Source: a virus
Length of the DNA: 35,055 nucleotides
Virus record (IMG/VR): IMGVR_UViG_3300030329_003428
Coordinates: 1-35,055 of that record
Strand: one strand, 5' to 3'
Shown: one piece after another, positions 1 to 35,055 of the stretch
How the letters are laid out: every line of letters begins with the position of its first letter
Numbering within the stretch: the first letter of the stretch is position 1
The notes under the pieces: generated by a model
Told to the model about the DNA's origin: nothing
Seen by the model: the letters and a program-made list of their open reading frames with translations, nothing else
The model's database searches: none
Made by a program: the position numbers and the translations under genes

Positions 1-98
1 CACAGAAGGCAACCATGATAATTGGTTGAATATGTGTGTAGAGAAATATCCTTATATACCTCAATATAAGTTCAAAAATGCTGTAAAGCTAAAAGAAC
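1..98. repeat. Terminal direct repeat, left copy
   Basis: Bases 1-98 are identical to 34957-35054; the next base differs (g at 99, a at 35055, the last base of the window). The reading frame of the phosphoesterase continues across the join. This is what an assembler produces from a circular or circularly permuted molecule, so the ends are probably not physical genome ends. A true short terminal repeat of the virion DNA cannot be excluded from sequence alone. Confidence 0.95.
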
Positions 99-481
99 GA
101 GGTTATAAATATGTTCCCTTTGGAAAGCACTTAAAATTAGGTAAATTATACCTATATCATGGGCATCAATATGGTGGTCAATACCATACAGCTAACCATT
201 TAAGGAAACTTGGATGTAATGTAATGTATGGACATTGGCACGATTTACAACAAATGTCTGCTACTCACATGGATGGGCCAAAGAGTGCATGGAGTATCGG
301 ATGTTTAAAAAATATGGAAGCAGAAGCAAATGATTGGCTTGATCATAGAAGAATTAATTGGAGCCATGCTTTTGCGATAGTAGATTTTTACAGAGGTGGA
401 CTTTTTACAGTTCACATTATACAGATAATAAATGGCAAAACTTCTTTGTGGGGTGAGTTGATTGATGGGAATAAGAAATGA
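2..481 (+). CDS. Calcineurin-like metallophosphoesterase, C-terminal part
   Basis: This is the 3' part of a gene that starts at 34658 (TTG) and crosses the circular join, giving about 259 residues in all. This part carries the GNHD metal-binding motif (residues 103-106 of the joined protein), then GHQYGG and a terminal GHWHD, the last conserved His block of the calcineurin-like phosphoesterase fold. The family binds two metal ions and cleaves phosphomono- or phosphodiesters. The substrate here is unknown. It lies straight after the lysozyme gene in the late block, and its stop codon overlaps the next small gene by ATGA. An ATG at position 32 is internal and not the true start. Confidence 0.88.
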   Translation, partial: TEGNHDNWLNMCVEKYPYIPQYKFKNAVKLKERGYKYVPFGKHLKLGKLYLYHGHQYGGQYHTANHLRKLGCNVMYGHWHDLQQMSATHMDGPKSAWSIGCLKNMEAEANDWLDHRRINWSHAFAIVDFYRGGLFTVHIIQIINGKTSLWGELIDGNKK

Positions 482-651
482 TAATACCTAAAATGCTTAT
501 AAATGCAGTAGCAAATGCACTAACTAAACATTTTAAGTTAGATAAAATTATGTCTTATGTATTTGAAGATAACGAATTAGACAAAGAAGTTAAAAAACTC
601 AATAAAAGAGTTGATATTTTAGAACATATAATTTTAAAAAAGGAGAAGTAA
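478..651 (+). CDS. Small hypothetical protein, 57 aa
   Basis: A 57-codon frame starts at the ATG that overlaps the phosphoesterase stop (ATGA), so it may be translated by coupling. It ends with LKKEK at a TAA 1 base before the next ATG. The N-terminal half is mildly hydrophobic (MIIPKMLINAVANAL) and the C-terminal half is charged and likely helical (KEVKKLNKRVDILEHIIL, heptad-like). The end of the gene supplies the AAAGGAGAAG ribosome site of the next gene. I do not recognise the family. A small coiled-coil late protein is the most that can be said. Confidence 0.6.
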   Translation: MIIPKMLINAVANALTKHFKLDKIMSYVFEDNELDKEVKKLNKRVDILEHIILKKEK

Positions 652-652
652 T

Positions 653-934
653 ATGTTAGATTTTTTAGTAGATAATGCAGGATTGTTAGGTGGTGGAACA
701 GCAACAGCAATAGTGCTTTGGGTACTTAAAAAAGTTCCAAACAAAGAGATTTGTGGCTGGGTAGAAGGAATATGTTTTACAGCAGGAAAGATTATGACAC
801 TAGGTTTATCACAATGGAAAATTACTAAAGGTTTTTGGAATAAGACTATTGAGCCTTATTTTATTGATCTATTTGATAACTTTGTAGGTGGAGCTGTAAG
901 AGGTTTTATAAGAGGGTTACGATCAGATAACTAA
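653..934 (+). CDS. Small membrane-associated late protein (holin-like?)
   Basis: This 93-residue protein has a strong AAGGAG ribosome site just upstream. A glycine-rich hydrophobic stretch (residues about 11-27, LLGGGTATAIVLWVL) could span a membrane. It is followed by a mixed helical region and a basic end (RGFIRGLRSDN). It follows lysozyme, phosphoesterase and a 57-codon gene, so a role in lysis is possible, but it does not match a holin family I can name. It could equally be a small virion protein. The stop overlaps the next start as TAATG. Confidence 0.7.
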   Translation: MLDFLVDNAGLLGGGTATAIVLWVLKKVPNKEICGWVEGICFTAGKIMTLGLSQWKITKGFWNKTIEPYFIDLFDNFVGGAVRGFIRGLRSDN

Positions 935-1551
935 TGACTTACAAAACAACAAAAGATAATCGTTTAGTCAATGAAATCACTCTAGGTGAAGGTTATCCTT
1001 TGTCATCTAATTTACAACCATTAAAAGTAGGTGGAGAGGCATCAATATTACAAATTGCCTCTCCTATACCTCAATCATCAAACAAAGGTAAGCTGAAGGT
1101 TGAAGGCGACTTAGAAGTAACAGGCTCTATACTTAAACAACCTACTTTACATATATTAAATGGTGGTGCTTATAATAGTGGCACATCAAAGTTTTATTTA
1201 CCACTTGTTGGATATAATATAGAATACACTTCTAATACAAGCAGAAATGAAAATGTAGCTTATGTTACACCTTATGATGGGAAAGTTAAAAAGTTAGTTT
1301 TAAGAAGCGAAGCAAGATGTGATACTGTTGTAGCAGGTTTTCATATATCAACAGAAGGAACAGAAGTTCCAAACTCAACTGCAACAGAAGAAATAACAGT
1401 TGAGATGCCTATTGATGACACAACTACTACATTTAATTTTACAGGTGCAACTGCTTTTAATGCAGGAGATATAATGGCAATATCTGTAACACCTGATTTA
1501 GCAGTTAATGATTTAAATTGGACATTAGTATTAGAATATTATATAGATTAG
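934..1551 (+). CDS. Virion appendage or fibre protein A (205 aa)
   Basis: The 205-residue product is acidic, Thr-rich and beta-strand-rich. Residues about 45-75 resemble a fibre stalk (GKLKVEGDLEVTGSI, a pattern often seen in phage fibres and spikes). The remaining 130 residues look like a beta-sandwich ending LNWTLVLEYYID. The neighbouring protein at 1559-2344 ends in a similar way (LRVQVLYHIA) and has the same stalk-plus-sandwich plan, so the two may be diverged paralogues with receptor-binding or decoration roles. That function is inferred from composition and position, not from a recognised family. Confidence 0.72.
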   Translation: MTYKTTKDNRLVNEITLGEGYPLSSNLQPLKVGGEASILQIASPIPQSSNKGKLKVEGDLEVTGSILKQPTLHILNGGAYNSGTSKFYLPLVGYNIEYTSNTSRNENVAYVTPYDGKVKKLVLRSEARCDTVVAGFHISTEGTEVPNSTATEEITVEMPIDDTTTTFNFTGATAFNAGDIMAISVTPDLAVNDLNWTLVLEYYID

Positions 1552-1558
1552 GAGAGAG

Positions 1559-2344
1559 ATGGGAAGTTTAGCAGGAAAATCACCAAAAGACACATATAAA
1601 AGTTTATTAAAGGTAGCAGATGAAGTTAATGGTGTTTCTACATCAGCTAGTCAAGTAGAAGATGGAGAGGGAACTGCAACTTGCTTATCTGTTGGTGATG
1701 ACAATCTACAGATTAAGCCACAAAACGATAATTCCACAACAACATTAGCTGTTCAAAATGAAGGTGGAACAAATTTATTAACAGTAGATACTACTAATAG
1801 TTGTGTTAAAACAGGAACTACACAAACTTATGCTAATACTCAAATTTTAGAGTTCTGTGCTTATAGATTAGTACCAACAGCAGGTACACATTATTTTGTG
1901 CCTTGTAGTGGCAATAGTTTTCAACAATTTGCTATGGCTGAACTTGCTAATGGAACAGGAACAGATCCTGCTACCACTTTTGATGCAGGAGATACTTCAG
2001 ATGAGCTTGTTTGTATGTTATTTTTAGCTCCCTATAATTTAACTATAGATAGTGTGAAATTTATGGTTTCTACAGACACAGATACAGACACCACAATTAA
2101 TGTTCATCTTTATAAATTCACAATGACAAATGCAGGTGGCACAAGTGATGGTAATTTAAGTGGTGGAACTTTACTTGCAAATGGACAAGCAACAAGTGTA
2201 GATAGAAATGTAATCAAGACTGTAGGAGCTACTATAGATAGTTCAAGTGTATCTGCTGATGAGGTAATTGCTTGTTTTGTAGAAAATGAAACAAATACAG
2301 ATGATATTAATTTAAGGGTACAAGTATTGTACCATATAGCATAG
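1559..2344 (+). CDS. Virion appendage or fibre protein B (261 aa)
   Basis: The ATG is preceded by AGGAGAG. The 261-residue product opens with a short helical segment (SPKDTYKSLLKVADEVNG), then a repeat-like stalk typical of phage tail fibres (NLQIKPQNDNSTTTLAVQN, TNLLTVDTTN). The C-terminal 150 residues form a Thr/Asp-rich likely beta-sandwich. It shares its layout and its closing strand pattern with the gene just before it. Bases 2077-2093 encode a short run of Thr-Asp repeats. The likely role is a virion surface or receptor-binding protein; the exact location is unknown. Confidence 0.75.
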   Translation: MGSLAGKSPKDTYKSLLKVADEVNGVSTSASQVEDGEGTATCLSVGDDNLQIKPQNDNSTTTLAVQNEGGTNLLTVDTTNSCVKTGTTQTYANTQILEFCAYRLVPTAGTHYFVPCSGNSFQQFAMAELANGTGTDPATTFDAGDTSDELVCMLFLAPYNLTIDSVKFMVSTDTDTDTTINVHLYKFTMTNAGGTSDGNLSGGTLLANGQATSVDRNVIKTVGATIDSSSVSADEVIACFVENETNTDDINLRVQVLYHIA

Positions 2345-2352
2345 GAGAAGAA

Positions 2353-3978
2353 ATGGCAAGATTAGATGCAAATTTAACGATTGGAACAGGGCAAGGAGAT
2401 TACCTATGCTCTATGAGTGATAGTTACACAGAAATGGTAACAACAAAACAAAAAGTAGATAATAGTAATGCTTTTATTACAATAGCTACTTTAGGAGCTT
2501 CTACAACAGGTATTGGAGCTAGTGCAGGACAAAGACTTAAAGGAGCAAAACTTATAGTGGTTAAGAATAATAGCCCTGTTACAGTTGAACTCCAATTAAA
2601 ATATGCAGAATGGCACGACAATTCTAATATCGATCAAACAAATAGTATTGATGTTTCAGGTGATGGAGCAAGTACAGAAAGGGTATTAAGTTTGGTTTTG
2701 GGTGCTAATGAATATATTGTTTTTCCAAACCAATGGGCAGTAGGTTATGAAAATGATGCTTCTGCTGGTAATGCTAAAACTATTGATAATAAAGGTGGAT
2801 ATGATGTCAATAGTGGAAAACTTTATGGTGCAGCAGTAACTGATATTGCAACAGCATTAGAAAATGATACCACCACATTCGTTGTTGATGATACAGATTT
2901 TTTTAGGGTTAATGATTTAATTCAAGTAGGTTCTACTACAGGAACTACTGCTACCAATATAGAAATCATGAGAGTTGCATCTATAACTAATACAACAACT
3001 ATGGTTATGGAAAGAGGTTTATATGGCTCAATAACAGCAGACAAAGATACTCAAGATGATGCTACCAATGGTGTGGTAGTTAATGCTAAAGTTTATTTCC
3101 CTTTCTTTAATACACAAGGCGATTATGATGCAGATCATCTTGCTGCTGATGCTACAGGTTATGTCAAAACTAACAAAGATGGTAGATACACAGCACAAAA
3201 TTTATTTGGATATGGGCGAAGTGCTACTTATCCAACAGGGATTGTAAAAGGCTCTTTAGCACTCAAATTTTATAGTTCAGGTTATCAATCTTGGGGAATG
3301 TCAGGTATCTCATCTTCAACTCCTAGTGGATTAGCTGCTTCAACAGCTTATGCTTTGAATATAACAGTAGATGGTGGATCTACTTTTGCTAACTTGTCAT
3401 TTACAACTGATGCTACTAATTTAAATTTTGGTGGAAGTAATGGTATAATAAGCAAAATACAATCTGCTCTTGATACTCAATATTACACATCAGGCAACTT
3501 ATTTGAAAAAAGAGTGATAGTAAATATAGTTAATGGAGATGTAAGATTTACATCAGGAAATAGAACAAGGGTTTCAGCGATTGCTTTAGCTGCACCATCA
3601 AGTGGAACAACACCTTTTGGTGTAGGTAGAATACCTGCCATAGGCAGTATTAATGCAGCAGTAGGTAGCAAACTACCTGATGATACAATATTTGATAGAA
3701 CAGATAATATTGAAAGAAAAAATCAATCTGTTTTTGCTTTTGATGATGGTAAAGGAAAAATACATGGTGCTGCAAGTGGTACTATAAATTATGAAACAGG
3801 TGCTATATCTATAACTTCAACACCTGAAACAGAGTTTGTAGCTAGTTTTAATTATGATTCGGCACATAGTGGTGGTGTAAACGAAACTGCAAACCAACAA
3901 AATACAATCAAAGAAATATCTGCAAGAAGTATGAACAGTAAAATAGATGCAGAAGTAGAAATTTTAGGATTTGTATAA
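2353..3978 (+). CDS. Virion structural protein with beta module (541 aa)
   Basis: A large beta-rich structural protein with an AGGAGAAGAA ribosome site upstream. Residues about 166-243 contain a module with TTFVVDD, DLIQV, IEIMRV and ERGLYG. The same pattern (TTFDVD, DIIKV, EYMRV, NRGILG) occurs at residues 78-148 of the adaptor-like protein at 4213-5472. The pattern is frequent in phage head-tail and baseplate proteins. The N-terminal 130 residues look like a decoration-type domain. Its place between appendage and head-tail genes suggests a virion component. I cannot assign a named family. Confidence 0.75.
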   Translation: MARLDANLTIGTGQGDYLCSMSDSYTEMVTTKQKVDNSNAFITIATLGASTTGIGASAGQRLKGAKLIVVKNNSPVTVELQLKYAEWHDNSNIDQTNSIDVSGDGASTERVLSLVLGANEYIVFPNQWAVGYENDASAGNAKTIDNKGGYDVNSGKLYGAAVTDIATALENDTTTFVVDDTDFFRVNDLIQVGSTTGTTATNIEIMRVASITNTTTMVMERGLYGSITADKDTQDDATNGVVVNAKVYFPFFNTQGDYDADHLAADATGYVKTNKDGRYTAQNLFGYGRSATYPTGIVKGSLALKFYSSGYQSWGMSGISSSTPSGLAASTAYALNITVDGGSTFANLSFTTDATNLNFGGSNGIISKIQSALDTQYYTSGNLFEKRVIVNIVNGDVRFTSGNRTRVSAIALAAPSSGTTPFGVGRIPAIGSINAAVGSKLPDDTIFDRTDNIERKNQSVFAFDDGKGKIHGAASGTINYETGAISITSTPETEFVASFNYDSAHSGGVNETANQQNTIKEISARSMNSKIDAEVEILGFV

Positions 3979-3979
3979 A

Positions 3980-4213
3980 GTGCCTAAAAAAAGGAATTAT
4001 AAGAAAGAATATGCTAAATACCAATCTTCACCTGCAAGAAAGAAATATAGGGCTAAATTAAATGCTTATAATCGTAAAAAAGGCACTTATGGTAATGGAG
4101 ATGGTTTAGATGCTTCACATAAAGGTGGTAGAATAGCTGGATTTGAATCACAATCAAGAAATAGGGCAAGAAAAAAGAATAATAGAATTAAGTATAAAAT
4201 TAGGAGGAAATAA
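3980..4213 (+). CDS. Small basic protein with degenerate HNH-like motif
   Basis: About 77 residues, very rich in Lys and Arg. The GTG at 3980 is chosen because AGGA lies upstream; a TTG at 3971 in the same frame is the alternative and would overlap the previous gene. The core GNGDGLDASHKGGR followed by SQSRNRARKKNNR resembles small phage proteins with GDG-x-D-x-x-HKDGN and RNR motifs, which are related to HNH nucleases. Here the second His/Asn part is poorly kept, so nuclease activity is doubtful. DNA or RNA binding is likely from charge. The stop overlaps the next ATG as TAATG. Confidence 0.7.
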   Translation: MPKKRNYKKEYAKYQSSPARKKYRAKLNAYNRKKGTYGNGDGLDASHKGGRIAGFESQSRNRARKKNNRIKYKIRRK

Positions 4214-5472
4214 TGGCGACAGCACCGATATATTGCACACATAAAGAATTAAAGAGAGTATTTCCTCAACTTGATAGTTTTGATGGTAAAAAGCAAGTTT
4301 ATGGATGGACAAGTGGTCTAAGTAATTGGTATGATTCAGATTTAGATTTGCATTATGTAGGAAATTCAGGTCTAGTAACTCAATTATATTGGGATGGAAA
4401 TGAAATTGATAATATTTCATATAACACGACAGAAACTACAAAATTAAATGGAGCATTAACTGCCTCTGCAACGACATTTGATGTTGATAGTGGAACTAGT
4501 TTTGGTGCTAATGATATAATAAAAGTTAATAACGAATATATGAGGGTAGTTTCTGTAAGCACAAATGAAATAACAGTATCTACACCTGCAACAAATAGAG
4601 GTATATTAGGTACAAATGCTCAACATCACGAAAATGATGCGAGTGTTTATTTAATAATAGATGCAAGTGCAGATATAGGGGATTCAACCCAAGCTAGTCC
4701 TGTTGCTTTAAGTTTTGTTTATGATACAGATTTAGATTTGTGTATTTTAGTTACCAAAGGCGATCCTAATGATTACTTAATAGAAGCAGGAGAAGATTTC
4801 ACAACTTTAATTACTCAATACAGAACTGATGCAAGTAGATACCTTGATAGTATGTTAGATCCTAATATGCCTAAAGAAGCATTTAAAGATAAAAGTGGTA
4901 ATTTTGATTACTTAATCATAAGAACAACTGCTTTGATAGCTGCTAATTTTATGATTAAAAGCCACGATCCCAATAGTGAACTTGCTAATGCTTTAATGGA
5001 GGAAGCTACCCTTAATATTGAAAATATAAATCAAGGAAAAGCTGCTTTAAGTTTTCAAGTTACAAGAGATTCATCAAATGGTATTGTTAGAGATGTTAGC
5101 TATACTGATGGCTCAATTAGACCTGTAGATACAAGAGGCGAGTGGACAGGAACTTATGATTTAATCCAAGTTAAAATTACAACAGGTGGAAGAATTGGAA
5201 CAGCTACTTATAGTGTATGGACTAAAGATGCTAATAAACTTAAAAATAACCAAGTGGTTACTAACAAAATTATAAATGGAGATTATCAACCATTAGCAGG
5301 TGGTTTAGAGATTAGATTTGCAGGTGATGATATGAATCCTGATTCAGGAACTGTAGCCACAGATACTAATGAATGGGAAATAGAAGTATTTGGAAGATAT
5401 GAAGAAGTTGATGCTTCAAGTGGTAAAGCTGTTAAAATGACAAGAACTAAAAAATATGGTAGAGTTTATTAA
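4213..5472 (+). CDS. Head-tail adaptor-like protein fused to beta module
   Basis: 419 residues. The N-terminus (CTHKELKRVFPQL) and a helical part at about 205-280 (ASRYLDSMLDP, LIIRTTALIAANFMI, ANALMEEATLNIENINQGKA) match the plan of small phage head-tail connector proteins of the gp36/DUF1320 type. A beta insertion at residues 78-148 repeats a module found in the 541-residue protein upstream. The C-terminal 130 residues are beta-rich (LIQVKITTGG, WEIEVFGRYEEV). This suggests a connector subunit enlarged with surface domains. The stop overlaps the next ATG. Confidence 0.7.
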   Translation: MATAPIYCTHKELKRVFPQLDSFDGKKQVYGWTSGLSNWYDSDLDLHYVGNSGLVTQLYWDGNEIDNISYNTTETTKLNGALTASATTFDVDSGTSFGANDIIKVNNEYMRVVSVSTNEITVSTPATNRGILGTNAQHHENDASVYLIIDASADIGDSTQASPVALSFVYDTDLDLCILVTKGDPNDYLIEAGEDFTTLITQYRTDASRYLDSMLDPNMPKEAFKDKSGNFDYLIIRTTALIAANFMIKSHDPNSELANALMEEATLNIENINQGKAALSFQVTRDSSNGIVRDVSYTDGSIRPVDTRGEWTGTYDLIQVKITTGGRIGTATYSVWTKDANKLKNNQVVTNKIINGDYQPLAGGLEIRFAGDDMNPDSGTVATDTNEWEIEVFGRYEEVDASSGKAVKMTRTKKYGRVY

Positions 5473-5909
5473 TGGCTGTAACTTTTACTAATAATTATAA
5501 AAATATTCTTGATAAAGTAAGAGATATATTAAGAACAGAATTTAAAGGTGCTATGCCTGTGTATGTTGGCCATGAAACCAAAGATACAGGCACACAATAT
5601 TTAAGGTTAGATCCTATAGGTAGCGATTTAATAGAATATAATGTTACTTCAGAATTAAGAGAATTTACAATAGAAATGTATTATTACTTTTCAGAACCTA
5701 ATGTGAACAAAAATGCACTTGATCAGGTTCTAAGGGTAGTATCAAGGATTGAGGCATTAATACACGACAACACAGCTATGACATTAACAGATGATAGTAA
5801 TTGCTTTAATTGTCGTATTGAAACAACAGAACTTAATGCTTTAGATGACGAAAACGAATATGTTGTTCAACTCACTTGGATTGGGCAACACTTAGGTAAT
5901 ATAGGATAG
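5472..5909 (+). CDS. Probable tail terminator / tail completion protein
   Basis: 145 residues, with the alternating helix and strand order of the lambda gpU and SPP1 gp17 type: a first helix (YKNILDKVRDILRTEF), strands (TQYLRLDPIGSDLIEY, REFTIEMYYYF), a long helix (ALDQVLRVVSRIEALI) and closing strands (CFNCRIETTEL, YVVQLTWIGQH). It lies between the adaptor and the tail tube, exactly where tail terminators sit in siphoviruses. Starts by TAATG coupling. The role is inferred from fold pattern and position. Confidence 0.68.
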   Translation: MAVTFTNNYKNILDKVRDILRTEFKGAMPVYVGHETKDTGTQYLRLDPIGSDLIEYNVTSELREFTIEMYYYFSEPNVNKNALDQVLRVVSRIEALIHDNTAMTLTDDSNCFNCRIETTELNALDDENEYVVQLTWIGQHLGNIG

Positions 5910-5917
5910 GAGGTTTT

Positions 5918-6106
5918 ATGAAAATAAAACTAATAAATAGTAATACAACTTTACCTAATTGCTGGAAATCCTGTGGTGTGGACAAAGATACTTGGGATAA
6001 ATTACAAAATGGTGAAGAAATAGAAGTTAAAAACATAGCTGATGGTGTAAAAGGTTTGGTAGAATCTAAAAAACCAGCAGTAAAAAAAGAGAAGGAGAGT
6101 AAATAA
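5918..6106 (+). CDS. Small hypothetical protein, 62 aa
   Basis: A 62-codon gene with a strong AGGAGGTTTT ribosome site, ending at TAATG with the tail tube gene. It starts MKIKLINSNTTLPNCWKSC, has a WDKLQNGEEIEV segment and a Lys-rich end. The pattern, a short domain around a WxxLxxGexVEV core next to a tail tube gene, is common in siphovirus head-tail regions where such proteins are unnamed. The function is not known. Confidence 0.72.
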   Translation: MKIKLINSNTTLPNCWKSCGVDKDTWDKLQNGEEIEVKNIADGVKGLVESKKPAVKKEKESK

Positions 6107-7101
6107 TGGCAACAGTAGCTCATGCATTTTCTCCTAAAGAGTTCACTTGTTGGATTATATCAGATGCAACAAATGCTGGAGCATCAGGTATTCATGCATC
6201 AAATATGCATCAATTAGATGTTGATTCAGTAAGTTATCCATCACTTAATGTTGTACAGACATTAGATGTTAGAAATGGAGTGGGTAGAACTTTTAAGGAT
6301 GAAGATTTTTTTCAAGATAACAATTTAAGGGTAGTTGAATTAGGTTTGTCAGGCACACTACACAATGATACAGGGCATAACTTATTATTGCAAAATATAT
6401 GTAATGATGTATCAGGTGATGCAGCAGTAGCTTCAGGGCATACAGGCACATCACAAAAATATGGTGCAGCAGTAACAAATGCAGCTTCATCTTTAACTGT
6501 AGTAATAAAATCATCAGACCATAGCAATCAAACATCTTTAGAGTTTGCTGGTTGTGTAGTTACTAACTTTTCGGTAAGTGCTGATGCAGGAACTGAAGGT
6601 GGTAGATATAAATGGAGTGCTACTTTACAAACAGGTAAAACTCCTGATTTAGCAGAAGCATCAACTGCTTGTGGAAATAATGTTTATGCTAACACCACAA
6701 TACCTGTTTTATCTAATGGAAGTGGCATTAAAGTATTTAACACAGATGCAGTATTAAACAATTTTACTTGCACAATAGACCATCCTGCTGTATTTACAGG
6801 ACTATCAACAACAGGTTATGAAGTAGTAAGTAGAGGTGCAGAATGTGCTGTAACAGTAGATACACAAGTTAAATATGATGGAAATACTAAAGGTTTTGTT
6901 AATAGTTTTGATACACAAACTGCTGCTCTATCAGGAGATATGTTTGTTATAGTTAACAATAATGCTTATGGTATAGATGTTCAAAATGGTGTTTTAACTA
7001 ATGTTGCATATTCTGAAGGTGATATAATGATGTTAGATTGTTCAATTAAATCAGCTGATGATGGCACAGATGCTTTAGTATCATTTGATATTACATCATA
7101 A
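6106..7101 (+). CDS. Major tail protein (tail tube subunit)
   Basis: 331 residues, no Lys-rich or helical long parts, mostly beta. It contains VVQTLDVRNGVGRTFKDEDFF and VVELGLSGTLHND near the start and EGDIMMLDCSIKSADDGTDALVSFDITS at the end (quoted in part). The position between the tail terminator and the G/GT chaperone pair, before the tape measure, is the standard place for the tail tube gene. The C-terminal part could be an added surface domain. The assignment rests on gene order and composition, with no decisive motif. Confidence 0.75.
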   Translation: MATVAHAFSPKEFTCWIISDATNAGASGIHASNMHQLDVDSVSYPSLNVVQTLDVRNGVGRTFKDEDFFQDNNLRVVELGLSGTLHNDTGHNLLLQNICNDVSGDAAVASGHTGTSQKYGAAVTNAASSLTVVIKSSDHSNQTSLEFAGCVVTNFSVSADAGTEGGRYKWSATLQTGKTPDLAEASTACGNNVYANTTIPVLSNGSGIKVFNTDAVLNNFTCTIDHPAVFTGLSTTGYEVVSRGAECAVTVDTQVKYDGNTKGFVNSFDTQTAALSGDMFVIVNNNAYGIDVQNGVLTNVAYSEGDIMMLDCSIKSADDGTDALVSFDITS

Positions 7102-7130
7102 TAACTAAAAAATAAAACAAGGAATAAACA

Positions 7131-7421
7131 ATGGAATTTAAACTCAAAACAGGTAGAAAATTAAAATTAAAAGATGTTTCTATTGATGAACGAGATGAAC
7201 TTATGGATTCGGTAAAGTGGGAAATGGATGAAAATGGAAAACCATCACAAATAACTATGATGCACTCAACTATGACTAAGTGGATCAGAATTGCTCTTGA
7301 TGGAGATACATCTGACAAATTCTTATTATCACTAAGTTTCGAGGAAAAAGTAGAGATATTCTCTTTCTTACAGGGTGAGTTTATGTCTGTGGGGGAAAAG
7401 AAACCCTCCAACTCAAAATAG
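7131..7421 (+). CDS. Tail assembly chaperone G-like protein
   Basis: 96 residues, with AAGGAA upstream of the ATG. It begins with a strand pair (FKLKTGRKLKLKDVSIDER) and continues as a helical protein, as in G-type chaperones that coat the tape measure before tail tube assembly. Near its end the codons GTG GGG GAA AAG AAA hold a run GGGGGAAAAG at 7391-7400. The -1 frame is open from 7379 through 7846, so a fraction of ribosomes probably shifts to make a longer GT protein, as in lambda and many siphoviruses. Confidence 0.78.
   Translation: MEFKLKTGRKLKLKDVSIDERDELMDSVKWEMDENGKPSQITMMHSTMTKWIRIALDGDTSDKFLLSLSFEEKVEIFSFLQGEFMSVGEKKPSNSK
7391..7400 (+). promoter_or_regulatory. Candidate -1 ribosomal frameshift site
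   Basis: The run GGGGGAAAAG lies 19 bases before the G stop at 7419-7421. The -1 frame has a stop at 7376-7378 and is then open to 7846, so a shift must occur between about 7379 and 7418. This run is the only strong slippery stretch there. It resembles the lambda GGGAAAG heptamer but is not in the exact X-XXY-YYZ phase, so the slip point (GGG to GGG, or AAG to AAA) is not settled. Confidence 0.68.
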
Positions 7422-7846
7422 CAATATTAACTGATGAGTGTGGGGGGTGTCCTTACCACCATTTTCCTTATAAAGCAAAGCCACCTATAAAAATAGATGG
7501 TAAAGATAAACAAATGACATTCAATAGTTTGGATGATGTTTGGAATATTATTGATTTGCTTATAGATGAAATTAGAGAAAATGAAGGCGATTTTGATGAA
7601 GATAAATCGCTTGTTGTACAGATACCATTTTTTACTTGTCCTAATCATTTCTACACAGCAGATATAGGGCAAGATATACAGAGGTACACATATTGCAAAG
7701 ACAATAATGTCCAACCATATTCAGGTAGCTATGGAGAGCAACCTGCAAGATGGGTTAAAAGGCATTTTACAATTAAAAGTGCATTTGCTAAAAAAGAAGG
7801 CATGATGATAGATAAGCAGAAAGCGAAGGCGAAAAGTGGCAAATAA
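7391..7846 (+). CDS. Tail assembly chaperone T part, made by -1 frameshift
   Basis: This frame is -1 relative to the G gene and is open without a stop from the slippery run to 7846. After the shift it reads GKETLQLKIAILTDECGGC, then PYHHFPYKAKPPI and the 110-residue stretch starting MTFNSLDDVW at 7514. The ATG at 7514 has no ribosome site (gataaaca precedes it), which argues for expression as a G-T fusion. GT-type proteins bind the tape measure and recruit tube subunits. Cysteines occur at CGGC and FFTC. The end overlaps the tape measure start by 11 bases. Confidence 0.7.
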   Translation, partial: GGKETLQLKIAILTDECGGCPYHHFPYKAKPPIKIDGKDKQMTFNSLDDVWNIIDLLIDEIRENEGDFDEDKSLVVQIPFFTCPNHFYTADIGQDIQRYTYCKDNNVQPYSGSYGEQPARWVKRHFTIKSAFAKKEGMMIDKQKAKAKSGK

Positions 7847-10736
7847 AATTTCAATACAATTCGCTGCTAGAGGACATACAGGTGTTACAGCAGCAGTTAA
7901 AGCATTAAATCAACAAATAAATAAATTGGCTGTTGCTAACAGCCTATTATCAGGAACTACAAATAAACTTTCAGCAGAACAACAAATTCTAGCAACACAA
8001 TTCCTTAAAACTGCTGCTGCTGCAAAAACATCATCATCATCATTTACTTTATTAAATGGAAGAATGATGAGTATTGTTACCACTACAGCACTTGTTGGTG
8101 GAGGACTTCTTAAAATAACTAGCATAGCTGGTGATGTACAAGAGCAAGTCAATAAAGCAAGAGTTGTGTTTGGTGGTTCATTTTCAGAAATGCAAAAATG
8201 GTCTGAAGAATTTGGTGATAGTGTAAATAGATCAAGGCATAAGCTATTAAATATGGCATCAGGTGTTCAGGATATTCTTGTTCCTATGGGTATGGCAAGG
8301 GGTGAAGCAGCTCAATTATCAAAAGGAATAACTGAATTAGCAGTTGATGTTGGCTCATTTAGTAATGTTGCCTCTACTGATGTTATGAGAGATTTTAATT
8401 CTGCTCTTGTAGGTAATCATGAAACTGTAAGAAAATATGGTATTGTAATATCTGAAACAAGAATGAAGCAAGTTGCCTTAGATGAAGGTATTATAGAAGC
8501 AGGGGAAACACTTACAGACCAACAAAAAATAATGGCAAGAATGTTAATTCTTCAACAAGATTCTTCAGATGCTATAGGTGATGCAACAAGAACTTCAGAT
8601 TCATATTCAAATACAATGCAAGGATTAAAGGACACATTTTATGATACTGCTGTAGTTTGGGGAGAAATATTGTTGCCTGTAGTAAAAGCATTTGCACAAG
8701 TATTAACATGGGCTTTACAGCTTATGCAAAGACCATCAGTTATAGTTGCCTTTGCTATTGCTATAGGAATGTTAGCTCGTAAATTTATATTCACTAATAT
8801 AGCACTTGTAACATTTAAGAAAAGAGTTATAGCTGCTGGGGTTGCAATCAAAGCCTTTAAGGCATCTTTAGGTATTATAGGTTTAGCTATGTTGGCTATA
8901 GAGGCTCTTTGGAGTTTATGGGATTCAGGTGCTGATAAAGGGCCATCTAATGTTGAACAAGCTGCAAAAAGAGCAGAAAAAAGGATGAAGCTATTTAAAG
9001 CAGAAGTTGAAGAAATGGATATCGGCACTATAACCACTAATTATAATCATGCTAAGGCTAAACTTGAAGAATATGAAAATAAATTAGCCAAAGCTGAAAA
9101 AACATTATCAGATTTTCAAAAGGGTGTAGATGATGGAACTATAACTGTCAAGGATTTTGGTGGCGACCTTAATGAAATGAATAAACATATGCGAATATTG
9201 GTTCAAGGGAATGTAATGGCAGAAGTGGCTGTAAAAAACATGACTGAAACTGTAGATATTTATGACCAAAAATTAAATGAAGCTGGATTATCTACTGAAT
9301 CTATTGCAAAAAGTCAAGGAAATCTAATTACAAAACTAGTACAAGTAAAACAAGATTTAGAGCTAACAACCCATGCTTTAGAAAAAGAAGGTAATGCACT
9401 TTCTGAATCAGTTGCATCCTCAGAAATGGCAGCATGGGCTAAAGAAAAGCATGGGATGACTTTGGAAGAATTAGCTAAAAAATACCCTGTATTAATTGAT
9501 GCCTATAATGATCTTAAAGAAGCAGAAGATGAATTAGCTATAGATAGTTTAACTCTTAAATATCAAGATAGAATAGCAGTAATAGAAGGAAGAACAAAAG
9601 CTGAACAAGAAATTCTTAAATTACAAAGAGAGGGTGTAGAATTAACTGAGGAAGAAATTGAAAAAATTACAAATTTAATACAAAAAGAAGAAGAATTAAA
9701 AAAAGCCAAAGGACTTTCTAAAAGAATAAGTGGTTTACAAACAGACATTACAGGATTAGAAGCTGAAATAAAAGACCCTACAAAAGAAGATAAAAGGGAA
9801 AGTGCAACAACTTTAGAAGAATTAAAAAAAGCATCAGCAGATATGGTGGCTGAGTTTGCTAAAAGACATCAAACATTCCTTGATATGGAGAAAGCACATA
9901 AGGATAAATTAGCAAGTTTAAAAGATGGTGAAGTTTGGGTAGGTGAAGCTGAAAGTATGGCTGAAATGCTTGAATATAAGAAAACATTATTAGAAGAAGA
10001 ACTTGATTTTGTGAAAGATAATGAAGCAAAAAAAGAAGAAATAAAACAAGATGCCTTTGATAAAGACCAAGAACGAGAAGCTAAAAAAGCAGAATTAAAA
10101 CAACTAGCTATGGATATGGCTTTTGAAACAGCCTCTGCTGTAACAGGTCATTTACAATCTGAACTAGATTCTCAATTAAAAAGTGAAATGGATCAACTGA
10201 AAAACTCACTTGCATATCAGAAAGCCTCCGATAAACAAAAAGAGGCAATGGAAAAGCAGGTTAAAGAGAAATATCAAAAAAGGCAGACAGCAATATTTAG
10301 ATTAGAACAGGCACAACGATTAGCAAGTGTGGTAATGAGTACAGCAGATGCTATTATGAAAGTTCAAGAACAATGGGGTTGGCCAGCAGGTATTCCATTA
10401 GCTGGGCTTATGGCAGCTATGGGTGCAACACAAGCAGGTGTTATTATGGCACAAAAGCCACCTAAGCTAGCAAAAGGTGGTTTTATTGGTGGAAAGTTAC
10501 ATTCTCAAGGTGGCACTATGATAGAAGCTGAAAGAGGAGAGTTTGTTATGAGCAGAAGTGCTACTGAATCTATTGGATTAGAAACACTCAACCAAATGAA
10601 TAGAACAGGAAATGCTGGTGGTAGTGTAGTAGTATCTGTTCAAGGTAATGTGATGACACAAGATTTTGTTGAAGGCGAACTTGCAGAATCAATTAAAGAA
10701 GCTGTCCGAAGGGGTAGTGATTTTGGGGTTAGTTAA
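7836..10736 (+). CDS. Tape measure protein
   Basis: 966 residues, starting at a GTG with GAAGG upstream. The N-terminal part (to about 290) has the TP901-type tape measure pattern: VQEQVNKARVVFGGSF, a SMASGVQDI-like segment, and SYSNTMQGLKDTFYD before a hydrophobic region at about 280-350 with several possible membrane segments. The middle (about 370-790) is a long Lys/Glu coiled coil. The end has GGFIGGKLHSQGG, IEAERGEFVMSR and SVQGNV, typical tape measure C-terminal blocks. By the usual rule of about 0.15 nm per residue, the tail would be near 145 nm. Confidence 0.93.
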   Translation: MANKISIQFAARGHTGVTAAVKALNQQINKLAVANSLLSGTTNKLSAEQQILATQFLKTAAAAKTSSSSFTLLNGRMMSIVTTTALVGGGLLKITSIAGDVQEQVNKARVVFGGSFSEMQKWSEEFGDSVNRSRHKLLNMASGVQDILVPMGMARGEAAQLSKGITELAVDVGSFSNVASTDVMRDFNSALVGNHETVRKYGIVISETRMKQVALDEGIIEAGETLTDQQKIMARMLILQQDSSDAIGDATRTSDSYSNTMQGLKDTFYDTAVVWGEILLPVVKAFAQVLTWALQLMQRPSVIVAFAIAIGMLARKFIFTNIALVTFKKRVIAAGVAIKAFKASLGIIGLAMLAIEALWSLWDSGADKGPSNVEQAAKRAEKRMKLFKAEVEEMDIGTITTNYNHAKAKLEEYENKLAKAEKTLSDFQKGVDDGTITVKDFGGDLNEMNKHMRILVQGNVMAEVAVKNMTETVDIYDQKLNEAGLSTESIAKSQGNLITKLVQVKQDLELTTHALEKEGNALSESVASSEMAAWAKEKHGMTLEELAKKYPVLIDAYNDLKEAEDELAIDSLTLKYQDRIAVIEGRTKAEQEILKLQREGVELTEEEIEKITNLIQKEEELKKAKGLSKRISGLQTDITGLEAEIKDPTKEDKRESATTLEELKKASADMVAEFAKRHQTFLDMEKAHKDKLASLKDGEVWVGEAESMAEMLEYKKTLLEEELDFVKDNEAKKEEIKQDAFDKDQEREAKKAELKQLAMDMAFETASAVTGHLQSELDSQLKSEMDQLKNSLAYQKASDKQKEAMEKQVKEKYQKRQTAIFRLEQAQRLASVVMSTADAIMKVQEQWGWPAGIPLAGLMAAMGATQAGVIMAQKPPKLAKGGFIGGKLHSQGGTMIEAERGEFVMSRSATESIGLETLNQMNRTGNAGGSVVVSVQGNVMTQDFVEGELAESIKEAVRRGSDFGVS

Positions 10737-13700
10737 TGGCAAATATATCTGATAGACTTAAAGCATCTATAGGAGATGGAATAGTAACATCATTATTTCC
10801 TGTTGTAAGATTTTTTAGAGATGTAGGAATAGGAGATAGCATTAATAATGTTGAATACAATAAAACATTTAATGTTAGTATAAAAGATGTAAATTTAGAA
10901 GCACATCAGGATCAGCCATATCATAGAATACATTTTTTACCTTTATTAACAAAAGCACCAACAATCACATCTAAAGCAGATTTAATCAATAATAAATATA
11001 CTATATCAAGTGTTACTTTATCTATATCTAACACAAAACATGATGGTATTGTTTTTTCTGATATTGTTGATAAATACTTAAATGCTGTATGTAAAATATA
11101 TTTTTGTGCTTCAGGACTTAATCATATAGACCAATGTTATTTAGCATATTCAGGAACAATAGTCAGATACAAACAAAGTCAAACAACATTAGATTTAACA
11201 ATAGAAGATTTAACAAATCAGGTTTTAGAAAATTTAGTTCCTACAAATTTAATACCTGAAAATCAAGGTTACAGAGAAGATAAGGTTGGTGATCCATTTC
11301 CTATGGTTTATGGTTATGTAAGTAAATCTCCAACACTTTTTAGAACAGGTGCAAGTGGTAATTCAGAAGAAGATGAAAGTTTAAATTCAAATTGTTTAAT
11401 ATATGAAAAAGCAGGTGTGGATATGTATAAATATGGAGTTAGTCCATCAGGAAATTTTCAAGGAAAATTTAGTGCTGCCGATTCTTTAGGTGATAATCAT
11501 AGATTGCTTTATGAAGGATATATAGGAAGTAGGCCATACTTATACCTTTATGAAGATAATTATGTAGGGATAAATAGATACCTCCCTTCAACATGGAGTT
11601 ATGATGGTGTAACTTCTAGTGATTTAGGTTCTTCTGCTTTATATGACAACGACAGAACAAATGATCAACCAAAATTAATATTAAATCTTTCAGGTATTGC
11701 ACAAACACTTGACCAACCTAATTTAGTTATTCCAAGTAGAATATATAGGCCTATAAAAAGGGCTACATTTGTAGCTAAACACGATACAGATCAAGGTTCT
11801 GATCCTGATTCAGAAAACAATATGTTTGGTTTTACTTATAAAGATGATAGTATATGGAATCCAAGAGATGAATTTTTGTCAGGAGCATCAGGAAAATCTA
11901 ATGCTGATAGCCCAGCAAAAGATGAATATCTTGCTAATTGGGATGGTGGCGACCAAACTTGGTGGCAACCAACAGAAACAAATGAAAAAGGTTGGGGAGA
12001 ATTAGGTGGTGGCGACCATACTATAACATCTTTTGAAGATGAAAATTGGCCTGAAGGTAGCAGAGAATTTCCTGTAGAGTGGATTCAAAATGACGATTTG
12101 AACACAGGAATACATTTTACAGCCCAAAATAGTGATGGTAGCCACAAAGGTGGAGGATGTTTTGCTTTTTTAGAATTTGATTCTATAGCTGGGTTTGATT
12201 GTTCAACAAAGTTTTTAGCAGATACAAGATATACTTGTCCTGAAGGATTACAAGATTATGATGGGCATAATGCACTTTCTTTAGATCATTTTGCTTTTTG
12301 GGGTGGCAATTATCTCACTTCAGTAAATTGGGGTAATTGGGATGGTAGCCTTGATGAATTGTATTCTACAACTTCTGAACACCATATTCCTTGTGATGCC
12401 ACAAAAGTCAACGATATCGGTATTGATACAGGAAATGGTACAGCTAAATCAATAACAGCAACAAATTTTGGTGAAATAACTTCTATGCCAACTACAGATA
12501 GTTCAAATGGTGTTGCTTGTGGTGCAAGAGAAATTAATCAATATGGTAGTGGACAAGGTGGTGCAACATCTAGTGTTATTTGTGATTTATTTAACTTGTA
12601 TGTTATGCAAGATTTCTTAATTGATGAAGTATCAAAAAAAGATTACTATGTAGATACTTGGGGTAGACAAATTTTACAAGATCCTACACACCCATCATTG
12701 ATTGGTAATGTTACTTTTCATATAATTTCAGGCAAACTTATTATGAAATTATTTCAATCGTATGCTTGGATGCCTGATGACCCTAGATATGATTCTAATA
12801 AAGTTTGGACAGATGAAGAATATCACCAAAAAATAGTAAATGAATTTAAAAGTATTCTTTGGGCTTATGGGGTTGAATATGGGGATATTAATCCTAATAA
12901 TGGACTGCCATACCAATATCCTACTGATAATGGTGAAGTAGATGGTAATATTATAACTAATTTGAAGAACAATGATTTTTACCCTGAAGTAAATGCAGAA
13001 ATTTGGTTGCCTGATGGAGGTGGTCAATGGGATGCTGGTAGTGAAAGTTGGGCAGGATATTACACTTTTGTTAAAGCAGAGTGGGAATATATAGGTGGTG
13101 GGAATAATAACCCATTATTTTCTCCTTATTTATATGTTGAAATAATGGATTGGAATGATTATCTAATTCAGTTAGGTCTAGGGATGTTACCTAATACCAA
13201 CGATCAGATTTGGAACCTTCCTGGAGCTATTCAAGCAACATTAATTCCTCAAGTAAGCCAACTTGTTGCAAACAATAGTAAGCCACATAGACAATTTATT
13301 GATATGCTAACTGAAGAACTTAATTTAAGTTCTAATATTGTTTCTAATACTAATATGTCTTATGTAGATGATTTTTTATATAATTTTGATTATTCATTCA
13401 CAATAGATGAACAGATTGAGGCAAAAAAAATAACAGAAGATTTATTTAAATATTCACCACTAATTGCTTCTTATGATAATACAGGTAAATTTAAATTTTT
13501 AAATATACCAGCTATAGTTAATAGTAGCACACCTATTACCTATATAAAAAATAATGAAGTGGTTAAATATAATTTTGAGCTTACTAAATTAGAGCAGGTT
13601 TACAATCAAGTGAATGTACATTATAGAAAAGATTATGCAGAAAATCAACTTACAAAATCAACAGGATATTCTATAGCAAATACAGATGGTTATGATTTTG

Positions 13701-14962
13701 AAACTTTAGATGATGTTTCATCAGAAATTAATACCAATACTGAATTGATGTATAATATAGATTATTATAACATGAAAAATGAAGAAACAAAATTTGATTT
13801 TCAAACTGAGTATGTTACATGGGAACATACTGCAAGAGAATTACAAAAAAGAATATTGCTTTGGCATTGTAACCAACATTTAATAGTAAAACTTACATTA
13901 CCTCTATCATATTTACATTTAGAAGTGGGTGATATAGTTAGTTTTGATAAATTATTAGATAATAAAAAAGCATTTGGTTATGACTATACTAAACATACTA
14001 ATAAAAATGGGCAATTAATATATCCTGCATTTTTTATAACAAAAATAACAAGAAGTGTAACAAATATAAAATTAGAAATAGAACAACTACATAGAGGGCA
14101 ATATGGATTCCCTAGTGGGTGGGAAGAATTTGAAGGGTTTGAAGATGATGGCAGTATTGATGATGGTGCAGGAAATGATTTAAATGATGATTGGCATATA
14201 CCACAATCTGAAAAATTTGACAATATTACAGATGAATATTTTGAATCTCCAATAGATGATAAAGATATAGAATATTTAACAATAAAATTTACTACAGATA
14301 ATGATTTAACAAATCAACAATTTGTGAATTTAGATGTAAATACAAATACTGAAAAAGATTGGCAATATGATATTTGGGTTGATAATATTAACCAAGATTT
14401 TACCATAGAAGATGAATTAGGTAATATTGTTGAATATAGTGCAGGACAATATGGTGAAATGGAAATACCAGCAAGTAGGTTGTTACACCATAAATTAAGC
14501 AGAAATTCTGATTCAACAAATAGAACTAATACAAGTGGAAATATAATGATTTCTAAAAAGTTTGATTTTAAGCATACGATTAATACTACAGACGATTCTC
14601 CTATTAAGGTTGATTATAAAATAAAAGTATATATACCTTCAAATTCAGAAAATCCTATTGAAGGTGATGCTGTGATTGATGAGAATATTACTACTAATAT
14701 TATGCTACAAAAAATAGAATTATTTTATCAAAAATCAACTTTATTAGAAGGTAATCAAGATGAAGAAGAAGACCAATCTTTGTTTGAGATGATGGATTTA
14801 AACAATGATGGTATTGTTAATGTTCAAGATATAATGATTCTCATTCAAATTATATTAGGTATGCAAGATCCACCTGATGGACAAACAATAGACTTTAATG
14901 GTGATGGTATAACAAATATTTCTGAGATATTAATTATGGTTAATCAAGTGATGGGAGATTAA
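10736..14962 (+). CDS. Tail-tip / central fibre protein with C-terminal dockerin repeats
   Basis: 1408 residues, coupled to the tape measure by TAATG. The first 200 residues are beta-rich and include the block VGDPFPMVYGYVSKSP, as in tail-tip hub proteins. Residues about 880-1140 contain mixed helix and strand segments (FIDMLTEELNL, LEVGDIVSFDKLL) of the J-like hub type. The last 55 residues are two Ca-binding loops: D1354-L-N-N-D-G-I-V-N-V-Q-D and D1386-F-N-G-D-G-I-T-N-I-S-E, each followed by a hydrophobic helix, which is the dockerin type I pattern D-x-N-x-D-G-x-x-N-x-x-D. The domain is unusual for a phage tail protein. Confidence 0.85.
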   Translation: MANISDRLKASIGDGIVTSLFPVVRFFRDVGIGDSINNVEYNKTFNVSIKDVNLEAHQDQPYHRIHFLPLLTKAPTITSKADLINNKYTISSVTLSISNTKHDGIVFSDIVDKYLNAVCKIYFCASGLNHIDQCYLAYSGTIVRYKQSQTTLDLTIEDLTNQVLENLVPTNLIPENQGYREDKVGDPFPMVYGYVSKSPTLFRTGASGNSEEDESLNSNCLIYEKAGVDMYKYGVSPSGNFQGKFSAADSLGDNHRLLYEGYIGSRPYLYLYEDNYVGINRYLPSTWSYDGVTSSDLGSSALYDNDRTNDQPKLILNLSGIAQTLDQPNLVIPSRIYRPIKRATFVAKHDTDQGSDPDSENNMFGFTYKDDSIWNPRDEFLSGASGKSNADSPAKDEYLANWDGGDQTWWQPTETNEKGWGELGGGDHTITSFEDENWPEGSREFPVEWIQNDDLNTGIHFTAQNSDGSHKGGGCFAFLEFDSIAGFDCSTKFLADTRYTCPEGLQDYDGHNALSLDHFAFWGGNYLTSVNWGNWDGSLDELYSTTSEHHIPCDATKVNDIGIDTGNGTAKSITATNFGEITSMPTTDSSNGVACGAREINQYGSGQGGATSSVICDLFNLYVMQDFLIDEVSKKDYYVDTWGRQILQDPTHPSLIGNVTFHIISGKLIMKLFQSYAWMPDDPRYDSNKVWTDEEYHQKIVNEFKSILWAYGVEYGDINPNNGLPYQYPTDNGEVDGNIITNLKNNDFYPEVNAEIWLPDGGGQWDAGSESWAGYYTFVKAEWEYIGGGNNNPLFSPYLYVEIMDWNDYLIQLGLGMLPNTNDQIWNLPGAIQATLIPQVSQLVANNSKPHRQFIDMLTEELNLSSNIVSNTNMSYVDDFLYNFDYSFTIDEQIEAKKITEDLFKYSPLIASYDNTGKFKFLNIPAIVNSSTPITYIKNNEVVKYNFELTKLEQVYNQVNVHYRKDYAENQLTKSTGYSIANTDGYDFETLDDVSSEINTNTELMYNIDYYNMKNEETKFDFQTEYVTWEHTARELQKRILLWHCNQHLIVKLTLPLSYLHLEVGDIVSFDKLLDNKKAFGYDYTKHTNKNGQLIYPAFFITKITRSVTNIKLEIEQLHRGQYGFPSGWEEFEGFEDDGSIDDGAGNDLNDDWHIPQSEKFDNITDEYFESPIDDKDIEYLTIKFTTDNDLTNQQFVNLDVNTNTEKDWQYDIWVDNINQDFTIEDELGNIVEYSAGQYGEMEIPASRLLHHKLSRNSDSTNRTNTSGNIMISKKFDFKHTINTTDDSPIKVDYKIKVYIPSNSENPIEGDAVIDENITTNIMLQKIELFYQKSTLLEGNQDEEEDQSLFEMMDLNNDGIVNVQDIMILIQIILGMQDPPDGQTIDFNGDGITNISEILIMVNQVMGD

Positions 14963-14963
14963 T

Positions 14964-15509
14964 ATGGGTATAATTGCAATAAATAGAAATAAAGCTCACC
15001 AAGAAAAAACTAAAAAATCATCCTATGAAGGCTCTACTATTAGCTTAACTATTGAAGATGGAGAATGTTCAGTAGATTCAACAATAGAGATAGCTGGAAT
15101 AGAAATACATTTAAGTGGTGGTGCAAACATCAGTCCTAGTATGCCTGAAGGTTGGGTTTTTGAAGGTTATAAAAATAAGTTACTATCTTTTTCAACTAAT
15201 CTACAGACAATAAATAATAGGGTTATTTTTAGATACGAAGGACACCTTGAAATAAGTAAAGCATACTTTTTTGATAGAGATGGACAACCTATTCCATACA
15301 AGATTGTTTTTAGTAAAACAAAAATGATAGACCAAGAGTGGACATTTGATACTGAAGATGTAAAATGGAGGGAACATGGCACTCAACCAAAAAGAACAAA
15401 ATCAGGCATAAGTTACCGAAAGCAAAAAGGCAACCCATTAAACGATTTGCCTGAGTATCAAGAATTAAAAAGACAAATTAGAAATAAAATTACGAGAGGT
15501 GGTTACTAA
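14964..15509 (+). CDS. Tail-associated protein, unknown (181 aa)
   Basis: 181 residues starting one base after the tail-tip stop. The N-terminal two thirds look like a small beta domain (STISLTIEDGECSV, STIEIAGIEIHLSGG, NRVIFRYEGHLEISKAYFFDRDG). The C-terminal 50 residues are basic (KQKGNPLNDLPEYQELKRQIRN). It is tightly packed between two large tail genes and overlaps the next ATG, so it is probably a tail or baseplate component. I do not recognise a family. Confidence 0.7.
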   Translation: MGIIAINRNKAHQEKTKKSSYEGSTISLTIEDGECSVDSTIEIAGIEIHLSGGANISPSMPEGWVFEGYKNKLLSFSTNLQTINNRVIFRYEGHLEISKAYFFDRDGQPIPYKIVFSKTKMIDQEWTFDTEDVKWREHGTQPKRTKSGISYRKQKGNPLNDLPEYQELKRQIRNKITRGGY

Positions 15510-16906
15510 TGGGCAAAATGGTAGGAGTACCAAGATTCTATATTGATATACCAAGTTTTTTATATAATGTGGGGTATTCAAGGTTCTATGACACATCAAA
15601 TTTCGGTGGGTACAAACTATTAAACATGAATCCAGCAGAACAAAAATTATCAAAAGTAGATAATGACTATTTAACAACAAATGGCTGGTTTACAATAAAT
15701 AAGTTCGGAAAAGAGCAATTTCATAGAACATCTTATCCTATAAATTTTATGGCAATATTAAACCACAATTTTGCTTATTTAACTGCAAACAAAGAAACAG
15801 CACTTGAATTTGGTAGTCAGTTTCAGCCCGGATCTAGCCCTGTAACTATATGGGCTAAAAGGCAAAGAGCTTCGCAAAACGATCCTGCTAATGAAATAGG
15901 TTTTGAAAACACACATAATATATTAAATGCTTTTCCAACAAATGAGGCAGGAGGTGATGCTGCAAGTATAAGCCCTGAATGGAATGGTACAAGCATATTT
16001 GAATTTGATGAAATTGATGGTGTTTGGAGTGCTTTTGGAATAGGTTTAAGTAAAGGATCAAGTCAAGAAGATGGTCTTTGGTATAATGGGTTAGAAGGTG
16101 ATTTAACATATTTTACAGAAGGATTTGAAAACGATTTCGGACAAGGTTTAGGGTGTGGTAGTATTGTAGTTGGAAGATATTATGATTGTCCAAGTTCCCC
16201 TGATTTAAGTTTGTCTATGGAAAGAAACTTTGATGGTATTAAAACTACAAAAACATTAGGTGGAAAAAATCTAACCAACATTTATTATGATAGCCCAACA
16301 GAATGGACTATGAATGGTGTTAGGGGTTATCCTGATGAAGGTGAAGCTGATCCATCAGTAGGATTTGATAAAAATGTATTTCAATATCCACAATTTGAAT
16401 TAGATTATCCTTCAGGTTCATCAGCTACATCACAAAATGGCGAATATGATGAAAGGGGTGCAGGTTACTATAAACATAGAGCCAAAAGTGGTTTAGGCAG
16501 AAAAGGTTTAAGAACTTGGGATTTAACATTTAGCTACATAAGTGATGATGATGCTTTTATGGCTTTTGAAGCTAGTGCAGCACCTTTCTATATTAATGCA
16601 ACTCATTCATCTGTAACACAAGGTAGGTTATCAGATGGTGAAATTCCTACAGACAATGGAAGAAAAGTATCAAGCTATGGATCTGCTGATGAAGGAAAAA
16701 CAAACCCAATGTTAGCAGATAATAGTTTTAATTTTGTGGTAAATTGTACTTTAGGTGGAACTTTGCCCTTCATCTTCCAGCCTGATAATACCAATAATAA
16801 TCCTGATCAGTTTGCTATATGTAAATTTAAAGATGGTAGCTATAAAGTTGAACAAATAGCTTACAATGCTTATCGTGTAAAACTTACGATTGAGGAGGTT
16901 GCTTAG
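15509..16906 (+). CDS. Distal tail structural protein, unknown (465 aa)
   Basis: 465 residues, the last gene of the rightward block. Rich in aromatic residues, Gly and Asp, and mostly beta: PRFYIDIPSFLYNVGY, FINKFGKEQFHRTSYPINF-type segments, and an end IAYNAYRVKLTIEEVA. Similar aromatic, beta-rich proteins close the tail module of many siphoviruses as distal tail or fibre-base proteins. Its last 23 bases overlap the 3' end of the opposing early operon, with no terminator between them. Confidence 0.72.
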   Translation: MGKMVGVPRFYIDIPSFLYNVGYSRFYDTSNFGGYKLLNMNPAEQKLSKVDNDYLTTNGWFTINKFGKEQFHRTSYPINFMAILNHNFAYLTANKETALEFGSQFQPGSSPVTIWAKRQRASQNDPANEIGFENTHNILNAFPTNEAGGDAASISPEWNGTSIFEFDEIDGVWSAFGIGLSKGSSQEDGLWYNGLEGDLTYFTEGFENDFGQGLGCGSIVVGRYYDCPSSPDLSLSMERNFDGIKTTKTLGGKNLTNIYYDSPTEWTMNGVRGYPDEGEADPSVGFDKNVFQYPQFELDYPSGSSATSQNGEYDERGAGYYKHRAKSGLGRKGLRTWDLTFSYISDDDAFMAFEASAAPFYINATHSSVTQGRLSDGEIPTDNGRKVSSYGSADEGKTNPMLADNSFNFVVNCTLGGTLPFIFQPDNTNNNPDQFAICKFKDGSYKVEQIAYNAYRVKLTIEEVA

Positions 16907-17237
16907 GATCAGGTAAAACAATGCCCATTTCGGTAACTGCCCACCTGATAATGTGATCTATATATTCGCCAAATTCTTCAACAGATAAATGTTTGGTAGA
17001 TTCAATTTCATACTTTTGTTTAAGGACTTCATGCATCTCATGTTCAGTATAGCCAAGTTCTTTGCCTAGTTGCCTTACTATCACCCTATAATAAGCATTT
17101 GCTTGAGGGCTTCGCACCTTTTTAGCTAACTTTATTTCTAAAGTAACATAACCTTCAAGATTGTATAAATATTGCTTAAATCCTAGCCTATCATCTAAGG
17201 TTAATTTACCATTATTTATCTTGCCTGTGAATTTCAT
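16884..17237 (-). CDS. ninB: NinB-like recombination protein
   Basis: 117 residues. The start is MKFTGKINNGKLTLDDR, and the core RSPQANAYYRVIVRQLG, YTEHEMHEVLKQKY, then LSVEEFGEYIDHIIRW matches the phage NinB family, whose hallmark is S-P-x-Q-N-x-x-Y followed by paired helices. NinB (lambda Orf) binds single-stranded DNA and helps recombination mediated by RecA-like or annealing proteins. Its ATG overlaps the stop of the nuclease gene upstream (ATGA). It is the distal gene of the leftward operon. Confidence 0.78.
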   Translation of the reverse strand: MKFTGKINNGKLTLDDRLGFKQYLYNLEGYVTLEIKLAKKVRSPQANAYYRVIVRQLGKELGYTEHEMHEVLKQKYEIESTKHLSVEEFGEYIDHIIRWAVTEMGIVLPDPKQPPQS

Positions 17238-17668
17238 AGGTTTATCTCATAAAATAATTGCTTATTGTCATCATAATAACCTGTTTTAGATACATCAATT
17301 TTTTCTAATAATTTAATAGATGACAAAATGTGTTGCTTTTGTTTGCCACAATCATAAAAGTAAAAGTATAAATCCATTATATCATTCCAAAAATTGTAAC
17401 TCTTTAAGTCATTTTCTTTAATCTTTAAAACACCCTTAAAACCTTTAGATTCTAAAAAAAATGCTTTTGATGTAACACAAACATAATCAGGTATGCTTCT
17501 TATCGTTTTAGGCACTTTTACAAACTTATCTTTAGGTATATTATGATTATCAAACCCATATTTGTGCCAACATACATTTTTAGAATCTAAATATTCTTCG
17601 CATTTTTGTTCTGCTAAATTAGAACTTCTTTTTATTCTTTCTTTAAATGGTTGTTTATAATCTACCAT
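17234..17668 (-). CDS. PD-(D/E)XK nuclease-like protein
   Basis: 144 residues, AAAGGTAACT before the ATG. An N-terminal helix with Glu (NLAEQKCEEYLDSK) is followed by R-S-I-P-D61-Y and, 11 residues on, F-L-E73-S-K75, the PD...ExK signature of the restriction-endonuclease-like fold. Basic and aromatic C-terminal residues follow. It lies next to NinB, so it may resolve recombination or packaging intermediates, but the family name is uncertain (VRR-NUC-like or another resolvase-like group). Another nuclease of the same fold is encoded at 19305-19625. Confidence 0.65.
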   Translation of the reverse strand: MVDYKQPFKERIKRSSNLAEQKCEEYLDSKNVCWHKYGFDNHNIPKDKFVKVPKTIRSIPDYVCVTSKAFFLESKGFKGVLKIKENDLKSYNFWNDIMDLYFYFYDCGKQKQHILSSIKLLEKIDVSKTGYYDDNKQLFYEINL

Positions 17669-17694
17669 AGTTACCTTTCTATTGTGTAATTGAT

Positions 17695-18384
17695 TTATCT
17701 TTCCTTTTTAAAAAGTGTCCAAGTAGCTGGGCCATAATCCCCTGCTGTTAATATCTCTCTACATAGTTCAGATGGAACAATACTTCTTAAATAATTACCC
17801 TTTAATCCCTGTGTTCCTGTTTGACTTCCTCTTGGTGCTACTGCATGATCACAATTAGGATTTCCATTTTTACATTCTTTTCTTGGTATCCAATTAAAAT
17901 CATTAGTCCATATATCTGTAGGTTTTGCTCTTTTTATAGTTTCTTCAGGAGAAAAATATTGACAATACCATATTGTTCTTCTGTATGTAGTCCAGCCCAT
18001 AACAGGCAATTTTCTTAATTTCCCTCTTGGGTTTTCTATATAATATTTTAAATAAGGATTTTTGTTTAAAAAATATCTTATAATTGAATTGCTTTTTTCT
18101 ACAATATCTACACCTAATATAGCTTCTTTTGTTTTGGGTGTATGGTCTTTATTCCAATGATGCCCAATAGATGCAACACTAAAATAAGTGCAAGGAGGAC
18201 TTGCCCATATAATATCAGGAACACCAAACTCTTTTTCTATATCTGTTGCATTGACATCTAATATATCTTTAACCAAATCTATTTTATCAAATGCTTTAAA
18301 ATCTGTAGTATAGGTTTCGTGTCCTAATTGTTCAGCAACCTTTGAAAAACTCCTAGATCCTGCAAATAATTCCAATACCTTCAT
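17695..18384 (-). CDS. C5 cytosine methyltransferase-like protein
   Basis: 229 residues, short for a C5 methyltransferase. Motif I (VLELFAGSRSFSK, residues 3-15), motif IV (ASPPC65TYFS) with the catalytic Cys, and motif VI (E117NPRG) are clear. The usual large target-recognition part is reduced, and the closing motif is GNYLRSIVPSELCREI. Such compact proteins occur in many phages and prophages and are taken to methylate cytosine against host restriction. It overlaps the HNH gene by ATGA. Distinct from the DNMT3-like enzyme at 20189-21112. Confidence 0.8.
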   Translation of the reverse strand: MKVLELFAGSRSFSKVAEQLGHETYTTDFKAFDKIDLVKDILDVNATDIEKEFGVPDIIWASPPCTYFSVASIGHHWNKDHTPKTKEAILGVDIVEKSNSIIRYFLNKNPYLKYYIENPRGKLRKLPVMGWTTYRRTIWYCQYFSPEETIKRAKPTDIWTNDFNWIPRKECKNGNPNCDHAVAPRGSQTGTQGLKGNYLRSIVPSELCREILTAGDYGPATWTLFKKER

Positions 18385-18647
18385 GATGTAAAATACTTTC
18401 TTAATAAATTAAATGCTTCTTTATATAAGTTGATTGAGTATTTGTTTTCAAATTGAAAATTACCTATATCGTGTCTTTCTCGGTGATGTTGCCTACAAAG
18501 GTTTATACAACTCCAATCCTTATGATTATTTTTGTTTGCTCCACCCATTTGTAAATGTTCTAAATGGTCAGGATCAACAGGGCTTTTGCCACATATAAGG
18601 CAAAAATGTGATTTTACATACTTAATATAGTCTTTAGTGTTTACCAC
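18381..18647 (-). CDS. HNH endonuclease (DUF968-like)
   Basis: About 88 residues from a GTG at 18647; a TTG at 18689 would give 102 but overlaps a separate membrane peptide gene. The zinc/HNH core is CLICGKSPVDPDHLEHLQMGG, with the second half CINLCRQHHRERHD (first part shown over 20 only in pieces: CLICGKSP and DPDHLEH). The two Cys pairs, the D-H-L pair and the final H-H-R-E-R-H match small phage HNH nucleases. The likely role is DNA nicking or cutting during recombination or packaging. Next to a methyltransferase it might also be part of a modification pair, but that is inference. Confidence 0.8.
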   Translation of the reverse strand: MVNTKDYIKYVKSHFCLICGKSPVDPDHLEHLQMGGANKNNHKDWSCINLCRQHHRERHDIGNFQFENKYSINLYKEAFNLLRKYFTS

Positions 18648-18745
18648 AAACCCAGCCAATCCAACACATAATAAACTATAAGATACCAAATCAATGCAGT
18701 ACCAATAAAGATACCTAAATAAATAAATACATTAGTCCAATTCAT
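18641..18745 (-). CDS. Predicted 34-aa membrane peptide
   Basis: The ATG at 18745 follows a good ribosome site (AAAAGGAACAAGAA) and overlaps the stop of the preceding 48-codon gene as ATGA. The product is almost one membrane segment: MNWTNVFIYLG, then IFIGTALIWYLIVYY and a short WLGLW end. It runs into the start of the HNH gene. Coupling on both sides supports translation. The function is unknown; it is too short to assign. Confidence 0.5.
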   Translation of the reverse strand: MNWTNVFIYLGIFIGTALIWYLIVYYVLDWLGLW

Positions 18746-18888
18746 TTCTTGTTCCTTTTCAAGTATTTTTTTCTAATTTCTTTTATTTTATCTGTTACAG
18801 TTAAATGTGAATATATAAAATCTCTTTCTTCTTCACTTCTTGTTGGTTTGCTATTAATAAAATCTATAAATTCTGTAACTCTACCCAT
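18742..18888 (-). CDS. Small hypothetical protein, 48 aa
   Basis: A 48-codon frame lies between a 59-codon gene (8-base overlap) and the 34-codon membrane peptide gene (ATGA overlap). The product is charged and helical: MGRVTEFIDFINSKPTRSEE, then TDKIKEIRKKYLKRNKK. A purine-rich AAGGGAAAG lies upstream of the ATG. No family recognised. An opposing frame at 18749-19030 is regarded as a shadow. Confidence 0.5.
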   Translation of the reverse strand: MGRVTEFIDFINSKPTRSEEERDFIYSHLTVTDKIKEIRKKYLKRNKK

Positions 18889-19060
18889 TTCTTCTTTCCC
18901 TTCTTATTGTAATAGTGTCATCTTGAATGTTAGGTATAAGTATAATATTATCACTTATTTTCCATTTCATTATATCATTCCAAACTTCAGGTGGAAGATT
19001 GGTACAATGTGGATTACTGCGAAGTATTGATTTAGATTCTTTTTCTTTCCTAGATTTCAT
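18881..19060 (-). CDS. Small hypothetical protein, 59 aa
   Basis: A 59-codon gene with a strong AGGAGAACAC ribosome site before the ATG at 19060, 11 bases after the stop of the gene upstream. It reads MKSRKEKESKSILRSNPHC, then LPPEVWNDIMKWKISDN and a strand-rich, basic end. The EVWNDI... core and overlap with the following small gene suggest a real early protein. No family recognised. Confidence 0.55.
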   Translation of the reverse strand: MKSRKEKESKSILRSNPHCTNLPPEVWNDIMKWKISDNIILIPNIQDDTITIRRERRNG

Positions 19061-19071
19061 GTGTTCTCCTA

Positions 19072-19308
19072 TTAATTAATCTCTTTTTCTAATAATTGTG
19101 TATCATATATATATGCTGGTTTTCCATCTTTTCCCATATTAATACTATCGGTTACCAATAACCCATATCTTCCTTTTTTCACATACTTTCTAAAATCTAA
19201 TAATATATCATACTTTGTTTTATGTTGTTTATTTAAAATCTTTTGTATAGGTAAAGATTTAGTTACATTTTTACTTTTAGGAATACTAAAAACACTAATT
19301 AATTTCAT
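19072..19308 (-). CDS. Hypothetical protein, 78 aa
   Basis: The ATG at 19308 overlaps the nuclease stop (ATGA) and has GGGAGTGGCGA upstream, so this start is preferred to one 11 codons earlier. The product is basic, with LPIQKILNKQHKTKYDILLDF and a closing domain GRYGLLVTDSINMGKDGKP. It is coupled to the Hjc-like nuclease and may act with it. Function unknown. Confidence 0.62.
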   Translation of the reverse strand: MKLISVFSIPKSKNVTKSLPIQKILNKQHKTKYDILLDFRKYVKKGRYGLLVTDSINMGKDGKPAYIYDTQLLEKEIN

Positions 19309-19625
19309 TCGCCACTCCCATCTTTTAACATTAATAACCAATCATCAAGTTGCTGGACAACATAAATTTGCCCTCTATCCTCTTTGATCATTTGAACATC
19401 TACATTTTCATTAGGTTTTATATGTGCTGCTAATTTCTTTCTACATTTAGCTTGAACTTTGATATTACCTTGAATACCACCTACAATTAACACATCAACT
19501 TCTTCATGACAACCTAAAGATCGTCCATTAGATCCCCAAGCTCTTGCAGCAGTTATATCATGTAACTCACAAGTTTTTACTATTTGCCTTTCAAATCTTG
19601 ATCCCTTATTTTTACTACTGTTCAT
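19305..19625 (-). CDS. Hjc-like Holliday junction resolvase / PD-(D/E)XK nuclease
   Basis: 106 residues. It opens NKGSRFE12RQIVKTCE with the conserved N-terminal Glu, then AARAWGSNGRSLG, EEVD44VLIVGG and KVQ58AK60CRKK. This is the Glu, Asp, (E/Q)xK order of archaeal-type Hjc resolvases and related phage nucleases. It probably cuts branched recombination or replication DNA so that it can be packaged. The downstream 78-residue gene is coupled to it. The Gln at the usual second Glu position is a variation. Confidence 0.75.
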   Translation of the reverse strand: MNSSKNKGSRFERQIVKTCELHDITAARAWGSNGRSLGCHEEVDVLIVGGIQGNIKVQAKCRKKLAAHIKPNENVDVQMIKEDRGQIYVVQQLDDWLLMLKDGSGE

Positions 19626-19626
19626 A

Positions 19627-20214
19627 TTAACCCTCTATTCTTGTTACTTTATGTGTATACTTATCTAATGATTCTATATTATATTGTAAATTAGAGCCTT
19701 TTTTCCTCACTCTTGAATGGCCTATGCAATTTGCTCTCCATAACCAAGATCCTCGTATAACTTCTTTTGTTCTATCGTAAATAATCATAGAATCACCAAT
19801 TTTAAGTTTTCTTAAACTTTCAATGCAAGAATGTTTATAAATCCCTGCATTACCACTATAAAATTTACCAATCATTTTATCTTGACAAGTATTACAAAAT
19901 TCTAAATTGCTTCCTTTAAGAATGTTTTGACTAAAAGATTTTAATGGTTTATAATTACCACAAGCATCACAATCAATCTTTATTTTGTCTTTTTTGTTTT
20001 GTTTATTAACATATATTCTATTTTTAGTATAATACGATAATTCTTCTATTAATCTATTTGCTTGTTTTTTATTTAAATGTCCCCAATGGTCGCAAAACTG
20101 AGAGGAACTTAGACTACCTTTTTTATATACTCTTATAGAAAACTTACCTCCTCTTTCAGATGTTTTTAATTCAAGATTCTTTTTACCCTCAGGATTTTCT
20201 ACTATTAATTTCAT
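19627..20214 (-). CDS. Zinc-ribbon protein, unknown (195 aa)
   Basis: 195 residues. Its ATG lies inside the methyltransferase C-terminus, with AGGAGATAATA before it. An N-terminal beta part (KFSIRVYKKGSLSSSQF) is followed by helix KKQANRLIEELSYYTKNR. A four-Cys zinc ribbon comes next: CDACGNYKP and, about 25 residues later, FCNTCQD. The C-terminal half has a GDSMIIYDRT segment. Overlap with the DNMT3-like gene suggests co-expression; it could be a DNA-binding partner, but there is no direct evidence. Confidence 0.65.
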   Translation of the reverse strand: MKLIVENPEGKKNLELKTSERGGKFSIRVYKKGSLSSSQFCDHWGHLNKKQANRLIEELSYYTKNRIYVNKQNKKDKIKIDCDACGNYKPLKSFSQNILKGSNLEFCNTCQDKMIGKFYSGNAGIYKHSCIESLRKLKIGDSMIIYDRTKEVIRGSWLWRANCIGHSRVRKKGSNLQYNIESLDKYTHKVTRIEG

Positions 20215-21112
20215 TATTATCTCCTATATAACTAAATATATGTTCTATTATTGGTAGTGTCCAACCATCTCCAAGTAAATTCCCTGCTTCAGAACGAGTA
20301 ATACAATCGCACCAATTATCAGGAAATCCTTGTAGCCTACATAACTCTATTTTATTTGCAGTTCTTAAATTATTATTATCTTCTATAACAGTTATCATTC
20401 CTGTTGTTGAACTTCTTTTTTTTAAATAATCTTGTTTATAGTTTATCTCATTAATTTGCCCACTATTAGTATTTAAACAGCTGTGCTTTAATTTTTTTAA
20501 TTTTCCACTAAAAATAATATCTTGAAGCATGATTTTTCTATCTTTGGGTTGTGGTATATCAGTTATAATATCGCCAAACAAACCATCTTGTCTTGTTCTA
20601 ATATTACTCCAATAATATCTATCTCTTAATTGTGCAGTTACAAGTGAAGAATTAATTCTAACAGGATATACACCTAATGCCCTTGACATTATCCCAACAT
20701 CTTTTACATTAGCAGATCCAACATTTTCTTGTAAAAACAAGACATTAGGATTTAATTCTTTTACATGATTTAAAATATCTACAAAAACAAAAAATAAACT
20801 ACTTCTACTACCTTCTAATCCTTTTCTTACAGACTGATTGCCAGCACATGATAAATCTTGACAAGGACTACCACTTAACACCATATCAACACTTTTCCAA
20901 TCAATATCCCATTCTTTCCATTTTTCTACATCTCCAATTTGTATTGTATCAGGATAATGATGTTGAGTTAGTTTTATTGCAGCAGGTTTTATTTCTGATG
21001 AATAATACTTATCAACCTTAATACCTACATTATCTAATGCAGTATGTCCTGTTGACATTCCATTGAATAAACTCAATACTACTATACCTTTATTCTTGTT
21101 GATCTTCTTCAT
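20189..21112 (-). CDS. DNMT3-like C5 cytosine DNA methyltransferase
   Basis: 307 residues with all key C5 motifs: I VLSLFNGMSTG (12-22), SE at 39-40, IV GSPC84QDLS with the catalytic Cys, VI LQEN (127-130), VIII Q161LRDR165YYW, and X GNLLGDGWTLPIIEHIF near the end. The motif I and IV wording, and KVDKYYSSEI, are closer to the DNMT3 group than to Dcm. It probably methylates phage DNA to resist restriction; the target site cannot be read from sequence. Coupled with a 39-codon frame upstream and the zinc-ribbon gene downstream. Confidence 0.88.
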   Translation of the reverse strand: MKKINKNKGIVVLSLFNGMSTGHTALDNVGIKVDKYYSSEIKPAAIKLTQHHYPDTIQIGDVEKWKEWDIDWKSVDMVLSGSPCQDLSCAGNQSVRKGLEGSRSSLFFVFVDILNHVKELNPNVLFLQENVGSANVKDVGIMSRALGVYPVRINSSLVTAQLRDRYYWSNIRTRQDGLFGDIITDIPQPKDRKIMLQDIIFSGKLKKLKHSCLNTNSGQINEINYKQDYLKKRSSTTGMITVIEDNNNLRTANKIELCRLQGFPDNWCDCITRSEAGNLLGDGWTLPIIEHIFSYIGDNNEINSRKS

Positions 21113-21209
21113 TTATACTTTCTTGCCATAAAATAGCATCTTCTTTATTTATAAATTTAGCACCATCTGTGGTAATCCATATAATATGTAATTCTGATTT
21201 AATCTTCAT
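21090..21209 (-). CDS. Small hypothetical protein, 39 aa
   Basis: A 39-codon frame bridges the zinc-finger gene upstream (11-base overlap) and the methyltransferase start (23-base overlap). It reads MKIKSELHIIWITTDGAKF, then NKEDAILWQESINEEDQQE, a compact strand-helix peptide. Ribosome site is weak. The fit to the gap supports it; family unknown. Confidence 0.42.
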   Translation of the reverse strand: MKIKSELHIIWITTDGAKFINKEDAILWQESINEEDQQE

Positions 21210-21420
21210 TTTTTCTATAGTGCCTATCTGCATTTATGCTTTGTAATACCCACCAGCACTCTCCATTGTTTGTGGCTTTCATGATCTTGTCGTAGGATTT
21301 ATTTCTTTTAAGTTCGTTATAGTAACGATTACAGGCCTTACAATAAGTGCAATTTCGGTAACCATTCTTTGCCCACTTCTTTTTGTCTGAAGTGCCACAT
21401 CTAGGGCATTTTTTATTCAT
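21199..21420 (-). CDS. Small zinc-finger protein, 73 aa
   Basis: 73 residues, with AGGAGTAAA before the ATG. An N-terminal zinc knuckle pair, CPRCGT and CTYCKAC, is followed by a basic helix (NRYYNELKRNKSYDK) and a GECWWVLQSIN end. It is similar in layout to small phage transcription or nuclease-associated zinc proteins, with the usual CxxC-x(n)-CxxC spacing. DNA binding is likely; the target is unknown. Its 5' leader contains the long hairpin at 21438-21503. Confidence 0.65.
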   Translation of the reverse strand: MNKKCPRCGTSDKKKWAKNGYRNCTYCKACNRYYNELKRNKSYDKIMKATNNGECWWVLQSINADRHYRKNED

Positions 21421-21437
21421 TTTACTCCTAATATGAA

Positions 21438-21503
21438 AGGGTAGGCATCTCTAAGGAGGGAGATACTTGAGTGTGCGAACTCGGATGCTATACTGCCTAC
21501 CCT
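21438..21503. promoter_or_regulatory. Three-way-junction-like stem-loop in leader
   Basis: A perfect 10-bp outer stem (AGGGTAGGCA with TGCCTACCCT) encloses 46 bases that hold two smaller hairpins (ATCTC/GAGAT and GAGT/ACTC), and GCATC can alternatively pair with GATGC. It lies between the 54-codon gene and the zinc-finger gene, 17 bases before the ribosome site of the latter. No long T-run follows on either strand, so it is not a clear terminator. A regulatory leader or protein-binding element is possible. Confidence 0.6.
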
Positions 21504-21508
21504 ATAAG

Positions 21509-21673
21509 TTATTTACAATTATCAATTTCTTCTAATGTCTTTTCTGCAATCTTTTTAGCTGGAGATATGTCGGCAGATTCTTCTGCTATAGCTTTTAAAC
21601 CTTCTTTTGCTATTCTTACCCTCTCTTGTAAAGTGCATATTAAAACATCAGGATATGGTCTGTTATCTTCCAT
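21509..21673 (-). CDS. Small hypothetical protein, 54 aa
   Basis: A 54-codon frame starting 2 bases after the stop of the replication-type gene, with AGGTAGAA before the ATG. The product is a mostly helical, Ala/Glu/Lys-rich peptide: MEDNRPYPDVLICTLQERV, then KEGLKAIAEESADISPAKK and an acidic end. It fills an otherwise empty gap and shows codon use like its neighbours. Function unknown. Confidence 0.52.
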   Translation of the reverse strand: MEDNRPYPDVLICTLQERVRIAKEGLKAIAEESADISPAKKIAEKTLEEIDNCK

Positions 21674-21675
21674 TT

Positions 21676-22167
21676 CTACCTATATTTATTTATTTTTGCA
21701 TTACAACAATCACTATCATCTTTATGTATAGTGAATTTATTACCAAATGTAGTTTTTTGACACTTACTACATCTACCTAATCTTGAATTTCCTGTTTTGT
21801 CAAATGGATAATATTCATCTAAGTCAATCTTCTTTTCTTGCTCAATAATTTCATCATTAAATTTTTCATTTCTTAAATATCTGATTGGATCTAACCTATA
21901 TCTCTTTTCTACCTTTTCAACATAACACTTTGTGTGCCATAATATGCCTGTAACCATAGATTGTTTGATATATTTTGCCCAATAATTTTGTGCTTGTTTT
22001 TTGGTAACTTTTTTGTCGTATTTTTTCCACCAAACATCAAAACCTTTAAGAGAAGATGGAGAGGGGGAAGAAGTCTTTGGTTTTTTCTTCATGATAATTC
22101 CAAGAACTTCTGAAGCAGCAACCCACTTCGGCTCTCCACCATTCTCTCTGATCAGTAACTCCAACAT
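21676..22167 (-). CDS. Replication-initiation-type protein with zinc end
   Basis: 163 residues, coupled to the SSB-like gene by TAATG. Residues about 43-108 (FDVWWKKYDKKVTKKQAQNY, then YVEKVEKRYRLDP and IRYLRNEKFNDEI) match the common phage replication-protein module F-x-x-F/W-W-x-x-YP-x-K-x-x-K-x-x-A...P-x-x-W/Y-L. Such modules occur in O-like and DnaT-like loaders. A C-terminal Cys set (CSKCQ, DCCN) may bind zinc. It may recruit the host replisome to the phage origin; there is no AAA+ or primase domain. Confidence 0.6.
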   Translation of the reverse strand: MLELLIRENGGEPKWVAASEVLGIIMKKKPKTSSPSPSSLKGFDVWWKKYDKKVTKKQAQNYWAKYIKQSMVTGILWHTKCYVEKVEKRYRLDPIRYLRNEKFNDEIIEQEKKIDLDEYYPFDKTGNSRLGRCSKCQKTTFGNKFTIHKDDSDCCNAKINKYR

Positions 22168-22448
22168 TAAAATGGAATGTCCTCACCATCCACTTTATAA
22201 GATGTTCCTGATGTTTGCTTTTTGTATGTGTTGTCTTGTTCTCCACCAACTTTTGACGATAAACTTAAACCAACACTTTTAAGGGTTTCGCCTTGTTTAT
22301 TAATCCAACCAGCAATTCTTAGAACAGTTCCTGCTGGTATATCTTCAGTTATTTCAATGCTACCTGAAAGATTTGGTCTTTTGTTTTCTTCGTTAGCATC
22401 TTCATTATGAAATATGGTAGCCTTACCATGATTTTTATAATCTGACAT
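22167..22448 (-). CDS. SSB-like single-stranded DNA-binding protein
   Basis: 93 residues. A strand-rich body (LSGSIEITEDIPAGTVLRIAG, shown in part, then WINKQGETLKSVGLSLSSK) could form an OB-fold. The last residues are D87-G-E-D-I-P-F, the acidic Pro-Phe tail with which bacterial SSB proteins bind replication and repair partners. Neighbours are a replication-type protein and an annealing-type protein. The body does not obviously match standard SSB, so the call rests on tail, size and context. Starts by TAATG overlap. Confidence 0.62.
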   Translation of the reverse strand: MSDYKNHGKATIFHNEDANEENKRPNLSGSIEITEDIPAGTVLRIAGWINKQGETLKSVGLSLSSKVGGEQDNTYKKQTSGTSYKVDGEDIPF

Positions 22449-22819
22449 TATTTATTCTCCTTTTTTGTAAATCTCTTTTTGTTATATTCTAAGTTTTTTA
22501 CTATATCTTTAGACCAAACTTTTGTTAAGCTATTTCTTTCAAGATGCCACAATAAATACCAAACAAGATAATTAAAATCTTCATTATCTAATTTAAAAAC
22601 ACACATTGGGCGACTATGAGGCATCATCATCCAATTTATTATTGATCTTAAATGTAGAACTGCCCTTCCCTCAAGTGCAGGTTCTAATATATCGTGAAAA
22701 TCTAACTTTTCATCTTCTATTACAATAAGTTCTTCTATGACTTTTTGTATGTGTTCAGAGCAAGGCATTACACAATTTCTAATTTTAGATATTTCTTTTT
22801 CTATATATTCTTTGTGCAT
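22448..22819 (-). CDS. Hypothetical early protein, 123 aa
   Basis: 123 residues, with AAAGGAGAGTAA before the ATG. A largely helical protein: EKEISKIRNCVMPCSEHIQ, VIEELIVIEDEKLDFHDIL, then WMMMPHSRPMCVFKLDNEDF and YLVWYLLWHLERN. It has a His/Cys-rich N-terminal part and a hydrophobic, Trp-rich C-terminal helix. It sits within the replication-recombination cluster. No family recognised. Confidence 0.65.
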   Translation of the reverse strand: MHKEYIEKEISKIRNCVMPCSEHIQKVIEELIVIEDEKLDFHDILEPALEGRAVLHLRSIINWMMMPHSRPMCVFKLDNEDFNYLVWYLLWHLERNSLTKVWSKDIVKNLEYNKKRFTKKENK

Positions 22820-23383
22820 TTACTCTCCTTTATTAGATTTTTCTTCATTATATAAATTTATTAGTATTGAAGCATCAGACATAGTCATAGAATCATATTC
22901 TGTATCATCTAATGGTTGATGCCCTAATTCGTTTCTAAGATTTGCAACTAATTTTTTTTGTGGGCCTGTAGCTATTTTTTGGTTCTTTGGTAGATTATCA
23001 ACAAAATCTTCTTCACTTGAATATATCTCACCATATACCCCAATTAACTTGAGTATCAACCTGTCTTTCAGTCGCTTTTCGGCCATAGAATGAACATACT
23101 GATTAAAGCAATTAGATTTTAAATCTGCCTCACCAACTGTCCATTCCATTTTAAGATCTTCACCCTCACCAATCGTTGCAGCACAATAAAGAACAGAGTG
23201 ATCTCTTTGTACTACTAAAAATCTTGGTTCAGAATATTTTATTTTTTCATGTCTTGCTATTCTTTCACAGGCATGATGTTTTATAATGTCTTTACCACTC
23301 CTTTTTTCTTTATAAAAGTCGTCTTTTTTTAAGAAGTTATATTTGTCTAGTAGTTGTGCTACTATTGTTATTTTGTTTGCCAT
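22820..23383 (-). CDS. Candidate single-strand annealing (Rad52-like) protein
   Basis: 187 residues from the ATG at 23383, chosen for its AAAGGAAC ribosome site; an earlier in-frame ATG would overlap the regulator gene. The core reads EPRFLVVQRDHSVLYCAATI, MEWTVGEAD, then Y-V-H-S-M-A-E-K-R-L-K-D-R-L-I-L-K-L-I-G. This G-E-A-x...AEKRaKdRaILKLiGl-x-G pattern recurs in marine phage annealing-type proteins. The end has GPQKKLVANLRNELG, a possible small helical domain. It would pair complementary DNA strands in recombination with the SSB-like and NinB-like proteins. Confidence 0.58.
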   Translation of the reverse strand: MANKITIVAQLLDKYNFLKKDDFYKEKRSGKDIIKHHACERIARHEKIKYSEPRFLVVQRDHSVLYCAATIGEGEDLKMEWTVGEADLKSNCFNQYVHSMAEKRLKDRLILKLIGVYGEIYSSEEDFVDNLPKNQKIATGPQKKLVANLRNELGHQPLDDTEYDSMTMSDASILINLYNEEKSNKGE

Positions 23384-23384
23384 T

Positions 23385-23564
23385 TTAGTTCCTTTCTTCA
23401 TAATACAAATCAGACATTTTACAGCGAAGATGCTTAGCGAGTGCCTTGATGTGTTGTTTTTTTGGTCGTCTTCTACCTGCAATCCAATTACTGATTTCAG
23501 TTTTATGGACTTTACATATTTTTTCAGCTAGAAATTTACTTGTGTAGCCTGATTTTTTAATCAT
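23385..23564 (-). CDS. Cro/CI-type HTH regulator
   Basis: 59 residues from ATG 23564, which follows AGGTAGT and lies 10 bases after the previous stop. An open frame reaches 23672 but the earlier ATGs lack a ribosome site. The helix-turn-helix is SKFLAEKICKVHKTEISNWI, followed by AGRRRPKKQHIKALAKHLRC, which fits the XRE family: conserved A-E, the S-x-W of the recognition helix and the R-R-P-K loop. It is likely a repressor or early-gene regulator. Candidate operators are the TGCATTATTT repeats at 25657-25697. Confidence 0.75.
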   Translation of the reverse strand: MIKKSGYTSKFLAEKICKVHKTEISNWIAGRRRPKKQHIKALAKHLRCKMSDLYYEERN

Positions 23565-23574
23565 ACTACCTATG

Positions 23575-23841
23575 TTATTTTTTATCAATTTCCCAACTCC
23601 ATTTCCCATACATTGAATTGTATTTAGTTTTTGTTTTTTTGGGTTTATATTCCCATTTATCTGAGGCAACATTATATCTATATCTATCGCCTTTGTTTAC
23701 ATAATTCCATTCTTTTGTATCATAATTATACTTATATCCAGCAAATAAAATGGGAGTGCTAATCACAGTTAAAAGAAAGGTAAACATAACTACCCTATAC
23801 CTCACGATATAAGGACACTCCCACAAATTATTGATTTTCAT
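23575..23841 (-). CDS. Small exported protein with Y-N...W repeats (88 aa)
   Basis: 88 residues from ATG 23841 (GAGAGGCTTGAAG upstream); an ATG at 23865 is possible. An N-terminal membrane or signal segment (VVMFTFLLTVISTPILFAG) is followed by three copies of a Tyr/Trp repeat: YNYDTKEWNYV, YRYNVASDKWEYK and YNSMYGKWSWE. The domain would face the periplasm or outside. No family recognised. It might change the host envelope, for example exclude other phages, but this is inference. Confidence 0.62.
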   Translation of the reverse strand: MKINNLWECPYIVRYRVVMFTFLLTVISTPILFAGYKYNYDTKEWNYVNKGDRYRYNVASDKWEYKPKKTKTKYNSMYGKWSWEIDKK

Positions 23842-23977
23842 CTTCAAGCCTCTCGTTTTCATCATAAACTATTATTTCAATTCTTATACCTTTATGATTC
23901 TTCATATCTATATCTGCAAGAACTTGATATTTTGCAGTTAATTCGCTGATTAATAAATCACTAGATTTCTTCGCCAT
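23828..23977 (-). CDS. Small hypothetical protein, 49 aa
   Basis: A 49-codon gene with a strong AAAGGAGC ribosome site before ATG 23977. It overlaps the gene upstream by 17 bases and the exported protein gene by 14, so its 3' end carries the GAGAGG ribosome site of the next gene. The product (MAKKSSDLLISELTAKYQVL, then IRIEIIVYDENERLEDENQ) looks like a helix followed by a strand and an acidic tail. Function unknown. Confidence 0.58.
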   Translation of the reverse strand: MAKKSSDLLISELTAKYQVLADIDMKNHKGIRIEIIVYDENERLEDENQ

Positions 23978-24386
23978 CAAAAAGCTCCTTTATGTAGTCG
24001 TATAGGGGGTGTTTTCTATCATAATTTTGTTTGCTAAAAACCCTTTTTGAAGCATTATCAAACTTTGTTGGTATATGTTCTTCAGATTTTGATATTTTTT
24101 CCTTAATAACCTTCTTTTTAGTGATTTTTGGTATCATATCTTCTGCCCACACACAACAATAACATCCACCACATTTGACTGATTCGCAGTATTCTAATTG
24201 TTCTTCTCTAGTTTGGTGGGATTTGAATGTGTGAGGTTGATAACCATACCCATCAAAATAAACCAATTTAGTTTTACCATTATAATATTCTTTGATTAAA
24301 TTGCCTTTTCTATCCACCTTAATCCAATGCAATTTTCTATATACCCACCTATCTCCATTAATGATTTGACAATATGCTATAGCCAT
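23961..24386 (-). CDS. Hypothetical protein with Cys cluster, 141 aa
   Basis: 141 residues, coupled to the gene upstream by TAATG. N-terminal strands (RWVYRKLHWIKVDRKGNLIK, then YYNGKTKLVYFDG) are followed by a Cys cluster, CESVKCGGCYCC, that could bind a metal. A basic linker and a helix YDRKHPLYDYIKELFDGEEI (end) close it. Early operon position. No family recognised. Confidence 0.65.
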   Translation of the reverse strand: MAIAYCQIINGDRWVYRKLHWIKVDRKGNLIKEYYNGKTKLVYFDGYGYQPHTFKSHQTREEQLEYCESVKCGGCYCCVWAEDMIPKITKKKVIKEKISKSEEHIPTKFDNASKRVFSKQNYDRKHPLYDYIKELFDGEEI

Positions 24387-24643
24387 TATTTAACCATTTC
24401 TAGTATCAACAATAAAAAGATACAAACAAATATACCACCAAGACATATAGTATAAACTTTCTTGTCAGTATCTTTGCTTTTTTTCTCAATTTTAGCCATT
24501 TCTTCCTTAAATTTACCCCAAGCATTATGCAAATTAACAAGTTCTTGTTTTATTCTTTCATTACGATCTTGAATGTCTTGGTATCTTTCATCAACAGTCT
24601 TTTCTTCTGATAGGTAAAATGTAAGTTCAGGTTTGTTTTTCAT
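24386..24643 (-). CDS. Coiled-coil protein with C-terminal membrane anchor
   Basis: 85 residues, first gene of the leftward operon, with AAAGGATC before the ATG. Residues about 15-62 are charged and heptad-like (YQDIQDRNERIKQELVNLH, WGKFKEEMAKIEKK). Residues 68-85 form one membrane segment (YTICLGGIFVCIFLLLILEMV). It is therefore likely anchored in the inner membrane with the coil in the cytoplasm. Its place as the first early gene suggests host take-over or exclusion, but that is inference. Confidence 0.7.
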   Translation of the reverse strand: MKNKPELTFYLSEEKTVDERYQDIQDRNERIKQELVNLHNAWGKFKEEMAKIEKKSKDTDKKVYTICLGGIFVCIFLLLILEMVK

Positions 24644-24674
24644 GATTAGATCCTTTCTTTTTTGTTATTATTTA

Positions 24675-24703
24675 ATTATATTGGTTGGAAGTTTGAGTTC
24701 GAC
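24675..24703 (-). promoter_or_regulatory. Candidate leftward early promoter
   Basis: On the minus strand a perfect TATAAT (plus 24675-24680) lies 31 bases before the first ATG of the leftward operon, leaving a short leader with AAAGGA. The -35 region is poor (TCGAAC at 16-bp spacing). A second weak candidate, TTGCTT with TATATT at 18 bp, lies at 24847-24876. Read as a possible sigma-70 type start only. Confidence 0.35.
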
Positions 24704-24938
24704 TTCGGCACTCATCATTTTAGTTTGACCTCTTTGGTGTCATCTAGTCTTGGTGGCTTATCCAAATTTTAGCCCCATTCTTACAGTTTACCACAGACAT
24801 CCGAAGGCTTCCCAAACTTCCTCAATTTCAAAAAACTTGATTTTGTAATATAAAACAAAAGTTTACAAAAAAGCAAATTATTATTTAAAATAAAGATTTA
24901 ATTAGGAAATTTAGGTGAAATTAAACTATATTGTTAGG

Positions 24939-24996
24939 CCTAATAAGGGTTGGTTTAAATCTTCTAGCTTATTAGGATCAAAAGCTGAACTAGAAG
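24939..24996. repeat. Interleaved inverted repeats, pseudoknot-capable
   Basis: A 9-bp perfect inverted repeat (CCTAATAAG 24939-24947 with CTTATTAGG 24968-24976) encloses a loop whose last seven bases, CTTCTAG (24961-24967), are complementary to CTAGAAG (24990-24996). The two stems can form together as an H-type pseudoknot or compete. On the plus strand GGGTTTTT follows the second stem, terminator-like, although no plus-strand gene precedes it. Confidence 0.6.
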
Positions 24997-25112
24997 GGGT
25001 TTTTATCAAATCAGCAGCACAAGGCCGAAGGCAAATGAGTGCGATAATATATCAATACTGATGAACAAAAAATTGTCTGAATTTTCTAAGGTATTTTAAG
25101 GAAGTTTATCTA

Positions 25113-25129
25113 AGCCGACAAATTCGGCT
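25113..25129. terminator. Hairpin downstream of the GGCT-like gene
   Basis: AGCCGA and TCGGCT form a perfect 6-bp stem with a 5-base loop, 67 bases past the stop of the leftward GGCT-like gene. No T-run follows on the minus strand, so termination, if any, would be weak or factor-dependent. It could instead be part of the surrounding structured region. Confidence 0.3.
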
Positions 25130-25195
25130 CGTTGGTCAAATAGATTAGGCTTTCTGCTCCCAAATTAGGGGGTAGGAAGGCCTTTATCTAAACCT

Positions 25196-25606
25196 CTAAA
25201 TTCTCTCATAAGTCAATAAGTTTTTAGTAGTTAAGAATATATTAGATTCATCATAGGTTTCAGGCATATCCTTCAAAACATACACCCAAGCATTAACTAA
25301 AATACCATTCTTTCTAGGATTATTCTTCAGAATATAAATTTCGCCCAAAATTCTATCAAAAAATACACCCTCACCTTTTAGTTGATCCAAATCTTTGAGT
25401 TGGCTACTTCCTACAGTATATAAATCTCCTGATACTTTATATCCATGCTTGTTTGGCACTATTGCTGGATAACCACCTATATTGATCATATCAAATTTTT
25501 CAATAGTTTCAGATCTACCAATATAATCAACATATTCAAAACCATTATTGATTAATTGACTTTTCTTACTATTTCCATATATAAATACATTTTCTATAAA
25601 TTCCAT
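25196..25606 (-). CDS. Gamma-glutamylcyclotransferase-like (AIG2/GGACT) protein
   Basis: 136 residues. Hallmarks of the family: F-I-Y-G-N-S (residues 8-13) in place of YGTL, G44-G-Y-P-A-I-V, K-V-S-G-D-L-Y-T-V, and L-D-Q-L-K-G followed by F-F-D-R. The fold is used to release 5-oxoproline from gamma-glutamyl amines or peptides. The usual catalytic Glu in D-x-x-E-G appears as Lys77 here, so the protein may be inactive or use Glu79. The start ATG at 25606 lacks a clear ribosome site. It is expressed leftward from the divergent control region. Confidence 0.75.
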   Translation of the reverse strand: MEFIENVFIYGNSKKSQLINNGFEYVDYIGRSETIEKFDMINIGGYPAIVPNKHGYKVSGDLYTVGSSQLKDLDQLKGEGVFFDRILGEIYILKNNPRKNGILVNAWVYVLKDMPETYDESNIFLTTKNLLTYERI

Positions 25607-25656
25607 GCTATAATTTAACGATAATTGCCCATTTTTCTAAGAAATCGCTAAAAAAG

Positions 25657-25697
25657 TGCATTATTTTGCATTATTTGTAAACTTTTATTTGCATAAT
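25657..25697. promoter_or_regulatory. Tandem TGCATTATTT repeats, candidate operator
   Basis: Two perfect, directly joined copies of TGCATTATTT occupy 25657-25676, and a related TGCATAAT lies at 25690-25697. They sit in the 150-bp divergent gap between the leftward GGCT-like gene and the rightward gene at 25757. The site could bind the Cro-like regulator or act as small iterons. Weak promoter-like boxes overlap the region but none is convincing. Confidence 0.5.
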
Positions 25698-25756
25698 TGA
25701 TATTAAATGACGAAATTACATTGTATTTTAATAATCACAAAGAAAGGAAATACAGC

Positions 25757-26038
25757 ATGAAGAAAGAAATAAAAATAACAGAAGATAAAGAAACAATGGG
25801 ATATTTGTATCTATGTGTAGAATATAGAAATAGTAATGGAAAGAATTGTAAATTAATTAGAAGAAGAAGCGACAATAGAGGTACTTGTGGTTTAACAGGT
25901 TGCAATACTAATCAAAATGTAGCTTTATACATTGATGATAAATTAATTAATCAGGGTTGGTATAGTTCTTCAATCACAAACAATAATAATAGAGTAAATA
26001 TACATAATCAATTATTAAGCCAACTATTAAATAAATAA
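25757..26038 (+). CDS. Hypothetical protein, 93 aa
   Basis: 93 residues from ATG 25757 (AGAAAGGAAATACAGC upstream); a TTG at 25697 extends the frame but would lie in the repeat region. The sequence MKKEIKITEDKETMGYLYLC, then LIRRRSDNRGTCGLTGCN and NQGWYSSSITNNNNRVN has one Cys pair (TCGLTGC). It is polar and without membrane segments. First gene of the rightward accessory block, followed by a hairpin. No family recognised. Confidence 0.65.
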   Translation: MKKEIKITEDKETMGYLYLCVEYRNSNGKNCKLIRRRSDNRGTCGLTGCNTNQNVALYIDDKLINQGWYSSSITNNNNRVNIHNQLLSQLLNK

Positions 26039-26044
26039 TCAAAC

Positions 26045-26072
26045 AAAAGGGGTGGTGTAAAAGCCACCCTTT
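26045..26072 (+). terminator. Hairpin before the deformylase gene, possible attenuator
   Basis: AAAGGGGTGG and CCACCCTTT pair with one bulged G around a short loop, ending in TTTC. It lies 7 bases after the stop at 26038 and 10 bases before the deformylase ribosome site (AAAGGATAAT). The T-run is short, so partial termination or RNA protection are both possible. Confidence 0.5.
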
Positions 26073-26089
26073 CTAATATAAAGGATAAT

Positions 26090-26569
26090 ATGGCTAAAGG
26101 CTGGATTAATACATTAAAAGGTAATATTGTTAAAGATAAAGACTTCTTACATAAAGAATGTGTAGATATAAGAGATTCTGAATGGGGTGCAGTTAAGTCT
26201 AAATTGGCTAAATATATGAAGATCCCTGAAGCAGTAGGTGTTGCTTGTAATCAAGTAGGTTTTAATCTTAATGGTTTTGTAGTTGATTTGTATGCAGATA
26301 AGCCTATTAAAATAAAAAAGCTAATGTTCTTTAAGAATCCTACAATAGAATTAAAAGGCACTAAATTTAAACATGAAGAACTATGTCTATCTTGTAGTAG
26401 TAACCATATAGTAGAAAGAACTAATAAGGTTGTTATAACAGACGATACACATGGAACACAAGAGTTTAGTGGGTATTTGGCAGTAATAATACAACATGAA
26501 TACAATCACATAAAAGGCATACTAATATCAGATAAGAAAGGACAACATGATAAGAGTAACACTAACTAA
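26090..26569 (+). CDS. def: Peptide deformylase
   Basis: 159 residues with all three deformylase motifs: I, G50-V-A-C-N-Q55 (usual GxGxAAxQ); II, E97-L-C99-L-S101 (usual EGCLS), the Cys being a metal ligand; III, H136-E-Y-N-H140 (HExxH), with the two His ligands and catalytic Glu. The enzyme removes the formyl group from new proteins. Phage copies are known in marine phages and are thought to favour rapid processing of phage or host photosystem and other proteins. Good AAAGGATAAT ribosome site. It overlaps the next small gene by 23 bases. Confidence 0.92.
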   Translation: MAKGWINTLKGNIVKDKDFLHKECVDIRDSEWGAVKSKLAKYMKIPEAVGVACNQVGFNLNGFVVDLYADKPIKIKKLMFFKNPTIELKGTKFKHEELCLSCSSNHIVERTNKVVITDDTHGTQEFSGYLAVIIQHEYNHIKGILISDKKGQHDKSNTN

Positions 26570-26729
26570 CCTAACTAAGCATGAGGCAGACTATATCATA
26601 CTTAAAGAAGGTGATAAGAACAATAGTAAGATAAGCTATAAACAATCAGATACTATGCGAATATATAAGTTCAATGGTAAAAGGATTGGCACATATCATA
26701 ACAATACATTAAGATATATGGCCACCTAA
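26547..26729 (+). CDS. Small hypothetical protein, 60 aa
   Basis: 60 residues. The ATG lies within the deformylase 3' end, preceded by AGAAAGGACAAC. The peptide MIRVTLTNLTKHEADYIILK, then SDTMRIYKFNGKRIGTYHNN is strand-rich. It ends 28 bases before a strong terminator, so it is the last gene of the accessory unit. Function unknown. Confidence 0.6.
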   Translation: MIRVTLTNLTKHEADYIILKEGDKNNSKISYKQSDTMRIYKFNGKRIGTYHNNTLRYMAT

Positions 26730-26757
26730 TATACCTAATACCATAACACTATAAGAG

Positions 26758-26786
26758 AGCCTTACAATAATATGTGAGGCTTTTTT
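26758..26786 (+). terminator. Rho-independent terminator
   Basis: AGCCTTACA and TGTGAGGCT pair over nine positions (one G-T), with a 6-base loop ATAATA, followed by six T. It closes the 25757-26729 rightward unit. This is the clearest intrinsic terminator in the genome. Confidence 0.88.
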
Positions 26787-27360
26787 ATTTGCTGCAATAA
26801 TACACAGCCACAACCTATAAAAGAATACAAACACACCCACCACAAAGCCACCACTAATACTACTTACCTTATATACTATACAACACTATACAATATATAT
26901 ATTATATACATAATACTAGGTAAGACATAACAACAAATATAGTACGATATAACAATAATAATACCAACACATAGAAGCTAATACCAGCTTATGGAAATAA
27001 GTGAGTATAATGATAGTAAATAACCATGTATTTATAGCTTAATAATCATTCAAATATTAGTGTGTTACAAATTTCATATCTCTCTACTTGATTATAAGAA
27101 CTTTAGATCTGCAGCACAATGACACAAAGGCATAGACTTGCATTGAACAACACCCAATCCCTGTAACTACCTTATTTATATGACTTTCATTATTCTGATA
27201 ATATTCATTATGTATAGTCAAACACTTTTAGGGCATAGGGGGGATAGGATTCATACCTTAGCCTCAGATACCATTCCCCACAAAATGTTAAAACTAACTT
27301 TGAAAATAGCCTTTCCAAAAAAAGTTTGAAAATATCTTTGAATATGGTTTAAATTTTGCT
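26787..27360. other. AT-rich noncoding region before terS
   Basis: No supported gene in about 570 bases. It holds an extremely AT-rich core (26870-26930) with two copies of ACTATACAA at 26875-26883 and 26885-26893, inside an inverted repeat CTTACCT (26863) / AGGTAAG (26918). A short G-run GGGGGG and CCCC lie near 27237-27281. The TerS gene starts at its right edge. Candidate roles are pac/cos site or replication origin. Confidence 0.5.
27299..27346. repeat. TTTGAAAATA repeats upstream of terS
   Basis: TTTGAAAATA occurs at 27299-27308 and 27325-27334, and a one-base variant register TTTGAATATG at 27337-27346. Starts are 26 and 12 bases apart. They end 14 bases before the TerS start codon. Small terminases often bind such repeats near their own gene as the packaging site; they could also bind a regulator. 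Confidence 0.45.
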
Positions 27361-28020
27361 ATGTCAAACCTTATGAAAAACCCAGCACAACACAAAGCGA
27401 TAGAACTTTATGCTTTGCAGCCTTCAATTAGTGCAGAAGAAGTTGCGAAAGAGTGTAATGTATCTATTCAGGTGGTATATAAGTGGAGGGAGAACATAAA
27501 CTTCATTGAAGCTATATATGATAGATATATGGTTGAGTTTGGATCAGAATTACCGAGTGTTTTAATGGCTATGGTGCGAGAAGCTAAGGCAGGTAATGTT
27601 CAGGCAGGTAGATTGGTGCTTGAGCATAGTGGAAAGTTAGTAAAGAATGTAAATGTTACTATAGATAGTCCTTTTGAGAAGTTTTTGAAGAAGGTTGATG
27701 ATATTCAAGATGCAGAAATCGTTGAAGATGCTGAAGTTGTAGGTTTAGTGCAAGATCTACCAAATTCTGACGATTTACCACCAAGAAATACCGAGAATCA
27801 GCAAAAAAGAGTAGCTAGGGAGAAAAAAACCTTAAATAAGTCTATAAAAGCTGAAGCTAAGAGGCAAGAGTACAATAAAAAGCAAAAAGAGTGGTATAAG
27901 TGGAGGAAAAGGGCTGAAAAAGTGGGTGTAAGTCCTCTAAAGTCAAAAAGGCCTACCAAAGGGCAAAGAAAAGCATGGCAAGAGAAGATTCTTGTTGCTG
28001 AAAAGAAAAAATCACTCTAA
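27361..28020 (+). CDS. terS: Terminase small subunit (HTH type)
   Basis: 219 residues. The N-terminal 80 residues hold a helix-turn-helix of the phBC6A51-like type: KAIELYALQPSISAEEVAKE, CNVSIQVVYKWRENINF, then L-P-S-V-L-M-A-M-V-R-E-A and VQAGRLVLEHSGKL. The C-terminal 80 residues are very basic (KRQEYNKKQKEWYKWRKR, KSKRPTKGQRKAW). It would recognise phage DNA and start packaging with TerL. No ribosome site precedes either possible ATG (27361, 27373). It lies alone on the plus strand, far from TerL and converging on the packaging block, overlapping it by 9 bases. Confidence 0.75.
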   Translation: MSNLMKNPAQHKAIELYALQPSISAEEVAKECNVSIQVVYKWRENINFIEAIYDRYMVEFGSELPSVLMAMVREAKAGNVQAGRLVLEHSGKLVKNVNVTIDSPFEKFLKKVDDIQDAEIVEDAEVVGLVQDLPNSDDLPPRNTENQQKRVAREKKTLNKSIKAEAKRQEYNKKQKEWYKWRKRAEKVGVSPLKSKRPTKGQRKAWQEKILVAEKKKSL

Positions 28021-28260
28021 ATCCATCAAAATTTCTTCTAATCTATCAAATCTATTATCTAGTTGTGTTTCTATTTTAGCTACACTTACTTTAAGGTTAG
28101 TTATATCGCTTTCATTCTTTTTAACAGTCTTAATTGTATTGATTTGTTCTTTTTCAACATTCTCAATTTTTGTTTGAGTAGATCCTTGTGTAAATATAAA
28201 AGTACCTATTATTGTTACACCTGTTAGTATTGTTCCTAGCGAAATCTTTTTATCAATCAT
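28012..28260 (-). CDS. Membrane-anchored coiled-coil protein (82 aa)
   Basis: 82 residues. One N-terminal membrane segment (ISLGTILTGVTIIGTFIF) is followed by a long heptad-rich helix (TKIENVEKEQINTIKTVKK, DITNLKVSVAKIETQLDNRF). It overlaps the upstream, similarly built gene by 8 bases. This anchor-plus-coil plan is found in phage lysis accessory and XhlA-like proteins, which makes a lysis role possible. It could also be a virion-associated membrane protein. Confidence 0.65.
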   Translation of the reverse strand: MIDKKISLGTILTGVTIIGTFIFTQGSTQTKIENVEKEQINTIKTVKKNESDITNLKVSVAKIETQLDNRFDRLEEILMDLE

Positions 28261-28558
28261 CTCTATCTGCCCTTTCCATTATCCTTAAAAATTTATCTTT
28301 TAATCCATTACCACTAAGTCGTGCCATTATCTCGACTTGTGCCTTAAATATGCCATTTAATTTTTTTTGTTCCATCTGCACTAACTTTTGTTGGTCTATC
28401 AGCTTAATTATAATACCTTCAAGTCTTTTAAAGTCCTGATCAAGTTCATTCATTAAGGTAGATTGAATAAACCTGTTTTGTTTCCAAATAAAAAACCCAA
28501 AAGCCAATGCTACTGCGACAGGTATTCCAAATTGCTCTAGTATTGTTAAAATATCCAC
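28253..28558 (-). CDS. BhlA/holin-like membrane coiled-coil protein (101 aa)
   Basis: 101 residues, starting at a GTG that overlaps the previous stop as TAGTG. The N-terminus is one membrane helix (ILEQFGIPVAVALAFGFFIW), followed by a basic turn and a coiled coil (LDQDFKRLEGIIIKLIDQQ, VQMEQKKLNGIFK). The topology matches BhlA/UviB-type holin-like proteins, which are also small with one N-terminal segment. It belongs to the packaging block and is downstream of the minor head gene, unlike the lysozyme, so a lysis role is not certain. Confidence 0.6.
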   Translation of the reverse strand: MDILTILEQFGIPVAVALAFGFFIWKQNRFIQSTLMNELDQDFKRLEGIIIKLIDQQKLVQMEQKKLNGIFKAQVEIMARLSGNGLKDKFLRIMERADRDD

Positions 28559-29052
28559 TATACTATCACTTTATCTTCAATAGGGAACACTTCAGGAACT
28601 AATTGACAATAACAACTTTCTTTACATACCGAAAAACCACTTGCTGGTAGTCCTAAACTTTCCCATTGATCCCAATCTTTAACTAAACCAAGCCTTTTTT
28701 TGCAATCAGGACAAACATCAGGTGAACCAACACTCACCCATTTAAATTTTATGCTATCCCCATAAATTGTATCTTGTCCGATCCTGTGGCCTTGCATAAT
28801 TCCTGATACAATTCCTCGCTTAATGGAATTTCGAAAACCTCCAAAGATTCTCCCACCTGTGGTGAGGTCGGTAGTAAGGATTCTGCCAATTTCTGAATCT
28901 GCAATTCCTGCTGCTCTAAGTTTGCTAATTTCTGATCTAATTTCTTCAGCAAACCTAGTAATGTCAAATGAAATTCCAAAAGCTGCCCATAAGAAGATTG
29001 ATTTATCTTCTTCTTCAAGTTCTTCTTGGTTGATTCTTTCTTCATCTGCCAT
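28558..29052 (-). CDS. MuF/SPP1 gp7-like minor head protein
   Basis: 164 residues, GGGAGATAGGAG before the ATG. The helical first half (ITRFAEEIRSEISKLRAAGI, IGRILTTDLTTGGRIFGG) resembles the middle of head morphogenesis proteins, and the end holds SVGSPDVCPDCKKRLGLV, then SCYCQLVPE, the Cys-rich closing motif of the MuF/gp7 family (CxxC ... CxC). It is shorter than the family, so it may be a C-terminal-type minor head protein. It would lie at the portal vertex. Gene order TerL, portal, minor head is standard. Confidence 0.75.
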   Translation of the reverse strand: MADEERINQEELEEEDKSIFLWAAFGISFDITRFAEEIRSEISKLRAAGIADSEIGRILTTDLTTGGRIFGGFRNSIKRGIVSGIMQGHRIGQDTIYGDSIKFKWVSVGSPDVCPDCKKRLGLVKDWDQWESLGLPASGFSVCKESCYCQLVPEVFPIEDKVIV

Positions 29053-29055
29053 CTC

Positions 29056-29565
29056 CTATCTCCCACCTTTGTATGAGCTTCTTACATGGGCTTTTATTAT
29101 TTTGTTTATTTTATTGTAAATATATTGCATATCTTTTGATGTTATTTCCACTTCTGAGTAGTCCAAAAAGTTTCTTGGTGCTACCTTAACATCTTTTTTC
29201 CAATGTTCTGTAAATTTATTGCTTCCAGCTCTTATGGTGTAGCCTTCTAAATGGTTTATACCATAATCTTCAACATAAACACCATCTTTTTTAGCATGAA
29301 TACTTTTATATAATTTTCCTGTTCTCAATAATGGTGTAGGTGGCATTTGCCCTGCTTTTTTTCTAATCTTTACAGTATTTGTCTTTAAATCTCTTAATTT
29401 TCCTTTTAATATCTTTGCCCTTGAGCCTTTTACTACACCCTTGTATAGTGAAGGCATTTTTTCACCTTGTTTTTTTTCTAAGAAGAAATCCTTATTTTTT
29501 TCAAGTGCTTTTATTAATGGTTTAAAATCAAAATTAATATCTATATGTTTTATTTCTCTAGCCAT
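29056..29565 (-). CDS. Mu gpG-like virion morphogenesis / tail completion protein
   Basis: 169 residues, AAAGGAAAAAG before the ATG (inside the previous gene's end). The block PPTPLLRTGKLYKSIHAKK, a strand YVEDYGINHLEGYTIRAG, then VAPRNFLDYSEVEI matches the phage virion morphogenesis (gpG) pattern: L-L-R-T-G-x-L-x-x-S-I, a Y-G-x-x-H-x-x-G strand and P-x-R-x-F-L. It probably joins head and tail. It lies between the portal-overlapping ORF and the minor head gene. Confidence 0.72.
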   Translation of the reverse strand: MAREIKHIDINFDFKPLIKALEKNKDFFLEKKQGEKMPSLYKGVVKGSRAKILKGKLRDLKTNTVKIRKKAGQMPPTPLLRTGKLYKSIHAKKDGVYVEDYGINHLEGYTIRAGSNKFTEHWKKDVKVAPRNFLDYSEVEITSKDMQYIYNKINKIIKAHVRSSYKGGR

Positions 29566-29806
29566 CTTTTTCCTTTAATAATGATTTTGCAAACTTAGTA
29601 CCAAATTTTTTAGCCTCTAACATTCGCCAACCTTCAGTTTCAAGTATAAATTGAGCATATTCTTCTGCCCAACCTTCAGGATCTGCAATTATATCTTCAA
29701 TTTTACTCTTGGGTAGGTTCGGTTTGAAATCCTTGAGTTCCTTCAACCGACTGACGAGCTTGACTAAAGATTGACTGTTTTTGGTTTTGTTGTTTATTTT
29801 CGCCAA
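29558..29806 (-). CDS. Small protein overlapping the portal gene (82 aa or shorter)
   Basis: The frame is open from a TTG at 29806, which overlaps the 3' end of the portal gene by 104 bases. Only the part after the portal stop, including DIIADPEGWAEEYAQFIL and EGWRMLEAKKFGTKFAKSLL, is surely its own. Other start codons in the overlap (TTG at about 29758) are possible. It has two similar EGW motifs (PEGWAEEY, TEGWRMLE). It ends within the gpG-like start. A minor head or connector protein by position; family unknown. Confidence 0.55.
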   Translation of the reverse strand: MAKINNKTKNSQSLVKLVSRLKELKDFKPNLPKSKIEDIIADPEGWAEEYAQFILETEGWRMLEAKKFGTKFAKSLLKEKDG

Positions 29807-31037
29807 TTTTTTTCTGTGCCTCTTGAATTGTTAAATCTTTGTTATATTCTACCATAAGTTCTGCTGGTGATACTAAATTTAATTGTAATCTATGATTATC
29901 AAGAGCTATCTGATCAGGTATTGTCATTGGATAATCAGGCTCATTAAAATCTATCTTTAATTTTTCAGGAAGTGAAATTTTATGAGCTTTTGCCATATTT
30001 TTTTCTATATGATACAATTTATGCTCATATAAATTCCATAAACTTAAATCATCTTGATAATCTTCAAATCTTTCTAAATCTTTAATTTTTAAAGCAATTC
30101 CACTTGGTGTTTCACCACCATCTTGAGCAAATTGAACAAATAAGTGGTTATTTTGTGCTACAAGATCCATTTGGAACTTAACATTCTCAATTACCTTTTC
30201 AATATCACCTGCTGGTGATTTAATATCATAATCAGCATCTGATGGTAACTCTAAAATAACATCTGATCCAAATCTTTGCTTATTACCAAGATCAGCACCA
30301 CTTACTATAGGTTGTCCAAACATTTGAAATCTTAATCCAAGCTGCATTTCAGTCATAGTTATATTGATGTGTTCATTTGCATTTACAACATCATTTGCAC
30401 CCTCAACAAAAAATGAATCACATTGATGTTCCCTGTGAACGAAAGTGAAAGGTAAAATTCCATAACCATGTTCTTTTTGTTCTAAAATTGAACCATCTTC
30501 ATCAAATATAACATATTCATAGTCATTCCAATGTATATATTGCAATTTATCTGAATTTGAAACATCTGATGTATAATTCATTAATGGGTAAGTTAATGCT
30601 ATAGGTTTAAATGGATCATTACCAAAGAAAGGGTGGAAGTAATAAATAGGTTGATAATCAAAATAAGGCATTTCTTCATGCTCATCTATCATAACTCTGA
30701 CTGCTATTGTTCCAATCAGTCTTGTCATTCTTTCAATATGCTTCATTTTAGTGTCTTTTAAAATTGTAAGATCCTTATATCGCTTATTTACATTCCTATC
30801 AGCACCTACTGTGTAAATCCTAGACATTTTATTGATAAATTTTTTAGTTATATTCGCCTCGTAGGGTGGAACTTCCCTAAAAGCATCTAAATCAAATTTT
30901 GATGATATATAAGAAGAAGTATTGTTACCATTATAATAGTCAAGCAATTTGTTGATATATCTTTCCCTGCTATTATGATTAAAAATTTTTAATTTTTTTA
31001 AACTTTCCTGTATTACATCTGCTCCATTGTATATCAT
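29703..31037 (-). CDS. Portal protein
   Basis: 444 residues, 4-base overlap with TerL (ATGA), GAGGAAAAG upstream. It has the plan of siphovirus portals: N-terminal helix RERYINKLLDYYNGN, EANITKKFINKMSRIYTVG, a wing region, GILPFTFVHREHQCDSF, DVVNANEHINITMTEMQLGL, and a closing helical clip with SGIALKIKDLERF and LYEHKLYHIEKNMAK. The portal ring forms the DNA entry vertex. The Gln-rich tail (QEAQKKIGENKQQNQKQ) overlaps another frame. Confidence 0.88.
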   Translation of the reverse strand: MIYNGADVIQESLKKLKIFNHNSRERYINKLLDYYNGNNTSSYISSKFDLDAFREVPPYEANITKKFINKMSRIYTVGADRNVNKRYKDLTILKDTKMKHIERMTRLIGTIAVRVMIDEHEEMPYFDYQPIYYFHPFFGNDPFKPIALTYPLMNYTSDVSNSDKLQYIHWNDYEYVIFDEDGSILEQKEHGYGILPFTFVHREHQCDSFFVEGANDVVNANEHINITMTEMQLGLRFQMFGQPIVSGADLGNKQRFGSDVILELPSDADYDIKSPAGDIEKVIENVKFQMDLVAQNNHLFVQFAQDGGETPSGIALKIKDLERFEDYQDDLSLWNLYEHKLYHIEKNMAKAHKISLPEKLKIDFNEPDYPMTIPDQIALDNHRLQLNLVSPAELMVEYNKDLTIQEAQKKIGENKQQNQKQSIFSQARQSVEGTQGFQTEPTQE

Positions 31038-32344
31038 CTTTTCCTCACTTTAATTTCTCTGTTTTTAATTGGGAAGTGGTTAATAAAAAAATACCTTAAC
31101 TGATCACACCCATGATCGTGGTAACCATCTTTTAGTGGTTCAGGTTTCAATTCTTTTCCTTCTTGTGCTTCAGGGTATCTGTAACTTTCTAAATCTTCTG
31201 CCATACCCATACAATTATTATTTAAATGCAGGTATCTTTCACCATTAGCATTTTCTATAAAACTTCTAACATGGTTTATACCAGCAGATATGCTTCTTGA
31301 TGCTTTATCTGTAATGGTATTTACAATAATACCTTTTTTCCTTAATACTTCTATATCACCAATACCTGATTGGCTTGATGCTTGTAGTCCTGCTGGATCA
31401 CCATAATATCTCATTACTCTGTATGGTTTTGTTTTTATCATTTCTGCTAATTCATCTGTCTTAATATTTGTTTTGTGTGCTATTTCATCTATCATATTTA
31501 TGTGCCATTCACCATTTATTCTGTATGTTTGATACCACCCCACACTTGGCATACGATAACCAAAGTCAATACTGCAAAAAACAGGAAGACGAGGGTTGTA
31601 AGGATAATAACCGACATCAATGTTTCTATCAAAAGGATAAACCCTGCCCTCAAAACTTGTAAACTGTGCTGCATACTCTTGGTCAAAAAGTTCTTTAGAC
31701 ATATTCCTTTTTCTTTCAACCAAAAACTGATCGCTTTTACCATTTGGAAAAGCATATTGGTTTTCCCAAGATGGTGCTTGGTGTGATTCCCATAATTCAT
31801 CATTTTTTCCAAGTAAGTATAAATCATATAACCAATTAAACCCTTCAGGTGTTGAAATAAAAACTGCTTTACCTTTTCTGTCAGATAGAGTAGGAGATAA
31901 ATACATATCCCATATTCTAGGCTTTACTTTAGCTGCTTCATCAATTATAAGTAGATCCAAACCCTCACCAACAAGTGAATCAGGATTGTCTGCTGATTTA
32001 GCCTCTACAGTAGTTCCCCATTTAAACTTTATGTATCTTTCTTTTTCTGAAGCCTTAACTATATCGTTTGAATGTCCAACAACCATCAGTTGCCATATTT
32101 CTCTAAACATTAGATCAGCTTTATCGTAAGAAAGGCCTACTAACCATATTCGTTTGTTAGGCTGGGAGGCATAAAATGTCGCCTCCATAGCACTCGCAGT
32201 CGTTTTTCCGAATCGCCTCCCACAAACCATCACAAAAAATCTTGCAGATTCCTTTGTAGGAAAATGCAATTTTTCTTGCCCTGCATGAGGTTTATAACCT
32301 AAATAATCAAACCATTTTTGCTTATAATTATTTAAATCTTGCAT
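31034..32344 (-). CDS. terL: Terminase large subunit
   Basis: 436 residues from ATG 32344, chosen for the AAAGGTGG ribosome site; the frame runs upstream but without a better start. ATPase: Walker A G42-R-R-F-G-K-T-T, Walker B L-L-I-I-D135-E136, and S-T-P (164-166) coupling motif. RNase-H-like nuclease: S-I-D260-F-G-Y, Y-G-D316-P-A-G, and H-D-H-G-C-D-Q-L-R-Y near the end. It powers DNA translocation into the head and cuts the concatemer. The gene runs leftward, opposite to the capsid gene. Confidence 0.95.
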   Translation of the reverse strand: MQDLNNYKQKWFDYLGYKPHAGQEKLHFPTKESARFFVMVCGRRFGKTTASAMEATFYASQPNKRIWLVGLSYDKADLMFREIWQLMVVGHSNDIVKASEKERYIKFKWGTTVEAKSADNPDSLVGEGLDLLIIDEAAKVKPRIWDMYLSPTLSDRKGKAVFISTPEGFNWLYDLYLLGKNDELWESHQAPSWENQYAFPNGKSDQFLVERKRNMSKELFDQEYAAQFTSFEGRVYPFDRNIDVGYYPYNPRLPVFCSIDFGYRMPSVGWYQTYRINGEWHINMIDEIAHKTNIKTDELAEMIKTKPYRVMRYYGDPAGLQASSQSGIGDIEVLRKKGIIVNTITDKASRSISAGINHVRSFIENANGERYLHLNNNCMGMAEDLESYRYPEAQEGKELKPEPLKDGYHDHGCDQLRYFFINHFPIKNREIKVRKR

Positions 32345-32435
32345 AAATCCACCTTTATAAGTTAAGTTACAATGTATGGAAAATGCAAGATATAGTATTT
32401 TGCGATAACAAATATACAAGATATAGGAGGGCAGT
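32345..32435. promoter_or_regulatory. Divergent promoter region, packaging vs capsid blocks
   Basis: The 91-bp gap separates TerL (leftward) and the scaffold gene (rightward). Rightward, TTACAA (32367-32372) and TATAGT (32391-32396) are spaced 18 bp, and AGGAGGGCAGT precedes the ATG. Leftward, a TTGCAT lies 17 bp from the weak TTAACT. Only the ribosome sites are strong; the promoter boxes are tentative. The gap must in any case feed both late directions unless transcription comes from further away. Confidence 0.4.
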
Positions 32436-32954
32436 ATGTCCGAAGAAAACAAAGTATCTAATGAAGCAGTAGTGGATAGTGGTGCAGAGAATGTTACTCA
32501 GGAATCAGCTCAGAATGAGTACATAGCAGAAAGCAAGAAGTATAGAAAAAGAGCTCAGGAAGCTGAATCTAAGTTAGCTGAACTAAACAAGCAGTTGGAA
32601 GCTCAAGAAAATGCTAAATTAAAGGAAAAAGAAGAATTTAAAACTTTAGCTGAAAAGCTAGAGGCTGAAAATACTTCCCTTAATGATTACAAACAAAGGT
32701 ATGAAAGCATAGTTGAGCAAAGAAAATCTGCTTTATTAGAACAGTTACCTGAAGATAAGCGAGAACATTTTAAAGACAAAGAATTAGATGTATTAGAGTT
32801 TATGGTATCTGAACTTGGTTCTAAAACTACAAATGAGCCAACAGCTCGTGGAACAGTTAAAGCCAAAAGCCCTATTGAGGGTTGGGGTAAAATGTCGCAA
32901 GATGACAAAAAGAAGCATTGGAAAGATATTATAAAATCTTATACTAATAAATAA
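32436..32954 (+). CDS. Capsid scaffolding protein
   Basis: 172 residues, acidic, with no hydrophobic core. A long coiled coil (KKYRKRAQEAESKLAELNKQ, NAKLKEKEEFKTLAEKLE) is followed by DYKQRYESIVEQRK and a basic C-terminus with WGKMSQDDKKKHWKDIIKSY. This is the usual composition of phage scaffolds, which guide shell assembly and leave before packaging. It lies directly before the capsid gene with strong AGGAGGG. A short inverted repeat AACCCT/AGGGTT at 32954-32992 separates the two genes. Confidence 0.85.
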   Translation: MSEENKVSNEAVVDSGAENVTQESAQNEYIAESKKYRKRAQEAESKLAELNKQLEAQENAKLKEKEEFKTLAEKLEAENTSLNDYKQRYESIVEQRKSALLEQLPEDKREHFKDKELDVLEFMVSELGSKTTNEPTARGTVKAKSPIEGWGKMSQDDKKKHWKDIIKSYTNK

Positions 32955-33010
32955 ACCCTACTTGAAGGCTATTTAGCAGTTGATAGAGGGTTAAGATTGG
33001 AGTAAGTTAA

Positions 33011-34060
33011 ATGGCTTTTACAGATCCTTTTGATGTCAATGTACAATCAGGTGGTACAGGTGCAGTTACACCTAATATTGCTGATCAGTTTATCCCTGAA
33101 GTTTGGGGCCAAGCTATACTTGATGTCTTTCAACAAAAAATAATGATGAAAAATGTGGGGATAGATTTATCTCCTGATGTTGCCTCTCATGGTGATGTTA
33201 TTCATTTACCACACATTGGTGTACCTGCTTTATCAGCTTTTACACAAGGTAGTGAGATTGCTACTGATGTAACTTCAGGTGGTAGTCAAACATCTGAACA
33301 AACTGATTTAACAATAGATCAGTATAATGTAGCTTCAGTTTATGTTCCTGATATTGTTAATGTTCAGGCAAGTTATGACTTAATGAGTATTTATACTAAA
33401 CAATTAGGTTATGCTTGTGCAAGAGGTTTTGATAACTTCTTACATTATCAAGTAGCAAACAACCTTCAAGGTTTACTTGCTAGTGCTACAGGTGCTGTTG
33501 GTGCAGATGCTGACACATCTATGCATGTTCAAACAACAGGTAGCACACTATCACAAGCTAACTTAACTTCGTTAATGGGTTTAATACTTGGCGAAACAGG
33601 TTCAACTGATGGTTGGCATTTAGTTTTATCACCTGATATGTATGCAAGTTTAAATGCACTAACTGAATATGCACAAGGTACACAAGCTACTCTAGGTGCT
33701 GAGTTTGGCAGAACAGGTAATGCTGGTGCTATTCTTGGTATGCCTGTTTGGGTTGCTCAATCACCTTATATGGGTTCTGCTGCTGGTGGTGCTGATGTTG
33801 CTGCTGATGCAACTAAAGGTATCTTGGCAGTTGCTGACCTTGAAACTTCAGGTACAGATGATAACGATTTAGTGTATGGTTATGCTATACATGAAAGTGC
33901 TTTATATTATGCTTTCTCTAAAGAAGCTAAAATAACAGCTACTTATCGTCATGCTTACCTATCTTGGTTAGTAACTTGTGAATCAGTTTATGGTGGTGCA
34001 ATTAGAAACACTGATGCTGATGGCAACAGACGAGTATTTGCATTAGTGGATTATGAGTAA
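33011..34060 (+). CDS. Major capsid protein
   Basis: 349 residues, with GGAG before the ATG and a scaffold gene just upstream. The N-terminal ANIADQFIPEVWGQAIL-type segment (NIADQFIPEVWGQAILDVFQ), then GDVIHLPHIGVPALSAF and ATLGAEFGRTGNAGAILGMP match N4 gp56 or P22 coat-type HK97-fold proteins. The rest contains YKQ-poor beta and helical blocks (LSPDMYASLNAL, AIHESALYYAF, YRHAYLSWLV). It forms the icosahedral shell. High Gly/Ala and good codon usage fit heavy expression. Confidence 0.9.
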   Translation: MAFTDPFDVNVQSGGTGAVTPNIADQFIPEVWGQAILDVFQQKIMMKNVGIDLSPDVASHGDVIHLPHIGVPALSAFTQGSEIATDVTSGGSQTSEQTDLTIDQYNVASVYVPDIVNVQASYDLMSIYTKQLGYACARGFDNFLHYQVANNLQGLLASATGAVGADADTSMHVQTTGSTLSQANLTSLMGLILGETGSTDGWHLVLSPDMYASLNALTEYAQGTQATLGAEFGRTGNAGAILGMPVWVAQSPYMGSAAGGADVAADATKGILAVADLETSGTDDNDLVYGYAIHESALYYAFSKEAKITATYRHAYLSWLVTCESVYGGAIRNTDADGNRRVFALVDYE

Positions 34061-34087
34061 ATCATAATTAGCTTAATGTTAATTAAT

Positions 34088-34115
34088 TATAGGGGGTGGT
34101 TTTCTGCCCCCTATA
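34088..34115 (+). terminator. Strong hairpin after the capsid gene
   Basis: TATAGGGGG (34088-34096) and CCCCCTATA (34107-34115) form a perfect 9-bp stem with a 10-base loop, 27 bases after the capsid stop. A T-run is missing (TTAAATC follows), so it may reduce read-through or protect the capsid mRNA 3' end instead of fully ending transcription. Confidence 0.65.
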
Positions 34116-34127
34116 TTAAATCATAAA

Positions 34128-34250
34128 ATGCAAGATAAAGATCCAAAAGAATTTGAAAGAAATGGCAAAGGTAGTCTATATAGGATTGCCTTTAATGATA
34201 AAAAATATAAAAAGAATTACGATAAAATATTTAGAAAGAAAAATAAGTGA
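34128..34250 (+). CDS. Small hypothetical protein, 40 aa
   Basis: A 40-codon frame between the capsid hairpin and the lysozyme gene, whose GTG start overlaps its stop (GTGA). The product is polar and basic (MQDKDPKEFERNGKGSLYRI, then NDKKYKKNYDKIFRKKNK). No clear ribosome site precedes it. Tight overlap supports translation; function unknown. Confidence 0.48.
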   Translation: MQDKDPKEFERNGKGSLYRIAFNDKKYKKNYDKIFRKKNK

Positions 34251-34657
34251 ATAATAGCCTAAAAGAAAGTATCAAGAAAAATGAAGGTTATCGTAAGATG
34301 GTTTACAAGGATAGTCTTGGTATAGATACTATAGGTTATGGCTTTGCAATAAAAGATTTAGAGTTAGATAAGGATATATGTGATATAATCCTTGATAGAA
34401 AGATTAAAGAATTAGCAACAAGAGTTAATAGCACATTTAGTTGGTATAGATATATGCCTCAAGAAATAAAAGATGTAGTTATGGAAATGTGTTATCAAAT
34501 GGGAGTTTATGGATTTTCTTGTTTTAAAAAAACAATATCCTTTTTACAAAATAAACAATTCCATGATGCTTCATTAGAAATGCTTGATAGCAGATGGGCA
34601 GAACAAACTCCTGTAAGAGCAAAAGAATTAAGTGATAGAGTAAAAGAGGCAGAGTAA
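34247..34657 (+). CDS. GH24 lysozyme (endolysin)
   Basis: 136 residues from a GTG. The T4-type catalytic triad is E13 (KKNE13GYR), D22 (YKD22SLG) and T28 (IDT28IGYG), with the exact E-(8)-D-(5)-T spacing. The rest has the lysozyme helices VVMEMCYQMGVYGF and SRWAEQTPVRAKELSDRV, including the conserved W-A-x-Q-T-P-x-R-A. It cleaves peptidoglycan between N-acetylmuramate and N-acetylglucosamine. No signal or anchor segment is present, so a holin is probably needed. Confidence 0.95.
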   Translation: MNNSLKESIKKNEGYRKMVYKDSLGIDTIGYGFAIKDLELDKDICDIILDRKIKELATRVNSTFSWYRYMPQEIKDVVMEMCYQMGVYGFSCFKKTISFLQNKQFHDASLEMLDSRWAEQTPVRAKELSDRVKEAE

Positions 34658-35055
34658 TTGGCTAAAGGTGTTGTTAAAAGAGTAATCGTAACACCTGACA
34701 AACATTTTCCTTTACATGATCAACCAGCAATAAATGTGTTGTGTAAAACTATTGAGCTGACGAGGTGTGATGCTTATGTGGATCTTGGTGATGTGGGAGA
34801 ATGGTCAGCATTTAGTGCTTGGAAATATAAAAGAAAAAAAGCACCTCCTCTTGAGTTCTTAATAGAAGATTTTGAAAAAGACATAAAAGATGTCAATGCT
34901 GGTATGGATCAAATTGATGAGGCATTGGACAAAGTGGATTGTAAGGAAAAATACATCACAGAAGGCAACCATGATAATTGGTTGAATATGTGTGTAGAGA
35001 AATATCCTTATATACCTCAATATAAGTTCAAAAATGCTGTAAAGCTAAAAGAACA
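34658..35055 (+). CDS. Calcineurin-like metallophosphoesterase, N-terminal part
   Basis: The TTG start is directly after the lysozyme TAA, with GAGG upstream. Residues V-I-V-T-P-D14-K-H16-F-P-L-H-D form the first metal motif (D-x-H), and Y-V-D-L-G-D45-V-G-E-W is the second, with G-E in place of the common G-D-x-x-D(R). The part ends at the window edge and continues at position 2. The joined protein is about 259 residues. It is not a tail protein by any seen motif; nucleic acid or phosphoprotein substrates are equally possible. Confidence 0.85.
   Translation, partial: MAKGVVKRVIVTPDKHFPLHDQPAINVLCKTIELTRCDAYVDLGDVGEWSAFSAWKYKRKKAPPLEFLIEDFEKDIKDVNAGMDQIDEALDKVDCKEKYITEGNHDNWLNMCVEKYPYIPQYKFKNAVKLKE
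34957..35054. repeat. Terminal direct repeat, right copy
   Basis: Identical to bases 1-98 (see the left copy). The final base 35055 differs from base 99. This 98-base redundancy lies inside the phosphoesterase gene, which makes an assembly overlap of a circular map more likely than a functional virion end. Confidence 0.95.

Follow-up and report, generated by a model that had tools for sequence, protein, structure and literature searches.

Cohesin-dockerin binding is among the strongest of protein-protein interactions; it is known from cells and is widely used in protein engineering. In the cellulosomal type I pairs, and in the CaDoc0917/CaCohA2 system of Clostridium acetobutylicum (6kgc/6kgf/6kg9), a dockerin with two calcium loops is bound by a nine-stranded cohesin partner. 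Cohesin and dockerin modules also exist outside of cellulosomes in bacteria and archaea, including ANME proteins (PMC9012536). Searches of an open-access library for dockerins in phage tails, virions and viral genomes turned up no report of a phage pair of the kind described here, in which a dockerin ends a probable tail-tip protein and the next gene encodes a predicted cohesin-fold protein.

The locus resembles the two-loop dockerin and nine-stranded cohesin of the cellulosomal and CaDoc0917/CaCohA2 pairs. Unlike in cellulosomal pairs, the phage dockerin sits on a tail protein, not on an enzyme or scaffoldin, and the phage cohesin is small, stand-alone and without a detectable sequence match, its aligned core spanning about 95-105 residues versus 140-170 in most solved cohesins. 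We class the phage pair as one that works like a cohesin-dockerin pair and not as a cellulosome: the latter has a scaffoldin with several cohesins, whereas the phage has a single cohesin-fold domain, in a protein of 181 aa. With the non-cellulosomal modules of archaea and bacteria it shares a use outside cellulose degradation and a fold (2xdh of Archaeoglobus fulgidus, at Z 10.0, ranks with the best fold matches), but those modules belong to cellular proteins, whereas the phage pair is viral, with its genes adjacent and conserved as a unit. Among tail components, the closest parallel is with the distal tail and fibre adaptors of siphophages, which the cohesin-fold protein resembles as a small post-hub protein that, judging from its position, probably links the hub to tip parts; it differs from them in its proposed attachment through a cohesin-dockerin interface.

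Genome setting and the tail-tip gene

The window, by which we mean the whole stretch of DNA that was analysed (35 kb of IMG/VR record IMGVR_UViG_3300030329_003428, 32% G+C), is probably a circular or terminally redundant, nearly complete record, as sequence from near its start (within 1-100) is seen again at its end (about 34950-35055). Terminase, major head protein and tape-measure genes are all present, and the kind of records suggests that the phage family, an uncultured one, is probably marine. A Roseobacter MAG was considered as host and set aside, its TerL match in a search of genome contigs being only 25%; a search of 200 genomes of that MAG's phylum with the phage cohesin profile gave no match and is uninformative on the host. 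Elsewhere in the window, two DNA methyltransferase-type genes lie on the opposite strand (17695-18384 and 20189-21112, both minus; PHROGs phrog_757 and phrog_116, with PF00145 in the second), and the product of 26090-26569 (plus) looks by eye like a peptide deformylase, with the motifs GVACNQVG, EELCLS and QHEYNH.

The gene that carries the dockerin directly follows the tape-measure gene (Table 1). Its product is probably the tail tip, an identity that is probable given the tape-measure gene just upstream and a sub-threshold match of residues 850-1180 to Phage-tail_3 (PF13550), found in 14 of 34 members with a best E of 8e-4. Conservation in the tip protein is concentrated in the N-terminal region and in region 880-1120. 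Searches with the N-terminal domain gave no usable match for identity, and region 851-1180 had no match in the PDB or PHROG. With its relatives the large terminase (31034-32452) shares up to 90% identity and the tip protein (in the window module 10736-16906) only about 35-45%; as judged from sequence identity, the tail-tip module is diverging much faster than the packaging genes.

Table 1. Features of the tail module, in coordinates of the window
Feature	Position	Strand	Basis or detail
Tape-measure protein	7836..10736	+	PHROGs tape-measure families, best E 1.8e-8
Probable tail-tip (hub) protein, 1408 aa, dockerin at C-terminus	10736..14962	+	ORF; stop codon 14960-14962
Most conserved internal region, residues 851-1180, putative hub fold	13286..14275	+	Alignment of relatives; PF13550
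Dockerin type I domain	14792..14950	+	PF00404, 38.4 bits (DNA-level search)
First calcium loop DLNNDGIVNVQD	14795..14830	+	Starts at residue 1354; IMILIQIILG after loop
Second calcium loop DFNGDGITNISE	14891..14926	+	Starts at residue 1386; ILIMVNQVMG after loop
Predicted cohesin-fold protein, 181 aa	14964..15509	+	AlphaFold2 model, fold searches; 20 homologues at same place
Cohesin-fold core, residues 24-119	15033..15320	+	Ranges aligned to solved cohesins
465-aa protein, third gene of module	15509..16906	+	Homologues downstream of cohesin

Dockerin at the C-terminus of the tip protein

An earlier note on this DNA had placed a pair of dockerin-type calcium loops at the end of the protein; both loops are complete and lie at the residues and coordinates given in Table 1. 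Its assignment of a dockerin is borne out by Pfam: Dockerin_1 (PF00404) matches residues 1353-1405 of the whole protein at 31.4 bits (E 2.2e-7), above the curated cut-off of 22.9 bits, and the last 140 residues at 37.2 bits, whereas single EF-hand models all fall below their own cut-offs. By this profile match, the C-terminus of the tip protein is a member of the Dockerin_1 family, well above chance. Together with conservation in relatives, the match supports the broader idea that a tail-tip protein could carry a calcium-bound module for docking at its C-terminus.

Relatives were collected from IMG/VR with TerL as anchor (80 loci) and with the 465-aa protein as anchor (six loci). The tip protein, which is too divergent, recovered no relatives from IMG/VR as a single query, and neither it nor the dockerin consensus found any in the INPHARED phage collection. 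Among 39 related viral records, 23 have a tip homologue and the same 23 have the dockerin, 22 of them above the cut-off; the records without a tip homologue are mostly fragments. A Dockerin_1 match is likewise present in all 61 non-identical C-termini upstream of cohesin genes. The dockerin is retained though the tip proteins are only about 28-45% identical, and it persists even at a TerL identity of 74% and a tip identity of just 28%. Because it occurs in all 23 records that hold the tip protein, we regard the dockerin, by sequence comparison, as a fixed part of the tip-protein family.

The calcium chemistry is conserved as well. Two loops are recognised in 59 of 60 distinct dockerins, and the ligand positions are nearly invariant across the loops: position 1 is D in 118/118, 3 is N in 100/118, 5 is D in 112/118, 9 is N in 111/118 and 12 is D or E in 117/118. 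In both repeats, loop positions 10 and 11, which are the recognition residues in cellulosomal dockerins, are V/I-L in most cases; the two repeats of a dockerin have a mean identity of 51%. Two-fold symmetry of the dockerin underlies dual binding modes (PMC12484212); given the identity between repeats and their matching positions 10 and 11, such symmetry may be present in the phage dockerins too. The dockerin fold is seen in a model of a relative (L195, not the window copy), in which residues 1-60 superpose on 6kg9 (Z 8.5, 30% identity, 2.2 A over 59 residues) and each repeat has one helix.

The adjacent gene and its linkage to the dockerin

The next gene begins 2 bases past the stop codon of the tip gene. 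A resemblance of its product to cohesins was spotted from sequence ahead of any structure modelling. The AlphaFold2 model has a confident beta-sandwich core, with pLDDT about 94 over most of that core, and a disordered tail; cohesins or cohesin-bearing chains take ranks 1-16 in a Foldseek search of the PDB (best E 2.5e-4). With VIA-align the top 41/41 rows are cohesins at Z 8.2-10.5 (best 6kgf_C, 100 residues, 2.5 A) and unrelated sandwiches appear only at Z 8.0 and below, so that the margin is moderate and the ranking uniform. Sequence methods gave no such signal: the protein has no match to Pfam Cohesin (PF00963), a PDB profile search found no cohesin chains, and hhalign to one clear cohesin (L214) returned nothing. 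L214 is itself a Pfam cohesin, yet it reaches PDB cohesins only at E 0.21, and cohesins are strongly divergent. On the modelled structure, the 181-aa product is a predicted cohesin-fold protein; we use this label rather than cohesin since the sequence searches linked it to no known cohesin. Its C-terminal tail is conserved, predicted to be disordered, basic and often ends in GGY. In a subgroup (L203, L204 and L207) the protein has a C-terminal extension past the core with the conserved motif DGTLYxGxYHIHxxDNxAMTGxxHTEDSQDLY.

Profiles of the phage cohesin retrieved 71 viral loci, and the upstream ORF ends in a dockerin in 71 of 71; a search with the hub region alone retrieved 80 loci. When the loci are pooled, a dockerin followed by a cohesin in the next gene is found in 76 of 79 distinct tip C-termini. 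The exceptions are L230, where the contig ends 54 bases past the tip, L205 and L110. In L205 the tip lies in two ORFs (L205:726-4056), through a frameshift or because the gene is truly split: the first, with the hub, stops at 3500, and the second, which overlaps it (3493-4056), has the dockerin, with the cohesin next. L110 (record G012) has tip, dockerin and cohesin joined in a single ORF, a natural fusion whose dockerin scores 19.9 bits, below the Pfam cut-off, and has one clear loop; as a single case, this may possibly be an assembly error. The cohesin start lies no more than 20 nt from the tip stop for 67 of 74 sets, and in 11 loci the two genes share a reading frame and are separated by a lone TAA. 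A mirror-tree comparison found dockerin and cohesin distances weakly correlated given the hub (partial r 0.13, permutation p 0.004), but the correlation of dockerin with hub given cohesin is 0.18, and the test does not discriminate co-evolution of dockerin and cohesin.

The third gene of the module encodes the 465-aa protein, which has no family match and no usable match for identity. Its homologues carry an internal second dockerin in two relatives (L005/L099/L207 and L208), which suggests that the cohesin may sit between two dockerin proteins. With these internal-dockerin genes, at L005:7794-9608 and L208:4311-5630, the tail module has two plugs instead of one, and the third gene is present in a second copy in record G004 (L005).

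The pair was modelled as one chain of 174 aa from L195, comprising dockerin, linker and cohesin, with 10 paired rows and 29 cohesin-only rows; purely for modelling, the intervening TAA was treated as G, and read-through is not claimed. The model reached pLDDT 88 and pTM 0.85, against rough estimates of pTM 0.54 for an undocked and 0.83 for a docked chain. This is as expected if the halves are docked and is supportive, not proof, as the model is of a relative and not the window pair, its linker of about 15 residues forces proximity, and pTM is silent on geometry. The cohesin half has nine strands, in the cohesin topology, and matches 6kgc at Z 11.0; both halves are best matched by the CaDoc0917/CaCohA2 system. 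Foldseek neighbours of the phage cohesin model in BFVD (E down to 7e-10) are the uncharacterised A0A516LSB7, A0A516MGQ5, A0A516LNX3 and others. Of these, A0A516LNX3 (1389 aa) can be aligned to the dockerin-cohesin model across 171 columns and is possibly another natural fusion.

A proposed calcium-dependent joint in the distal tail

We consider it likely that the small cohesin protein is held on the tail tip by a cohesin-dockerin joint that the virus itself encodes and that depends on calcium. The dockerin of the tip protein would bind the cohesin-fold protein of the next gene in the distal tail, and the two partners are probably made together, since their genes abut or overlap. With two calcium ions bound, the dockerin would fold and place its two helices against one face of the cohesin's nine-stranded sandwich. 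Trimeric hubs are usual in siphophage and GTA tails, and if this hub is trimeric, three dockerins would hold three cohesin adaptors. The adaptor's basic C-terminal tail, or its top, could contact the next tip part, perhaps the 465-aa protein. The evidence for binding of the dockerin by the cohesin consists of the linkage, the natural fusion and the pTM of the one-chain model; physical binding, its dependence on calcium, presence of the cohesin protein in the virion and the adaptor's cargo are inferred. A weakened dockerin where the partner is covalently attached, as in the single case of L110, is predicted by a connector role.

The same gene arrangement could serve assembly alone. The cohesin protein is small, has a basic tail that is predicted to be disordered, and is encoded beside its target and probably co-translated with it; it might act as a chaperone or cap that covers the sticky end of the dockerin and is absent from the finished virion, and the present data do not separate an assembly factor from a virion part. 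We nevertheless think this unlikely, as the one-ORF fusion would make the cohesin a permanent part in that phage, and the dockerin on a third protein in two relatives better fits a structural connector. The partner could also lie outside the virus: the earlier note had envisaged docking on a cohesin-bearing surface protein of the host, which would be a form of host recognition, and dockerins do link proteins to bacterial cell surfaces, a role also proposed in ANME archaea (PMC12484212, PMC9012536). This proposal found no support and now appears very unlikely, because the virus almost always encodes a cohesin-fold partner of its own right beside the dockerin, in the following gene for 76 of 79 distinct tips. 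The least likely of these readings would see in the dockerin no more than a cap, stabilised by calcium, at the C-terminus of the tip, and in its neighbour an unrelated tail protein of the beta-sandwich type. Phage tails often contain Ig-like sandwiches, and no cohesin is detected here by sequence methods, but the fold match is specific, with cohesins in 41/41 top rows and other sandwiches at Z 8.0 and below, and coincidence would have to account for the co-occurrence with the dockerin, for the fusion and for the one-chain model alike.

A more speculative extension of the cohesin-dockerin joint, which we hold to be rather unlikely, is that it acts both as a calcium switch and as an exchange point. 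If so, the dockerin would stay loose where free calcium is low, as in the host cytoplasm, and would lock onto the adaptor only once lysis has released it into calcium-rich seawater. A standard plug and socket would also let phages swap tip and adhesion modules; such swapping is consistent with tips that are about 35-45% identical where the large terminases are 85-90%.

An obligatory adjacent cohesin-dockerin pair among the tail genes of an uncultured but widespread family of viruses would be, as far as we found, the first viral use of this joint. With it, two unannotated tail genes would gain a function. The proposed joint predicts that tail assembly or stability would be calcium-dependent, and this small, divergent pair could be tested in vitro without growing the phage. 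The calcium-dependent click joint of cellulose-degrading complexes has apparently been reused for the assembly of a virus tail.
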